Assembly (NCBI GenBank): GCA_913056185.1
Contig: CAJXLV010000010.1
Span: forward strand, 1 to 64,000
DNA length: 64,000 bases
From: an uncultured Bacteroidota bacterium
GTDB lineage: Bacteria; Bacteroidota; Rhodothermia; Rhodothermales; Salinibacteraceae
Direction of reading: 5' to 3'
Below are positions 1 through 64,000 of the stretch, in pieces (position 1 is the stretch's first letter; each line of letters opens with the position of its first letter). The notes below the pieces were generated by a model. It made no database searches and was not told the origin of the DNA. It saw only the letters and a program-made list of their open reading frames with translations. Both the position numbers and the translations under genes were made by a program.

Positions 1-471
1 TTCATCACCCTGTCGGCACAGGTCAACGAGCAGATGCCGTTTTACGTGACCACCGCGGTGGTGGAGGCCATTGCAAAACGGCCCGTGCGGCTGCAAGACG
101 CCTCCGTACTGGTGCTGGGAGCGGCGTTCAAGAAGAACGTCGACGATACGCGACACGCCCCCGCCCGGAGCATAGTGCGCCTGCTTCGCGAAAAAGGCAT
201 TGAGCATCTTCAGTACGCCGACCCGCACGTTGACTGCCTGTGCGTAGAGACCGAGCACGGACCTTTTGAGGTGCCCCGCGTAGAGGTAACGCCGCAGACG
301 CTTGCCGAGCAGGACGTGGCGGTCCTTGTGACGGACCACGAGGCGTTTCCTTACGCCACCATCCGCGAGCACGCGCCGATGGTGGTGGATGCGCGCAACG
401 GATTTGAGGACGGCGCGAGGGCCGAGAATGTGTGGCTGCTGGGGGACGGGGCTCCCGAGCCCGACGCCTGA
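1..471 (+). CDS. Nucleotide-sugar (UDP-GlcNAc/ManNAc type) 6-dehydrogenase, C-terminal part; 5' end outside window
   Basis: Frame is open from base 1; NEQMPFYV and VLVLGAAFKKNVDDTRHAPARSIVRLLREKG resemble the WecC/WbpA family C-terminal domain. Confidence 0.85.
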   Translation, partial: FITLSAQVNEQMPFYVTTAVVEAIAKRPVRLQDASVLVLGAAFKKNVDDTRHAPARSIVRLLREKGIEHLQYADPHVDCLCVETEHGPFEVPRVEVTPQTLAEQDVAVLVTDHEAFPYATIREHAPMVVDARNGFEDGARAENVWLLGDGAPEPDA

Positions 472-531
472 GGCCTTCGCCCCCAATGCTTCCGGGGCGC
501 ACTTTGCTCTTCGACGCAACGCACGGAGCCC

Positions 532-2364
532 ATGATCGAGAAAATTAACAAGCTGCGGCCGCTGTTTAGCCGGATGGATAAGCTTCAGTACGCCGGCCTA
601 CTCGTGATGATGGGCCTGGGTGCCGTGCTGGAGATGGTGGGCATCGGCGCCGTGCCTGCATTTATCTCGACGCTTGCCGCGCCGGAGAAGGTGCGCGCGT
701 TTCCGGGGGTCGAGCCGGTGCTGCAGGTGCTTGGCATTACCACCAGCCGGGAGTTGGTGATCTGGGGCGCCGTGGGGTTCATTCTGGTGTTTACGATCCG
801 GGCCGGTGTGGTGGTCTTGTTGCAGTACGTGCAAATCCGCCTGACCGAGCACCACCGCGTGCGGCTGGCCCGTATGCTTTTTACAAAGTATATGGAGGCA
901 CCGTACGAATTTCACCTTCAGCGAAATACGGCGGAGCTGCTCCGCAACGTGAACTCAGAAACCAAGAATATCATCTCGGGGGTCATCAACCCAATTTTGC
1001 AGCTCATCCTGAACGCAATGATGACGATTTGCATCGCAGGGCTGCTCTTGGCCACGACGCCCTGGGCGGCGCTCGGGGCCCTGGTGGGAATTGGAGGGGG
1101 GGCCTGGGTGTTTTTGCGGACGGTGCAAGACAAAATGGAGAGCTACGGCCAAAAAGCGCGGACGGAGCGCAAGCGGGCCATCCAGGCGGTCAACCAGGGG
1201 CTGGGGGCCTTCCGAGATGCGCGAGTGATTGGGGTGGAGGGGGCGCTGATTGATGATTTTTACCAGAGCATCGCCCGCTTTGCGAAGCTGCAGCGGTACC
1301 AAGGCTTCATCAGCTCTATCGGCACGCCCCTGCTGGAGTACATCGCGGTGGTGGGGCTGATGCTGCTGGTGCTGGCACTGGTTCTGGTGGGCACGGGCCT
1401 GACGACGATGATTCCGCTGATGGGCCTCTTTGGGGCGGCGATTGTGCGGCTGCGCGGAACGATTGGGGCCATTACTGGCACGCTCAATACGCTCCAGTAC
1501 AACATGGCCTCGGTGGATGCAGTCGTGGGCGACCTCCGGACGCTGCGTGCGCCGGAGCAGGCCTCCCCGCTGCGCCTGCAGCCGCCCTCCCCGCGTACAG
1601 CTGTGCCGGAGGCCTCGGGCCCGTCCATTTCGTTTACGGAGTCGCTCCGGTTCGAGGGGGTGACGTACCACTACCCGGGGGCCTCCGAGGCGGCGCTCCG
1701 AGAGGTCGCCTTTTCTCTTGAGCCGGGGGAGTCGGTGGGGCTGGTAGGGGCGACGGGCTCTGGCAAAACGACGCTCGTAAACGTGCTGCTTGGGCTGCTG
1801 GAGCCACAGGAGGGACGCATCCTGGCCGATGGGGTCGACATCCACGAGAATGTGCCGGGGTGGCAGAATCATCTCGGCTACATCCCGCAGTCCATCTTCT
1901 TGCTGGACGATACCATTCGGCGGAATGTGGCGTTCGGCGAGCCCCCTGAGGCGATTGAGGATGAGAAGGTGTGGCAGGCGCTGTATGCGGCCCAGGTGGG
2001 GGGGTTTGTGATGGAGGAGCTCTCGGAGGGACTGGAGACAACGGTGGGGGAAAATGGGGTGCGCCTCTCCGGCGGGCAACGCCAGCGGGTGGGCCTGGCC
2101 CGGGCCATCTACCACAATCCCAGTGTGCTGGTCATGGATGAGGCCACCTCCGACCTCGACAATGAGACGGAGCACCGTGTGATGCGGGCGCTCAATGACC
2201 TGAAAACGGATCGCACCTTTGTAATGATTGCGCACCGCCTCCGCACGGTGCAAGACTGCGACCGCCTCTTTTTCATGAAGCAGGGCCGCATTGTGGCCCA
2301 GGGCCCCTACGAGGAGCTCTGCGCTACGCGCAAGGATTTCCGGCAGATGGCACAGGTGGCGTAG
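532..2364 (+). CDS. ABC transporter, fused permease-ATPase (MsbA/PglK-like polysaccharide or lipid-linked glycan exporter)
   Basis: N-terminal TM region; Walker A GATGSGKTT, signature LSGGQRQRVGLARA, Walker B VLVMDEATSDLD. Confidence 0.93.
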   Translation: MIEKINKLRPLFSRMDKLQYAGLLVMMGLGAVLEMVGIGAVPAFISTLAAPEKVRAFPGVEPVLQVLGITTSRELVIWGAVGFILVFTIRAGVVVLLQYVQIRLTEHHRVRLARMLFTKYMEAPYEFHLQRNTAELLRNVNSETKNIISGVINPILQLILNAMMTICIAGLLLATTPWAALGALVGIGGGAWVFLRTVQDKMESYGQKARTERKRAIQAVNQGLGAFRDARVIGVEGALIDDFYQSIARFAKLQRYQGFISSIGTPLLEYIAVVGLMLLVLALVLVGTGLTTMIPLMGLFGAAIVRLRGTIGAITGTLNTLQYNMASVDAVVGDLRTLRAPEQASPLRLQPPSPRTAVPEASGPSISFTESLRFEGVTYHYPGASEAALREVAFSLEPGESVGLVGATGSGKTTLVNVLLGLLEPQEGRILADGVDIHENVPGWQNHLGYIPQSIFLLDDTIRRNVAFGEPPEAIEDEKVWQALYAAQVGGFVMEELSEGLETTVGENGVRLSGGQRQRVGLARAIYHNPSVLVMDEATSDLDNETEHRVMRALNDLKTDRTFVMIAHRLRTVQDCDRLFFMKQGRIVAQGPYEELCATRKDFRQMAQVA

Positions 2365-2387
2365 CGACAGGGGCGTCCCAAAAGGAG

Positions 2388-2416
2388 GCCTCACGCCTCA
2401 CGACAAGAGGCGAGGC
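2388..2416 (+). terminator. Possible hairpin after ABC exporter gene
   Basis: GCCTCACGCCTC-ACGACAA-GAGGCGAGGC imperfect inverted repeat 24 bp after the stop codon; no T-tract. Confidence 0.25.
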
Positions 2417-2484
2417 AGCGGACGGGGGTGTGGCCGCGGTTCTCGTATCGATCGACTCCTCCCCTCATGCTCCCCCGCGCCCGT

Positions 2485-3669
2485 ATGAGCCGCATCTTGC
2501 TCGTACAGCACAGCAGCACGCCGGATGGATCCGCCCACAGCGGCTTGCTACTTGCGGATGGCCTGCGCGAGGCGGGGTGGACGGTGCACGTTGCCTTTGG
2601 GCACGAGGGGCCGATGAGGGACGCGTATGCTGCGGCGGGGCATCAGCCGCACCTGGTCCCACACAGCAACTGGCTCCGCCGGGCGCACACGCATCAGTTC
2701 GTCAAGGACGTGTGGCACGAGTGGGCCGGGGCGGAGGCGTTTGTGCACCTCATTGACGAGGTCGCGCCTCGGGCCGTGTACGTCAACACGGCTGTGAGCC
2801 TGGCAGGCGTGCTTGCGGCCCACCGTGCGCATGTCCCGTGCGTATGGCACCTGCGGGAGATGTTTGCGGACATTGGAGGAGAGTTAAAAGCCCCGCGCTG
2901 GGCCCTGCCGCTTCTCCGGCGTCTCCTGTGTCGTTGTGCCGACCGGCTTGTGACGAACTCGGCGGCCACGGCCCGCAATATGCTGGCGGGACGAGCCCCG
3001 GAGGCGCGGGTGGTCCCCAATGCGGTGGGAGAGCGGTTCTACGCAGAGGCGCGCGCCCCCGCCGCTGCCCGAGCGGCGCTGGGGCTGCCGGCTGCGGGCC
3101 CGCTGATCGGCGTTCCCGGCACCCTCCGCTCGATGAAGGGACACACGTTTTTTTTGGAGGCGGTGGCTCCGCTCCTGCACCGCACTGAGGGGCTGCAGGT
3201 GGCGGTCACGGGGCAGGGCGTGCCCGCCGTGGCCCGTCGCGTAAAGGCGAAGGCCCGAGCCCTCGGCCTCCGCGATCGCGTTTTGTTCCTCGGGTGGGTC
3301 GACGACATGGCGGCTTTTTATCGGGCCTGTGACCTCGTCTGCATCCCGTCCCGCGCAGAGCCCTTCGGGCGCACGGCCATCGAGGCCTTTGCGGTGGGCA
3401 CGCCGGTGGTGGCAACGGCCGTGGGGGGGCTGCAAGAAATTATTGCCGAGGGCAAAACGGGGCGGCTCGTGCCTTACGGCGACGCGTCGGCCCTCGCGGC
3501 GGCCCTCCACGCCCTCTTGTCCTCCCCGGAGCAGCGGCGCACCCTGAGCAGGCGGGCCCGCCGCGAGGCGGAAGAGCACTACCACGCGAAGCGATACAAG
3601 AAGACCCTCGTGGCGCTCGTGCAGGCCCTCGTGGACACACAGTCGACGCCTGCACCCGCCTCTGCCTGA
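2485..3669 (+). CDS. Glycosyltransferase family 4
   Basis: GT-B fold motifs: PSRAEPFGRTAIEAFAVGTPVVATAVGGLQEII; ORF extends to 2428 but MSRILLVQHSS is the likely start. Confidence 0.9.
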   Translation: MSRILLVQHSSTPDGSAHSGLLLADGLREAGWTVHVAFGHEGPMRDAYAAAGHQPHLVPHSNWLRRAHTHQFVKDVWHEWAGAEAFVHLIDEVAPRAVYVNTAVSLAGVLAAHRAHVPCVWHLREMFADIGGELKAPRWALPLLRRLLCRCADRLVTNSAATARNMLAGRAPEARVVPNAVGERFYAEARAPAAARAALGLPAAGPLIGVPGTLRSMKGHTFFLEAVAPLLHRTEGLQVAVTGQGVPAVARRVKAKARALGLRDRVLFLGWVDDMAAFYRACDLVCIPSRAEPFGRTAIEAFAVGTPVVATAVGGLQEIIAEGKTGRLVPYGDASALAAALHALLSSPEQRRTLSRRARREAEEHYHAKRYKKTLVALVQALVDTQSTPAPASA

Positions 3670-3749
3670 CACTGCGCGCGGCGTTGTGCACGGGGCGCGC
3701 TCTCGCCTTCCGATGATGCCCCATCCACACAGTCCCTCCCCGATCACGC

Positions 3750-4757
3750 ATGCGCACAACGGTTCTTGTGGTGGCGTACCGGGGCGACCGGTGGCTCCCC
3801 GCGTGCCTGCGGACCCTGGCCGCGGCAAGCGAGGCGCCCCTGCACCTGGTGCTTGTGGACAATGCCGAGAATACAGTTCTGGACGCCCTGGACCTCTCGG
3901 CGTTCGAGGCGGAGGTGCTGTCTACGCCTCGTCCGATGGGCTTTGCGGCGGCGAACAACTTTGCCCTGATGGAGGCCTCGTGCCTGGGCGAGGCGGTGCT
4001 CTTCCTGAATCAGGACACCAAGAGTCCGCCGGGGTGGATCGATGTGTGTCGGCGTGCACTTGCCGGCGCGCCCCGCCTCGGGGCGGTCTCGCCGTTCATC
4101 CGCACGTATGCGGACGACGGGTGGGACCCGAGCTTTTGGGCCTGCCTGTCGGCGGCCCAGCACGCGCGGGTGGAGGCGGGCGACCTTGAAGAGGCGGTGC
4201 TGCCGGTGCCCAGTGCGCCCGCCCCGGCCCTTCTGGTGCGGACGGCGGTGCTCCGGGCGACGGGCCCTTTTGACCCAGTGTACGGCAGCTACTACGAGGA
4301 CTACGATCTATGCCGGCGCATCCGGGAGGTGGGGCACAGCGTGGGCGTCTGTCCCGGTGCGCGGGTCCGGCATTTTTCGGGGGGGGCTACCGTGACGGAG
4401 GCGCAGCAGCGACATCGCATGCGGCAGGTGCTCCGCAATCGCATCCTGTACCGCCTCCGCACAGCGGCGCGGCCCCGCTGGCAGGCGGCACTGGGCTGGT
4501 TCCTGGCCGACTTTCCACGGCGGCTGGCGCGGGGGCTCGTGGGCACGCCCTCCTCGCAGCCGCCCGCAGTGACGTTGCAGGCCTACGGAGACCTCGTGCG
4601 ACTGGGGCGGCGCGTGGTCTCTGCTGCATACGACGGGGCGCAGTGGCGGGCCTACTTGCAGCGCCTCGGGTGGCCCCCGGCATCGATTGGCGACGGGGCG
4701 CTCCCCAACGATTCGCCCAACGACTCTTCTTCCTCCTCTCCGGTGGCTTCGTCATGA
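3750..4757 (+). CDS. Glycosyltransferase family 2 (rhamnosyltransferase-like)
   Basis: MRTTVLVVAYRGDRWLPACL...LFLNQDTKSPPGW...YYEDYDLCRRIREVG. Confidence 0.9.
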   Translation: MRTTVLVVAYRGDRWLPACLRTLAAASEAPLHLVLVDNAENTVLDALDLSAFEAEVLSTPRPMGFAAANNFALMEASCLGEAVLFLNQDTKSPPGWIDVCRRALAGAPRLGAVSPFIRTYADDGWDPSFWACLSAAQHARVEAGDLEEAVLPVPSAPAPALLVRTAVLRATGPFDPVYGSYYEDYDLCRRIREVGHSVGVCPGARVRHFSGGATVTEAQQRHRMRQVLRNRILYRLRTAARPRWQAALGWFLADFPRRLARGLVGTPSSQPPAVTLQAYGDLVRLGRRVVSAAYDGAQWRAYLQRLGWPPASIGDGALPNDSPNDSSSSSPVASS

Positions 4758-5962
4758 CGGTCTTGCACGTGAACGAGCACCTGGCCCACAAGGGCGGGGT
4801 GGAAACGTACCTCTTTGGGCTGTGGCCGCGGCTGCGCGAGCGAGGCGTGGAGCCGGTGGTGGCGTACGGCGACGGCGACGCGTCGCTACACGCCCCCAGC
4901 CATCACGCCCCGGCGCTGGGCACGGCGGGCCTCTGGGCGGAGGCGCGGGCACGGACGCAGATGGAGACGGTTCTGCACGCAGTGGCGCCGGATGTCATCC
5001 ACATCCACAATGTGCAAAATGTGGGGGCGTTGCAGGCGAGCCTGGCTCACGGCCCGACCGTGCTCACCACGCACGACTATCGGTGGGTCTGCCCGGCGAA
5101 CAACTTTTTTCATGCGCGGCCGCAGGCTGTGTGCGAGCGCACCTGCGGGCCGGGGTGCTTTGCCACCACCCTCACGAAGCACTGCGTGACGCCGCGCCCC
5201 CGGTACGCCCCGGGGGTTTACCGGCGGGCGCGATGGGGCATCGAGCATGCGGCGGACTTCGCGCGGGTTCTTGCGCCAAGCCGCGGCGCGCGCACGAAGT
5301 ATGAGGAGTCCGGCTTCGAGGAGGCCAATCTGGACGTGCTGCCGTATTTCTGCGCGCCGGCCCCAGCAGCGTCGCCCCGTCCCCTTCCCGAGCCGCCGAC
5401 CATCACGTATCTGGGACGCATCGCGGCCAACAAGGGACACGAGTACTTTGTGGAGGCGCTGGGCACACTGCCCGACGACGTGCAGGGGCGCATGGTGGGA
5501 AGCGTCACCGAAGAGGCTGCGGCACGGCTCCGCGACCTGGCGGCGCGGCACAATTGTGCCGACCGCTTGTCGCTGCACGGGTGGGCCTCCCAGGCAGAGA
5601 TTCTCAAGGTTCTGGAGGGCACGTCGGTGCTGGTCTTTCCCTCCCTCTGGCCCGAAACCCTCGGCCTCGTGGGCCTCGAGGCGCTCAGCCAGGGCGTGCC
5701 GGTGGTGGCCTCGGAGGTGGGCGGCGTGCGCGAGTGGTGCCACGACGGCGAGACTGGCTATGGGGTCCCGCCGGCGGACGGGGCCGCCATCGCGGAGCGC
5801 GTGGCCCACCTGCTGGGCGATGAGGACCGATTGCGTGCCTTCGGCGCGCGCGGAATTGAGCTGGTGAAAGAGCGATTCCGGCCCACGCAGCACGTTGATC
5901 GTCTCCTCCGCATCTACCGCCAGGTTCAGCCGACGGTCCAGCCCGCGTCTTCCCATGCCTGA
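4754..5962 (+). CDS. Glycosyltransferase family 4
   Basis: Start ATGA overlaps previous stop; HNVQNVGAL, TTHDYRWVCP, FPSLWPETLGLVGLEALSQGVPVVAS; longer ORF from 4310 is an artefact. Confidence 0.9.
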   Translation: MTVLHVNEHLAHKGGVETYLFGLWPRLRERGVEPVVAYGDGDASLHAPSHHAPALGTAGLWAEARARTQMETVLHAVAPDVIHIHNVQNVGALQASLAHGPTVLTTHDYRWVCPANNFFHARPQAVCERTCGPGCFATTLTKHCVTPRPRYAPGVYRRARWGIEHAADFARVLAPSRGARTKYEESGFEEANLDVLPYFCAPAPAASPRPLPEPPTITYLGRIAANKGHEYFVEALGTLPDDVQGRMVGSVTEEAAARLRDLAARHNCADRLSLHGWASQAEILKVLEGTSVLVFPSLWPETLGLVGLEALSQGVPVVASEVGGVREWCHDGETGYGVPPADGAAIAERVAHLLGDEDRLRAFGARGIELVKERFRPTQHVDRLLRIYRQVQPTVQPASSHA

Positions 5963-7124
5963 TTCCGCACGCCCCTTGCGCGTGGGCGTCTATGTCTTTT
6001 TTCCCGGGGGCGGCATCGGGCGGTACACGCACCGCCTGATGACGGCGCTGGCGCGGCACGAGGCGGTAGCGGTCGAGGCGCTTTGCACCCCGGAGTATGC
6101 CTGGGCCCCGGCGGAGGCGTACGCCACGTGGCCGGGCCTGGCTCGCATCTCGCACCGCATCCCTGCGCTGCGGCGCTGGCGCTTCTTGAAGGGGCAGTTC
6201 GTAAACCCTGCACGCGCCCTCGAGCACGTCCGCTCGGCGGAGCTCGATGTGCTGCACCTTGCCAACATCAATCACCTCTCCTTTCCGTACTGGCGGCGCC
6301 GGGCAGAGCGTGTGGGCGTGCCCGTGGTGGCTTCTGCGCACGACGTGACACGCGGAAAGCGCATCCTGAGCCGCATGTGGGAGACCCGACAACTGCGCGC
6401 GTTCTATCGCTGGGCCGATGCGCTCTTTGTGCACTCTGCGCATCAGGTGCGCGAGCTGACAGCCTTTGCCGAGGTCGCTCCGGAGGCGGTGCACGTGGTG
6501 CCGCACGGGCCGTACACCCACGGCACCGTGTCGGCCTCGAAGGCGGCCCTCCGCCGACAGTGGGACCTGCCTGCGGAGCGTCCGGTGGCGCTGATGTTTG
6601 GAAAGCTGAGAGACGATAAAAACCTGGAGGGCCTGCTGCGGGCCCTGGCCCGAACCGACGCGTCGCCCTACCTGATGGTGGCGGGGGCGGAGGACGACCG
6701 CCACCGCGGCGCCGCTCATTACCGCCGCCTCGCAGACGACCTCGGCCTCCGCGCCTCCGTGCGCATTCGTCCCGGGCGGCTGGAGGACGCGGCTGTGGGC
6801 GAGCTGTTTGTGGCGGCCGACTGGGTGGCGCTCCCTTACAGCGCGTCCTTCACCTCGCAGAGCGGCGTGCTCAACGTGGCGGCCCACTACGAACGGCCGG
6901 TGCTCGTAAGCTCGGCCCCGGTGCTGCACGAGACGGTGACTGCCTGCGACATTGGGGTGGCCTGCTCCGGCGATACGCCCGCGGCCCTGGCCCGCGGCAT
7001 CGAGCGCCTCCACCGGCGTCTGGCCACGGGGCACCAGCATGCCTTTTCGGCCTATCGCGATCGCTTTAGCTGGCGCGAGAATGCCGCACGGACAGTCTCG
7101 GTCTACCGATCCCTGCTTGCCTGA
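5955..7124 (+). CDS. Glycosyltransferase family 4
   Basis: MPDSARPLRVGVYVFFPGGGIGRYTHRL... GT4 N-domain; overlaps neighbours by a few bases. Confidence 0.85.
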   Translation: MPDSARPLRVGVYVFFPGGGIGRYTHRLMTALARHEAVAVEALCTPEYAWAPAEAYATWPGLARISHRIPALRRWRFLKGQFVNPARALEHVRSAELDVLHLANINHLSFPYWRRRAERVGVPVVASAHDVTRGKRILSRMWETRQLRAFYRWADALFVHSAHQVRELTAFAEVAPEAVHVVPHGPYTHGTVSASKAALRRQWDLPAERPVALMFGKLRDDKNLEGLLRALARTDASPYLMVAGAEDDRHRGAAHYRRLADDLGLRASVRIRPGRLEDAAVGELFVAADWVALPYSASFTSQSGVLNVAAHYERPVLVSSAPVLHETVTACDIGVACSGDTPAALARGIERLHRRLATGHQHAFSAYRDRFSWRENAARTVSVYRSLLA

Positions 7125-8224
7125 TGTCGCCTCGTCCCGGCCCGGAACTGACCCGCCTGGCGGTGCTGCACGCCCGGCTCTCGCCGCACATGGCGGCGTG
7201 CCTGCGCACGCTCCACCGCCAGGGGGTGGAATTGCTTGTGGTGCGCCTCCCGCCCGCGCAAACTGCCCCGTTTGATGAGCGGCACTTCGCCTGGATCGAT
7301 CATCTTTACGACCGCTCTGCGCTCCGCATTCCCGCCCTGCAGCGCCGCCTGGAGGCGTTCGCGCCGGACGCGGTGTTTATGTCGGGCTGGTTTGACGAGG
7401 GGTATCTGCACCTGGCGCGCGTCCTGCGGCGCCGGGGGGTGATGGTCATCGCGGGGTCGGACCAGCAGTGGACGGGCTCGTGGCGCCAGCAGGGCGCCCG
7501 GCTCATTGCGCCCTGGTACCTCCACTCCGCGATTGATGTGCTGTGGGTGGCGGGGGAGCGCCAGCGACAGTTTGCCCACCGCCTCGGCTTCCGGGGGCGG
7601 CGGTGCTGGGAGGGGGTCTACGGCTGCGCGTGGAACGCCTTTGCGGCCCAGCACACGGGCGCCCTGCCGAATGCGTTCCTCTTTGTAGGGCGCTATACGC
7701 CCCGCAAGGGCGTCGATCTACTGGCCGACGCCTACGCCACCTACCGGGCACGGGCCGATGATCCCTGGCCGTTGCTATGCGCTGGGCGCGGGCCGCAAGG
7801 CGACCTGCTCGCCACCCAGCCGGGCATCGAAAACCGAGGCTTCGTGCAGCCCGATGCCCTGCCCGCACTCATGGGACAGGCCGGGGCGCTCGTCCTGCCC
7901 AGCCGTACGGAACCATGGGGCGTGGTGGTGACGGAGGCAGCCGCAGCGGGCCGCCCACTCCTCTGCTCGGAGGCCTGCGGCGCGGCCGTGCACCTCCTGC
8001 GCGACCGCTACAACGGGTATCTCCTCCACACGGGCGAGGCAGAGCACCTGGCCCAGCGCATGCACACGCTGGCGGGCCAACCGCCGGCCGCCCGTCGCCG
8101 CATGGGCGCCCGCAGCCACGCCTTGTCCAAGCCCTACACGCCGACCCGCTGGGCCGACACCCTCACGAATGGCATTTACGACTGGTATGCCGACTCCCGA
8201 TCGCCCGCCCGCCTCCCCCAATAG
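7124..8224 (+). CDS. Glycosyltransferase family 4
   Basis: FVGRYTPRKGVDLLADAY...LVLPSRTEPWGVVVTEAAAAGRPLLCSEACGA; TGATG overlap with upstream gene. Confidence 0.88.
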   Translation: MSPRPGPELTRLAVLHARLSPHMAACLRTLHRQGVELLVVRLPPAQTAPFDERHFAWIDHLYDRSALRIPALQRRLEAFAPDAVFMSGWFDEGYLHLARVLRRRGVMVIAGSDQQWTGSWRQQGARLIAPWYLHSAIDVLWVAGERQRQFAHRLGFRGRRCWEGVYGCAWNAFAAQHTGALPNAFLFVGRYTPRKGVDLLADAYATYRARADDPWPLLCAGRGPQGDLLATQPGIENRGFVQPDALPALMGQAGALVLPSRTEPWGVVVTEAAAAGRPLLCSEACGAAVHLLRDRYNGYLLHTGEAEHLAQRMHTLAGQPPAARRRMGARSHALSKPYTPTRWADTLTNGIYDWYADSRSPARLPQ

Positions 8225-9626
8225 CCGGGGCATCTGGAACGGGCCGTATCTCCTCCGCAATTGGATGTACCTGTGGGCGCTTCTCGTCGCCCTGGCCTGG
8301 GCTACTCCGTGGTCGTTCGGCCTGGTGTTGTGCGGCGGAATTGCGCTCCACAGCCTCCGCGGTCCCCGGCGCTCGGTGGAGGCGCTCGGCATGCTGGCGC
8401 TCCTTCTTGTGCTCGGCAAAACGGACGCAACCCTCGGGCGCTGGGTGGTGCTGGCGGCGGCGGGCGGGCGCATGCTTTGGGATGGGGCGTTCGCGGGCCG
8501 CGGCCTGCCGCGCCTGGGGCGTCTGCTGCTGGGGTTCTATGCCGTACTGCTGCCTCTCTCGGTGGCCGCCAGCACGTTTCCTCTCGTCTCCAGCCTCAAG
8601 CTGACGACCTTCACCCTCGGGGGGATGGTGACACTCGTGGGCTTTTACCGCACGCGCCACCTGACCGATTACTGGCTCTCCTGGCTCGTTACGCTGGCGG
8701 TCTTTCTGCTGCTGGCCAGCCTCCCGCTGTACGTGTTGCCCGGCGGGTACGCGACCAACGGGGTCGGCTTTCAGGGGCTCCTCACGCATCCGCAGACGTT
8801 TGGGCCCATCGTGGCAGCCCTCACGGCGCTCCTGGCGGGCCTCTACTTCTTTCGGCAACGGACCTCGTGGCTGCTGCTCCTGTGTGTGGGGCTCGGGGTG
8901 GGGGGGATGTATCTCTCGCTGTCGCGCACGTCACTGCTCGCCTTTGGGCTGGCTGGGGCCCTGACGGCCACCCTCGGGCTTAGCCTCAAGCCGGCGTCCT
9001 GGGGCGTCGATCTCCGCCGCACCCTGGCCCAGGGCCCCGTGCTTCTCGGGGGGCTGGCAGTCCTGGCCCTCGGGGCAATGCAGTGGACCTCCCTCCAGTC
9101 CGACCTGCACGCGTTCCTCGCGAAGGGCTCTGGGGAGGCGTCGTTGGTGCAGGCATTCGAGGCATCGCGGGGCGATCTAATGGACGTCTCCCTGGCCAAC
9201 TTCCAGCGACACCCGCTTACAGGCATCGGCTTCGGGGCGCCCTCCGACCCCGCACAGTTCGCCCAAGAGCTACAGCGCGGCCCGTACGGCCTTCCCCTAA
9301 GTGCCTCGGTTGAGAAAGGCTTCATGCCTACGGCGGTGCTCGAAGAAACGGGCCTGCTGGGGGCACTGCTCACGCTGGTCCTGATTGCCGCCCTGGTGCG
9401 GCCCACCCTCTCCCACCCCGACCCCACGCTGTTTTGGGGGATGGCCACGGCCCTGTGTGTCAACTTTGGCGAGATGGTGTTTTTCTCGGTGGGCGGCATG
9501 GGGCTTTTCCTCTGGTTTGTCATGGCGTTCTGCCACGTCGCGGCCCTCCGGAAGGGACGAGGGAGGGCGCCCCCCCAGTCTCCTCGCCCCCACGCCGCCG
9601 CCCGCCCTGCGCCCGTCCCACAGTAG
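8187..9626 (+). CDS. O-antigen ligase/Wzy polymerase-like polytopic membrane protein
   Basis: Many hydrophobic segments; HPLTGIGFGAPSD motif and SLSRTSLLAF typical of the Wzy_C/O-antigen ligase family. Confidence 0.8.
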   Translation: MPTPDRPPASPNSRGIWNGPYLLRNWMYLWALLVALAWATPWSFGLVLCGGIALHSLRGPRRSVEALGMLALLLVLGKTDATLGRWVVLAAAGGRMLWDGAFAGRGLPRLGRLLLGFYAVLLPLSVAASTFPLVSSLKLTTFTLGGMVTLVGFYRTRHLTDYWLSWLVTLAVFLLLASLPLYVLPGGYATNGVGFQGLLTHPQTFGPIVAALTALLAGLYFFRQRTSWLLLLCVGLGVGGMYLSLSRTSLLAFGLAGALTATLGLSLKPASWGVDLRRTLAQGPVLLGGLAVLALGAMQWTSLQSDLHAFLAKGSGEASLVQAFEASRGDLMDVSLANFQRHPLTGIGFGAPSDPAQFAQELQRGPYGLPLSASVEKGFMPTAVLEETGLLGALLTLVLIAALVRPTLSHPDPTLFWGMATALCVNFGEMVFFSVGGMGLFLWFVMAFCHVAALRKGRGRAPPQSPRPHAAARPAPVPQ

Positions 9627-9630
9627 GCCT

Positions 9631-10770
9631 ATGCGCATCTTCATCAATGCAGCCTCGGCCCACATGGGCGGGGCCGTCACGTACCTGAAGCACCTTTTGA
9701 AGTGGCTGCCTCAGCAGGCGGGAGGGGGACGCGTCGTCGCCTACGCCCCGGCCGCGACCCTGCCCCACGTGCCGACGGACGACCGCGTGGAGGCGCGACC
9801 CTATCCGTTTGCGCGTACGCAGGGGGGGGCACGCCTCTACTTTGACCAGGTCGTCCTCCCCCGACAGGTGCGGCGCGAGGGCGGCGACGTTCTGTTCTCG
9901 GCAACAGGCTTCGGGACGCTGTGCAGTCCTGTGCCGCAGGTGCTGCTGGTGCGCAATATGAAGTACTTCGACCCTCAGTACTGTGAGAAACGGGAATCCC
10001 TCGGCCGTAGCACGCGGCGAACGCGGCTGCGACGCTGGCACAGCCTGCTTTCCATCTGGGCCGCCGATGCTGTCCTGTTCCCGACCCGCGCCATGCAGGC
10101 GGCCGTGGAGGCGTACATCTCCCTGCCCTCCGCCGCGACGCACGTCGCGCATTACGGCTTTGCCCCCGACCGGGCCGCAGCGGGGGAGGGCCCGGAGGGG
10201 CTCCCGCCGACGGACGACGGCCCGATGCTTCTGAACGTGTCCACGTACGCGATCCATAAGAACCTGGAGACGCTCGTGGAGGCCCTCCCCCGCCTCCGGG
10301 CGCAGCATCCACGCCTCACCCTGGTGACGACGACCTCGCGGACGCAGACGGCGGACACGGCGGAGTACGATGCCCTGAAGGCCCGTGCCGAGGCCCTGGG
10401 GGTGGAGGATGCGTGGACGGAGCTGGGCTACGTGCCTCACGATCAGCTCTCTCGGCTGTACCGGGCCGCCGATGCGTACGTGTTTCCCTCGTTTACGGAG
10501 TCCTTTGGGCACTCGATGGTCGAGGCCATGGCGGCCGGCCTGCCCGTCGTGGCGGCCGACACGGCGGTCAACCGCGAGGTGTGTGCCGCGGCGGGGGCCT
10601 ACTTTTCTCCGTTTCGCCCCGCCGACTGTGCCCGCACGGTGCATGCAGTGCTCAGCGCGCCCCAGCGCCGCGTCCGCATGCGCGAAGCCTCGCTCCAGCG
10701 GGCCGATGCGTTTTCGTGGGCGACGCACGCGGAGCGCCTGGCGGCCCTCTTTGCCGACGTGACGCCCTGA
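9631..10770 (+). CDS. Glycosyltransferase family 4
   Basis: MRIFINAASAHMGGAVTYL...YVFPSFTESFGHSMVEAMAAGLPVVAAD. Confidence 0.9.
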   Translation: MRIFINAASAHMGGAVTYLKHLLKWLPQQAGGGRVVAYAPAATLPHVPTDDRVEARPYPFARTQGGARLYFDQVVLPRQVRREGGDVLFSATGFGTLCSPVPQVLLVRNMKYFDPQYCEKRESLGRSTRRTRLRRWHSLLSIWAADAVLFPTRAMQAAVEAYISLPSAATHVAHYGFAPDRAAAGEGPEGLPPTDDGPMLLNVSTYAIHKNLETLVEALPRLRAQHPRLTLVTTTSRTQTADTAEYDALKARAEALGVEDAWTELGYVPHDQLSRLYRAADAYVFPSFTESFGHSMVEAMAAGLPVVAADTAVNREVCAAAGAYFSPFRPADCARTVHAVLSAPQRRVRMREASLQRADAFSWATHAERLAALFADVTP

Positions 10771-10815
10771 GCCTGAGGGGACGATGTTTTTTCTCAGTAC
10801 GATCTTAGACGCACC

Positions 10816-11769
10816 ATGTCTTCCAGAGCTGAGTTGCGAACGGAGGCCCCCGCGCCCTTCCCGGCGCGTCCCCGCGAGCACGACTGCGTTCCCGTGTCGG
10901 TCCTCATCCCCACCCGCAACGAGGAGGCCAACCTGGCCCGGTGCCTGGCGCCTCTTCGGGGGTGGGCAGCGGAGGTGGTCGTGGTGGACTCCCAGAGCAC
11001 CGACGACACCGTCGCCATTGCGGAGACGGCCGGGGCCCAGGTGCTCCAATTTCACTACGACGGGGGGTGGCCCAAGAAGCGGCAGTGGGCGCTAAATACG
11101 TACGACTTCCAGTACGAGTGGATCTTGCTCTTGGATGCCGATGAGATTCTCTTAGACCCGGTAAAGCGTGAGATTGCTGCGGCCCTTCAGACGGAAGCGT
11201 ACAACGGCTACTGGCTCCGCTTCCAGGTGCATTTTTTGGGACGCCGACTGCGGCACGGCGGGTTTGATCTGTGGAAACGAAGCCTCTTCCGGTACGGACA
11301 GGGACACTACGAGCAGCGGTTCGAAGGGCACGAGACATCGATGAGCGACGTCGAAATTCACGAACACGTGGTGGTAGACGGGCCGGTGGGACGGCTCCGG
11401 CAGCCCGTCCGCCACGAAAACTGGAATTCGCTGTACCGCTACATCGAGAAGCACAACGAGTACTCGGAGTGGGAAGCGCAGCTCTACCACACGGGCAGCG
11501 GCGGAGAGGTGGAGCCGTCTCTGTCCGGCAACCAGGCCCAGCGGCGCCGTTGGCTCAAGGCGGCGCTGGTCCACGTCCCGGGCTTTCCAGTGCTCACGTT
11601 CCTGTACCACTACGTCGTGCGCCTCGGGTTTTTGGACGGGCGGGCGGGGTTTGTGTACTGCGTACTGAAGGGCGTTCAGCGCTTCCACGCGAAGGCAAAA
11701 TGGTACGAACGGGAGCTGGAAGATGCCCCGAAAGCCTCGTTCTCTCCCCAAAATGATGCCAACGCATGA
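10816..11769 (+). CDS. Glycosyltransferase family 2 (WaaE/KdtX-like)
   Basis: VSVLIPTRNEEANLARCL...VVVDSQSTDDTVAIA...WILLLDADEIL. Confidence 0.9.
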   Translation: MSSRAELRTEAPAPFPARPREHDCVPVSVLIPTRNEEANLARCLAPLRGWAAEVVVVDSQSTDDTVAIAETAGAQVLQFHYDGGWPKKRQWALNTYDFQYEWILLLDADEILLDPVKREIAAALQTEAYNGYWLRFQVHFLGRRLRHGGFDLWKRSLFRYGQGHYEQRFEGHETSMSDVEIHEHVVVDGPVGRLRQPVRHENWNSLYRYIEKHNEYSEWEAQLYHTGSGGEVEPSLSGNQAQRRRWLKAALVHVPGFPVLTFLYHYVVRLGFLDGRAGFVYCVLKGVQRFHAKAKWYERELEDAPKASFSPQNDANA

Positions 11770-12686
11770 GCAACCGCATCCACCTGTGCTACGGCGCAGA
11801 CCAAAACATGCTGGAGCCCCTGTGTGTATCGGCCCACAGCGCGGCGGCGAGCGTGCAGGGGCGTGACCTGAGCATCTGGGTGTTTCATCCAGACCTTACG
11901 CCAGGCGCGATCGAACAGCTGCGCCGCGTGCTGGCGCCCTTTCCCGGCACGGCCCTCCAGGTGCAGGCAGTCGATTTGGAAGTGTTTGCCGACCTTAAGG
12001 GACTGCACGGGGCGGTCATGCCGTTCGTAAAGCTGCTGCTCCCACGGCGCATGCAGCGCCAGGCGGCGCGGATCGTGGTGCTCGATGCCGACACGGTGGT
12101 CGTGGGGGGGCTGGAGGCCCTGTACGACCACGACCTGAGCGGCCGCGCGCTCGGGGCGGTGTCGTACGGCCCCCTCAAAAATACGCTGGAGGCTGAGTTT
12201 TTTGCCGCGCAGGGACTGGACCTACAAGCGGCAAGCTTTAACTCAGGCGTGATGCTGGTCGATGTCAACCGGTGGAACGAAAATCGGACGACGGAGCGCC
12301 TCATCGAAACCATTACCGCGGTGGATCCCCAGACAGTGGAGAGCGACCAGCCGTTTTTGAATCTGGCGTTTTACGACAACTTCGAGCCCCTCCGCATCCG
12401 CTATAACAAACGGGCTGGCCCCGATACCCACATCCCCCCGGCGGACGCTGCCGACGGGGTGCTTCACTTTGTGGGCCTCCCGAAGCCGTGGGACCTCGGC
12501 GGGCGTCTTTTCAATGTCAATTATCGGGTGTACGAAGCGTACCGGCGCCGCGCAGGTGTGCCGCACACCCCCGCGCTGGGCCTCGTGCCCGATGAGCGCT
12601 GGGAGCGGGCTGCGAAAGGCCTCTGGGCAGGGCTGCGCACCGCTCTCCCGCTGCCAGCATCGATGGCATCGTGCATGCTTCCCTGA
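11766..12686 (+). CDS. Glycosyltransferase family 8
   Basis: IHLCYGADQNMLEPL...IVVLDADTVVVGGLEAL...FNSGVMLVDVNRW. Confidence 0.9.
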   Translation: MSNRIHLCYGADQNMLEPLCVSAHSAAASVQGRDLSIWVFHPDLTPGAIEQLRRVLAPFPGTALQVQAVDLEVFADLKGLHGAVMPFVKLLLPRRMQRQAARIVVLDADTVVVGGLEALYDHDLSGRALGAVSYGPLKNTLEAEFFAAQGLDLQAASFNSGVMLVDVNRWNENRTTERLIETITAVDPQTVESDQPFLNLAFYDNFEPLRIRYNKRAGPDTHIPPADAADGVLHFVGLPKPWDLGGRLFNVNYRVYEAYRRRAGVPHTPALGLVPDERWERAAKGLWAGLRTALPLPASMASCMLP

Positions 12687-12698
12687 TACATTCGACGG

Positions 12699-13898
12699 GT
12701 GACCATGAGCAGGCTCGATCGATTCAAGAAGGCGGTCCTGGACGCGTGCTTTCGGCCCGTGGAGCTGGAGGCGCCCGCCTTGTCCCCGACGACTGTCCTC
12801 TCGCTGGGCGACGTCCCCGCGCTGTTTGACCCGACCCGCAACGGCCCGCCGCAACAGGGCGTGCCCCGCATTCGCCTGTACGACGACGTGACGGTTTGGC
12901 CCGCACAGAGCGTGGCCCACTGCGGGCCGGCTCTCGCGTTCGATACGTTCATGGATGCGGGGCACACTGCCCATCTGGGCGCCCTAAATGCGCTGCGTCA
13001 CTACCCCATTCGGCGCCGGCGCGGATGGGCGACGGCAATCGAGAGCGTCTACCCGACGGCGAACTACTACCACTTTTTTGTGGACACGCTTCCGCGCGCA
13101 TGGGCACTGCACCACCCGGCCCTGCGCGGCATCCCCATCACGCTCTACCTCACGCGTCCGCTCGCGGGGCCGAAAAAGGCGGTGCTGCGCAGCGTGCTGC
13201 CGCCCAACGTCACCATCTGCACCACGCACCGCTTCACGCGGCTCGCGACGGACCGGTACGTGCACCTTCCATACCTGAGCACTGACCGTGCCGGGCACGT
13301 GCCGGAGCGGGGGGAGACCAGCGGGGGCTTTCTGCCACAAGAGTACCTCGAATTTTTCCGGCGGCATATGCTGGCCCGTGCCGACGCGGCCGCGGTGCCT
13401 TCGCCCGAACGCATTTTTGTGTCGAGAAAGGGAGCGTCGATGCGCCGCCTGACCAATGAGCGCGCGGTGGCTGCGTTCTTAGAGGCGCGGGGGTTCGTGA
13501 CGGTGCGGCCGGAGACGTACTCGCTCGCGGAGCAGGCGCATCTGTTCAGCACGGCCGAGACGGTGGTGGCCCAGCACGGGGCCGCCCTCACAAATCTCCT
13601 GTATATGCGACAGGGGGCGGTCGTAGAGGTCTTTTCCTCGCACCACACCCCACAGTACTACACGCAGTGCGCACGTACGCTGGGCCTGCAGTACGAGGCC
13701 ATCACACTGGACCGCGGGTGGAAGAATGCCGATGCGCACCTGCCGCTGGACGCGTTGGCTCGTGCGCTGTCTGCCTTGGAGGGGAGCGCCTCCCAGGAGC
13801 GGGGCGGCAGTGAAGGCGGCAGTGAAGGCGGCAGTGAAGGCGGCAGTGAAGACAGTGCCCCCCCACGCTTCCTGGAGTCGCAGTCGGCCCGTCCCTGA
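12699..13898 (+). CDS. Glycosyltransferase family 61
   Basis: FVSRKGASMRRLTNE...AETVVAQHGAALTNLLYMRQGAVVEVF is characteristic of GT61. Confidence 0.88.
   Translation: MTMSRLDRFKKAVLDACFRPVELEAPALSPTTVLSLGDVPALFDPTRNGPPQQGVPRIRLYDDVTVWPAQSVAHCGPALAFDTFMDAGHTAHLGALNALRHYPIRRRRGWATAIESVYPTANYYHFFVDTLPRAWALHHPALRGIPITLYLTRPLAGPKKAVLRSVLPPNVTICTTHRFTRLATDRYVHLPYLSTDRAGHVPERGETSGGFLPQEYLEFFRRHMLARADAAAVPSPERIFVSRKGASMRRLTNERAVAAFLEARGFVTVRPETYSLAEQAHLFSTAETVVAQHGAALTNLLYMRQGAVVEVFSSHHTPQYYTQCARTLGLQYEAITLDRGWKNADAHLPLDALARALSALEGSASQERGGSEGGSEGGSEGGSEDSAPPRFLESQSARP
13803..13850 (+). repeat. Four tandem copies of 12-bp GGCGGCAGTGAA, coding GGSE x4
   Basis: Direct reading; in frame near the 3' end of the GT61 gene. 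Confidence 0.95.
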
Positions 13899-13964
13899 TT
13901 CCCGGTCCCCTCCAGTCCGCCTGCTGTTTTCGGATCGCACCTTCTCGTCTGGCCCCTCCGCGGC

Positions 13965-14876
13965 ATGCACCTGCTCACGGTCGTGATCACCTGCTACAAC
14001 CACGGCGCTTACCTCCACACGTCCATCCGAAGCGTGCTGGGCCAAGGATTCAACGACGTGGAGCTGATCGTGGTGGACGACGGCTCCACGGACCACACGC
14101 CTGCTGTTGCGGGGCAGTGGGCGGAGGCCACCTACATCCGGCAGGAAAACCAGGGCCTTAGTGCGGCCCGCAACACCGGCCTGGAGGCCGCTACGGGAAC
14201 GCACATTTGCTTTCTGGACGCCGACGATTGGTTCCTGCCTGGGGCCCTGCACGCCATTGCTCGTCGGGTGCAGGCGCATCCCACCGCCGCCCTGTTGGTT
14301 GGCGGCCACATCAAGGCCTACGACACGCCCACGGGCGTGCGCTACGGCGAGACGTCGATTCCCGCGCTCCAGCCCGATCCATACGCCGCTCTCCTCCGGT
14401 GCAACGTGATCGAGATGCACGCCGCGGTTGCGTACCGGCGAGACGTACTGCGGACGATGGGCGGATTTGACGAAGCCCTCCCGGCGGCGGAGGACTACGA
14501 GATGCTCCTGCGTGTCGCGCGCGACCACCCCACGCGGCGCCTGGAGGGCTACTCCAAGCCTGTTGCCGCCTATCGCCGCCACGCCTCCAACATGAGCGAC
14601 AATCCTGGCCTCATGCTCAAAAGCACGCTCGACGTGCTGCATCGCCACCGCAGCGCGGCCTCTGGCTGCCCGGCGCACCGTCACGCCCTGGAGGAGGGAC
14701 TTCGCTTCCACAAGGACCTGTACGGTGCACGGGTGCTGCGGCGCGTAAAGCGTACGCTCCGCAGTGCGGCTGCCCGGTCCTGCCTGCGGGACGATCTCAC
14801 TCTGCTCGGGCGCTACGCCCCTGTGTGGACCGTTCGCCGACTGGGCCGACATCTTGCCGAATACATTCGACGGTAG
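13965..14876 (+). CDS. Glycosyltransferase family 2
   Basis: LLTVVITCYNHGAYLHTSIRSVL...LIVVDDGSTDHT...CFLDADDWFLPG. Confidence 0.92.
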   Translation: MHLLTVVITCYNHGAYLHTSIRSVLGQGFNDVELIVVDDGSTDHTPAVAGQWAEATYIRQENQGLSAARNTGLEAATGTHICFLDADDWFLPGALHAIARRVQAHPTAALLVGGHIKAYDTPTGVRYGETSIPALQPDPYAALLRCNVIEMHAAVAYRRDVLRTMGGFDEALPAAEDYEMLLRVARDHPTRRLEGYSKPVAAYRRHASNMSDNPGLMLKSTLDVLHRHRSAASGCPAHRHALEEGLRFHKDLYGARVLRRVKRTLRSAAARSCLRDDLTLLGRYAPVWTVRRLGRHLAEYIRR

Positions 14877-14967
14877 GCGATGACCGGTGCCGTGTGCGCC
14901 CCAGGCCCTTGCTTAATCCTTCGTCCCTTGCTTCTTCTCCTCCCTTGCTCCTCCTCGAGAATGCGCC

Positions 14968-15873
14968 ATGGGTCCCATCCCGTCCCTGAAGCCCTCCGCC
15001 TGCGCCACGCGGGCACTGTCCCTCATTCTCTGCACGCGCAATCGCGCCGACGCGCTGGCGCGCTGCCTCCGGCGGCTGCCCACCTCCGCCCTCTCGGCGG
15101 CCGACGGAGAGCTCATCCTGGTGGACAACGGCTCCTCGGACGAGACCCCGGCCCTCCTGCGCCGCTTTGCCGACGCTGCGGCGTGCCCCGTGTCGGTGGT
15201 CACAGAGCCGAGGGAGGGCCTCTCGCGGGCACGCAACGCAGGCGTACGAGAAGCCGCCGGGCGAACCCTCGTGTTTACGGACGATGATTGCTACCTCGGG
15301 GATGGGTACGTGCGCACAGCACGGACGGTGTTCGGCGAGGCCAATTTCAGCTACTGCGGCGGGCGCATTCTGCTCCACGACCCCGCCGACGCCCGCTATG
15401 GCCTGCGAGAGCAGACCGCCTTCGAGCGCATTCCGCCCTTCTCGTTTATCCCGCCGGGGCAGTTTCAGGGGGCCAACTTGGTGGTGCACCGACGCGTGTT
15501 TGCGAACATCGGGCTGTTCGATCCCCGGCTGGGAGTCGGCACGCCATTCCGGTGCGGCGACCTGGACCTTGTGGCGCGTGCCTCCCAGGCGGGGTTTGCA
15601 GGGGCGCATGTGCCGGAGCTCGTGGTCTACCATCACCACGGCCGGGCGGGCGAGGACATTCGTGCGCTGGATGCGGCGAATGATTATGCCTGCGGGGCCT
15701 ACTACGCGAAGTTCCTGCGGGGCGGGGAGCTGTCGTACCTGCGCGGGTGGCTGGCTGAGGGGCTGTTGAGCCGAAAGGACCTCCGGGTGACGCTGCCGAA
15801 GATGGTCCGCGAGGTGAAGGGGGCGCTGCACTTCGTCCGCACCACGGAAGCGGCAAGGAGGGGGACCGAATGA
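14968..15873 (+). CDS. Glycosyltransferase family 2
   Basis: LSLILCTRNRADALARCL...ILVDNGSSDETPAL...LVFTDDDCYLGDG. Confidence 0.9.
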   Translation: MGPIPSLKPSACATRALSLILCTRNRADALARCLRRLPTSALSAADGELILVDNGSSDETPALLRRFADAAACPVSVVTEPREGLSRARNAGVREAAGRTLVFTDDDCYLGDGYVRTARTVFGEANFSYCGGRILLHDPADARYGLREQTAFERIPPFSFIPPGQFQGANLVVHRRVFANIGLFDPRLGVGTPFRCGDLDLVARASQAGFAGAHVPELVVYHHHGRAGEDIRALDAANDYACGAYYAKFLRGGELSYLRGWLAEGLLSRKDLRVTLPKMVREVKGALHFVRTTEAARRGTE

Positions 15874-15953
15874 GGCCGAGAAATGAGAAGGCCCAGGCCC
15901 AGAGCGCACCACACTGCTCATCATGCCTGTCCACCCTACACTGAGAACGACCT

Positions 15954-16937
15954 GTGACGACGGTTTCCGTGATTTTGTGTTCGCACAACCGGGCTGCCCA
16001 CCTAAAGGAGACGCTCGCGTCTTTGCGAACGACCGATGTGCCTGCGGGATGGACTGTAGAGGTTCTGCTGGTCGACAATGCATCGACCGACGACACCCCA
16101 GCCGTGATGCGCGCTTTCGAACACCCCCAGGCGGCGGTGCGCGTGCTCCAGGAGAAGAACCGCGGGCTGTCGCACGCTCGCAACTGTGGGGTGCGTGCCG
16201 CCCGGGGCCGGGTCCTGCTCTTTACGGACGATGATGTGCGGCTTCCGGACGGGTGGATGGAGGGAATGGCGACTCCAATCCTGGAGGGGACCGCCGATGC
16301 GGTGGCCGGCGGCGTAGAGCTGTCGGCCGCATCGCAGCGAGCGTGGATGACAGCACACCACCGAGACCTGCTGGCCTCTACTGAGCGGATTGACCCCGCG
16401 TGCCCGGAGCGGATGGTGGGGGCAAACATGGCGGTGTCGGCGCGTGTGTTCGAGGTGGTGCCCGGCTTCGACCCTGCGCTGGGGCCCGGGCGGCTGGGGC
16501 TGGGGGGCGAGACGCTCTTCTCGCTTCAGCTTCGGGCGGCCGGATTTCAAATCGCATCGGCCTTTGAGGTGGCGGTGCGGCACTGCCCGGAGGCGACGCG
16601 GATGAGCCGAGAGGCGTGGAAGGAAGCGGCGGCCCAAAGCGGACAGGCGGGGGCGTATCGAAGCTATCACTGGGCGCACCGCCACTACGCCTTGCCGGTC
16701 CTCCTCGCAGGCTGGCTTTACCAGCGCTGCCGTCTCGGCTGGTACCAAGGAGTACAGGCCCTTTGGGGCGGCCCGAGCAGCCCCATGCCGACACGAGAGT
16801 TGCTACTTCGTCGGAGGGTGCACCGGGTCCGGCAGCACCTCCGCGAATACGGAAAGCCGGCAAAGCATGACCCGCACGCCCTCTCGACGAAGGCGCGCCG
16901 CAGCCCTGTCCTCACGCCGGACGCAGAGGCAGAGTAG
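15954..16937 (+). CDS. Glycosyltransferase family 2, GTG start
   Basis: MTTVSVILCSHNRAAHLKETL...LLVDNASTDDTPAV...LLFTDDDVRLPDGW. Confidence 0.9.
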   Translation: MTTVSVILCSHNRAAHLKETLASLRTTDVPAGWTVEVLLVDNASTDDTPAVMRAFEHPQAAVRVLQEKNRGLSHARNCGVRAARGRVLLFTDDDVRLPDGWMEGMATPILEGTADAVAGGVELSAASQRAWMTAHHRDLLASTERIDPACPERMVGANMAVSARVFEVVPGFDPALGPGRLGLGGETLFSLQLRAAGFQIASAFEVAVRHCPEATRMSREAWKEAAAQSGQAGAYRSYHWAHRHYALPVLLAGWLYQRCRLGWYQGVQALWGGPSSPMPTRELLLRRRVHRVRQHLREYGKPAKHDPHALSTKARRSPVLTPDAEAE

Positions 16938-17003
16938 CGGGTTGGCACGGAGTTTGGGACGGAACGCGCTGTCGTCTTGTCTTGCATCCATCCGGGGTTC
17001 TCA

Positions 17004-20000
17004 ATGCGTCGTCCGTTGTGTCAGTTGGTTCTTTGTGTTCTTCTGTTCGTTGGGGCCCGGCAGGCCGGGAGCACGCCCGTCGGCCCTGGGGCGTTGGCAG
17101 AGCAGTCGGTCCGCGCCTCCACCCCCGCCGCGGATACGCTCCTGCTGGACCAGTATCCCGACGCGCAGGCCGCCTACAGCGTGCGGCGACTGCGCGCAAG
17201 CTATGAGGGCCCCGCCCTGCGCGTCCGACGCACCAGTGACAATGCCGAGCAAGATTTCGGATTTACCCAGGCCGGTACGCTCAACCAGGCCGCCATCGAA
17301 AATTGGCTGGCGGGGGCGGACGGGACGGTGGTGCGGTGGTACGCACAGGTAGACGGCATGACCGACCTTGTGGGAAGCCCCGGTCCTGAGATCGCCCGCA
17401 ACGGCACTGTCCACACCGATCCCGATGGCCGCCCCCACCTCTACCTTGGCACCGGGGGGCTGTCCGCCGACAGGTGGTTCCTCCCCCAGAACATTACAGC
17501 CTCCCTGGTGGTCGAGATTGAGTCGACCACCAACCCCTGGGACATGCTCCTGGAGATGCGAAGCTCGTCGGACCTGCGTGTGTACCGGACCAGCGACGGG
17601 CGCTATTGGACAACGCCCGGCGAGAACAAGATAATTACGCCCAACGAAAAGCTCATTCTCACCGTTGCGGGGTCGGCGCAGGGCCTGCAAATGTATCAGA
17701 ACGACGCCCAAAAGCTGAACACCGAAACCCCCCTGGGCGAAAATTGGGCGGGTCCGTTGCGGGTGGGGGCATTGGACGGCTTTCTCGGCGAACTGGTGCT
17801 GTACCCACACCTGGACCAGCAGGACGTGTGGGCGCGGTACGACAACATGAATGACTACTGGCAGGTGGGTCCGTCTGGCACCAATCGGGGGGCTCTCCTG
17901 CCGCAGACCTCGCAGTATCAGGTCACGCTCTACGACTGGCTGGAAACCATCTCGACCGACGATGTCGCCCTGCCGGACGGGACGCTCTCGTTCGATCGCT
18001 CCGTCCTCAGTACGGACGAGCTGGCAGACCTCTGGCTTCAAGTAAAGGGGCTCACGGCCTCCAGCGTCACGCGCCGAGAGCCGGCCTGGTACACACTGGA
18101 CAACGGGGACGGGAGGGGCATTGAGGCAACGGGCGTTGTGCGGGCCAACCATGACCCCCAGGGCGGCGATTACGGCGGAAATCCTCCCCGGTCGTGGCAA
18201 AACGAGCCTGCTTACTGGTATCAGCTTGACATTCCTCTTTCGGGGGGAGGCCAGGGAAATCCGTGGTACAAGGACCCCGCAATGGGACGGCGGGCGATGG
18301 TGGTGGCCATTGTAGACCTCATGATGCACGAAGGGCTCGACGATGTAGACTCGTTCAACTGGTTCGATATGAAGGGGAAGGCCTTCCTCGGCATGGCAGA
18401 GGCGTACCGCTGGGCAGGCGAAGTGATGCCCTCTGATGTGCAGGCAGCGTTCGAAACGGGCATGGAAAAGCTCATCGATGACCTGACGGCGCGCGGGCCG
18501 CGGGCGGTAAATACCAACATGGACATGTTTGCCCTACACGGCGCCGCAGATTTCTACAAGGCCACCGACGACCCCGCCTTGAAAGCAAAGTCCATCGGCC
18601 TCGTCAAGCGGGCGTTGCTGGGCTTCCCCGACGGGGAGCTCGGGACAAAGCACAAGGTGTTTGCCGCGGGCGGGCGGGACGGCGGCGTCTACGACCCCTC
18701 CGGATTCATCATGGAAGGGGGGCAGCCGGACCATTTTTACGGCGGGGAGTCGCTCTATCACCTCATGGGCGCGCTGGCGGCCGTTACGGATCGCGAGACG
18801 GCGACGGTGCCGCCCGACTGGGCCTTCCTGCGCACCGTTGTGGAGCAGCTCCAGATATGGCGAAGCTATCAGGTCTTCCACGACCCGGCCAACGATAGCC
18901 CATACCGCGATCAAAATACGCCTCTGTTCTCAGGGGCCGGCTTTTCGGGCCGCACTTCTGCGGGGGCGCCAGCGGGGCAAAACGACAAGCCCTGGAAAAA
19001 ACTCGGTGTGGCCGCCACCTTCGCTCCGGCGCTTGCCCACAAGAGCGAATACGTGACTACCCAGCTGCCCACCGTCCCGGAGATGGAAAGCGACATTTCC
19101 GGGCTCCTGTCGGGCATGACAAGCAAAATGGCCTCCCCCTACACCGGCGCCCCCCCCAGTGAGTGGAGCGGGTGGAGCCCCTGGACAAAGTCGACCCCCT
19201 ACCTCCCACCGGCGGGCTGGTACAGCACCCTCACGGCCCTCCTCACCGCCGATGATCCGCAACTCCGCTACCCCTCGCAGCAGCCCGGCGCGTCCTGGAA
19301 CAAATCCTTCGGCGGCCCTCCCGTCGGGCCGCAGTACTGGTCGTACAAAGACACCGCCCCCGATGGGCGCGCGTTCGGGTTCTTTGTGGAGGCACAGTCT
19401 CGGCAGGGCACGTACGGGGGGTGGTACGGCGGCAAAATCGAAACCTTCTGGATGGAAGAGGTAGGCGTGGTGCTCCTCAACCGCCACGGCAAGACCGGAT
19501 GCGACCGCACCAGCCGCACGGACGACAACTTCGAGGACTCCGTCTGTTGGTTCAACCTCGACTGGAAGGCGGGGCACCACGTATGGGGGCGCGACGAAGG
19601 AGGCACTGGGTTCACCACCCTTCTACTCCGAGGGCGCACCCTGGAGCGCACAGCCCGCTTCCGCACTGAGCAGCCGGTCCCTTCGGTCACGGTGCGCAAC
19701 CAGTTCAACGACCCGAGCCAGCCGACAGGCACGGCCGGCCTCTCCGGCGAACAGACAGGTACGGAAATCCAGGGCAGTTTTGTGGTCGAGAACGAGTTCA
19801 CGGCACAGCCCCGCGGCCTTCGGGTGACACACCGACTCGCCTCCGACCAAACCGATGAGGTGACGGAGCTCTGGGCTACGCTCCCGGTCCACTTGCGACA
19901 GTACAGCGAGTTTGCGGGGCCGGACCCCCAGATTAGCATGGCGCCCACCTCTATCGAATACTGGACCGGAACGGCGTGGGCCGCGTTGCCCGAGGACCAA

Positions 20001-20768
20001 GACGGAAATGGCGTGCCCGAGCGGGTCACAACTACGGCCCTGCGGCTTGGACGGGCGTACCCCATTTTCAATGCGCCCCGGTACGCCTACCTGTCGCTGG
20101 AGGCCCCGCAGACGGTGCGCCTGGCCAGGCGCGCGTACCACGACCCTTACCAGACGCCGACCAGCGTGCGGGCGGTCCACATTGATCTCCACGGCGATCC
20201 CGGGACGGTGAAGCCGCTGCCGGCCGAACAGCAGGTGTCGTATGTACTGCAGACGACCGATCCGACCCAGGAAAGCGGGACGGTGAACCAGTCCATCACG
20301 CTGCAAAAGGGCAGCAACCTCGTGGCCACGGCCCTTGCGCCCACCCCTGCCTCCATGGATTCTGTCTTTGCAGACGTTGCGTCGGCGGTGGTGGCCGTGC
20401 AAAACGAGGAGGGCGAGCGCTACCGCCCCAGCAACGGAGTCAATGAGATCGGTGCCTGGACCGCAACAGACGCATACGTGGTGTACGCCGACCCCGAAAC
20501 GACGCTGGCTGTGCAAGGGGATGCGCTCGATGCCCCTACTCTCAGCCTGGAAGCAGGCTGGAATTGGGTGCCGTACCTCCGCGACACGGGGCGCCCTGTG
20601 GCGGAGGCCTTTGCCTCCATTGCCGACGTACTGGTTCTGGTGAAGGGCGAGGACGGACGCGTCTACGTCCCCAGCAAAAACGTGAACACGCTTGGGGACG
20701 TGGCTCCGGGCGAAGCGTACAAGGTGTACGTGCGAGAGGCCACAACCGTATCCTACGACTTCGAGTGA
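17004..20768 (+). CDS. Large secreted protein: N-terminal arabinofuranosidase-B-like/ConA-like region, central polysaccharide-lyase-like region, two C-terminal GWN-type modules
   Basis: Signal peptide MRRPLCQLVLCVLLFVGARQAGS; LLLDQYPDAQAAYSVRRLR...ALRVRRTSDNAEQDFGF is AbfB-like; central Trp/Tyr/His-rich region; annotation is by motif memory. Confidence 0.6.
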   Translation: MRRPLCQLVLCVLLFVGARQAGSTPVGPGALAEQSVRASTPAADTLLLDQYPDAQAAYSVRRLRASYEGPALRVRRTSDNAEQDFGFTQAGTLNQAAIENWLAGADGTVVRWYAQVDGMTDLVGSPGPEIARNGTVHTDPDGRPHLYLGTGGLSADRWFLPQNITASLVVEIESTTNPWDMLLEMRSSSDLRVYRTSDGRYWTTPGENKIITPNEKLILTVAGSAQGLQMYQNDAQKLNTETPLGENWAGPLRVGALDGFLGELVLYPHLDQQDVWARYDNMNDYWQVGPSGTNRGALLPQTSQYQVTLYDWLETISTDDVALPDGTLSFDRSVLSTDELADLWLQVKGLTASSVTRREPAWYTLDNGDGRGIEATGVVRANHDPQGGDYGGNPPRSWQNEPAYWYQLDIPLSGGGQGNPWYKDPAMGRRAMVVAIVDLMMHEGLDDVDSFNWFDMKGKAFLGMAEAYRWAGEVMPSDVQAAFETGMEKLIDDLTARGPRAVNTNMDMFALHGAADFYKATDDPALKAKSIGLVKRALLGFPDGELGTKHKVFAAGGRDGGVYDPSGFIMEGGQPDHFYGGESLYHLMGALAAVTDRETATVPPDWAFLRTVVEQLQIWRSYQVFHDPANDSPYRDQNTPLFSGAGFSGRTSAGAPAGQNDKPWKKLGVAATFAPALAHKSEYVTTQLPTVPEMESDISGLLSGMTSKMASPYTGAPPSEWSGWSPWTKSTPYLPPAGWYSTLTALLTADDPQLRYPSQQPGASWNKSFGGPPVGPQYWSYKDTAPDGRAFGFFVEAQSRQGTYGGWYGGKIETFWMEEVGVVLLNRHGKTGCDRTSRTDDNFEDSVCWFNLDWKAGHHVWGRDEGGTGFTTLLLRGRTLERTARFRTEQPVPSVTVRNQFNDPSQPTGTAGLSGEQTGTEIQGSFVVENEFTAQPRGLRVTHRLASDQTDEVTELWATLPVHLRQYSEFAGPDPQISMAPTSIEYWTGTAWAALPEDQDGNGVPERVTTTALRLGRAYPIFNAPRYAYLSLEAPQTVRLARRAYHDPYQTPTSVRAVHIDLHGDPGTVKPLPAEQQVSYVLQTTDPTQESGTVNQSITLQKGSNLVATALAPTPASMDSVFADVASAVVAVQNEEGERYRPSNGVNEIGAWTATDAYVVYADPETTLAVQGDALDAPTLSLEAGWNWVPYLRDTGRPVAEAFASIADVLVLVKGEDGRVYVPSKNVNTLGDVAPGEAYKVYVREATTVSYDFE

Positions 20769-21193
20769 CACCTCTCCTGTGACGGACCTCTCCCCCGGGT
20801 GCTAAAAGCCTGATCCGACGACTGTCGGCACGCGGTGTCGCCTCCATTCCCGCCCGCCACAGCATCAGGGCGGAGGGCTGCGTCGCCGCAACGAACACCG
20901 CACGTCTGCAGCCCCCCCGGCGCTCCCTGCCCCCGGCAACGGGGCCGCCCCTGTGTCGTCGCTCGTCGCGACCGATGCGCCGCGCGCAGGACCGCCCGTA
21001 CTTGTCCGGCTGCAGTCGGGACGCGGGCCGCTCCGTAGGCCCCCTGTCCAAAACCGGTCCGTGCGCCCACCGCTTCTGTCTCTCTGCGTGTTTCAGGGCC
21101 TCGTTCCGACGACGATCAGCCCCAACGGCGCCTGCGCGCGCTCCGGCGGTGAACATGCGATTGCCATCCCCTCTTTCCCACCCCCCTTTCCCA

Positions 21194-22036
21194 ATGGTGG
21201 AAGTTGTATACGTCTGCAGCCCCGAATATTGGCGGCATCTATTTCTGTCCCTGAGAACCCTGTACGCCTCCGGCACCCACTTCGATCGGGTCCGGGTGCT
21301 GGTTACGGCCCCCACTCCGCCCCACTGGGACATCCGCTCCGACAAGGTCGTGGTCGAGCCCGTGCCGGACCTGGGGCACCACGGCTTCTGGATGATGAAC
21401 AAGGCCCACCTGTGTCGTTCGGAGGCAGATGTGGTCATCTTTCTGGATACCGACACCGTCGTCCTCCGCCCGATCGACGCCGTGTATGCAGGGTCCGGGG
21501 CGGACCTCCACGCCCGAGCAGCCCCGGTCGTGCAGACCTCGTATTTTCGGCCGGCCCAGTGGGAGGCCACCCTGCGGCACTTTGGCTGCGCCCCAGGTCC
21601 CTACGTAAGTACCGGCTTCCTCGTCCTCAAAAACGGGGCCCAGAAGGCACTGCGGGCTGCCTGGGTCGACCTCATGGAGCGCATCCGCCGTGGGGAAGGC
21701 GTCGAGCAAGTAACGCGGCACGCAGATCAGTACGCCTTCTCTATCGCGGCGTATCGGCAGGGGCTGTCGTTGCAGCTCATGAACGACGCGCACCACGCGT
21801 ACGCCATGCTCGGCGAAGGACACGAGGGGGCGACGGTTTATCACCTCGGCACGCCGAACTTCTATTACTACTACTTGCAGGTCGAACGAGACCTGGACCT
21901 GACGCCGGACGATGCGCCGGTGAAGCGGCCGTCGTTCTTACGGCTCCATCGGCTCAAAAACCGACTCGCACGGAAGGTGAGAATGAAAATGGGCATAGAC
22001 CGAAAGTCGAGGGGGCTGCAGCGGACCACTTCGTGA
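21194..22036 (+). CDS. GT8-like glycosyltransferase
   Basis: MVEVVYVCSPEYWRHLFLSLRTL...VVIFLDTDTVVLRPIDAV; ORF extends upstream but coding character starts near here. Confidence 0.75.
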   Translation: MVEVVYVCSPEYWRHLFLSLRTLYASGTHFDRVRVLVTAPTPPHWDIRSDKVVVEPVPDLGHHGFWMMNKAHLCRSEADVVIFLDTDTVVLRPIDAVYAGSGADLHARAAPVVQTSYFRPAQWEATLRHFGCAPGPYVSTGFLVLKNGAQKALRAAWVDLMERIRRGEGVEQVTRHADQYAFSIAAYRQGLSLQLMNDAHHAYAMLGEGHEGATVYHLGTPNFYYYYLQVERDLDLTPDDAPVKRPSFLRLHRLKNRLARKVRMKMGIDRKSRGLQRTTS

Positions 22037-22062
22037 TCTGTGAATCCAATCGCGCACGCTTT

Positions 22063-24243
22063 ATGAAGCAAGTTATACAGGACGTAAAAACCGGTGAGAC
22101 ATCCCTGGAGACCGTCCCGCCTCCAGCCCTTTCTCCCACGACCGTCCGCGTACGGACGGCCGCCTCTCTAATCAGCGCGGGCACAGAAAAAATGATCATT
22201 GACCTGGCAGAGAAGAGCTACCTGGGAAAGGCCCAGGCGCGACCGGATTTGGCCAAGAAGGTGCTGCGAAAGGTTCGCACGGAGGGCGTATGGACGACGA
22301 TTCGGAAGGTGGTTGCCAGGCTGGAGCGACCGATGCCGCTGGGGTACAGCGCCGCCGGCATCGTGGAGGAGGTGGGGGCGGAGGTCGCAGGCGTCCAGGT
22401 GGGCGATCGGGTCGCGATGGCAGGAGCGGGCTACGCCAACCACGCGGAGGTGAACGTCGTGCCCAAGAATCTCCTCGCGCCTCTTCCGGATGGGGTGTCG
22501 TTTGGAGAGGCAGCGTACGCTACGGTGGGAAGCATTGCGCTGCAGGGTGTACGCCTGGCGGCCCCCCGCCTTGGGGAAACGGCAGTGGTGATTGGGCTTG
22601 GCCTCATCGGTCTTCTTACTGTTCAGCTCCTGAAGGCGAACGGGTGTCGGGTGGTGGGGGTCGATGTAAATGCCGCGGCGGTGGAGCGGGCAAAGGCCAT
22701 GGGGCTCGTTGCCGGTGTGGTGTCGACGAACGAAGACGTGGCGGCCGTGGTGAACCGACATACCCGCGGGCACGGGGTGGACCACACCCTCATCACGGCG
22801 GCGACAGACAGCAATGCGCCCATTGAGCAGGCGGGGCGCCTCACACGCCGCAAGGGAGACGTGGTGATTGTAGGCGAGGTGGGCATGAAGATCCCCCGAG
22901 ACACCTACTACCACAAAGAGCTTGAGGTGAAGGTCTCCATGTCGTACGGCCCGGGGCGCTACGACCCCACCTACGAGGAGGGCGGCATCGATTACCCCTA
23001 CGACTACGTGCGGTGGACGGAGCAGCGCAACATGGAGGCGGTGCTCAGGCTTATGGCCGAGGGCGCGCTGGACGTGGACACACTCACTACGCACCGGTAC
23101 TCCTTTGCGAAGGCGCTCGACGCGTACAGTGTGATTCGAGACGAGACAGAACCGTACGTCGGCATCGTACTGGACTACGATTTGGAGGCCTCCAAGTGCA
23201 TTCAGGAGCGCGTGCCGGTGCATCCGTCGGGCACGCACCGCACGCCCGACTGCCTCGGCATTGGGGTGGTGGGGGCGGGCAACTACGCCTCGGTCCACCT
23301 CCTTCCGCACCTCCGCGACCACGCGCGAACCACGCTCCGGGGCCTGGCTACGGCTACGGGCAGCAACGCACAGCGACAGGCCGATGCGTTCGGCTTTGCC
23401 TACTGTACCACGGCCCTCCAGCCCCTGTTGGAGGACGAGACCATCGACGCACTCTTCATCGCCACGCGCCACAGCACGCACGCCGAATTTGCAAGGCGTG
23501 CCCTGCAGGCGGGAAAGCATGTGTTTGTGGAAAAGCCGATGGTGGTGACTCCGGCTCAGCTCCAGGCGGTACAGGAGGCGTACACGGCGGCCCAGGCGGA
23601 GGGGACAGGTCCCACGGGCCTGATGGTGGGGCTCAACCGCCGCTTTGCCCCCATGGCACAAACGCTCCGCGATGCGTTCCCCGCGGCGGCCCCGCTGCAG
23701 ATGATCTACCGTGTAAACAGCGGCGCTGTCGATACGGACGCGTGGCTGCACCGGCCAGAGGAGGGGGGAGGCATGCTGGTGGGAGAGATGGTGCATTTTA
23801 TTGACCTTATGCAGTGGGTCTGCGGCGCTGTGCCCACGAACGTGTGCGCCCGCGCCCTGCGCCTGGACCGCGCCGATCGCGTGGAAACGGACAATGTGGC
23901 GCTCACCCTTTCGTTTGCGGACGGGTCGACGGGCACGCTTTGCTACAATACGGTGGGCGACGAGGCGGCTCCCAAGGAGCGGTTGGAGGTGTACGGGGGC
24001 GGTGCGGGGGCGGTGCTGGATGACTTCCGGCGGCTGGAGGTGACGCAGGAGGGGGCGACCTCCACCACGCGCGCATGGAGCCAGGACAAGGGACAGGCGA
24101 GCCAGGTGGAGGCCACGGTGCAGGGCTTCCGGGAGCGGGGCCGTGCGCCGATTGCGTTTGAAGAGTTGGCGGTGGGCATGCAGGCTGTGTTCGCGACGCG
24201 CGACGCGCTCACGTCCATGGCCCCGGCGGCTGTACATGGGTAG
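22063..24243 (+). CDS. Bi-domain oxidoreductase: zinc-type alcohol dehydrogenase plus GFO/IDH/MocA domain
   Basis: N-half PLGYSAAGIVEEVGAEVAGVQVGDRVAMAGAGYANHAE, VIGLGLIGLLTVQLL; C-half GIGVVGAGNYASVHLLPHL, KHVFVEKPMVV. Confidence 0.92.
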   Translation: MKQVIQDVKTGETSLETVPPPALSPTTVRVRTAASLISAGTEKMIIDLAEKSYLGKAQARPDLAKKVLRKVRTEGVWTTIRKVVARLERPMPLGYSAAGIVEEVGAEVAGVQVGDRVAMAGAGYANHAEVNVVPKNLLAPLPDGVSFGEAAYATVGSIALQGVRLAAPRLGETAVVIGLGLIGLLTVQLLKANGCRVVGVDVNAAAVERAKAMGLVAGVVSTNEDVAAVVNRHTRGHGVDHTLITAATDSNAPIEQAGRLTRRKGDVVIVGEVGMKIPRDTYYHKELEVKVSMSYGPGRYDPTYEEGGIDYPYDYVRWTEQRNMEAVLRLMAEGALDVDTLTTHRYSFAKALDAYSVIRDETEPYVGIVLDYDLEASKCIQERVPVHPSGTHRTPDCLGIGVVGAGNYASVHLLPHLRDHARTTLRGLATATGSNAQRQADAFGFAYCTTALQPLLEDETIDALFIATRHSTHAEFARRALQAGKHVFVEKPMVVTPAQLQAVQEAYTAAQAEGTGPTGLMVGLNRRFAPMAQTLRDAFPAAAPLQMIYRVNSGAVDTDAWLHRPEEGGGMLVGEMVHFIDLMQWVCGAVPTNVCARALRLDRADRVETDNVALTLSFADGSTGTLCYNTVGDEAAPKERLEVYGGGAGAVLDDFRRLEVTQEGATSTTRAWSQDKGQASQVEATVQGFRERGRAPIAFEELAVGMQAVFATRDALTSMAPAAVHG

Positions 24244-24680
24244 GGGCCTTGCTGGACGAGAAAGGGGCGAGGAGGGGCGCGCTGGGCCCCGGATGGAACG
24301 GAGCGGCCGTCGAGTGGGGCTGCGCCCGGCACTCGCACGTCCCGGTACGAGTGCGTCTTGGCGCCTGTGAGGCATCTCTCGGAGATAAACTGAGCCGCCC
24401 ACGAGAGGTGCTGTGGAGGCGGGGAGGCACGGGCCGTGATGCACGTGGAAACGGCGGGCCCGACGGAGCCAAAAGCACACAATGGAGGGGCCAATTCTCC
24501 TGGGCGAGGGAGAAGCCGGGGCGCTACACTCGGAACGCAATGCCCTCTCCAAAAAAGAGGGGCGGCCGCCAGCCAGGCGGGGAGCATTGTGGGAGGACGA
24601 GGGACGTGCGATACGAACAGACAACACTGCCCGTGTGGAGCCTTTTGTCAGGCGAGAGTGGGGAGACACTCCGACACTAT

Positions 24681-26267
24681 ATGCACACAGTGCCTCACCT
24701 GAAGCCGTGGCAGGTAGTGGGGCGTCTGGTGGCGCCCGTGCAGCGCTGGGTGGGTCGGCACACCCTTCCGGCCCCCCCGTCGGCCCTCTCTGATCGCTTG
24801 CAGCCGTCCGTTTCCATGCTCCGTCACCATCCCTGGAATGCGCGCAGGCGGGTACTGGCGGGGCGGTTTCGGTTTTTGGGAAAAGAGGCCGCGTTGGGTC
24901 GCCCCGTCGACTGGGCGGCGCCCCAGCGCTCACTGCTCTGGCGGTTCTTCCTGCACTACTTCCACTATCTCCACGCCCTTGCCCCGCAGGAGCAGGTCGC
25001 CCTCTGCCGCGACTGGATGGCCGCAAATCCGGTGGGTAGCGACGTGGGCTGGCACCCGTACCCTACCTCGCTCCGCCTGGTGAACTGGTGCACGGCGCAG
25101 CTCCCGGCCCCGGACGTGCGGGCAAGCCTGTACCGTCAGGCGGCGTACCTGTCGCGCACGGTGGAGACACACGTCTACGGCAATCACCTGCTCGAAAATG
25201 CGCGGGCCCTGCTCGTGGCCGGGTGTGCCCTGCGCGGACAGGGCGAAGCGCCCCGGTGGGCGGCGCAGGGGCGGGCTCTCTACCGCGCCGAGGTGGAAAA
25301 GCAGATTCTCGCGGACGGATTCCACTACGAGCGCAGCCCGATGTACCACGCGCTCATGCTGCACGGGGTGCTCGATGTGTTGAACGTATGGCCGGGCGGA
25401 GCGGACGCGTGGCCCGAACTGCAGCAGCGGGCGCGTGCCATGACAGCAGCGCTGGCGACTGTCACACATCCCGATGGCCGCCTCGCACTTTTTAATGATG
25501 CCGTGCACGAGGTCGCCCCGCCTCCCGCCCGCCTGCATCGGTACGCCCAGTCTGTCGTGGGCGAGTGCCCCCCCGCCCGGAGCACACTGCCCTCGGCGGG
25601 CTACTACGTGGTCGATGCGGATGACGTGTGGCTCATGATTGACGGGGGCGCGGCGGGCCCGGAGCACTTGATGGCTCACGCCCACGCCGATGCCTTCAGC
25701 TACGAGTTGTCGCTCTTTGGGGACCGGTTTGTGGTAGACAGTGGCGTCTACGAGTACGCGGCCGGGCCGATGCGGGACTACGTGCGCTCCACTGCTGCCC
25801 ACAATACGGTGCAGGTGGATGGCCACGATCAGATGGAATGCTGGGACTCGTTTCGGGTGGCGCGGCGGACAGCGCCGCGGGGTGTGGTGTGGCGACGCAC
25901 CCCGACGGGGGCGTTCTTTAAGGGGGAATTGAGGCTTCTGGAGGGAGGGGGGGTGCACCGGCGACGGATCCGGGTCGAGATGGAGGCACGGCGCCTGTCC
26001 GTGCACGACATGCTCGCTGGCACCGGGACGCACCGTGCCGAAAGTCGCATCCATCTCCACCCGCAGGTGCGGGTGCAGTGTGATGGGGAGGGGGCGCTCC
26101 TGCAGCGGGGGGCGCACCGGTGCCGCCTGGTGCCAACGGCGGGCCACCTGCGACGCGAGGAGGGGTGGTACTGCCCACGCTTCGGAGAGCGCCTCCGTCG
26201 GCCTGTGCTCGTCGTGGCGGCGGCGGGGGCACTGCCGCTGCGGTGCGGGTACGAGGTGCGATACTGA
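24681..26267 (+). CDS. Heparinase II/III family protein (alginate-lyase-like)
   Basis: MHTVPHLKPWQVVGRL; YGNHLLENARALLVAGCAL; HAHADAFSYELSLFGDRFVVDSGVYEY; start codon uncertain (GTG at 24606 possible). Confidence 0.88.
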   Translation: MHTVPHLKPWQVVGRLVAPVQRWVGRHTLPAPPSALSDRLQPSVSMLRHHPWNARRRVLAGRFRFLGKEAALGRPVDWAAPQRSLLWRFFLHYFHYLHALAPQEQVALCRDWMAANPVGSDVGWHPYPTSLRLVNWCTAQLPAPDVRASLYRQAAYLSRTVETHVYGNHLLENARALLVAGCALRGQGEAPRWAAQGRALYRAEVEKQILADGFHYERSPMYHALMLHGVLDVLNVWPGGADAWPELQQRARAMTAALATVTHPDGRLALFNDAVHEVAPPPARLHRYAQSVVGECPPARSTLPSAGYYVVDADDVWLMIDGGAAGPEHLMAHAHADAFSYELSLFGDRFVVDSGVYEYAAGPMRDYVRSTAAHNTVQVDGHDQMECWDSFRVARRTAPRGVVWRRTPTGAFFKGELRLLEGGGVHRRRIRVEMEARRLSVHDMLAGTGTHRAESRIHLHPQVRVQCDGEGALLQRGAHRCRLVPTAGHLRREEGWYCPRFGERLRRPVLVVAAAGALPLRCGYEVRY

Positions 26268-26473
26268 GAAGGGGTGGGAAAGACCGACGTGGGAACGACC
26301 GACGTGGGGAGACCGATCGGAGGGGAATGGGGAGGGACGTATGAGGGGGGGCATCCCGGCCGCCGTCGGAACCGTCGGCTCCCCCCTCTGCTGCACAAGG
26401 GCAATGAGGTCCAAATCAAAACAGACATTTGCGCGGGCCTGCGCCGTTCTCCCGTCATTCTCTGCCGTCGTGT

Positions 26474-27712
26474 ATGCACATCTTGTTCTTGGGCAATTAC
26501 TTTCCGCCGGAGGTGAATGCGCCCGCCACCCGCACCGCCGAGCATGCACGCCAGTGGGTGGACGACGGGCACACAGTCGACGTGCTCACGAGTGTGCCCA
26601 ATTTTCCCGAAGGAGAGGTGTACGCAGGATACGAGAACCGACTCACTCTCGAGGAGCACGACGGGGTGCGGGCCGTGCGCGTCCCCATGTATGTATCGGC
26701 GAATGAAGGGATCTTTCGCCGCACGCTCAGCTACCTGTCGTTCATGGTCGCGGCGTGCTGGTACGCCCGGTACCTGGACCCGCCGGATGTAGTTGTGGCC
26801 ACATCGCCACAGTTTTTTGCGGGCCTGGCAGGGTGGTGGGTGGCGTGGAGGAAGCAGGCGCCGTTCGTGCTGGAGATCCGGGACCTATGGCCCGAATCAG
26901 TAGTGGCTGTGGGGGCGATGGGGCGCAATCCGATCATCCGCTTTTTCGAATGGGTGGAGGCCCGTCTGTATACGGCCGCCGACTGCATTGTCGCCGTCAC
27001 GGATGCGTTCAAAGAGGCCATTGCGGAGAAGGGCATTGCGCCGGACAAAATCGCGGTCGTGAAAAATGGGATCGACCCGCGCCGGTGGGACGGCCCCCTG
27101 GACGAGCAGCGCCTGGAAGCGCTCCGTCGGACGCATGCCCTGGAGGGCAGATTTGTGGCCAGCTACATCGGCACGGTGGGGCTGGCGCACCGCGCGGATG
27201 TGATGCTGGAGGCGGCGGCGCGGTGTGAGGACCCCGACATCGTATTTATGGTGGTGGGCACGGGCGCGGCGTGGGACACCCTGAAGGCACAGCAAGAAGC
27301 CTTGCAGCTGGATAATGTTCGACTCGTAGAAAAGGTGCCGAAGGAAACGGTGCCCTATCTGTTGGACCTGAGCGATGCAAGTGTGGTGCACCTGCGCGAT
27401 ACGCCTCTCTTTGAGACCGTCATTCCGTCGAAAATGTTTGAGGCGATGGCGACGGGGACCCCGGTGGTGCTGGGGGTGCGGGGGGAAGCGCGAGACATTA
27501 TGGAAACGGCGGGCGCGGGGCTATCCGTTCCGCCGGAGGCCCCGGAGGCGCTTGTGGAAGCGGTGCAGCGCCTGAAAGCGTCGCCGTCTCTCCAGGAGGA
27601 CCTGGCGGCCAACGGACAGCGGCATGTGCGAGCGCACTACGATCGGCAGGCCCTGGCGCGCCGGTATGCATCGCTGTTGGGCCGCGTGGCATCGTCCCCC
27701 ACCCTCGCCTGA
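26474..27712 (+). CDS. Glycosyltransferase family 4, WbuB/WcaI-like
   Basis: MHILFLGNYFPPEVNAPATRTAEHARQWVDDGHTVDVLTSVPNFPEGEVY. Confidence 0.92.
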   Translation: MHILFLGNYFPPEVNAPATRTAEHARQWVDDGHTVDVLTSVPNFPEGEVYAGYENRLTLEEHDGVRAVRVPMYVSANEGIFRRTLSYLSFMVAACWYARYLDPPDVVVATSPQFFAGLAGWWVAWRKQAPFVLEIRDLWPESVVAVGAMGRNPIIRFFEWVEARLYTAADCIVAVTDAFKEAIAEKGIAPDKIAVVKNGIDPRRWDGPLDEQRLEALRRTHALEGRFVASYIGTVGLAHRADVMLEAAARCEDPDIVFMVVGTGAAWDTLKAQQEALQLDNVRLVEKVPKETVPYLLDLSDASVVHLRDTPLFETVIPSKMFEAMATGTPVVLGVRGEARDIMETAGAGLSVPPEAPEALVEAVQRLKASPSLQEDLAANGQRHVRAHYDRQALARRYASLLGRVASSPTLA

Positions 27713-27989
27713 GGCAGTGCGGGGGGCGCCTCTTCAAGCATGAAGCCAAGAACGACGACGTCACGCAAGCATGAGCGCAAACATGAGGCGTGCCGGGCGC
27801 GCTTGTGCGACGTTGCGTCGTGGACCAAATATTCGCTTCTCATCATCGAAATCCTGAGCCCCAGTCCGAAGACTGCCGTGTGCCCCGTGCGTCGAAGGTG
27901 CGGCATCGTTCGTGCCTCCGGCTTATCCGGCCGTGGGCAGAGCCAGTTATTCTGCCGTCCCGGTTTTGCCGACAAACAAGACACGGTCG

Positions 27990-30335
27990 ATGGCTATCTC
28001 TTGGCTTTTGAGTGTGGGGGGGAGTGCCGCCGCAGGGGCAGCAACGACGGCACTGCTCACGTGGGGACTCCGACGCGTAGCGCCACGGGTCGGGTTGGTC
28101 GACCGTCCCACACAGACCCGAAGCATGCACTGCCAGGCGGTTCCCACCGGCGGTGGGCTTGCGATAGCCGGGGGCATAGGCATGGCGTTCGCCGGGTTGT
28201 TTGTGCTGGAAGGCTTGCCGGCCCCCCTGCAAACCGTCGCCTTCTGGCTCGGGGGGGGCGTGGTGATGGGGGTGGGCTTGTGGGACGATGCGTATGACCT
28301 TGATCCGAAAACAAAGGTTGGGGCCCAACTCGTGGCGGCGTATCTGTTGCTGCATGCGGGGACGTCGCTTTCACTTCCTGGCCTGGAGGTGGGGGGAGGG
28401 CTGGAACGCCCCCTGTACGTGGTGCCGCTGTCGCTGCTCTGGGTGGTTGGGGTCACCAATGCGGTCAATCTCATTGATGGGCTCGACGGACTGGCGGCGG
28501 GCGTTGCGGGCATTGCAGCACTGTCGTGTGCGGCTCTGTTCGGCCTTCGCGGCGATGTGGTGCTGATGGGCGTGGGGCTGGCGCTGGTGGGGGCCATTGC
28601 GGGCTTCTTGCCGTTCAACGCGCGGCCGGCGTCCATCTTTATGGGGGATGCAGGAAGCCTTCTCCTGGGCTACGTCCTCGCGGCCTACACCCTTCAGGCG
28701 CCTCTGCACGCCGACCTGGGCCTGGCGCTCCTGCTGCCGCCGCTCCTGCTTGGGGTGCCCGTCCTGGATGCGCTTGTCGCCATTGTGCGACGGGGGCGGG
28801 CCGGGCGCTCCTTATTCGCGCCGGACCGGAGCCACATTCACCACCGACTTGTAGAGCGGGGCTCCGCCCGGCAGGCGGTCTGGGTCCTGTACGGGGTGGC
28901 GGGCGCGTTTGGGGGGGCGGCGGGGCTGGTGGGCCTGCTGCCGACGGCGGGGGGCTACGTGCTGCTTCTGCTTGTGGCCGGGGCGGCGCTTGGGTGGGTG
29001 GGGCGCCTCGGGGCGTTTGCGGCAGGGACGCCTTCGCACGCGGCTACAGCCTCGGGGACGGATACAGCCCTGGGGCGTGCGGCGGCGCCCGAAGAGCCTA
29101 CGGAGACGGCCTCAGAAGCAGGCGCGCCCCTCGCCTCCAGCGGGGACGGCCACGAGGCCTCGCTCACGGCCTCGCCCGTGCCGCATGGACGGAGCGATTC
29201 TTCCCTGCACTGCCTCAGTGTCGTGGGCGCCCGCCCAAACTTTATGAAAGTCGCCCCCCTGCACCGCGCGCTTCAACAGCACGGCGGGTTCCGCTCCACC
29301 ATCGTCCATACGGGGCAGCACTACGATGACCAAATGAGCGACGTCTTCTTCCGGCAACTGGGACTGCCTGCGCCGGATTTGCATCTGGGGGTGGGCAGCG
29401 GCAGCCACGCTGCCCAGACGGCGCGCGTGATGGAGGCCTTTGAGCAGGTGGTGCAGGCTGAGGCCCCGGACCTGGTCGTGGTCGTGGGCGATGTGAACTC
29501 GACGCTCGCCGGGGCGCTGGTGGCGGCCAAGCTGCAGGTCGAAGTGGCGCACGTGGAGGCGGGTCTGCGCAGTGGAGACCGGCGCATGCCGGAGGAGGTC
29601 AACCGGCTACTAACGGATCGCCTCGCAGACTATCTGTTTGTGACGGAGCAAAGTGGCGTTGCGCACCTCCAGGCAGAAGGGGTGCCGGAGGAGAAAGTGT
29701 TTCTGGTGGGCAATCTGATGATTGATGCTCTCGTTCAGTGTCGAGAGGCGGCGGCCCGCCGTACGCCCGCGGAGGATCTTGGGGTGGTGGGGCACCCCTA
29801 CGTGCTCATGACAATGCACCGGCCGGGCAATGTGGACCATGAGCGCGGCGCCCGGCGTCTCCTGGAGACAATTGAGGGCATCGCGGCGGAGCGACCGGTG
29901 GTTTTTCCAATGCATCCGCGCACCCGGGCGCGCTTCGAAGCGTTCGGCCTGATGAAGACGCTCACGTCTCTCCGCGCGGTGTATGTGCTGGAGCCACAGG
30001 GGTACCTGGAGTTTCTGCGGCTGATGGAGGAGGCCCGCGTCGTGGTGACGGACTCGGGCGGCATCCAGGAGGAAACGACGTTTCTGGGCGTGCCCTGTCT
30101 CACGCTGCGGGAGAATACGGAGCGTCCGGTGACCATTGAGCAGGGGACCAACGAGCTGGTGCCGCTTGTGCCGTCGCGCGTGGTAGAGCGAGTGCGGGAC
30201 GTGGCGGAGGCGCCCCCTGAAGGTCCTGGGAACTGCCCCCCGCTCTGGGATGGGCAGGCGGCAGGGCGCATCGTGCAGGTGCTCGAGGCGCAGCTCATGC
30301 CGCGCGGAGCTCCGGCCGGTTCGGGTCTCGGCTGA
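27990..30335 (+). CDS. Fusion of WecA/MraY-like undecaprenyl-phosphate sugar-1-P transferase and UDP-GlcNAc 2-epimerase (WecB-like)
   Basis: N: GVGLWDDAYDLDPKTKVGAQL, NLIDGLDGLAAG, NARPASIFMGDAGSLLLGY, HIHHRL; C: VVGARPNFMKVAPL, HTGQHYDDQMSD, HVEAGLRSGD, PEEVNRLLTD, TDSGGIQEE. Confidence 0.92.
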   Translation: MAISWLLSVGGSAAAGAATTALLTWGLRRVAPRVGLVDRPTQTRSMHCQAVPTGGGLAIAGGIGMAFAGLFVLEGLPAPLQTVAFWLGGGVVMGVGLWDDAYDLDPKTKVGAQLVAAYLLLHAGTSLSLPGLEVGGGLERPLYVVPLSLLWVVGVTNAVNLIDGLDGLAAGVAGIAALSCAALFGLRGDVVLMGVGLALVGAIAGFLPFNARPASIFMGDAGSLLLGYVLAAYTLQAPLHADLGLALLLPPLLLGVPVLDALVAIVRRGRAGRSLFAPDRSHIHHRLVERGSARQAVWVLYGVAGAFGGAAGLVGLLPTAGGYVLLLLVAGAALGWVGRLGAFAAGTPSHAATASGTDTALGRAAAPEEPTETASEAGAPLASSGDGHEASLTASPVPHGRSDSSLHCLSVVGARPNFMKVAPLHRALQQHGGFRSTIVHTGQHYDDQMSDVFFRQLGLPAPDLHLGVGSGSHAAQTARVMEAFEQVVQAEAPDLVVVVGDVNSTLAGALVAAKLQVEVAHVEAGLRSGDRRMPEEVNRLLTDRLADYLFVTEQSGVAHLQAEGVPEEKVFLVGNLMIDALVQCREAAARRTPAEDLGVVGHPYVLMTMHRPGNVDHERGARRLLETIEGIAAERPVVFPMHPRTRARFEAFGLMKTLTSLRAVYVLEPQGYLEFLRLMEEARVVVTDSGGIQEETTFLGVPCLTLRENTERPVTIEQGTNELVPLVPSRVVERVRDVAEAPPEGPGNCPPLWDGQAAGRIVQVLEAQLMPRGAPAGSGLG

Positions 30336-30349
30336 AGCCGGGCTCGCTC

Positions 30350-30390
30350 CTGCGCTGGGAGCGAAGCGACTGAGCGCGTTCAGAGTGCTC
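30350..30390 (+). repeat. 41-bp dispersed intergenic repeat, copy A
   Basis: CTGCGCTGGGAGCGAAGCGACTGAGCGCGTTCAGAGTGCTC; 36/41 identical to reverse complement of 53642-53682. Confidence 0.85.
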
Positions 30391-30910
30391 TTGTGGCAAC
30401 ACGGCGCTGAGAGCGACGCGCACCGACCTCGGCGATAGAACCGCCGTCCCCTCCAGCGTCACATTCACGCCTGCACCGAGGCATGGGCGTAGCGTTTTGG
30501 CAGGAGCGCGTGCATGGTAGTGCTCCAGTAGGGGCACGGTGTGCCGGGGCGTTCCCAGGTCGGGGAGGAGAGAACGAAGCCCCATCGACTGTTCAAATCG
30601 ACTGGTTCAAAAGGCCACCCAAGAATGCACGTCGGCCCACAGACGCACCAAAGCGCCCGGGGCATGTGCGCCTGTCCTCGTCGTCGCCAGCGCGCTGCTG
30701 CTGTACCGCCGGAAGGGACGGCGGGGGGCAATCGGGAGGTCAAAACGAACCCTCGTGGGGCAATCAGAAACGGTCTGTGCCTCCGTGGCTCTCTGGAGCG
30801 ATGTTGGAGCGCGGCCCCTTTCCGGCCCCTGTGCAACCTCGTGGTGCAGAGCGGGATGCGGGCGGAGCCACGGTTCCTGGGAGAAGATGCCGGAGGCGCT
30901 CTGTCCCTCT

Positions 30911-30934
30911 GAGCGGCCCTTGAGCGAGCCGCTC
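30911..30934 (+). promoter_or_regulatory. Leader hairpin 1 upstream of T9SS protein
   Basis: GAGCGGC-ccttgagcga-GCCGCTC, perfect 7-bp arms. Confidence 0.5.
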
Positions 30935-30961
30935 TTCTCCATAGGAGCATGCGGAATGGAA

Positions 30962-30999
30962 GTTGTGGAGTACCTGTGCCGTCACCGGCACTCCACAAC
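30962..30999 (+). promoter_or_regulatory. Leader hairpin 2 / inverted repeat just upstream of start codon
   Basis: GTTGTGGAGT...ACTCCACAAC perfect 10-bp arms, nested GTGCCG-tcac-CGGCAC; ends 14 nt before ATG at 31014. Confidence 0.6.
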
Positions 31000-31013
31000 C
31001 CCCAGGCGTCTGC

Positions 31014-32645
31014 ATGTCCGTCCGTGTCTTTCTGCCCACGCTGATCGCGCTCGTTGGGCTGAGCGCCGTGCCCTCCGTGTCGGCATGGGCACAGCCCGTC
31101 CGGTACGCACAGGAGTGCGTGACCAACGTCGAGAATGCGACCGTCCACGTGCCCGCTCGTGCAGCGCCTGCGTTGCCCGGTGGCGCCCAGCTGGCAGGGG
31201 GAGATACCCTGGCAGTGTACACGGAGGACGGTACCTGTGCCGGGTACGGCGTGTGGTCCAGCGAGACGGGGACGACGCTCGCTGCGGCAGGATCGGACTC
31301 GATCGCGGCGTCGCCCGATGGGTATGCAGCGGGGGCGGCTCTTCGCTTTGAGGCCTTCGACGCGTCTGCGAACGAGGCGATTGGGCTGGGGCCGGCGGCC
31401 GCGTACGTTCCGTGCGATAGCCTGGGAGTACCGGTGTGCGGCACGGGCACCTACCAGGACGGCACCTTCCACGAGGTGGCGGCCTTTGAGGGCGCGGCCC
31501 CCTCCCGCACGCTGGTGCTGGCGGACGGGTGGACGTTTTTATCGTTGCCTGTGGACGTGGATCAATCCTTTGGGGCGCTGCTGCCGGGGTGTAGCAGCGG
31601 TTTCGTCTATGAACCGGGAGCAGGGTACACGGCCATTGCGGACGACGCCTCTCTGCCTGCGGGCCGGGGGACGGTGCTGAATTGTGCGGCGGACACCCTC
31701 ACGGTCACGGGCACGCCGTCTTCTACAGTCGCGGTAGAAGAGGGGTGGAATCTGGTGGGGACCGGAGCGGACACCCTGGTGGCCGCGGCCGTGGACACCA
31801 CGCCTGCCGGCGTGCTTGCGTCGTCGTTCTTTCGGCGGCCCGCGGGCGAGGGCTACACGGTAGCACTGCAGCTTGTGCCGGGAGAGGCCTACTGGGTGAA
31901 GGCTGTGGCGGCGGGCACCCTCCAGGTGGCGGGGACGGCCGTCCCGCCCCAAACGGCTTCCCGGAATGCCGTCGGGGCCGGACCACCGCTGGAGGGGGCC
32001 AGTCGGCTGACGATTGCGGACGCGCGGGGACGAACCGCGACACTGTGGCTGAAGGACGAACTGGGGGCGGCGGCGCGTCGCCGAGCCGACCTGCCGCCGG
32101 TGCCGCCCCCCGGGCTCTTCGATGTGCGGTTTGCAGGGGGGCGCTGGGCCGCGGCCCTCCCCCGAACGCCGCCGGGCCCGGATCGCCCAGGCACCGCTAC
32201 GCAACAGGTGCGGCTGCAGGGGGCGGCGTTTCCGGTGTCGGTGCGTCTGGAGCCGGGCTCGCCTCTCCGTCGGGTCGCGGTGACGGCCGGAGAGCAAACG
32301 GCATTGCTGTCGGAAGCACAGCCGTCCGTCGCGCTGCGACAGACGACGGATCAGTTTTTGGTTGCGGCAGGGGCGGTGCCACAAGCGTTTCGTCTTGGCA
32401 CAGCGTTTCCGCATCCAGTGCGGAATCGGGCGCAGTTCACTTATGCGGTCCCCGAGGCCACCGATGTGCGCATTGAGATGTACGATGTGCTGGGGCGGCG
32501 GGTGGCCACGCTGGTGGACGACCAGCGCCCGGCGGGAGTGTACCGGGCGCGAATTGACGCGGATCGCTTTGCGAGCGGCACCTATTTCGTTCGGATGCAG
32601 GCGGGGGGTGTGCAAAAGGCCCGACGGCTGAGCATTGCCCGGTAG
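31014..32645 (+). CDS. Secreted protein with type IX secretion (T9SS) C-terminal sorting domain
   Basis: Signal peptide MSVRVFLPTLIALVGLSAVPSVSAWAQ; C-term AFPHPVRNRAQFTYAVPEATDVRIEMYDVLGRRVATLVDDQRPAGVYRARIDADRFASGTYFVRMQAGG. Confidence 0.88.
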   Translation: MSVRVFLPTLIALVGLSAVPSVSAWAQPVRYAQECVTNVENATVHVPARAAPALPGGAQLAGGDTLAVYTEDGTCAGYGVWSSETGTTLAAAGSDSIAASPDGYAAGAALRFEAFDASANEAIGLGPAAAYVPCDSLGVPVCGTGTYQDGTFHEVAAFEGAAPSRTLVLADGWTFLSLPVDVDQSFGALLPGCSSGFVYEPGAGYTAIADDASLPAGRGTVLNCAADTLTVTGTPSSTVAVEEGWNLVGTGADTLVAAAVDTTPAGVLASSFFRRPAGEGYTVALQLVPGEAYWVKAVAAGTLQVAGTAVPPQTASRNAVGAGPPLEGASRLTIADARGRTATLWLKDELGAAARRRADLPPVPPPGLFDVRFAGGRWAAALPRTPPGPDRPGTATQQVRLQGAAFPVSVRLEPGSPLRRVAVTAGEQTALLSEAQPSVALRQTTDQFLVAAGAVPQAFRLGTAFPHPVRNRAQFTYAVPEATDVRIEMYDVLGRRVATLVDDQRPAGVYRARIDADRFASGTYFVRMQAGGVQKARRLSIAR

Positions 32646-32665
32646 CGCCCGGGCTGCACGGAAGA

Positions 32666-34768
32666 CTACCCGACGCGTGCGAAGCCGAGTCCATGGTTGG
32701 CGTAGGAGGTTTCGTAATGGTGGCGGAGCTGCCGGTGCGCATCGGCGCGGAGGTGCGGGTCCCGGTCCACGAGTGCAAACGCCGCGTCGCGAGCATCCTC
32801 GAGGATGCCGGTGTCCTCCGTAATGTCGGCGATCTTGAGGTCCGGCATCCCACTCTGGCGCGTGCCGAAGAAGTCGCCCGCCCCGCGAATCTGGAGGTCG
32901 GTCTCGCTGATCTCGAAGCCGTCGTTCGTCTTCACCATCGCCTGCAGCCGCTGCTTGGCCTCCTGGCTGCGCTTGTACCCGGCCATCAGAATGCAATAGC
33001 TCTGCTGGTCGCTGCGCCCCACCCGTCCACGGAGCTGGTGCAGCTGGCTCAGGCCGAAGCGCTCGGCATGCTCGATCATCATCACCGTCGCATTGGGCAC
33101 GTCCACGCCCACCTCAATCACCGTGGTGGCCACCAGGAGGTCGATCTCCCCCGCCTTAAAGCGCTGCATCGTCTGCTCCGTCTGGTCGGACGGCAGCTGG
33201 CCGTGGGCGAGGCCGACGGCAAAGTCCGGAAACTGCTCCTGCAGGTCCGCCGCGCCGCTCTCGGCGTCTTTCAGGTCCATTTTTTCGCTCTCCTCCACGA
33301 GCGGATACACCACGTACGCCTGCTCGCCCTGCTCCAGCCGATCGCGTAGGAAGGCGTACACCTCCCCACGTCGTTTCTCGGCGCGGAGGCGCGTATCGAC
33401 CGGTTTGCGGCCCGGCGGCATCTCGTCAATCTTCGACACGTCGAGGTCGCCGTAGAGCGTCATCGCGAGGGAGCGGGGGATGGGCGTCGCCGTCATGAGG
33501 AGCATGTGCGGCTGCGTGCCCTTCTCGAACATCTCCGCCCGCTGGGCCACCCCGAAGCGGTGCTGCTCGTCGACCACGGCCAGCCCCAGGTTGTCAAATT
33601 CCACTTCCTCCTGGATGAGGGCGTGGGTGCCGACGGCGACCGGCACGCGCCCCTCCGCCAGGTCCTTCAGGATGGCCTCGCGCTCCGATTTGCGCTGGCC
33701 GCCTACGAGCAGGTGCGGCATCAGCCCCATCGGGCGCAGGTACTCCGTGAGGTTCTGGTAGTGCTGCTCGGCCAGGAGCTCCGTCGGGGCCATGAAGGCG
33801 CTCTGGTAGCCGCTGTCGTAGGCGTGCATCATGGCCGCCACCGCCACCACGGTCTTTCCGCTTCCCACGTCGCCCTGAAGAAGGCGGTTCATCTGGACGC
33901 CCGACTGCGTGTCCTCGATGACCTGGCGCAGGGACCGCTTCTGGGCGCCGGTGAGCTCAAAGGGGAGCACCTCGCGGACGAACGTGTGGGTGTGCTCGCC
34001 GGGCGCATCGAACGCCGGCCCCGTCACTTCCTCTTGCTGCCGCCGCATCTGGGCCAGCAGCAGCTGGATGTAAAACAGCTCTTCGAACTTGAGCCGTCGC
34101 TCGGCCTCGGCCCGCTCGGCCTGGCTCTTCGGGAAGTGAATGGCCCGCAGCGCCACGCGTCCCTCCATCAGATCGTACGTCTCCACCATCCACTCCGGCA
34201 AGGGCTCGGAGAGCTTCAATCCGTGCTCTTTAAAGAGGCCGTAGAGGATGCGCCGGACGGCACGGCTGGTGAGGCCGACATTTTCCATGGCCTCCCCGCC
34301 CGGATAAAGCGGCACGATGCGGCCCGTTTCAAGAATGGCCCCCTCGTCGTTGAGCGTGTCGAAGTCGGGGTGTGTCATGGAGAACCAGCGGCCGTACTTC
34401 TCCACTTTCCCGTGGAACGCCACCTGGTCGCCCTCCTCAAAGGCCTTGCGCACCCACCAGACGCCCTGAAACCAGGTGCACTTCATGCGCCCGCCCTGTT
34501 CCCCCTGAAGGATCAGCTCAAACCGCTTCTGGTTTTTCCCGGGCACGATGCTGGTGGACTGCACGGTGCCAACGACGGTCACGGGGTCGGGGCCTTCGCG
34601 GAGGCGCCCCACGGGCGTGACGGTGCTGCGGTCGAGGTAGCGGCGGGGGTAGAAGTGGAAGAGATCGCGCACGGTGCGCACGCCGTACTGCTCGGCCCAC
34701 ACATCGGCCCGCTTCTCGCCGACGCCTTTGACGTAGCGGACGTCTTGCTCAAGAAATTCCGTGCTCAT
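32666..34768 (-). CDS. recG: ATP-dependent DNA helicase RecG
   Basis: LLQGDVGSGKTVVA, VDEQHRFGVAQR, LMTATPIPRSLAMTLYGDLDVS, LRGRVGRSDQQSYCIL. Confidence 0.97.
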   Translation of the reverse strand: MSTEFLEQDVRYVKGVGEKRADVWAEQYGVRTVRDLFHFYPRRYLDRSTVTPVGRLREGPDPVTVVGTVQSTSIVPGKNQKRFELILQGEQGGRMKCTWFQGVWWVRKAFEEGDQVAFHGKVEKYGRWFSMTHPDFDTLNDEGAILETGRIVPLYPGGEAMENVGLTSRAVRRILYGLFKEHGLKLSEPLPEWMVETYDLMEGRVALRAIHFPKSQAERAEAERRLKFEELFYIQLLLAQMRRQQEEVTGPAFDAPGEHTHTFVREVLPFELTGAQKRSLRQVIEDTQSGVQMNRLLQGDVGSGKTVVAVAAMMHAYDSGYQSAFMAPTELLAEQHYQNLTEYLRPMGLMPHLLVGGQRKSEREAILKDLAEGRVPVAVGTHALIQEEVEFDNLGLAVVDEQHRFGVAQRAEMFEKGTQPHMLLMTATPIPRSLAMTLYGDLDVSKIDEMPPGRKPVDTRLRAEKRRGEVYAFLRDRLEQGEQAYVVYPLVEESEKMDLKDAESGAADLQEQFPDFAVGLAHGQLPSDQTEQTMQRFKAGEIDLLVATTVIEVGVDVPNATVMMIEHAERFGLSQLHQLRGRVGRSDQQSYCILMAGYKRSQEAKQRLQAMVKTNDGFEISETDLQIRGAGDFFGTRQSGMPDLKIADITEDTGILEDARDAAFALVDRDPHLRADAHRQLRHHYETSYANHGLGFARVG

Positions 34769-35128
34769 TCTGGGGCGGACGGGTGTGCGGGTGTGAGGGC
34801 TGTGTGCGCTTTCTCACACTGGAGCCGGTGTGGCGTTCCGGACACAGCGCGTGGCGAAGCGGCCTCCACACGCGCTTGGGCGCCTCGGTCGTGGGGGGCG
34901 CTACGAGGCTGACAAGCAAACGCAGGGCTGTACGCGCAGAGCGTAGGGCGCTCGCGGTCGATAGAAAAACGGTAACGTTGCGATAATGATTTTCTCCGTC
35001 GCGACGCCGTGTTTTATCGCATTGAGAGAGCGCAAGAGATCCGTAAAACTCCCGGATTGATTCGGGGGAGAAGTCAAGATGATACCACCTTCCACCGCCT
35101 GCTCCCACCGCCTGACGTTTCCGGAGCC

Positions 35129-36628
35129 ATGCCTCCCACCCGCCGCGCCTTCCTAAAAGCCCTCGGCCTCACCGGTGCTGCCTTCAGCCTGCCCGGCCTA
35201 TCTGCTGCCACACTGCGCCCCCCGCGCCGCGCTCCGGTGACGGTGACCGGCCGCGTGACGGGCCCGGACGGCGGGCTCGGGGGCGTGCCCGTGACCGACG
35301 GCGTTACCGTCACCCAGACCGGGGCCGACGGCCGATACGAACTGGCGTCGTCGGCCCGCCGGCCCTTCGTCTATCTCTCGGTGCCGAGGGGGTACCGATT
35401 GCCCACGCACGACACCGGCACGGCCCGCTTCTACCGGCCGCTCGACGCGACGGGCGGCACGGCAGAGGCGTCGTTTCGGCTCGCGCCGCTGGGCCGCGAC
35501 GACACCCGGCACGCGTTTCTCTTCCTCGCCGATCCGCAACCCCAGACCGAAGCGGAGGTGCAGCAATTTCAGAACGAGACCGTTCCAGACGTGCGGGCGA
35601 CGGCGAAGGAGCTGGGCGATCGGCCGGTCTTTGGGGTGGGCGGGGGCGACCTCGTCTTCGACGACCTGTCGCTCTTTGCTGGCTACGAGGCCGCGGTGCG
35701 GCAGATGGGCCTCCCGTTCGTGCAGGTGGTGGGGAACCACGACCTCAACTTCGAGGCGCCCGCCGACCCCGGCTCCACGGCCACCTTTCGCCGCCACTTC
35801 GGCCCCGAGTACTACTCGTTCGACCGCGGGGCCGTCCACTACGTCGTGCTCGACGACGTGTACTGGCCCGGCAGCGACGGCTTCGGGCAAAAGACCGACG
35901 ACTACTTCGGCCACCTCGACGCGCGCCAGCTCGCGTGGCTGGAGCAGGACCTCGCCCTCGTTGACGACGGGCGCCCTGTGGTCGTGTTCACGCACATCCC
36001 GCCCCTCAGCACGACCTACGAGCGGCGCGGCGAGCCGAGCCCGTCGGTTCGCGGGCACATTTCCAACCGGGCGGCGCTCTACGCGCTCCTCGACCCCTAC
36101 GACGCCCACATCGTGAGCGGACACGTCCACGAGAACGAGCACCGCTTCGCGGACGGGCCGCACGAGCACGTAGTGGGCACGGTGTGCGGGGCGTGGTGGA
36201 CCGGGCCCGTCTGCTACGACGGGACGCCCAAGGGATACGCCGTCTACGAGGTGGACGGCACCTCCATCCGCTGGCGCTACAAGGCCACGGGCCACGACGC
36301 CGATCATCAGATGCGCCTCTACCCGATTGGGGCCGACCCCGAGGCGCCCGACGCGCTTGTCGCCAACGTGTGGGACGCCACGGACGCGTGGACGGTGGTC
36401 TGGTACGAGGACGGCATCCGCACGGGAGAAATGACCCGGCGTGTGGGCCTCGATCCCCTGAGCCAAAAGCTCCACGCGGGCGAGGATCTTCCCGACACGC
36501 ATACGTGGGTAGAACCCCAGCCTACCGGGCACCTCTACTACGCACCGGCGAGTTCCGACGCCGCTCGGATCCGCGTAGAAGCCACCGATCGCTTCGGGCG
36601 CACCTACGTGGCCCGCCCGTCCGACTGA
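35129..36628 (+). CDS. Calcineurin-like metallophosphoesterase, Tat-like signal
   Basis: MPPTRRAFLKALGLTGAAFSLPG; FLADPQPQTE, VGGGDLVFDD, VVGNHDLNFE, THIPP, VSGHVHENEH. Confidence 0.9.
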   Translation: MPPTRRAFLKALGLTGAAFSLPGLSAATLRPPRRAPVTVTGRVTGPDGGLGGVPVTDGVTVTQTGADGRYELASSARRPFVYLSVPRGYRLPTHDTGTARFYRPLDATGGTAEASFRLAPLGRDDTRHAFLFLADPQPQTEAEVQQFQNETVPDVRATAKELGDRPVFGVGGGDLVFDDLSLFAGYEAAVRQMGLPFVQVVGNHDLNFEAPADPGSTATFRRHFGPEYYSFDRGAVHYVVLDDVYWPGSDGFGQKTDDYFGHLDARQLAWLEQDLALVDDGRPVVVFTHIPPLSTTYERRGEPSPSVRGHISNRAALYALLDPYDAHIVSGHVHENEHRFADGPHEHVVGTVCGAWWTGPVCYDGTPKGYAVYEVDGTSIRWRYKATGHDADHQMRLYPIGADPEAPDALVANVWDATDAWTVVWYEDGIRTGEMTRRVGLDPLSQKLHAGEDLPDTHTWVEPQPTGHLYYAPASSDAARIRVEATDRFGRTYVARPSD

Positions 36629-36726
36629 CACCGCTCCGCACCCATCCCGCGTCCATCCCGCTGCGGGGGGCGAGGCGCGGCCGCAACAACGAGACGCCTC
36701 CAGGGGCCGCGGGGCCGCTCCTGCAG

Positions 36727-36740
36727 CCCTCCGAAGAGGG
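36727..36740 (-). terminator. Possible hairpin between convergent genes
   Basis: CCCTC-CGAA-GAGGG. Confidence 0.3.
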
Positions 36741-36760
36741 AGGCGACAACCGCCCAGTCC

Positions 36761-37486
36761 TCACGAGAACGACGTGGACGACTCGTCCAGGGGCGGGAGG
36801 TCTGCGGAGGCACTGGGCTTTCCATCAATGCCGCGGTGGCGCAGGTCGCGTCCCTCCACCATGAAGACAATGCTCTGGGCGATGTTTTTGGCGTGGTCGG
36901 AAATGCGTTCGAGTGCCTTGCTCACCGTGAGCAGGTGCGCAATGATCTCCGCCTGGTCGTGCTCCGCCTCGCACATTTCCACCAGCTGCGCGAAGGTTTC
37001 CTCGTGCAGGCGGTTCACCTGTAGGTCACGCGCGATGACCTTGCGCGCCTTCAGCCGGTCGTTCTCGAGGAACGCCATCTCCGCCTCGCGGAGCATCGTG
37101 CGCGACATGTCCGCCATTTTGGGCAGGCGCGTATCGGCCAGCAGGCCGGGGGCGTCGGTCAGGTAGCGGGCGTTGCGCGAGAGGTTGCGGCAGTGATCGC
37201 CGATGCGCTCAAAGTCGGTGTTGATCTTCACCGCCATGATGAGCATTCGGAGGTCCACCGCCACCGGCGAGTGCAGGGCCAGGATGCGCTCGCACTGCTC
37301 GTCGATGCGCAGCTCGAGGGCGTCGATGGCATCGTCCCCGGCCACCACCTGGTCGGCGAGCTCCGTGTCGCCCTGCAGGAGGGCATTCATGGCATTGGCA
37401 AATTGCTCGTCGACGCGGTTGGCCATATCGGCGATGAGGCCGCGCAGGGACACCAGCTCCTGATCAAGAGACGAGCGGTTTGGCAT
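36761..37486 (-). CDS. phoU: Phosphate transport system regulator PhoU
   Basis: ADMANRVDEQFANAMNALL, NTDFERIGDHCRNLSRNA, KALERISDHAKNIAQSIVFMVEG. Confidence 0.95.
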   Translation of the reverse strand: MPNRSSLDQELVSLRGLIADMANRVDEQFANAMNALLQGDTELADQVVAGDDAIDALELRIDEQCERILALHSPVAVDLRMLIMAVKINTDFERIGDHCRNLSRNARYLTDAPGLLADTRLPKMADMSRTMLREAEMAFLENDRLKARKVIARDLQVNRLHEETFAQLVEMCEAEHDQAEIIAHLLTVSKALERISDHAKNIAQSIVFMVEGRDLRHRGIDGKPSASADLPPLDESSTSFS

Positions 37487-37524
37487 AGCCAGCAAAGATT
37501 GGAGAAGTCGGAGGGCGAGCGAGG

Positions 37525-38469
37525 CTATCCGAAACGTCCCGTCACGTACGCCTCCGTGCGGTCCTTCTCGGGGCGCGTGAAGAGCTGGTCGGTCGGGTTC
37601 ATTTCGACGAGGCGGCCCATGTAGAGAAAGGCCGTCTCGTCGCTGATGCGCGAGGCCTGCTGCATGTTGTGGGTCACGATCACAATCGTGTAGTCCTGTT
37701 TGAGCTCCGTAATCGTCTCCTCCACCTTGGAGGTGGCAATCGGATCGAGGGCGCTTGCGGGTTCGTCCATGAGGACGACGTCCGGCTCCACGGCGAGAGT
37801 ACGCGCGATGCAGAGGCGTTGTTGCTGGCCGCCGCTCAGGTCGAGCGCACTGGTGTGCAAACGGTCTTTGACTTCGGACCAGAGGGCCGCCTGCCGCAGC
37901 GAGCGCTCGACGAGGGCATCGAGGTCTCCGTCGTAGCCGTTGATCTCCGCGCCCCACGTCACATTTTTGTAGATGGTTTTGGGGAAGGGATTGGGCTTTT
38001 GGAAGACCATGCCCACACGGCGCCGCACCATGACGGGGTCGGTATTGCTGGCGTAGATGTCCTGCCCATCCACCAGGACTGTGCCCTCCATGGTGGTGCC
38101 TTCGATGAGCTCATTCATGCGGTTGAGGCACCGCAGGAGGGTGGACTTCCCGCATCCGGACGGGCCGATGAGGGCCGTTACCTTGTTCGGCTGAATGTCC
38201 ATGTGGATGCCCTGGAGGGCATGGTTGTCGCCGTACCAGAAGTGGAGGTCTTGGATGTTGAGCTTCGGGTCCATGGCGGGGTCAGTCGGGGCCTCGGGGG
38301 GAGAGGTGGGGGCCGAGTCCTCCGCGGCGTTGGCACGGCCGTTGGGGGAGGGCGCGCGGGGAGAGGAGTCCGAGGACGTGGAGACGTGCTCCGGCGGTGC
38401 CTTGTCGGCAGGCAGGTTGTCGGCGGGAGCGTCGTCGGCGGACTCGTTGGTGGGAAGCATGGTGGGCAT
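37525..38469 (-). CDS. pstB: Phosphate ABC transporter ATPase PstB with long low-complexity N-terminus
   Basis: [77 protein letters not shown]. Confidence 0.95.
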
Positions 38470-38518
38470 ACGAAGACGAGCGGGCGAGACGGATAGGCAG
38501 GGGGAGCGGGAGAGGCCA

Positions 38519-39406
38519 TCAGGCCCCGGCGCGCCGGCTTTCAAAGTAGTTGCGCAGCAGGATGGCGGTAAGGTTCATGGTGAACAGCAGAATCATAAGC
38601 ACCACAATGGCGGCAGCGGCGAGGCCCCGAAACTCGTCCTGCGGGCGGGCGGTCCAGTTAAAGATCTGAATCGGGAGCGCCGTGAACTGATCCAGGGCCC
38701 CCTGGGGCACAAACGGCACAAAGGTGAGAGCGCCGACAAGGATGAGTGGAGCGGTCTCGCCGATCGCACGGCTGAGCGCCAGAATGACGCCCGTCATGAT
38801 GCCCGGAGCGGCCATGGGCAGCACGTGGCTGTAGATGACCTGCCAGCGCGTGGCCCCGAGGGCGTAGGCGCTTTCGCGGATGCCGCTGGGAATGCTGCGA
38901 AGGGCCTCCTGGGTGCTGATGATGATGATCGGCAGAATCAGCAGGCTGAGCGTGAGTGCACCGGCGAGGAGGCTGTTGCTCAGCGCGGCGAAGCGAACAA
39001 AGAGGGCCAGCCCCAGGATGCCGTAGACCACGGAGGGGACGCCGGCCAGGTTGGCAATGTTGACCTGAATGAGGCGGAGGAACCAGCCGTCCCGGGCGTA
39101 TTCCTCCAGGTAGAGGGCCGAGGCCACGCCCAGGGGCACCGAGATGAGGGCCGTGAGTCCCATCAGCCACAGGCTTCCGATGAGGGCCGACTGGATGCCC
39201 GCCTCGCCCGGGTTGCGAGACGGCAGGCTCGCGATGAACTGCCCGTCGAGCCAGGGCACGGAGGTAACCACCACATCGACCAGAAGCGTCACGAGCACGA
39301 CGATGCCGAAGATGGTGGCCAGGAAGAGCACCCCGGCGAGAGCAAGGCCGACGCGCTTGCGGTGCAGGCGGCGAAGATTAAAAGACCCGTTGGGGGACAA
39401 CTCCAT
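38519..39406 (-). CDS. pstA: Phosphate ABC transporter permease PstA
   Basis: Polytopic; [57 protein letters not shown]. Confidence 0.93.
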
Positions 39407-39463
39407 CGCGATCGAAGAACGCGGTTCGGAAGGGAATAAGGGGGAACGTGTGCGGGGCCGCGG

Positions 39464-40420
39464 CTAATACTGCTCCTGGTAGCGGCGGGTGATGCGGTTG
39501 GCCAGGACGTTCATCGCAAGGGTAATCAGGAACAGCACGAGACCCACAGCGAAGATGCTCTGATACTCGATGGTGCCCTGCGGGGTGTCGCCCTTGCTCA
39601 CCTGCACGATGAAGGCCGTCATGGCCTGGATGGACTCGCGGGGGTCGAGGGTCATCTTGGGAGTGGCCCCGGCCGCCAGCGTCACGATCATGGTCTCGCC
39701 GATGGCGCGGCTCACGGCGAGGATAAAGCTCGCCATGATGCCGCCGAACGCCGCCGGGACTTTGACTCGCACCACGGCTTCGTACTTGGTGGCACCCAGG
39801 GCGTAGGCCGCGCCGCCCAGACTGTCGGGGACGGCGCGCAGGGCATCTTCGCTGAGGGAGGCCACCATTGGGATGATCATAATTCCCACGACGATGCCGC
39901 CGCTGAGGGCGTTGTACACGCCGAGGCCGGGAATGAGGGTCTGGAGCAGCGGCGTCACAAAGGTGAGCGCGAAGTAGCCGTAGACCACAGTGGGCACCCC
40001 GGCCAGCAGCTCCAGGCCCGGCTTCAGAACCTTGCGGACCCACGTAGAGGCGTATTCTGAGATGAAGATGGCGCTGGCCAGGCCCACCGGCAGGGCCACC
40101 ACGGCCGAGATGACCGTAACGAGGAGCGTGCCGCTCAGCAGCGCCCAGATGCCGAAGTACTTCTCCGTGAATTGCGGCGTCCATCGCGTCTCCCCGAAGA
40201 ACTCAGCGAAGGAAACGGACTGGAAGAAGGGGATCGATTCGACGATCAGAACGGCCGCGATCCCGAGGGTGGTGAGCACGCTGACCAGGGCACACGCGCC
40301 CAGGAGGTACTTGATCGCACGCTCCTTTGGGCTGTTGTAGACCTGCTTCCGCAGGTCGTTGGCCGAGCGGGCGGGGCGAGTCGCCTCGTCGGTGGTGGGG
40401 GGCGAAGAAGGGGCGCTCAT
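39464..40420 (-). CDS. pstC: Phosphate ABC transporter permease PstC
   Basis: [60 protein letters not shown]. Confidence 0.93.
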
Positions 40421-40461
40421 GGGCAGGCAGCCTGTTCGAGAGCTCGTGGACGAAGAGGGCC

Positions 40462-41529
40462 TTACTCGGCGGCTGTGGTGTCGGCGGCGGCCGTGTCACT
40501 CATCGCCGATCGGAGCATCTGCTCCACCCGGGTGCCGGTGACGTCCACGTCCTCGGCGCCAAAGACGGTTCCGGGTGTGCGAGACTGGAAGCGCTCGAGG
40601 GCCAGGGCGTACGCGTCGTCGGGCATGGCGACGTAGCCCACGTCGCTGGCCAGCTCGCCTGCATTCTGGAGGTAGAACTCTACGAATGCCTCGACGGTGG
40701 GCGTCACCTTCGCGGGGTTGACGTAAATGAACAGCGGGCGCGAGAGGGGGCGGTACGTGCCGTTCTGGACCGTCGTGGCGCTCGGCATCACGCAGGGGGC
40801 CCCGCCCTCGGGCTGGTCGGGGTCCACGCCCAGTGCTTTCAAATCGCCTGCGTTGTTCTCGTAATAGGCAAGCCCAAAGTATCCGAGCGACGTTTCCGTG
40901 CCCTTGATGCCTTGCACGAGCACGTTGTCGTCCTCGCTGGCCGTGAAGTCGGACCGGCTGGCCCCACTTTCGCCTGCGATTGCCTCTGTGAAGTAATCGT
41001 AGGTGCCGCTGGCGGTGCCGGGCCCGTACAGGTCGATGGGGCGGTCGGGAAAGTCTTCTCGCAGTTGGCTCCAGCGGTCGATGGGGCTGTTCGGCTCCCA
41101 CAGCCGCTTTAGCTCCTCGGCCGTGAGGCACTCCACCCAGTCGTTCTCGGGGTGCACCACCACTGCCAGGCCGTCGTACGCGACGGGAATCTCAATGTAC
41201 TCCACTCCGTTCTCGGCGGCCTTTTCCATCTCTTCCGGCGAGATGGGACGAGAGGCGTCATTGATTGCGATGTCTCCCCGCAGGAACTTTGAGAAGCCGC
41301 CCCCGGTGCCGCTCACGCCCACGTTCACGCGGGCCCCCTGTGTGTCTTCCATAAACTCTTCGGCCACGGCCTCTGTCAGCGGAAATACGGTGCTCGAGCC
41401 GTCCACGCTTACCGACTCGGTGGAGCTCCCGCCGCAGCCGGCAAGAAATGCGAGCAGTACGAGGCCGACAAGACCCCGCCCCATACGCAAACACGAGCTT
41501 TGAAGGGCGGCCGGGGACAGACAAGACAT
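40462..41529 (-). CDS. pstS: Phosphate-binding lipoprotein PstS
   Basis: Lipobox [56 protein letters not shown]. Confidence 0.93.
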
Positions 41530-41772
41530 CAGGAACGAGGGGCTATGAACAAGGACACGTGCAAAACGAAAAGCATTCGGCAAGATCCATCATAACGCTC
41601 GTTGCGACCAAGGGAAAGCCCTGGCGGGGCGGAGCGCAGCTGCGATATTGGACCGAGCGGGCGAAGGCGGAAAGGCGTTGTGCCTGGCTATCGGACAGGC
41701 TTTACGGGGGAGCGAGATCCGTTCGGGCAATCGATCCGGTTTCTAAGTCCCGTACTGCAGCGCGAGGAGGGA

Positions 41773-42483
41773 CTATCCTTTCATTCGGTACCCTACGCCT
41801 TTCACGGTTTCAATGTACTCGCTACCGATCTTTTGACGAATCTTTCGAATGTGGACGTCGACCGTCCGGTCGACCACATACACGTCGCGCCCCCATACCT
41901 CATCGAGAATTTCTTGCCGGGAGAATACCCGTCCCGGGTGGGAGGCCAGGAAGTAAAGCAGTTCGAACTCCTTTCGCGGAAAGCGCATTTCCGTTTCCTC
42001 GTCGTCTCTGTACTGGTACACCAGGTACCGATCGCGGTCCACCCGTAGGTTGTGCACCTCAATCTGGTCGGGCGGGTCTTCGTAACGGCGAGCGCTGCGC
42101 AGCAGGGCCTTCGCCTGGCTCACAATGACAGAGACCGACACTGGCTTGCCGAGATAGATGTCCGCCCCTACGTCCAAGCCTTCCACCTTGTCCTCCTCCT
42201 CGTTCCGCGCTGTGAGCATCATGATGGGAATGGTGCGCAGGTGCGCATCCTTGCGCAGCTTTTGGCAGACCTCGATGCCGTCCATCTTCGGCATCATAAT
42301 GTCGAGAATGATGAGGTCCGGGGCGTGCGCCCGGGTTTGCTCCATGGCCTCTACCCCGTTTCGGGCAAGAGCCACGCCGAAGCCCTCCTGTTTGAGGTTG
42401 TATTCAAGAAGGCTCAGCAGGTCTTCCTCGTCGTCGACGACGAGCACCGTTGGGGGCTCCGCCTCGGGGACTGATGCGGTCAC
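41773..42483 (-). CDS. phoB: OmpR/PhoB-family response regulator
   Basis: [41 protein letters not shown]-terminal winged helix [17 protein letters not shown]...VKGVGYRM; next to pst genes. Confidence 0.88.
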
Positions 42484-42714
42484 GACGGTTGAGGGAAGGA
42501 TCTGGGTGAAAATAGACGTGAAAGTGATACCTGCAACGGCAAAGCGCTGTTGTTATCGAACCATTATCATCCCCGGCGGGCGAATGCATTCGCTGCTTTT
42601 TTGCATCCGCGGCGGTGCGCAGCGAGGGACCGGTCGAAGGGAGAGAATCCATCGCGGGGGGGCGCCCGTGGAGAGGGACGTCCCAAGCTTTCCTCTCTCC
42701 CGCCTGGTGGTGCC

Positions 42715-44037
42715 GTGGCGATTGCGCTCGCAAGTCCTTACGATCGCGACATTTTGGACCTTGCCGTGCCGGCTCTGGCGGGGCTGGCCGCGGGGCCGCT
42801 CGTGTCGCTGGTGGATACGGCGTTTGTGGGCCAACTGGGGGCGGTGCCGCTCGCGGCACTGGGGATAAACGCGTCGCTCTTTTCGATGACGTTTGTCATC
42901 TTCAATTTCCTCGCGTACGGCACCACGCCGCGCGTGGGAAAGGCCGTGGGGAACGATGATCGGGCGGAGGCCGGGCGGGTGGTAATGCGGGCGCTCACGC
43001 TGGCGGTGGGGGTGGGGGCTGTGGCGCTCGTCGTCCTCCAACTGCTTGCTCGCCCGGCTCTCGCGCTCATGGGGGCCGGGGAGGAGCTGATGGCACCTGC
43101 GCTCTCTTATCTGCGCATCCGGGCGCTGGCAGGACCCGCGGTGCTCCTCATCACGGCCAGTCACGGCGCCTTCCGGGGCTACCAGGACACCCGCACGCCG
43201 ATGATCGTCACCCTCGGGTTCAATGTCGTCAACGCGGGGCTCGACCCGATTCTGATTTTCGTGTTTGACTGGGGCCTCGCCGGGGCCGCGGCCGCCACGG
43301 CGATTGGGCAGTGGGTGGGGGCGCTCACGTTTCTGTTTCTGTTGCTGAAGGCGCGGCGGAAGGCGCTCGGCATTAAGCTCCAGTTGCCGGCGCTCCAGGC
43401 CCTGGTGCCATTCCTGAAGGTGGGGCGCGATCTGTTCCTGCGCACGGCCTCGCTCGTAGGCACCATGACGCTCGCGACGGCCATGGCGGCCCGCGTGGGG
43501 GTGACGGCCGTGGCGGCCCACCAGGTGGCGGCGCAGCTGTGGATGTTTCTTGCGGTGCTGGTAGATGCCTTGGCCGTCGCGGCGCAGGCGCTCGTGTCGA
43601 AGCACCTCGGGGCTGGGGGGCGAGGCACGGCCCGCCGCGTCTCGAATCGGTTGCTGCAGTGGGGCCTGGGGGTGGGCGTGGCGCTCGGGCTCGGGTTTTG
43701 GGCACTGCGGCCCGTCCTGCCCGGCTTCTTTGCGGACGACCCCGAGACGGTCGAGGCTCTCCGCACTGTCTATCTGTTTGTGGTGGTGCTGCAGCCGCTC
43801 AACGGACTTGTCTTCGTCGGGGACGGCATTTACATGGGGGCGGAGGAATTTCCGTACCTCGCCAAGGCCATGATTGGTACGGCCCTCGCCGCGGCGGTGG
43901 TGCTGCTTCTCGTGAATCCGATGGGCTGGGGCCTGACCGGGGTGTGGGGGGGCATCACGGCGCTGATGGTGGGGCGCCTCGGAACGCTGGCGGGGCCGTA
44001 CGCGCGCCGCACGCTGTTTGCGGAGGCGTCGAGCTAA
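42715..44037 (+). CDS. MATE family efflux transporter
   Basis: AGLAAGPLVSLVDTAFVGQLGAVPLAALGI, GAFRGYQDTRTPM, AAHQVAAQLWMF; GTG start likely. Confidence 0.9.
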   Translation: MAIALASPYDRDILDLAVPALAGLAAGPLVSLVDTAFVGQLGAVPLAALGINASLFSMTFVIFNFLAYGTTPRVGKAVGNDDRAEAGRVVMRALTLAVGVGAVALVVLQLLARPALALMGAGEELMAPALSYLRIRALAGPAVLLITASHGAFRGYQDTRTPMIVTLGFNVVNAGLDPILIFVFDWGLAGAAAATAIGQWVGALTFLFLLLKARRKALGIKLQLPALQALVPFLKVGRDLFLRTASLVGTMTLATAMAARVGVTAVAAHQVAAQLWMFLAVLVDALAVAAQALVSKHLGAGGRGTARRVSNRLLQWGLGVGVALGLGFWALRPVLPGFFADDPETVEALRTVYLFVVVLQPLNGLVFVGDGIYMGAEEFPYLAKAMIGTALAAAVVLLLVNPMGWGLTGVWGGITALMVGRLGTLAGPYARRTLFAEASS

Positions 44038-44080
44038 CCGGCGTCTCCGAGACGGGATGAATCATCCGGGGCGGGACGAG

Positions 44081-44899
44081 TCAGAAGAGCGGGCCCACGG
44101 GGAAGGTGTAGGCGAGACTCGCGGTCACGACGTCGTGTCGCAGGGGGGACCGCCCGCTCGGAAAGAAAGAAGCACTGCCGCGTGACTGGGATGCGGCCCC
44201 GCCTGGGGACGTCTTGGCAGGGGCGGTTGCGTCTTCGAATGCGGAGATGAGACCGGGATTGTACCGCAGGGTGAGGGCGAGACGGCCGCCAGAGCCAACG
44301 GGATAGCCGGCGCCCAGTCCCACAACAACACCGGCCCCCCACCGCCGCAGGCGGCCACGTTCTGCGAGGGCGATGCGCTCTTCGCGTACGTCGGCCGCCG
44401 TGCGGAGGGCCCGTCGCAGCCGTCCATCCAACGCAGCGTCGAGGGAGAGCCCCACCACGGCGTGCAACGACAGCGGGCCGGGGCCGGCCGTTTCGCCTCG
44501 CCCAAGCACGGCCCCCTCCAGGTACGACAGTCGGTATCGCTCGACGGCGTAGCTCTCGGCAAGTGGGCGCGAGAAGTGCCCGCCTTTCCGCACGTACAGC
44601 ACTTCGGGCTGGAGCGCAATGTGTTCGGTGAGGGGGACGATCGCGTACGCTCCGGCGTGGATGTCGATGCGGGGGTTCGCATTTAGGTTGGGGGTGTCCC
44701 CACTGAACGGAACCGCGCTATCGCTCAAAAATCCGAAGGTGGGACCGAGACGAAGGCCCAGGCGCACGTCCTGTGCGGCCGTGGGGGAGGCCCACACGGC
44801 ACTTGCGAGAAGAACCGCCGCGATGGCCCGCCCGCTCCCCGCCCAAAGAAGAGCGCGCAGGGCGGCGCCTGTGCAACGGGAGGATGCCAAAACGTCCAT
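44081..44899 (-). CDS. Outer-membrane beta-barrel protein (PorT/Omp-like)
   Basis: Signal peptide then VRLGLRLGPTFGFLSDS...LQPEVLYVRKGGHF...LALTLRYNPGL, terminal YTFPVGPLF. Confidence 0.7.
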   Translation of the reverse strand: MDVLASSRCTGAALRALLWAGSGRAIAAVLLASAVWASPTAAQDVRLGLRLGPTFGFLSDSAVPFSGDTPNLNANPRIDIHAGAYAIVPLTEHIALQPEVLYVRKGGHFSRPLAESYAVERYRLSYLEGAVLGRGETAGPGPLSLHAVVGLSLDAALDGRLRRALRTAADVREERIALAERGRLRRWGAGVVVGLGAGYPVGSGGRLALTLRYNPGLISAFEDATAPAKTSPGGAASQSRGSASFFPSGRSPLRHDVVTASLAYTFPVGPLF

Positions 44900-44940
44900 G
44901 TCGGAACGGAGTGGGGAAAAGGGGGAGCACGTTGGGGGAC

Positions 44941-47187
44941 TCAAGACGAGAACGGGTCGCCCCAGTCCACATCGTCGGCGCTCCAGGAAGCATTCTCGTC
45001 CGCATCATCGGGCGGGCCGGAGGCGGCCGCAGGCCCATCGGTCGTGGGCTCATCTGCGTCGGTTCCCGTCTCAGCGGCGATCTCGTCGAGCACCGCGTCG
45101 CGGACCTCGGGCGCTGCCTCCTTCGCATCTTTGAGCGCGGCCAGCGGCCACGCATTGCGGCCCTCCGTCTCGTCGTCGCGCCCCACTGCGGCGTTCACGC
45201 GGCGGTGCAGCATGCGAATCACGACCTCCACGTTGCTCTGCTCGTCGCCCCGGCCCACGACGCCGACCAGGGCATCGTCCGCGGGCAGGTCGAGGCGATG
45301 GAGGATGGTGCCGGCGGCGCGGCGGACGGCGTGGTTGAGAATTTTGCGGTAGGCGTGCCGTTCGCGGGCCGGGCGGTTGGGCGGAGGCGGCAGGTCCTCG
45401 TCGCCCAAGGGCTGGTTGCGCTCCACGATTTCCTGCTTGATCTCGTCCGCGTCCGGGACGTCGAGGCCCTTCTCGCGCAGGCGGTTGAGGGCCTCCGCCA
45501 TGGTGGCAAGGTCGTCCTGAGCCTCCTCGGCCTCGGCGCCCTCTACGGGCAGGTACGCATCCACGTCGAAGCCTTCGATCTCTTCGCTCGTCACCGTCGC
45601 CGGGTCGCTCTCGTCGCGATTCTGCGACGGGTTTGCGTCCGCGTCGCCCGCGTCGGCCTCGTGCTGGGACTGCGCCCAGGCGTCCAGGTCCGCGAGCACC
45701 TGTGCCTCCTCCGTTTCGTGCTTGAAGTACTGCCAGTGGTCTTCCTGGTTGAGGCCGGCGTGCGCCACCACGTGGGCGAGATTGTCGGTGTCATTGCCGT
45801 CGGGCAGCGCGCGGAGGGCGCGGCCCACGAACTGCGTGTAGGGAGCGACCGAGCGGAAGGGGCGGAAGAGGGCGGCGATGGAGATGTTGGGGTTGTCGTA
45901 GCCCTCGCCCAGGATCCCGACGTGCACCATGGCGTCGAGGTCGCCGTGCTCGTAGGCGCGGAGGCGGTCCGCCCGTTCCTCGGCCGTCATGCCGCGGCTC
46001 GCCACGAAGGAGGCGTCGATGCCGCGGCTCTGGTACAGAGCGGCGACCTGCTCGGCGTGCCGGATGGAGCAGGCGGCGGCCAGGATCTGGTGCCGCTCCG
46101 TGCCGCGCCGGTTCTTGGCCTGCAGCAGCTGCACGCTGCGGTCCACGATCGTCTCGTTGCAGACGTCCGACAGCGCCACGCCGCGTGAGAACCAGGTCTC
46201 CTCCCGCAGGTCCAAAATTTCTTCGCGGGTGAACGATCGCTCTTCCCCCTCCACGGTGAACGTCATCTCGGACGCGACCGCGTCGACCCGCACAACGTTT
46301 TTGACGTACCCGGCACTGATGGCGTCGGCCAGGTGGTAGCGGTAGACTGGTTCGGCGCGGATGGGCTGCTCGTCGCTGCGGAAGGGGGTGGCCGTCAGGT
46401 AGAGTTTCTTTGCGCCGGGAAAGGCCGCGTTGATGTTCTGCCAGGAGTCGGCGGGGGCGTGGTGCGCCTCGTCCACCACGATGAGGTCGAAAAAGTCGGA
46501 GGGGAAGAGGGGGAGCCAGCCCTGCATCTGCTGCACGTTGGTGACGACGACGTCCGCCCGGCGGCAGTCCTCCTCGTTGACGCGGCCCCGCTCCAGCGCC
46601 ACCACGCGGGGCAGGCGCGCATCCGGCGGAAGCACGTCACAGAAGTGGTAGAAGTTGTCGGTGCCGCTGAAGGTGCCCTCCGCCAGTCCGTCCTTGATCG
46701 TGAGGTTCGGCGCCACCACCAGCACGCGTCCCACCGCGATGCCGAACGGCGTGCAGGCGAGGAGGCCGCTCTTGCCGCAGCCGGTAGGAAGGGTCACCAG
46801 GGCCGGAAGCGAGACGCCCTCCTCCGCGGCGAAGTAGTCACGGAGCGCGATGTATCCTTCTTCCTGCGGCGTCCGCAGCTGCTCGTTGCCGACGATGCGG
46901 GCGTCGGTCTCCTGGAAGTAGTCCCGAGTCTCCGCGTGTTGCTGCTCGTGGCGGGCCCGCAGCGCTTCAGTACGCTCGGTCGTTCCGGCCCCTTTCGCCT
47001 GATTGCACGCGTGACAAAGCGGGTCGAGGTTAAAGACGGCGTGCTCGCCGCCTTTGGCAAACGCCTCGCGGTGGTCGAGGTGCTTCGTTAGCGTGTCGCC
47101 GTCGATTGTGCGCCCGCACTCCGCGCACGTCTGCCCGTCGAAATACTCAACGCGGCGGCGAACGGCCTCGGGGAGGTGGCGGGACAT
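44941..47187 (-). CDS. HNH endonuclease domain fused to SF2 (XPB/UvrB-like) helicase
   Basis: CAECGRTIDGDTLTKHLDHREAFAKGGEHAVFNLDPLCHACNQAKG; TLPTGCGKSGLL, VVDEAHHAPADSW, LTATPFR, QFVGRALRALP. Confidence 0.9.
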   Translation of the reverse strand: MSRHLPEAVRRRVEYFDGQTCAECGRTIDGDTLTKHLDHREAFAKGGEHAVFNLDPLCHACNQAKGAGTTERTEALRARHEQQHAETRDYFQETDARIVGNEQLRTPQEEGYIALRDYFAAEEGVSLPALVTLPTGCGKSGLLACTPFGIAVGRVLVVAPNLTIKDGLAEGTFSGTDNFYHFCDVLPPDARLPRVVALERGRVNEEDCRRADVVVTNVQQMQGWLPLFPSDFFDLIVVDEAHHAPADSWQNINAAFPGAKKLYLTATPFRSDEQPIRAEPVYRYHLADAISAGYVKNVVRVDAVASEMTFTVEGEERSFTREEILDLREETWFSRGVALSDVCNETIVDRSVQLLQAKNRRGTERHQILAAACSIRHAEQVAALYQSRGIDASFVASRGMTAEERADRLRAYEHGDLDAMVHVGILGEGYDNPNISIAALFRPFRSVAPYTQFVGRALRALPDGNDTDNLAHVVAHAGLNQEDHWQYFKHETEEAQVLADLDAWAQSQHEADAGDADANPSQNRDESDPATVTSEEIEGFDVDAYLPVEGAEAEEAQDDLATMAEALNRLREKGLDVPDADEIKQEIVERNQPLGDEDLPPPPNRPARERHAYRKILNHAVRRAAGTILHRLDLPADDALVGVVGRGDEQSNVEVVIRMLHRRVNAAVGRDDETEGRNAWPLAALKDAKEAAPEVRDAVLDEIAAETGTDADEPTTDGPAAASGPPDDADENASWSADDVDWGDPFSS

Positions 47188-47355
47188 GGCGGTGGGGCGG
47201 GCAAGAGAAAGCATCGTGGGCTGCAGCAGGAGGCGAGGGGAGGTGCGCAGCGGCCGTCGGGGCGTGGCAGCGCGCGCCCTGCACCCTCCGTATGATTCCC
47301 TGTCCACTCTGAATCCGAAACGTTGGGGCAAGGTCCACCCCGGGGCTCGCCGACT

Positions 47356-48570
47356 TCAGTTTACGCGCTCGACCTCGTAGCCGCCGTCTTCGATTGCACC
47401 GACGGCGTTTTGGGCCTGTCCGCGCCCGCTGGTGATCACCTCAAAGACCAGGTAGGCCTCGCCCACGTCCAGACCGTCTACGGCGCGCTCGTGGCGCACC
47501 TCCCGGATGTTGACGCCCTGCTCGGCGATGCGCTGGGAGAGGTCGGCCATTTTGCCGGGCTGGTCGTCGATGCGGACGCGCAGGCGAAGCAGTTGCAGGC
47601 GGTCGGTCATGGCGTGGTCGAGCACTTCTTGGAGGCGCGCCGGGTCGATGTTGCCGCCGCAGAGGAGGGGCACCACCGTTTCGCCGGTCACGTCCAGATC
47701 GTCGGAGAGGAGGGCGGCCACAGGGGCGGCGCCCGCTCCTTCCACCAGCTGCTTTGCCCGCTCCAGCAACAGCAGAATGGCCGTCGCAATTTCGCCATCG
47801 GTGACGGTGACGACCGTGTCGACGTGTTTCTCGATCAGGCGCAGTGTCAGCTCAGAAATGTTGCCCGTCGCAATGCCGTCGGCAATGGTGTCGGGATGGT
47901 CGATGGGGACCGGCGTGCCTTTGGCCAGGCTTTGGGGGACGACCGCGGCGCCGGCGGCCTGCACGCCCACCACGCGCACATCCGGCGCCCTGCCGGCGAG
48001 TGCCGTCCCCACCCCGCCGGCCAAGCCCCCTCCCCCAATCGGCACGATCACAGTGTTGGCCTGCGGCACCTGCTCGGCAATCTCAAGCCCGAGGGTGCCC
48101 TGCCCCGCCACAATGTCGGGATCGTCGTAAGCATGCACGAACAGCACATCCTCGCGGGCGGCCAGCGTCTTGGCGTGGCGCATGGCGCCCTGAAAGTCAT
48201 CGCCCACCAGCTCCACGTCCGCTCCGTAGCCGCGGGTAGCGTCGACCTTGGCCTGCGGGGCGTTGCGGGGCATCACGATGGTGGAGGGCAGCCCCACCTC
48301 GGTCGCCGCCAGTGCCACGCCCTGCGCATGGTTGCCCGCGCTGGCCGCCACCACGCGCTCCACCGCCCCGGGCGACACCTGCGAGAGCTTGTTGTAGGCG
48401 CCTCGCGTCTTGAACGACCCCGTGCGCTGCAAATGCTCCATTTTTAGAATGACGCGCGCCCCGGCCCGCTCCGCCAGCGACCGGTTGGAGTCGACCGGGG
48501 TGCGCCGCACGACCGACCGGTCGTCGAGGCGGTCGCGGGCAGCACAGATGTCGTCGAGCGTGACGGTCAT
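47356..48570 (-). CDS. ilvA: Threonine ammonia-lyase with C-terminal ACT domain
   Basis: LKMEHLQRTGSFKTRGAYNKLSQ, ASAGNHAQGVALAA, VPIGGGGLAGGVGTAL; ACT-like LRLRVRIDDQPGKMADLSQRIAEQGVNI. Confidence 0.92.
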   Translation of the reverse strand: MTVTLDDICAARDRLDDRSVVRRTPVDSNRSLAERAGARVILKMEHLQRTGSFKTRGAYNKLSQVSPGAVERVVAASAGNHAQGVALAATEVGLPSTIVMPRNAPQAKVDATRGYGADVELVGDDFQGAMRHAKTLAAREDVLFVHAYDDPDIVAGQGTLGLEIAEQVPQANTVIVPIGGGGLAGGVGTALAGRAPDVRVVGVQAAGAAVVPQSLAKGTPVPIDHPDTIADGIATGNISELTLRLIEKHVDTVVTVTDGEIATAILLLLERAKQLVEGAGAAPVAALLSDDLDVTGETVVPLLCGGNIDPARLQEVLDHAMTDRLQLLRLRVRIDDQPGKMADLSQRIAEQGVNIREVRHERAVDGLDVGEAYLVFEVITSGRGQAQNAVGAIEDGGYEVERVN

Positions 48571-48728
48571 GAGGCGGGCGGTACGGAACAGAGAATAGAA
48601 ACGCGAGGCGAGCACGGGCCGCGGAACGTCCCCCCTCGCCCCCTCCGGGCCCTCTGAAAGATAGAAACGCGGGGCCGCTCGTCCAAATTCGCCGCATCCG
48701 CACTGCCGCGACGCACCTCCGTCTCGTT

Positions 48729-48744
48729 TGAAACGGTCGTTTCA
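48729..48744. promoter_or_regulatory. Candidate TetR-type operator
   Basis: TGAAACG-GT-CGTTTCA, 7-bp inverted arms, 51 bp upstream of the TetR start; overlaps a TTGAAA. Confidence 0.6.
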
Positions 48745-48794
48745 GAAATCCGGTATAAGACACGTGTTGTTTCTCCCGCCCACCGTTCCGTCCC

Positions 48795-49397
48795 ATGGCA
48801 CGCCCCGCTTCGTTCGACCGTGACGAGAAACTTAAAGAGGCGATGCGCCTGTTCTGGAGGCAGGGCTACGAGGCCACCAGCGTGCAGGATCTGGTGGACC
48901 ACCTGGGCCTGAACCGGAGCAGCCTCTACAACGCGTTCGGCGGCAAGCATGATCTCTACCTGGAGGCGCTCGACCACTACCGCCGGGCGGGGCGGTGCGC
49001 CCTGCAGCAGCATCTCCGCGAGGCGCCCACCCCCATCGCGGGCATCCGGCACGCCTTTGAGGCCGTCGCGGCGCAGGCCACGGAGCGCCAGTGGGGGTGC
49101 TTTGTGGCAAACGCGGCCGTAGAGTGCGCCCCCCGCGACCCGGACACCGAGGCGCGGGCGGCGGACACGTTCGAGGAGATGCGCGCGTTATTTCGCGAGG
49201 CGGTCGAACAGGCACAGGCAGCCGGCACCATCGCGCCCACCCGCGATCCCGAGGCCCTGGGACGCTCCCTGACCAATGCCTTCTACGGCCTCCACCTAAC
49301 GGCCAAAACAAACCCCCCGTCCTCCGTCGTGGACGACATCGTCGACGAGACAATCCGTGGACTCACGGGGCCGGACCGTTCGCCAGAAGCGGCGTAG
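48795..49397 (+). CDS. TetR/AcrR family regulator
   Basis: FDRDEKLKEAMRLFWRQGYEATSVQDLVDHLGLNRSSLYNAFGGKHDLYLEALDHY. Confidence 0.93.
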   Translation: MARPASFDRDEKLKEAMRLFWRQGYEATSVQDLVDHLGLNRSSLYNAFGGKHDLYLEALDHYRRAGRCALQQHLREAPTPIAGIRHAFEAVAAQATERQWGCFVANAAVECAPRDPDTEARAADTFEEMRALFREAVEQAQAAGTIAPTRDPEALGRSLTNAFYGLHLTAKTNPPSSVVDDIVDETIRGLTGPDRSPEAA

Positions 49398-49560
49398 CCG
49401 GTCCGCACGGAGTCCCGGCAGGCCTCCGCTCGCGTGCTCCTGCGAATCGGACGCCCCGAAACAATGCGGCCGCAAAGACCTTCCAAATTTTGAAACAATC
49501 GGTCCAAAACAGGCCGATTCCCTTCGTTACGCCCCTCATCTTTCAGCCCCGTGCCCGATC

Positions 49561-50196
49561 ATGGAAACTCCAACATCATCCTCCGCCGAAAAGACAGCGA
49601 CCCCTGATCACGACATCCTCTCCCTGTTTGCGGAGCGCTGGAGCCCCCGTGCGTTTGCCGACCGGCCCGTCGAGCCAGAAAAGATCACTCGTATGCTGGA
49701 GGCAGCCCGCTGGGCCATGTCGTCCTACAACGAGCAGCCCTGGCGCTACGTGGTAGCGGCGCGGCACGAAGACCCGGAGGGCTACGACGACCTGCTGCAC
49801 TGCCTCAACGAGTTCAACCAGGAATGGGCCCAGAACGCCCCAGTCCTCATGATGTCGTTCTACAAAAAGACCTTTTCGGAGAACGACCGCCCGAACCGCT
49901 GCGCCCCGCACGACCTCGGCGCTGCGTCGGCGGCCCTTACGTTTCAGGCCACAGCGATGGATCTGTACGTGCACCAGATGGCCGGCATTCTCAAGGAGAA
50001 AGCCCGCGAGACGTACGGCGTGCCGGACGATTTTGAGCCGATGGCGGGGCTCGCGGTGGGCTACCTGGGGGCGCCGGACATGCTTCCGGAGGGGCAGCAA
50101 GACGCTGAGACGAGCCCCCGCTCGCGCATGCCACTCGAGGAATTCGTGTTCGAGGGCACGTGGGAATCCTCCGCGTCCATCGCCGACAACGCGTGA
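49561..50196 (+). CDS. Nitroreductase family protein
   Basis: LFAERWSPRAFADRPVEPEKITRMLEAARWAMSSYNEQPWRYVVA. Confidence 0.92.
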   Translation: METPTSSSAEKTATPDHDILSLFAERWSPRAFADRPVEPEKITRMLEAARWAMSSYNEQPWRYVVAARHEDPEGYDDLLHCLNEFNQEWAQNAPVLMMSFYKKTFSENDRPNRCAPHDLGAASAALTFQATAMDLYVHQMAGILKEKARETYGVPDDFEPMAGLAVGYLGAPDMLPEGQQDAETSPRSRMPLEEFVFEGTWESSASIADNA

Positions 50197-50258
50197 TCCC
50201 TGCAGGATCCGGTCCCGCCACGCTCTTCCGATTTTCTTGTTTGACCGCCTCTGAAGCC

Positions 50259-50645
50259 ATGTCCACAAAATATCTCTACTGGGGCTCTACGGGGCTCCTG
50301 GCCCTGTTCATGCTGGCCTCCGGCGTCCTGTACTTCACCGCCGAGTCGATGGCGGCCAACTTTGCGCGCCTGGGCTTCCCGGACTACTTCCGCGTGCAAC
50401 TGGGCGTGGCGAAGGTGCTCGGGGCGCTGGCCCTGGTCGTGCCGCTGCCTCGCTCGCTGAAGGAATGGACGTACGCCGGCTTCGGCATCAGCTTTGTCTC
50501 GGCCATCGTCGCGCACATGGCGGTTGGCGATCCGCTGACCTCAGTGGTGCCGCCGCTGGTGGCGCTGTTTCTGTGGGGCTGGTCGTACGCCACGTACCAC
50601 CGGTACGTCCTGGGGGAGCAGTCCGCGTCCACCGCGGAGATGTAG
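50259..50645 (+). CDS. DoxX-like family membrane protein
   Basis: Small four-TM protein; MSTKYLYWGSTGLLALFMLASGVLYFT...LGFPDYFRVQLGVAKVLGALALVVP. Confidence 0.85.
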   Translation: MSTKYLYWGSTGLLALFMLASGVLYFTAESMAANFARLGFPDYFRVQLGVAKVLGALALVVPLPRSLKEWTYAGFGISFVSAIVAHMAVGDPLTSVVPPLVALFLWGWSYATYHRYVLGEQSASTAEM

Positions 50646-50661
50646 CGGCGGAGGGCCGCCG
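50646..50661 (+). terminator. Hairpin directly after DoxX-like stop
   Basis: CGGCGG-AGGG-CCGCCG; no T-run. Confidence 0.4.
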
Positions 50662-50825
50662 TCCGGGAAGTCCGAGGTGTCATTGGAAAGGCCTCCAACA
50701 AATCGAACCCGGATTTTCCAAAACAGTTGGGCCGCGAGGCGTGTGCACAGAATGCGGCGCACTGGGCCTCAGGCCCACGGTGCCGAGGAGATCCCGACCG
50801 CTTTGCTCGTCTCCGAATCTCTTCA

Positions 50826-52625
50826 ATGGCCCCGTCTGCGTCACGAGAGTCCACCCTGTCCATTTTGAAGCGCCTCTGGGGCGTGCTTGCGCCCTACAAG
50901 CTCCGCGTTGTGGGGCTGGCGCTGCTCATCAGCTTCTCGGCGGCGCTGGCGGCGGCCGGGCCGCAGTTCGTGCGGTACGCGTTCGACGTAGTGATTCCGG
51001 CGGGGGAGGTGTCGCTGTTTGTGTGGTTTGGGGGGGCCTTCGCGGCGTTCTACCTGTTCCGGGCGGGGGTGGAGTACGGGGGCATGTACTGGAGCTTTGC
51101 CCTTACGCAGCAGGTGGTAAGCGACGTCCGGATGGACGCGTACGACCATCTCTTGGAGCTTCCCGTCTCCCGATTTTCCGAAGAGCAGTCCGGCTCGCTC
51201 AGCTCGCGGGTGGTGAACGACCCCAATGCGCTGGAGGGCATGATCCAGGCGGCGGCCTCGCGCCTTTCGGGGCAGCTGGTGGCCATCGGGGTGGTGGCGA
51301 GCATTCTCGTGGTGATGAACTGGGTGCTGGCGCTTGTGAACCTGGTGGTGCTGCCTCTGCTGGCCGCCATCACGTACCACTACCAGGAGCCGCTGCGGAA
51401 CGCGTCCCGCGAGATTCGCGAAACGGTGGCCCGCATGACGGCCGCCTCCACCGAGGCCATTTCCAACATCCGTGTCGTCAAGGCTTTCGTCGGGGAAGAG
51501 CAGGAGCGCGACCGGTTCGGCGAGACGAATCAGGCGTACGTGGACCTGAACCTGGACCGCCGCAAGGAGGTGGGGGCGATGGAGGGGCTCATCAACATCA
51601 CGGCAAACTACGGCCTCGGCGCGCTGCTGGTGGTGGGCGGCTGGCTGGCGGTGCAGGGCAGCCTCACGATTGGCGAGCTGACGGCCTTCATCATGTACCA
51701 GCGTCAGCTGCAGGGACCGGTCAAGTCGGTCATGTTCTTCAACGACAAGCTGCAGGCAGGCATGGCGGCGCTGGAGCGGCTCTCGGACCTGATGGACACG
51801 GCGCCCGAGGACGGGGGCGCGACGGAGGAGGTGCCGGTGGGGCCGGTGGCCCTGGAAGAGGTGCGCTTCACCTACCCCAGCGCCGAGGAGCCGGCCCTGC
51901 GCGACCTGTCGCTCCGCATTGAGCCGGGCGAGACGGCGGCGCTGGTCGGGTCGTCCGGGGCGGGCAAGAGCACGGCGGCCAGCTTGATGGCGCGGTTTTG
52001 GGACCCGCAGTCTGGGCGGGTGACCATCGATGGGCAGGACGTGCGGTCGTTCGCCCTCAAGGCGCTCCGTCGGCGCACTGCGCTGGTGCCGCAGTCGCCT
52101 ACGCTCTTTTCCGGCACGGTGGCCGGCAACATCCGCTACGCCGACCCCGATGCGGAGGACGAGACGGTGGAACGGGCGGCGCGCATGGCGAATGCGCACA
52201 CATTCATCCAGAAGCTCCCCGACGGCTATTCCACGGAAATCGGCGAGCGCGGCGTGCGCCTTTCCGGCGGACAGAAGCAGCGCGTGGCCATCGCGCGGGC
52301 CATTTTGAAGGACGCCCAACTTCTGCTGCTCGACGAGGCAACGTCTGATCTCGACAGCGAGTCGGAGGCGGTGATCCAGGACGCGCTGGACGGCCTTTTC
52401 GCGCGCGGCGGCCGGCTTACGTCCATCGTCATCGCGCATCGCCTGAGCACCATCGAAGGGGCCGACACCATTTTTGTGCTGGAAGACGGGCGACTCGTGG
52501 AGCAGGGCTCGCATGCGGACCTTCTCGCCCAACAGGGGCGCTACGCGGAGCTACGTGCCTTGCAGCGTCGAGAGGGACGGGCAGACACGGCGCTTGCGCT
52601 CGACCCGGCGGGCGCTCAGTCCTGA
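50826..52625 (+). CDS. ABC transporter, fused permease-ATPase (multidrug/lipid exporter type)
   Basis: GSSGAGKSTAASLMARFWDP, VRLSGGQKQRVAIARAILKDAQLLLLDEATSDLDSES. Confidence 0.94.
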   Translation: MAPSASRESTLSILKRLWGVLAPYKLRVVGLALLISFSAALAAAGPQFVRYAFDVVIPAGEVSLFVWFGGAFAAFYLFRAGVEYGGMYWSFALTQQVVSDVRMDAYDHLLELPVSRFSEEQSGSLSSRVVNDPNALEGMIQAAASRLSGQLVAIGVVASILVVMNWVLALVNLVVLPLLAAITYHYQEPLRNASREIRETVARMTAASTEAISNIRVVKAFVGEEQERDRFGETNQAYVDLNLDRRKEVGAMEGLINITANYGLGALLVVGGWLAVQGSLTIGELTAFIMYQRQLQGPVKSVMFFNDKLQAGMAALERLSDLMDTAPEDGGATEEVPVGPVALEEVRFTYPSAEEPALRDLSLRIEPGETAALVGSSGAGKSTAASLMARFWDPQSGRVTIDGQDVRSFALKALRRRTALVPQSPTLFSGTVAGNIRYADPDAEDETVERAARMANAHTFIQKLPDGYSTEIGERGVRLSGGQKQRVAIARAILKDAQLLLLDEATSDLDSESEAVIQDALDGLFARGGRLTSIVIAHRLSTIEGADTIFVLEDGRLVEQGSHADLLAQQGRYAELRALQRREGRADTALALDPAGAQS

Positions 52626-52745
52626 GGGCAGGGCGAGCTGGGCCGAGGTGTGGCGTGTGCTGCCGAAGACGGCTGCGAACCCACCGCCGAGCAGCGCATT
52701 GGGGCACCTCCACCTGTCCTGTCTCCTTGTCTCGCTCTGTACCTC

Positions 52746-53450
52746 ATGGATTCTTCCCGAACCGCCCTCGTCACGGGGGGCAACCGTGGGATTGGCCTCG
52801 CCCTCTGCGAAGGGCTTGCCGACCGTGGAATGACGGTTGTGATGGGCTCCCGCAACAAAACCCGGGGCGAAGGCGCTGCGGCTTCGATCCGAGGGCGTGG
52901 TGGGTCGGTGCGGGTCGAGCAGCTTGATGTCATCGAAACGGCTTCCATCCGGGCGTGCAAAGAGCGCCTGGAGGCCGACGACGTGACGGTGGACGTGCTC
53001 ATCAACAACGCAGGCGTCTACCCGGAAGGGGATGTGCTGGAGACGACCCTCGACCAGCTTGACCAAAGCTGGACGGTCAACACTCGCGGACCGTGGCTTT
53101 TGGTGAAGGCGTTCGTGCCGGGCATGATCGAGCAGGGCTACGGACGCGTGGTGAACGTGTCGTCCGGCTCCGGCTCGTTTGGGGAGGGGCTCGATTCTGG
53201 CCACGCCGCCTACGCGGCCTCTAAGGCATCCCTCAATGCCCTCACCATGGCGCTCGACGATACACTGCCAGCGGGGACGGACGTGAAAGTGAATGCAATG
53301 TGCCCGGGCTGGGTGCACACGCGGATGGGGGGCGACGAGGCGCCGCGAACGCCGGCGGAAGGGGCGGATACGGGGCTCTGGCTCGCGACGCTTCCCGCGG
53401 ACGGCCCGAGTGGGGAATTTTTTCGGGATCGCGAGCCCATTCCCTGGTAA
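52746..53450 (+). CDS. Short-chain dehydrogenase/reductase
   Basis: ALVTGGNRGIGLALCEGLA, LINNAGVYPEGD, VNVSSGSGSFGEG, YAASKASLNALTMAL. Confidence 0.95.
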   Translation: MDSSRTALVTGGNRGIGLALCEGLADRGMTVVMGSRNKTRGEGAAASIRGRGGSVRVEQLDVIETASIRACKERLEADDVTVDVLINNAGVYPEGDVLETTLDQLDQSWTVNTRGPWLLVKAFVPGMIEQGYGRVVNVSSGSGSFGEGLDSGHAAYAASKASLNALTMALDDTLPAGTDVKVNAMCPGWVHTRMGGDEAPRTPAEGADTGLWLATLPADGPSGEFFRDREPIPW

Positions 53451-53641
53451 TGCTTCTTTGAGAATGCGGGCGCGAGGCGGAGCCCGGTGCGCATCGGAGC
53501 AGGGAGAAACATCCCGATGGCAATCGAGGTACCTCCCGCACTCCTGTTCAAAACATATTTTTTATTTGAAACTAAAACATAAAGACGAGAGCGCGGTGGG
53601 AGGCGTTGGTGAACTTCACGGCATTGAGTAGAGCACGAGAC

Positions 53642-53682
53642 GAGCACTCTGAATGCACCCGGTCGCTTCACTCCCAGCGCAG
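53642..53682 (-). repeat. 41-bp dispersed intergenic repeat, copy B
   Basis: Reverse strand CTGCGCTGGGAGTGAAGCGACCGGGTGCATTCAGAGTGCTC; five differences from copy A, all transitions. Confidence 0.85.
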
Positions 53683-53967
53683 ACGACGTCCTGCAGAGGA
53701 TTCGACGGACTACACAAGATTCGTCCCTCCGAGTGGCTGGCGAAAGACCTAAACGGTCCGTCATGGCTTTGCCCACCGGCGTGCGGGATCGACCGCACAT
53801 GCGCTGCCCCCCGCAACAGTGTCCCCCGCCCTTCCCCCAATCTCTCGCCCTTGCCCTGACGGGGGCCTCTTTGAGCCGCCGGGAGAGAGGACAAGGGGAC
53901 GCCGCGCCCGAAGACATACGTGTGCCTGACGAAAGAGCGAGTGCTTACTGTTACGCCTGTGCCGACG

Positions 53968-54429
53968 ATGCTCCCCCTCCCGCCCCTTCTTGCGCTGACC
54001 GCCCTCAGCATCGTTCTGGCGGGCCCGGTCGCCGCGCAGCCGCAGACCGACACAACGATCACGTGGCGCAGCTACAGCCGCACCGGCACCGCGGCGGTGC
54101 AGGTCTATCCCGGCCCGCCCGACGATGAGGAGGCCCACACCATTGTCGTCAAGGAGCTCGCTCGGAACGAGGGGCCCTCAACCGTCGACGACTTTCAGTA
54201 TTTGGCCGACCGGGTGGGGCGCAGCTTCGGCATCGATCCCACAACGGCGTACTGGGTGCTTCACTGGGGCGGGTTTTCGTTTATAGGCGCCGACCCAGAG
54301 GCCGACAAGGCCCTTTTCCTGCGCGCTACGTTCAACCGCACGAAAAGTGGAGCCCTGGGAAGTCCGTACTGGAAGGTGGTTTCGGAAACGGACGTGCGTG
54401 AACTGACTGACCGCCGCTGGCGCCCGTAA
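53968..54429 (+). CDS. Small secreted hypothetical protein
   Basis: Signal peptide MLPLPPLLALTALSIVLAGPVAAQ followed by WRSYSRTGTAAVQVYPG. Confidence 0.65.
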   Translation: MLPLPPLLALTALSIVLAGPVAAQPQTDTTITWRSYSRTGTAAVQVYPGPPDDEEAHTIVVKELARNEGPSTVDDFQYLADRVGRSFGIDPTTAYWVLHWGGFSFIGADPEADKALFLRATFNRTKSGALGSPYWKVVSETDVRELTDRRWRP

Positions 54430-54550
54430 CGAGGGGCAATGGGGCCACCGGGGCCGCCGGGGCCGAGGGGGAATCGGATGCGAACGTGCTGCGTTCACAA
54501 GGCGTCCGGCTCCATTGACATTCCCTCTGTCTTTTCCTGCCCCCAGTGCC

Positions 54551-54973
54551 ATGGTTCAGATTGAGACCGAATACGTCGGCGACCTGCAGTGCACGGCCGC
54601 GCATGTGCCGTCCGGCATCACCCTCACCACCGACGCCCCGGAGGACAACCGGGGGGAGGGGCGCTCTTTCTCGCCCACCGATCTCGTGGCCACGGCCCTG
54701 GGCACCTGCATCGCCACCATCCTCGGCATCCAGGCCGAGACGCACGGGCTCGACCTGGAGGGCACAACCGTCTCCGTCCGGAAGGAGATGGCGTCGAATC
54801 CGCGCCGCATCGACGCGCTCCGCACAGAGGTGACCATGCCCGTGGCCCTGGCCCCTCCCATCCGCACCCGACTGGAGCGCGCCGCCCGTCACTGCCCCGT
54901 CGACGAGAGCCTCCACGCCGACATCGACGTGCCCATTGTGTTTCACTGGCCGGGCGGCGGGGCTGCGCAGTGA
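54551..54973 (+). CDS. OsmC family protein
   Basis: GEGRSFSPTDLVATALGTCIATILGIQAETHGLDLEGTTVSVRKEM...RHCPVDESL. Confidence 0.93.
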   Translation: MVQIETEYVGDLQCTAAHVPSGITLTTDAPEDNRGEGRSFSPTDLVATALGTCIATILGIQAETHGLDLEGTTVSVRKEMASNPRRIDALRTEVTMPVALAPPIRTRLERAARHCPVDESLHADIDVPIVFHWPGGGAAQ

Positions 54974-54980
54974 GGCGGGG

Positions 54981-55844
54981 CTACCGGACGAGGAGGAGGG
55001 GGCGGTCCAGGAGGTAGAGGAACCGCTGCAGGCGTGGACGGGCGAGAGGCGCGGCACTCTCGGGCAGCACCACGAGGCCGTGCCCTGTGCGGCGAGCGAA
55101 CGGGGCCAGCCGTTGATGCTCCGCATTCGTGAGACGGTGGGTCTGGACGGCAAGGGCACGCTCGTGACAGTAGTCGTTCACCGCGTCCCGGTAGCGGTCG
55201 GGATGTGCGGTGGCATCGTCCACGGGCGGGAGGCCTACCGTCAAGCGATGCCCGTCTCCAATACTCGCCAGCTCAGCGGCTACCGTGAGGGCAGTCTGGG
55301 CGGCGTCCGAGCCGTCGTAGTATGTAAAGAGGGGCCGCCATGCCCGCAGGGCCCGGCGCAGCACCAACACCGGGGTGGGGGCCTGCGCAAGTACGGCACG
55401 AGTGGTCGTACCGAGGCGGCGCCGACTGCTTTGCGTACTCGTTTTGCCCAGGGCCACGAGGTCGGCCTCGTCGGCGGCCCGGAGCAACTCGCGGGTCACC
55501 TGTCCCTCGACCACGCGGAAGGCATAGTCCACGTTTGCGTGCTCGGCAATCTTCCGAACTGTCGCCTCCGCCCGTTCCGCCTGGGAGCGGAGCTGCCGCT
55601 GGGCGCGGCGGTCATCGAGGCGCCGCGGTGCCTCGGAGTGCGTACGGACTTCTTTCGCGAAGGGAATTTGTGCTGCCCGAAGCAGGGTCTGGTTCTTGAC
55701 AAACAGGCCGTCGAGCTTCGCCTCCAGGCCAGCTGCCAGCTGCGCTGCCATTTGGAGCGCCGCGCGGCTGTGCGGGGAATCGTTGGTCGCAACCAGGATG
55801 CGGCGAAAGGGGCGGGCGGACGAGGCGGCGTCGGAGGAGGGCAT
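54981..55844 (-). CDS. Universal stress protein, tandem UspA domains
   Basis: FRRILVATNDSPHSRAALQMAAQLA...VLAQAPTPVLVLRR; second half HGLVVLPES. Confidence 0.82.
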   Translation of the reverse strand: MPSSDAASSARPFRRILVATNDSPHSRAALQMAAQLAAGLEAKLDGLFVKNQTLLRAAQIPFAKEVRTHSEAPRRLDDRRAQRQLRSQAERAEATVRKIAEHANVDYAFRVVEGQVTRELLRAADEADLVALGKTSTQSSRRRLGTTTRAVLAQAPTPVLVLRRALRAWRPLFTYYDGSDAAQTALTVAAELASIGDGHRLTVGLPPVDDATAHPDRYRDAVNDYCHERALAVQTHRLTNAEHQRLAPFARRTGHGLVVLPESAAPLARPRLQRFLYLLDRPLLLVR

Positions 55845-55962
55845 GCCGGAGGGGGAGGAAGCGAAGAGGACAGCCGGGGACGAGCAGCGAACAGGCGAGG
55901 ACAATCTTTCCATTTCAAACGAACAGCTGCCGACGAACGTTCGCCCGGCGGAGGCCGTGTAT

Positions 55963-58425
55963 TCACTCGGCAGCCCCTGCACGGCCGTTGTTCAGCGCAA
56001 ACTGGCGCCGATGGTCGGCAAACGCATGGAGCCGGGCCTCCACCCGTGCATTGACAGTATCGTCGGGGAAGGCGCCCTGGTCGTCGCGCGTCCCGGCCTC
56101 CACGCCCGTCAAGAGCTCGATGCCCTGGTCGATCGTTTCCACGGGGTAGACGTGAAAGTCGCCCGTGCGGACAGCCTCCACTACGTTGGGACGCAGCATG
56201 AGGTTATCGGCATTAGGGGCAGGAATCAAAACCCCCTGCTCGCCGGTCAGGCCCCGTTCAGCGCAGATGTCGAAGAAGCCTTCGATCTTCTCGTTCACGC
56301 CGCCGATGGGCTGCACCACCCCGCGCTGGTTGACCGACCCGGTCACGGCCAGAGACTGCCTGAGGGGCACCTCCGAGAGCGCCGAGAGCAGCGCGTAGAG
56401 CTCGGCCGAGGAGGCGCTGTCTCCGTCGATGCCGCCGTACGACTGCTCAAACACGAGGCGGGCTGAGAGGGAAAGCGGCGACTGCTGCGCGAACCGTCCC
56501 TCCAGGAAGCCCGCGAGGATGAGAACGCCTTTCGAGTGAAGGGGGCCGCCCAGGGCCGCCTCGCGCTCGATGTCCACAATCTCCCCCGTGCCGAGGCGCA
56601 CCCGCGCGGTGATGCGGTTTGGCTTTCCGAAGCTGACTCCCCCCATCTCCAGATACGACAGGCCGTTGATCTGGCCGATGGTGGTGCCCTGGGTGTCGAT
56701 GTACACCTTCTCGCGCTCGATGGACTCGTGCACACGATCCCGTAGGCGTCCCGCACGGCGGACCTGCGCGTCGATGGCCTGCTGCACGTGCGCCTCCGTC
56801 ACCGTGGGAGCCCCGTCGTCCCGGGCCCAGTGGTCGGCCTCGGTCATTAGGTCGCGGATGTCGGCCACCTGCGCACTGAGCTTCTCCGTGTCGCTCACCA
56901 GGCGGAGGCTGTGCTCCAGCACCCGCGCCACGGCCGAACCATCAAAAGGCTGCAGATCGCGGTCGTCGATGGTGGTGGCAAGGAGATCAGTGTAGGCCTC
57001 TTCCTGGGCCTCCGTCCGGTCGATCTGGTCGTCAAAATCCGCCATGACCTTAAACAGGCGATCCATATCCGGGTCCAGGGCATCGAGGAGGTAGTAGACC
57101 AGCCGTTCGCCCACCACCACAATTTTGACGTCGAGTGGCACGGCCTCCGGCTCGAGCGTGAGGGTGCGCATGAGGCCGAGCGCCTGCCCGGGCGACTCAA
57201 TTTGAATCTCCCCGTTGCGGAGCGCCCGCTTGAGGCCCTCCCACGCATAAGGGTGGGTGAGCAGCTGGCGGGCATCCACCAGGAGATAGCCGCCGTTGGC
57301 CTCGTGGAGCGCGCCCTTGCGAATCAGGTTAAAGTCGGTGACCAGCGCGCCCATCTGGGCGATCTGTTCCACCTGCCCCACGAGGTTTTGGTGGTTGGGG
57401 TTGTCTTCGTACACGACAGGCGCGCCGTCGGTGTCTTCGTTGTCGACGATGAGGTTGACGCGGTAGCGGCGCCAGAAGGCCCCGTCCGGCGCAGGCGTTT
57501 CCTGGCCGCCGCCCTGCTGGCCCTGTTGCTGCATCAGGGGGCCTGGGCCCTGCTGGGGGGACGATTGGTTTTGCTGCGCCGCCTGGACGAAGAAGTCGAC
57601 ATTTTCGACCAGATCCGCCCGTATGCTATCCAGAAACGCGCACACCGCGTCGAGGTCAGCGTACTTCTCATGCAGCTCTTCCAACTGATCGTCAAGGACG
57701 AGGGTGGCCATTTCCTCGTTCAGGGCCTCAATGCGGCGGCGCGCCTCGCGTTGATGCGCGGGCACCTTCTGGAGGATGTCCTGAAGCTCCGCCTGGTAGT
57801 CGTCAATCTTCGCCTGTACCGCCTCCCGTTCCTCCTCCGGCATCGACTCCATGTCTTCCGGCGGCACCACCTCGCCGTCGCGAAGGGGGGCGAAGACGAA
57901 GCCCTGCGGGGTGCGAATGAGCGCGATGCCGCTCTCCCGGGCGCGGTCCTGAAGGTCCTCAAGCGCAGCCTCTTGGTCTTCTTGGGCCTCCTCCTGAATC
58001 ATCTCGCGGCGCGACTGATACTCCTCGCTCTCGAACGTACCGGGGAGGGCCGTCTGCAGGTCCTCGATCAGCGCGTCTACGTCCGCCCGGAGTGCACTGC
58101 CCCGCCCTGCCGGCAGCCTTAAGGCCCGGGGCTCGCGCTCATCCTCAAAGTGATTCACGTAGCAGAGGTCGGGCGGCGTTTCCTCGGTGGCCGCCTGCTC
58201 TTCCAGCAGCTCCTGCACAAGCGCGCGGCGCCCAGTGCCCGTGGGCCCAAGCGCAAATACGTTGTACCCATCGGCGTCAATGTTCATGCCGAAACGAAGC
58301 GCCTCCACCGCACGGTCCTGGCCCACCACGTTCGTATCGGCCGGGAGATCGTCGGTGGTCTCGAAGTCAAAGGTGGACGGGTCGAAGCGCTGGCGGAGGG
58401 CGTTGGCCGGAAGGGGGTCGATCAT
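55963..58425 (-). CDS. LonB/YcbZ-like ATP-dependent protease (S16)
   Basis: NVFALGPTGTGRRALVQELLEE; YLEMGGVSFGKPNRITARVRLG; IDGDSASSAELYALLSALSEVPLRQSLAVTGSVNQRGVVQPIGGVNEKIEGFFDIC. Confidence 0.93.
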   Translation of the reverse strand: MIDPLPANALRQRFDPSTFDFETTDDLPADTNVVGQDRAVEALRFGMNIDADGYNVFALGPTGTGRRALVQELLEEQAATEETPPDLCYVNHFEDEREPRALRLPAGRGSALRADVDALIEDLQTALPGTFESEEYQSRREMIQEEAQEDQEAALEDLQDRARESGIALIRTPQGFVFAPLRDGEVVPPEDMESMPEEEREAVQAKIDDYQAELQDILQKVPAHQREARRRIEALNEEMATLVLDDQLEELHEKYADLDAVCAFLDSIRADLVENVDFFVQAAQQNQSSPQQGPGPLMQQQGQQGGGQETPAPDGAFWRRYRVNLIVDNEDTDGAPVVYEDNPNHQNLVGQVEQIAQMGALVTDFNLIRKGALHEANGGYLLVDARQLLTHPYAWEGLKRALRNGEIQIESPGQALGLMRTLTLEPEAVPLDVKIVVVGERLVYYLLDALDPDMDRLFKVMADFDDQIDRTEAQEEAYTDLLATTIDDRDLQPFDGSAVARVLEHSLRLVSDTEKLSAQVADIRDLMTEADHWARDDGAPTVTEAHVQQAIDAQVRRAGRLRDRVHESIEREKVYIDTQGTTIGQINGLSYLEMGGVSFGKPNRITARVRLGTGEIVDIEREAALGGPLHSKGVLILAGFLEGRFAQQSPLSLSARLVFEQSYGGIDGDSASSAELYALLSALSEVPLRQSLAVTGSVNQRGVVQPIGGVNEKIEGFFDICAERGLTGEQGVLIPAPNADNLMLRPNVVEAVRTGDFHVYPVETIDQGIELLTGVEAGTRDDQGAFPDDTVNARVEARLHAFADHRRQFALNNGRAGAAE

Positions 58426-58480
58426 GGAAGGGCTGGAGGGAAGAACGAAAGGGGAAAATGGACGATGCGAACGCCTCAAC

Positions 58481-58507
58481 GATGTGCATCCGAAAGATGT
58501 GCACCCG
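58481..58507. repeat. Two direct repeats GATGTGCAYCCG spaced 15 bp upstream of the LonB-like gene
   Basis: GATGTGCATCCGAAAGATGTGCACCCG. Confidence 0.5.
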
Positions 58508-58872
58508 TCGGCCCGCTCGGGAGAGGGGGGGCGGATGGGGGCGGCCTTGTGCTGGAGGGGCAGTGTGGAGGCCTGCTGATGCCGACACGCTCGCACGGGG
58601 ACTTCCGGGGCGCGTTAGACACGAGAGGGCATCGTCGGGCCGCGGTTTCGGCCGCCGTCGGGACGAAGGCGTTCGGCCCGCAGACGTTCCGCGCAACCCC
58701 AAGGGCAGGGCCTGGACGGGACGTGGTGCCGGCGCGAATGCACGCAGGAACGCGCGGGCGCGTCCCGGTGTGTCCCGCACGCCACCTCGTGCTGTTAAGC
58801 AACATCCCGGGCAGAGGCCGGCGGCGAGGATACTCTCACGCGACCAGCACCGGGGGGCGGGACGTCGCCTCG

Positions 58873-58932
58873 TCAGATCGCATGCGATCAGATCACATGA
58901 GGCCAGATCGCATGAGGTCAGGTTGCCTGAGG
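58873..58932. repeat. Four degenerate 15-bp tandem repeats (tcagatcgcatgagg type)
   Basis: tcagatcgcatgcga / tcagatcacatgagg / ccagatcgcatgagg / tcaggttgcctgagg. Confidence 0.85.
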
Positions 58933-60696
58933 AGTGGGGACGCGTGCATCCGGGCCCGTCCGGGCCCGGTACGTCGCAAGGCGGTTCGTCCCGTCGTCGG
59001 CATCGGCACGCTCCAGGATGTGTGCCACCGCGTGGTAGGGCGTGAGGTGAAAGTGCGCGTCGCCGAGGAGGGCGTGCAGCCCAGCGCGGCGCACCGTCTC
59101 TCGGACCGGCCCGACGAGGCCCGCCAGGTGCAGCTCAATGCCCGCCGTGTCCAGCCGCTCGGCCACAGAGAAGAGGGCCTCGGCGGCCGTCGCGTCGAGG
59201 CTGTTGATGCTGCTGCCATCCATCACCACGTGCTGGACTGGGCGCTCTTCGTGGGCGCTCTTTTCCACGATGAAGCGATACAGATACTCGGCATTGGCGA
59301 ACGAGAAGGCCGCATCCACGCGCAGCACCATGATGCCCTCAAGCCGCCGCGCATGGGCGAACCGGTCGAGGTCGCGAAAGCGGCGCGTGCCGGGGACGTG
59401 CCCGAGCTCGGCCACGTTTGGGCGGCTCATGCGGACGAGGACGGCGAGGAGCGAGGCCCCGATGCCCAGCAGAATGCCTTCCTGGATGCCGACAAAGAGT
59501 GTGCAGCCCGCGGTGAACACCGCAATGTAGCCGTCGCGCCGCCGGGCGCGGAACAGGCGCCGCAGCTCCTGCAGGTCAATCAAGCCCATTCCGGACACGA
59601 TGATAATGGCCGCGAGGATCGGCAGCGGCAGGTAGTAGAAGAGGGGCGTGAGGAAGAGGAGGGTGAGGGCAATGACGCCGGCCGCAAACGCATTCGCCAG
59701 GGGGGATGCGGCGCCGGTGCGATCGTTCACCGCCGATCGTGAGAAGCTGCCCGAGGCGGGAGGGGCCTGAAACAGGCTGCCGACCAGGTTCCCGGCCCCG
59801 ATGCCGATCAGTTCCCGGTTGGGGTCGATGGTGTAGCCGTGCCGCTTCGCAAAGATGCGTCCCAGCGACACATCCTTCATGAACTGCACCAGGGCGAGGG
59901 TGACGGCCACCGGCCCCAGCGCATCCAGGTGCTGCAGGCTGGCGGCCCAGGCGTCGGGGCGGGGGAGGCCCGTGGGGACCGTGCCGATGACGGCTACGCC
60001 CTGGCGCTCAAATTCGAAGAGCCAACTCATGCCCGTGCCTCCCACGACCGCCACCAGCGGCCCCGGCACGTGCGGCACCCACCGTGCCAGCCCCACCAGG
60101 AGGCCCACGCCCCCCAGTCCAATGCCGAGGGTAAGCGGATGCGTCTGCCCGGCCTGCTGGACGGCATCCCAGAGCAGCACATGTACGTACTGAGAACGTG
60201 CCAGGTCGATGCCGAGCAGGGTGCCCAGCTGGCTAAAGGCGATGATGAGGGACGCAGCGGTCGTGAGGCCCGCAATGACGGGGCGTGAGAGCAGGCGCGC
60301 CACGAACCCCAGCCGCAGGACCCCCATGAGCACCTGCACGCCTCCCACCATTGCCGTTAGCAGAATTGCAAGGGCCACGTACGCCTCCGTTCCGCTTTGC
60401 GCCACCGCCCCCACGCCTGCGCCCACAATCAACATGTCGATGGCCACAGGCCCAAGGGCCAGCTGTCGGGACGTGCCGAACAGCGGGTATACGAGAAGCG
60501 GGACGAGGCCGGCGTACAGGCCGTAAATGGGGGGCAGGCCCGCAATGACGGCGTAGGCCATGGCCTGCGGGATCAGCATTGCCCCCACTGTCAGCCCCGC
60601 CGTAGCGTCGTGCCGAAGCGCCGCAGTGGAATAGTCGGAGCCCCAGGGGGAGAGGGGGAGAGCGGCCCGGGTGCGGGCCCATGCCTGCTGCCACAT
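58918..60696 (-). CDS. SulP family anion transporter with STAS domain
   Basis: ATAGLTVGAMLIPQAMAYAVIAGLPPIYGLYAGLVPLLVYPLFGTSRQLALGPVA; STAS QHVVMDGSSINSLDATAAEAL. Confidence 0.94.
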   Translation of the reverse strand: MWQQAWARTRAALPLSPWGSDYSTAALRHDATAGLTVGAMLIPQAMAYAVIAGLPPIYGLYAGLVPLLVYPLFGTSRQLALGPVAIDMLIVGAGVGAVAQSGTEAYVALAILLTAMVGGVQVLMGVLRLGFVARLLSRPVIAGLTTAASLIIAFSQLGTLLGIDLARSQYVHVLLWDAVQQAGQTHPLTLGIGLGGVGLLVGLARWVPHVPGPLVAVVGGTGMSWLFEFERQGVAVIGTVPTGLPRPDAWAASLQHLDALGPVAVTLALVQFMKDVSLGRIFAKRHGYTIDPNRELIGIGAGNLVGSLFQAPPASGSFSRSAVNDRTGAASPLANAFAAGVIALTLLFLTPLFYYLPLPILAAIIIVSGMGLIDLQELRRLFRARRRDGYIAVFTAGCTLFVGIQEGILLGIGASLLAVLVRMSRPNVAELGHVPGTRRFRDLDRFAHARRLEGIMVLRVDAAFSFANAEYLYRFIVEKSAHEERPVQHVVMDGSSINSLDATAAEALFSVAERLDTAGIELHLAGLVGPVRETVRRAGLHALLGDAHFHLTPYHAVAHILERADADDGTNRLATYRARTGPDARVPTPQAT

Positions 60697-60860
60697 GCCG
60701 GGATGCCTACGAACAGGAGCCTGTGTCCGGAGAGATGCGAATGCCGTAACGGGAGCGCCACCCGTGAGGAAAGCACGGCGGCCCTCAGCATCGCGGGATA
60801 GCCGAGGGCCCCATCGTTGATTCCCGCCTGGTGTAAAGGAGTCGCAAAGAAAGGGGCCGA

Positions 60861-61757
60861 CTACGACCGGTCGCGCAATTCCTCGTACACTGCCTCCCTC
60901 GGCATCGCTCGGCCGGTCCACTGCTGGTAGGCCGCCGCGGCCTGTTCCACAAGCATGTCGAGCCCACCGATGGAGGTGGCGCCCTGTGCGTCGGCCTCCT
61001 GCAGCAGGCGCGTGGCCTCCGGAGTGTAGACGAGATCGTAGACCACATGCTCGGGGCCAAAGTCGGTGGCCGAAGGCCAAGGCGTTTGGCCGCGGCGGTC
61101 GGGCGCCATGCCGAGGGGGGTGGCATTCACGACCAGTCGGCTGGTACGAACCGCAAGCGCAGCGCCGTCGAACGTGGAGACGCGGAGCGCATCCCGGGCG
61201 TCGTGCTCCGCAAAAGACGCCGCGAGCGACTCGGCCTGCTCGGGACGCCGGGCGACCACCGTCAGGCGCTCGGGGCGGTAGCGGGTCAACAGGCCGTAGA
61301 CCACCGCCCGCGCCGCGCCACCGGCCCCAAACACCAGCATGGGCGCCCCCTGCAGCGCATCGTCCGCTCGCCGTGCCAGCGGGGCAAGAAAGCCCGCCAC
61401 ATCCGTATTGTCGCCCCGAAGCCGGACGGTGCCGCCGGAGGCCTCCGTCCGCACGATGGTGTTGACGGCCCCCACTGCGGCGGCGCGCTCCGTGAGGGTG
61501 TCGAGCCCAGCCTGTACGGCCTCCTTGTGGGGAGTCGTCACGTTGGCGCCCAGAAACTGGAGGGCGCGCAGGCCTGCCACGGCTGCCTCAATCTCCGCCG
61601 GGCGCACCGGCGTGGCTACGTACACGGCATTGACGCCCTGGGCCTGGAAGGCGGTGTTGTGAATGTGGGGCGAGAGCGAGTGGGCCACCGGATGGCCCAC
61701 CAGTGCGACCGTTTGGGTGGTGCCGTCGATAAAGGAGAAATCAGCGGAAGCGGCCAC
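60861..61757 (-). CDS. aroE: Shikimate dehydrogenase
   Basis: VALVGHPVAHSLSPHIHNTAFQ, GANVTTPHKEAVQAGLD, VFGAGGAARAVVYGL, VNATPLGM. Confidence 0.95.
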   Translation of the reverse strand: MAASADFSFIDGTTQTVALVGHPVAHSLSPHIHNTAFQAQGVNAVYVATPVRPAEIEAAVAGLRALQFLGANVTTPHKEAVQAGLDTLTERAAAVGAVNTIVRTEASGGTVRLRGDNTDVAGFLAPLARRADDALQGAPMLVFGAGGAARAVVYGLLTRYRPERLTVVARRPEQAESLAASFAEHDARDALRVSTFDGAALAVRTSRLVVNATPLGMAPDRRGQTPWPSATDFGPEHVVYDLVYTPEATRLLQEADAQGATSIGGLDMLVEQAAAAYQQWTGRAMPREAVYEELRDRS

Positions 61758-61977
61758 GGCAGAGGAGCATTGTGGGACAAACAGAGCCTGACACCCGTAA
61801 AATCGCTCCTCCCTTTCAAGTTCGCCGTCTCCGGCCTCGCTTTACGACCTCACACATCCGGCCACATTGCCGGCCCCTGATGAACGCTCCGGACGCCCCC
61901 CGCGGGGCGGTTGTCTCCGGGGCCCAAAACCGGTACCTTTTTGCGCAGTCTCTTTCGGATTCCCCCTTCCGCACCGC

Positions 61978-63327
61978 ATGCAAACCGTAGTCGTCGGCGC
62001 CGGGGAGGTCGGGTTTGACGTCGCCCGCATCCTCGCCCTGGAGCAGCACGATGTTACCGTAATCGATGTCAAGGAGGACGTGCTCCGCACCGTCCACAAC
62101 ACACTGGATGTGATGACGGTGCACGGCAATGGCACCTCCGCGCAGGTCTTGGAAGAGGCAGGGATTCGGGGGGCGGACCTGCTCGTGGCCGTCACGGCCG
62201 TCGACGAGGTGAACCTGATTGCCTGCATGATGGCCGACCGCCTCGGCGTAGAGACAACGGTGGCGCGCACCCGTACCGATGAGCTCGAGCGCACCCACTC
62301 GGTTCTGGAAGCAAAGGACTTTGGGATCGATCTTGTCATCCATCCGGAGGAGAGCGCAGCGGTGGAGGTGACGCAGCTCATTCAACGGGCCGGGGCCACC
62401 GACCTGCTTAGCTTTTGCGACGGGCATGTGCAGCTGCTGGGGGTGCGCCTGGATGCGAAGGCCCCTGTGGTTGGCGAGCCGCTCCGTGCGGTGGCCGCCT
62501 CGCACCCAGAGCTGGACTTCCGGGTCAAGGGGCTGGTCCGCAACGGTCAGACGCGCATTCCGGGCGGCGACGAGCGGCTGCAGGCGAACGATCAGCTCTT
62601 CGTGCTGACGCGCCCGAAGTACGTTACGCCCGTCACCCGGCTGTTGGGGAAGGGGAACGTGGATATTTCGCACGTCATGGTGCTGGGGGGGACGCGGGTG
62701 GGCGCCACAGTGGCCCGCAAGCTCAGCGAGCAAAATGGCAAACGCATCAAGTTGATTGAGCCCAGTGCCGAGCGGGCGCAGGAACTGGCGGAGCAGCTCG
62801 AGAATGTGCTCGTGCTTCACACAGACCCAACCGATATTGACCTGCTGGTGCGTGAAGGGCTAGCGGACATGGATGCGCTCGTCTCCGTGACCGATGACCA
62901 GGAGTCGAACCTTGTGACGTGTCTCATGGCAAAGCACCTGGAGGTGTACAAGACCGTGGGGCTGTTGTCAAAGGCCGCGTACATCCCCATCAGCCAGGCC
63001 ATTGGGCTTGATGCGGCGGTGAGCAAGAAGCTGGCCGTCTCGCGCGAGGTGCGGCGCTACCTGCGTGGCAAGCATGTGCTCAGTGCCGCTACGGTGCACG
63101 GCCTCGACGCCGAGATCCTGGAAATCCGGGCCGCCCCGCGAGCCCCCGTCACCACGAAGCCCCTCCAGGAACTGAATCTTCCGTCCGGGTTGCTCATTGG
63201 GGCGGTGGAGCACGACGACTCGACGGAGATCGCGACGGGGAGTACCCAGATCGGCCCCGGCGACCGGGTGATTGTGTTCGTGTTGCCAAACCAGGTGGGG
63301 GCGGTGGAGGAGCTCTTTGATGCGTAG
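61978..63327 (+). CDS. trkA: Trk potassium uptake protein TrkA
   Basis: MQTVVVGAGEVGFDVARILALEQHDVTVIDVKEDVL; second NAD domain VMVLGGTRVGATVARKLSE; two TrkA_C-like regions. Confidence 0.95.
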   Translation: MQTVVVGAGEVGFDVARILALEQHDVTVIDVKEDVLRTVHNTLDVMTVHGNGTSAQVLEEAGIRGADLLVAVTAVDEVNLIACMMADRLGVETTVARTRTDELERTHSVLEAKDFGIDLVIHPEESAAVEVTQLIQRAGATDLLSFCDGHVQLLGVRLDAKAPVVGEPLRAVAASHPELDFRVKGLVRNGQTRIPGGDERLQANDQLFVLTRPKYVTPVTRLLGKGNVDISHVMVLGGTRVGATVARKLSEQNGKRIKLIEPSAERAQELAEQLENVLVLHTDPTDIDLLVREGLADMDALVSVTDDQESNLVTCLMAKHLEVYKTVGLLSKAAYIPISQAIGLDAAVSKKLAVSREVRRYLRGKHVLSAATVHGLDAEILEIRAAPRAPVTTKPLQELNLPSGLLIGAVEHDDSTEIATGSTQIGPGDRVIVFVLPNQVGAVEELFDA

Positions 63328-63483
63328 CCGCGGGCTCGCCCGCATTCCCTCTCCCGAAAGCATGCAGGACGGTCCGCGTGTCTGGCGTTTCTCCACGCCG
63401 CCCCCTTCCATTCCGAATCTTCGTCCCGACGGCCGTCGGGATGTCTCTACGCCGATCCACACACGAGGCTGACATTCCCCACC

Positions 63484-64000
63484 GTGGTTCTCAATCTTCC
63501 CGTTGTGCTCCGTACGCTCGGCGGCCTTCTGCTCTTTCTTGCGGCGGCGTTGCTGCTTCCTGCACTTGTGGGGTGGATCTATGCGGAGCCGGCAGCCTGG
63601 GGGTTTGTGTGGGCGGCGGGAATTGCGGTGGCGCTGGGGGGCGGGGCCTGGGCGGTGCTCGGAGTGCCTGGGCGAGAAGAGGTTGGGGCCCGCGAAGGCT
63701 TTGCCATCGTGGGGCTGTCGTGGATCGCGCTGTCGGCCATCGGGGCGCTGCCGTTCGTCTTTGGTGGGGTGCTGCCCTCCTACACCAATGCCTTCTTCGA
63801 AACAATGAGTGGCTTCACCACCACCGGGGCCACCATCCTGGGCGGGGCGCGTACCCCGGCCATCGAGGCCATCCCGCGCGCCTTTCACTTCTGGCGCAGC
63901 CTCGCACACTGGATGGGAGGCATGGGCATCATCGTGCTCACCCTGGCTGTGCTGCCCATCCTGGGCGTTGGGGGCATGCAGCTCTTCCAGGCGGAGGTGC
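63484..64000 (+). CDS. trkH: Trk potassium uptake protein TrkH, N-terminal part; 3' end outside window
   Basis: GALPFVFGGVLPSYTNAFFETMSGFTTTGATIL...AFHFWRSLAHWMGGMGIIVL; GTG start. Confidence 0.9.
   Translation, partial: MVLNLPVVLRTLGGLLLFLAAALLLPALVGWIYAEPAAWGFVWAAGIAVALGGGAWAVLGVPGREEVGAREGFAIVGLSWIALSAIGALPFVFGGVLPSYTNAFFETMSGFTTTGATILGGARTPAIEAIPRAFHFWRSLAHWMGGMGIIVLTLAVLPILGVGGMQLFQAEV

Follow-up and report, generated by a model that had tools for sequence, protein, structure and literature searches.

The window (the whole stretch of 64,000 nucleotides analysed) carries a polysaccharide cluster in which a WecA-type transferase and a 2-epimerase are encoded by one gene (Table 1). The frame is uninterrupted over 781 codons, from an ATG at 27990 to a stop at 30333-30335. 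This start is supported by a second genome, G073, whose corresponding frame opens directly at the aligned methionine. No obvious ribosome-binding motif is found upstream of the start, and no promoter or terminator scored above chance in a scan.

Table 1. The fused gene, its parts and its neighbours (positions in the window)
Feature	Position	Strand	Support or remark
Nucleotide-sugar 6-dehydrogenase, C-terminal end	34..471	+	Cut by the contig end
Bi-domain oxidoreductase: zinc dehydrogenase and Gfo/Idh/MocA	20953..24243	+	
Heparinase II/III-family protein, same cassette	24249..26267	+	60% identical neighbour in G073
GT4 glycosyltransferase (WcaI/WbuB-like), directly upstream of the fused gene; candidate second-sugar transferase	26429..27712	+	Pfam, NCBIfam; 75% identical neighbour in G073
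Fused gene, 781 aa: WecA-type polyprenyl-phosphate HexNAc-1-P transferase, linker, non-hydrolysing UDP-GlcNAc 2-epimerase	27990..30335	+	Pfam, NCBIfam; fusion conserved in G073
WecA/MraY-type membrane domain, residues 1-345	27990..29024	+	11 predicted helices; WDDAYDLD, NLIDGLDGLA, FMGDAGS, DRSHIHHRL
Linker, residues 346-404	29025..29201	+	Predicted disordered; 27% identical to the G073 linker
Epimerase_2 domain, residues 405-781	29202..30332	+	Catalytic and allosteric motifs all present; Arg712 aligned with Thermus Trp307

Within the cluster, the true start of the oxidoreductase probably lies near 22.3 kb, the N-terminal part of its frame being without family. A 1263-aa protein encoded at 16977-20768 (+) has no confident family; a full-length homologue (46% identical) is present in genome G019 (L039:4597-8499), where it adjoins a stand-alone epimerase. 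A 457-aa frame (13479-14852, minus strand) within the glycosyltransferase cluster shows no Pfam or NCBIfam match. Once the general family is set aside, the dehydrogenase end at the window start best matches PRK11064 (UDP-ManNAc dehydrogenase) among the specific families, with a score below cut-off. Positions 1-471 of the window and contigs C45, C26 and C51 of the same genome (G000) carry two near-identical nucleotide-sugar dehydrogenase genes, apparently split at contig ends. Since the split genes share their first bases, the upstream portion of the cluster probably lies on C26, which carries a Wzc-like gene, or on C51. The cassette adjoins a Por_Secre_tail gene and recG in G000, while recG of G073 is on a different contig, without the fusion.

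WecA transfers GlcNAc-1-P from UDP-GlcNAc onto undecaprenyl phosphate, giving Und-PP-GlcNAc, and WecB converts UDP-GlcNAc to UDP-ManNAc; they are normally separate proteins. The initial annotation had placed both in one open frame with their full motif sets, and this is confirmed. The two Pfam domains, Glycos_transf_4 (PF00953, residues 84-235, 129 bits against a gathering score of 27) and Epimerase_2 (PF02350, residues 426-766, 359 bits), are far over their cut-offs. The transferase motifs are WDDAYDLD (98-105), NAVNLIDGLDGLA (157-169), FMGDAGS (217-223) and DRSHIHHRL (279-287). They include the Asp-Asp, NxxNxxDGxDGL, FMGD and HxHH motifs of polytopic phosphoglycosyl transferases (PGTs), and the helix number (about 10-11) is also that of this class. 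The epimerase half carries GARPNFMK (413-420), GQHYDD (442-447), GDVNST (500-505), HVEAGLRSGDRRMPEE (521-536), MHRP (609-612), HPRTR (642-646), TDSGGIQEE (687-695) and LRENTERP (706-713). Aligned via the Thermus enzyme, K420, D501, E523, E535 and H610 are the equivalents of E. coli K15, D95, E117, E131 and H213.

The naming of the two halves as WecA and WecB holds at the level of enzyme type, a WecA-type transferase and a non-hydrolysing 2-epimerase. The transferase half scores 121 bits with ECA_wecA (TIGR02380), against a curated cut-off of 326; judged by its profile scores it is WecA-like and is excluded as an ECA WecA orthologue. The epimerase half exceeds the curated cut-off of wecB (TIGR00236; 323 bits against 210). 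However, it lies outside the E. coli WecB branch: it scores 325 bits with the Thermus UDP-GlcNAc3NAcA 2-epimerase (45-46% identity) and 302 with the M. jannaschii UDP-GlcNAc 2-epimerase but only 168 with E. coli WecB, so that orthology with the E. coli type is ruled out.

The linker, which the initial annotation had correctly located at about 29020-29205, comprises 57-59 residues and is rich in Ala, Ser and Glu (13 Ala, 9 Ser, 7 Gly, 7 Thr, 6 Pro, 5 Glu). An AlphaFold model of the fused protein (17-row alignment, mean pLDDT 81, pTM 0.51) exhibits 11 membrane helices, an unstructured segment at 346-402 (pLDDT < 50) and a complete two-domain epimerase; at this low pTM the model does not fix how the domains sit relative to each other. 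The top Foldseek matches are the Thermus and Methanocaldococcus 2-epimerases. The C-terminus of the membrane domain would lie on the cytoplasmic, catalytic side, because two helices separate it from the HIHH loop, whose side is given by the known WecA topology. Stand-alone WecAs of the genus carry a hydrophilic C-terminal tail in the same place; it resembles the linker in length and make-up and might be its source, but alignment scores between them are no better than those of shuffles.

Searching the order (114 genomes) identified a second full-length fusion (G073:C45:3661-5964; 65% identity overall). The two proteins are 61% identical in the transferase, 27% in the linker, where in-frame indels occur, and 72% in the epimerase, an unequal divergence that would be expected of two domains under selection joined by a loose tether. 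The fusion is thus found in 2 of the 13 genomes of the genus and 2 of the 114 of the order. In a sample of 396 genomes of the phylum, no other protein spans both domains among the matches listed (to about E = 4e-91), and none of the best 80 of 586 confirmed loci in the genome collection is fused. Among 72,556 plasmid records a single one exceeds 80% query cover, an Acetoanaerobium plasmid (81%), in which the two enzymes are separate frames. Two other long frames were also discarded: that of G019 (813 aa) holds the epimerase only, and that of G062 (868 aa), re-read as 462 aa, the transferase only. The open-access literature searched (subscription papers lay outside its scope) yielded no report of a WecA/epimerase fusion. 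The proposal of a lineage-specific fusion inside a polysaccharide cluster is therefore borne out, with two sister species as its known range. The fusion is rarer than might be expected, and further examples may exist.

A RecG tree makes G000 and G073 sister species (99/98). Their epimerase domains also pair with each other (100/99), beside the stand-alone epimerases of that family. In the transferase trees the fused domains share a clade with stand-alone WecAs from four congeners but do not pair firmly within it: G073 groups with stand-alones in the large set (99/89), and the small set gives no resolved order. As the two species are sisters, a single origin is the simplest account; the fusion most likely arose once, in their common ancestor. 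In G064 and G019 the gene immediately after heparinase and GT4 is the stand-alone epimerase; in G000 and G073 the fused gene stands after the same two genes. The simplest view is that a wecA gene landed between the GT4 and epimerase genes of an older heparinase-GT4-epimerase cassette and became fused to the latter.

The fused gene is the sole Epimerase_2 gene in G000 and in G073 and must therefore supply any UDP-ManNAc made there by this route. Its product line can be approached through its neighbours. In G064 a UDP-HexNAc-type 6-dehydrogenase gene comes next after the stand-alone epimerase; it scores 250-255 bits with UDP-ManNAc dehydrogenases against 131-173 with UDP-glucose dehydrogenases, all below equivalog cut-offs. 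The same dehydrogenase class is present in G073 and, in pieces at contig ends (one of them at the window start), in G000. UDP-ManNAc and then UDP-ManNAcA would therefore be the likeliest product line.

The initial annotation also suggested that tethering channels the UDP-GlcNAc pool between chain initiation and ManNAc supply. Strict channelling is a misfit, because neither enzyme's product is the substrate of the other and UDP-GlcNAc is used in parallel; the tether could only co-locate or balance these two uses. We consider it likely that the protein is a bifunctional surface-polysaccharide enzyme that ties UDP-ManNAc production to the site of chain initiation. In this scheme, in which we infer both activities, the identity of the substrates, the ManNAcA step and the advantage of the fusion, the N-terminal membrane domain would load undecaprenyl phosphate with a HexNAc-1-phosphate, most likely GlcNAc-1-P, taken from UDP-HexNAc. 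After its last helix the chain would be back in the cytoplasm, and there a flexible tether of about 57 residues would carry the soluble epimerase that converts UDP-GlcNAc to UDP-ManNAc. The latter would probably be oxidised to UDP-ManNAcA by a UDP-HexNAc 6-dehydrogenase, and UDP-ManNAc(A) would donate an early sugar, the neighbouring GT4 protein being the candidate transferase. The gain would be co-localisation and a 1:1 stoichiometry of chain start and donor supply, with no intermediate handed over. The tether might act by fixing stoichiometry, by having the ManNAc donor made at the membrane near the next transferase, or by coupling through the shared UDP-GlcNAc pool. UDP-GlcNAc also activates such epimerases allosterically (PMC10622841). 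A closer coupling in cis, in which one molecule comprising a polytopic PGT and a UDP-GlcNAc-activated epimerase sets both initiation and ManNAc supply, appears rather doubtful; it might take the form of a shared local pool, matched stoichiometry and possibly a dimer of dimers.

Several other explanations bear on this reading. That an assembly or sequencing error joined two genes might be feared of a 79-contig draft such as G000, but G073, assembled independently, has the same fusion with a matching in-frame linker, which rules such an error out for practical purposes. The frame might instead yield two proteins, by internal initiation or proteolysis of the linker, the fusion then existing at the DNA level alone. 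A disordered linker would indeed be protease-sensitive, and each linker contains an in-frame candidate start (GTG at residue 397 in G000, ATG at residue 389 in G073). However, these lie at non-matching places, both lack a ribosome-binding motif (although the gene's own start also lacks an obvious one), and no conserved internal start is seen in the two linkers; the clostridial wecA-epimerase pairs, by contrast, have a stop and then an ATG, preceded in L056 and L059 by a GGAGG-type motif. We regard two separate products as improbable. Less easily set aside is the idea that the epimerase acts on another UDP-sugar, be it UDP-GlcNAc3NAcA (the WbpI case) or a 6-deoxy-HexNAc (the L-FucNAc pathway), and that no ManNAc pathway operates. 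Its nearest solved relative is the Thermus UDP-GlcNAc3NAcA enzyme, although the UDP-GlcNAc 2-epimerase of M. jannaschii is only slightly more distant. The Thermus enzyme differs from UDP-GlcNAc users by Trp307 for Arg, Ala18 for Leu/Met and Tyr96 for His/Gln; the Arg, which binds the C3 hydroxyl, is found in all UDP-GlcNAc users (PMC10622841). The fused epimerase has Arg712, Val421 and Val499 at these positions and thus none of the three WbpI-type residues. Arg712 disfavours a UDP-GlcNAc3NAcA substrate, and no PF08485 protein (CapE/WbjB type), as expected for the L-FucNAc pathway, occurs in any of the 13 genomes of the genus. From these residues the C3 side would fit UDP-GlcNAc and the C6 side neither substrate class; the sugar at C6 is uncertain because the two valines replace the Leu/Met and His/Gln of UDP-GlcNAc users. 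On balance a different sugar seems unlikely.

The serious rival is a neutral accident: wecA would have landed in frame before the epimerase gene and the read-through been tolerated, the domains remaining independent and the tether without effect. The fusion is limited to one sister pair, its linker is unconserved, and the stand-alone WecAs of the genus already bear a hydrophilic tail of similar length in that place, such that the membrane domain would stay undisturbed. Against this, the frame has been kept through about 35% protein divergence with neither a stop nor a conserved internal start, and it contains the only epimerase of both genomes. Neutrality is accordingly a possibility to be taken seriously, but not the one we favour.

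As a tethered bifunctional enzyme, the protein would be a rare new arrangement of familiar parts and no new system, both parts being textbook families. It shares with the WecA/TagO/MraY family (PF00953) all motifs, the 11 helices and the WecA-type DRxHIHHR loop but differs by its C-terminal enzymatic domain. Compared with WecB/MnaA epimerases (TIGR00236, PF02350), it retains the full fold and the catalytic and most allosteric residues but is tethered to a membrane transferase and has Val at two C6-side positions; the nearest solved structures are those of T. thermophilus (8SXV) and M. jannaschii (4NEQ). Polytopic PGTs are tabulated as 'PGT only' and bifunctional fusions are described among monotopic PGTs (PMC10942596); a polytopic transferase with an enzymatic partner would therefore be new by that account. 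The Bi-PGTs mentioned there (citing O'Toole et al. 2021), in which a monotopic PGT is fused to another functional domain, also join an initiating transferase to a second function. The likeness is architectural only, since the monotopic fold is unrelated to the polytopic one, and the fused protein gives no Pfam match to the monotopic domain (PF02397, Bac_transf).

Gene fusion is strong evidence that two steps belong together. Here it would link the supply of UDP-ManNAc to the start of lipid-linked chains in a little-studied lineage, make an exception to the view of polytopic PGTs as stand-alone enzymes and predict that one polymer has both GlcNAc and ManNAc(A) among its early sugars. It also offers a natural construct for asking whether donor supply tethered to a membrane transferase alters flux.

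Related arrangements are found elsewhere. Clostridial tagO/wecA-mnaA pairs (L056, L057, L059) contain the same two enzymes, adjacent and in the same order, but as two genes with a stop and an own start codon, and their epimerase is of the MnaA/WecB branch. In L056:5977-8193, L057:5941-8115 and L059:5923-8130 the genes share one reading frame with a single stop between them, one mutation away from fusion. A second WecA-type transferase of the genus is fused to CoA_binding_3 (PF13727), which in large monotopic PGTs is an accessory domain and reportedly binds UDP-sugars (L003:376-2337 on G000:C74, L133:313-2313, L135:1168-3123); most genomes of the genus have long frames of this kind, of about 620-720 aa. 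Finally, an 840-aa frame of the Calditrichaeota genome CLD3 (L104:5917-8436, +) combines a polytopic PGT (PF00953), CoA_binding_3 and a monotopic PGT (PF02397), and thus two unrelated kinds of initiating transferase in one chain.
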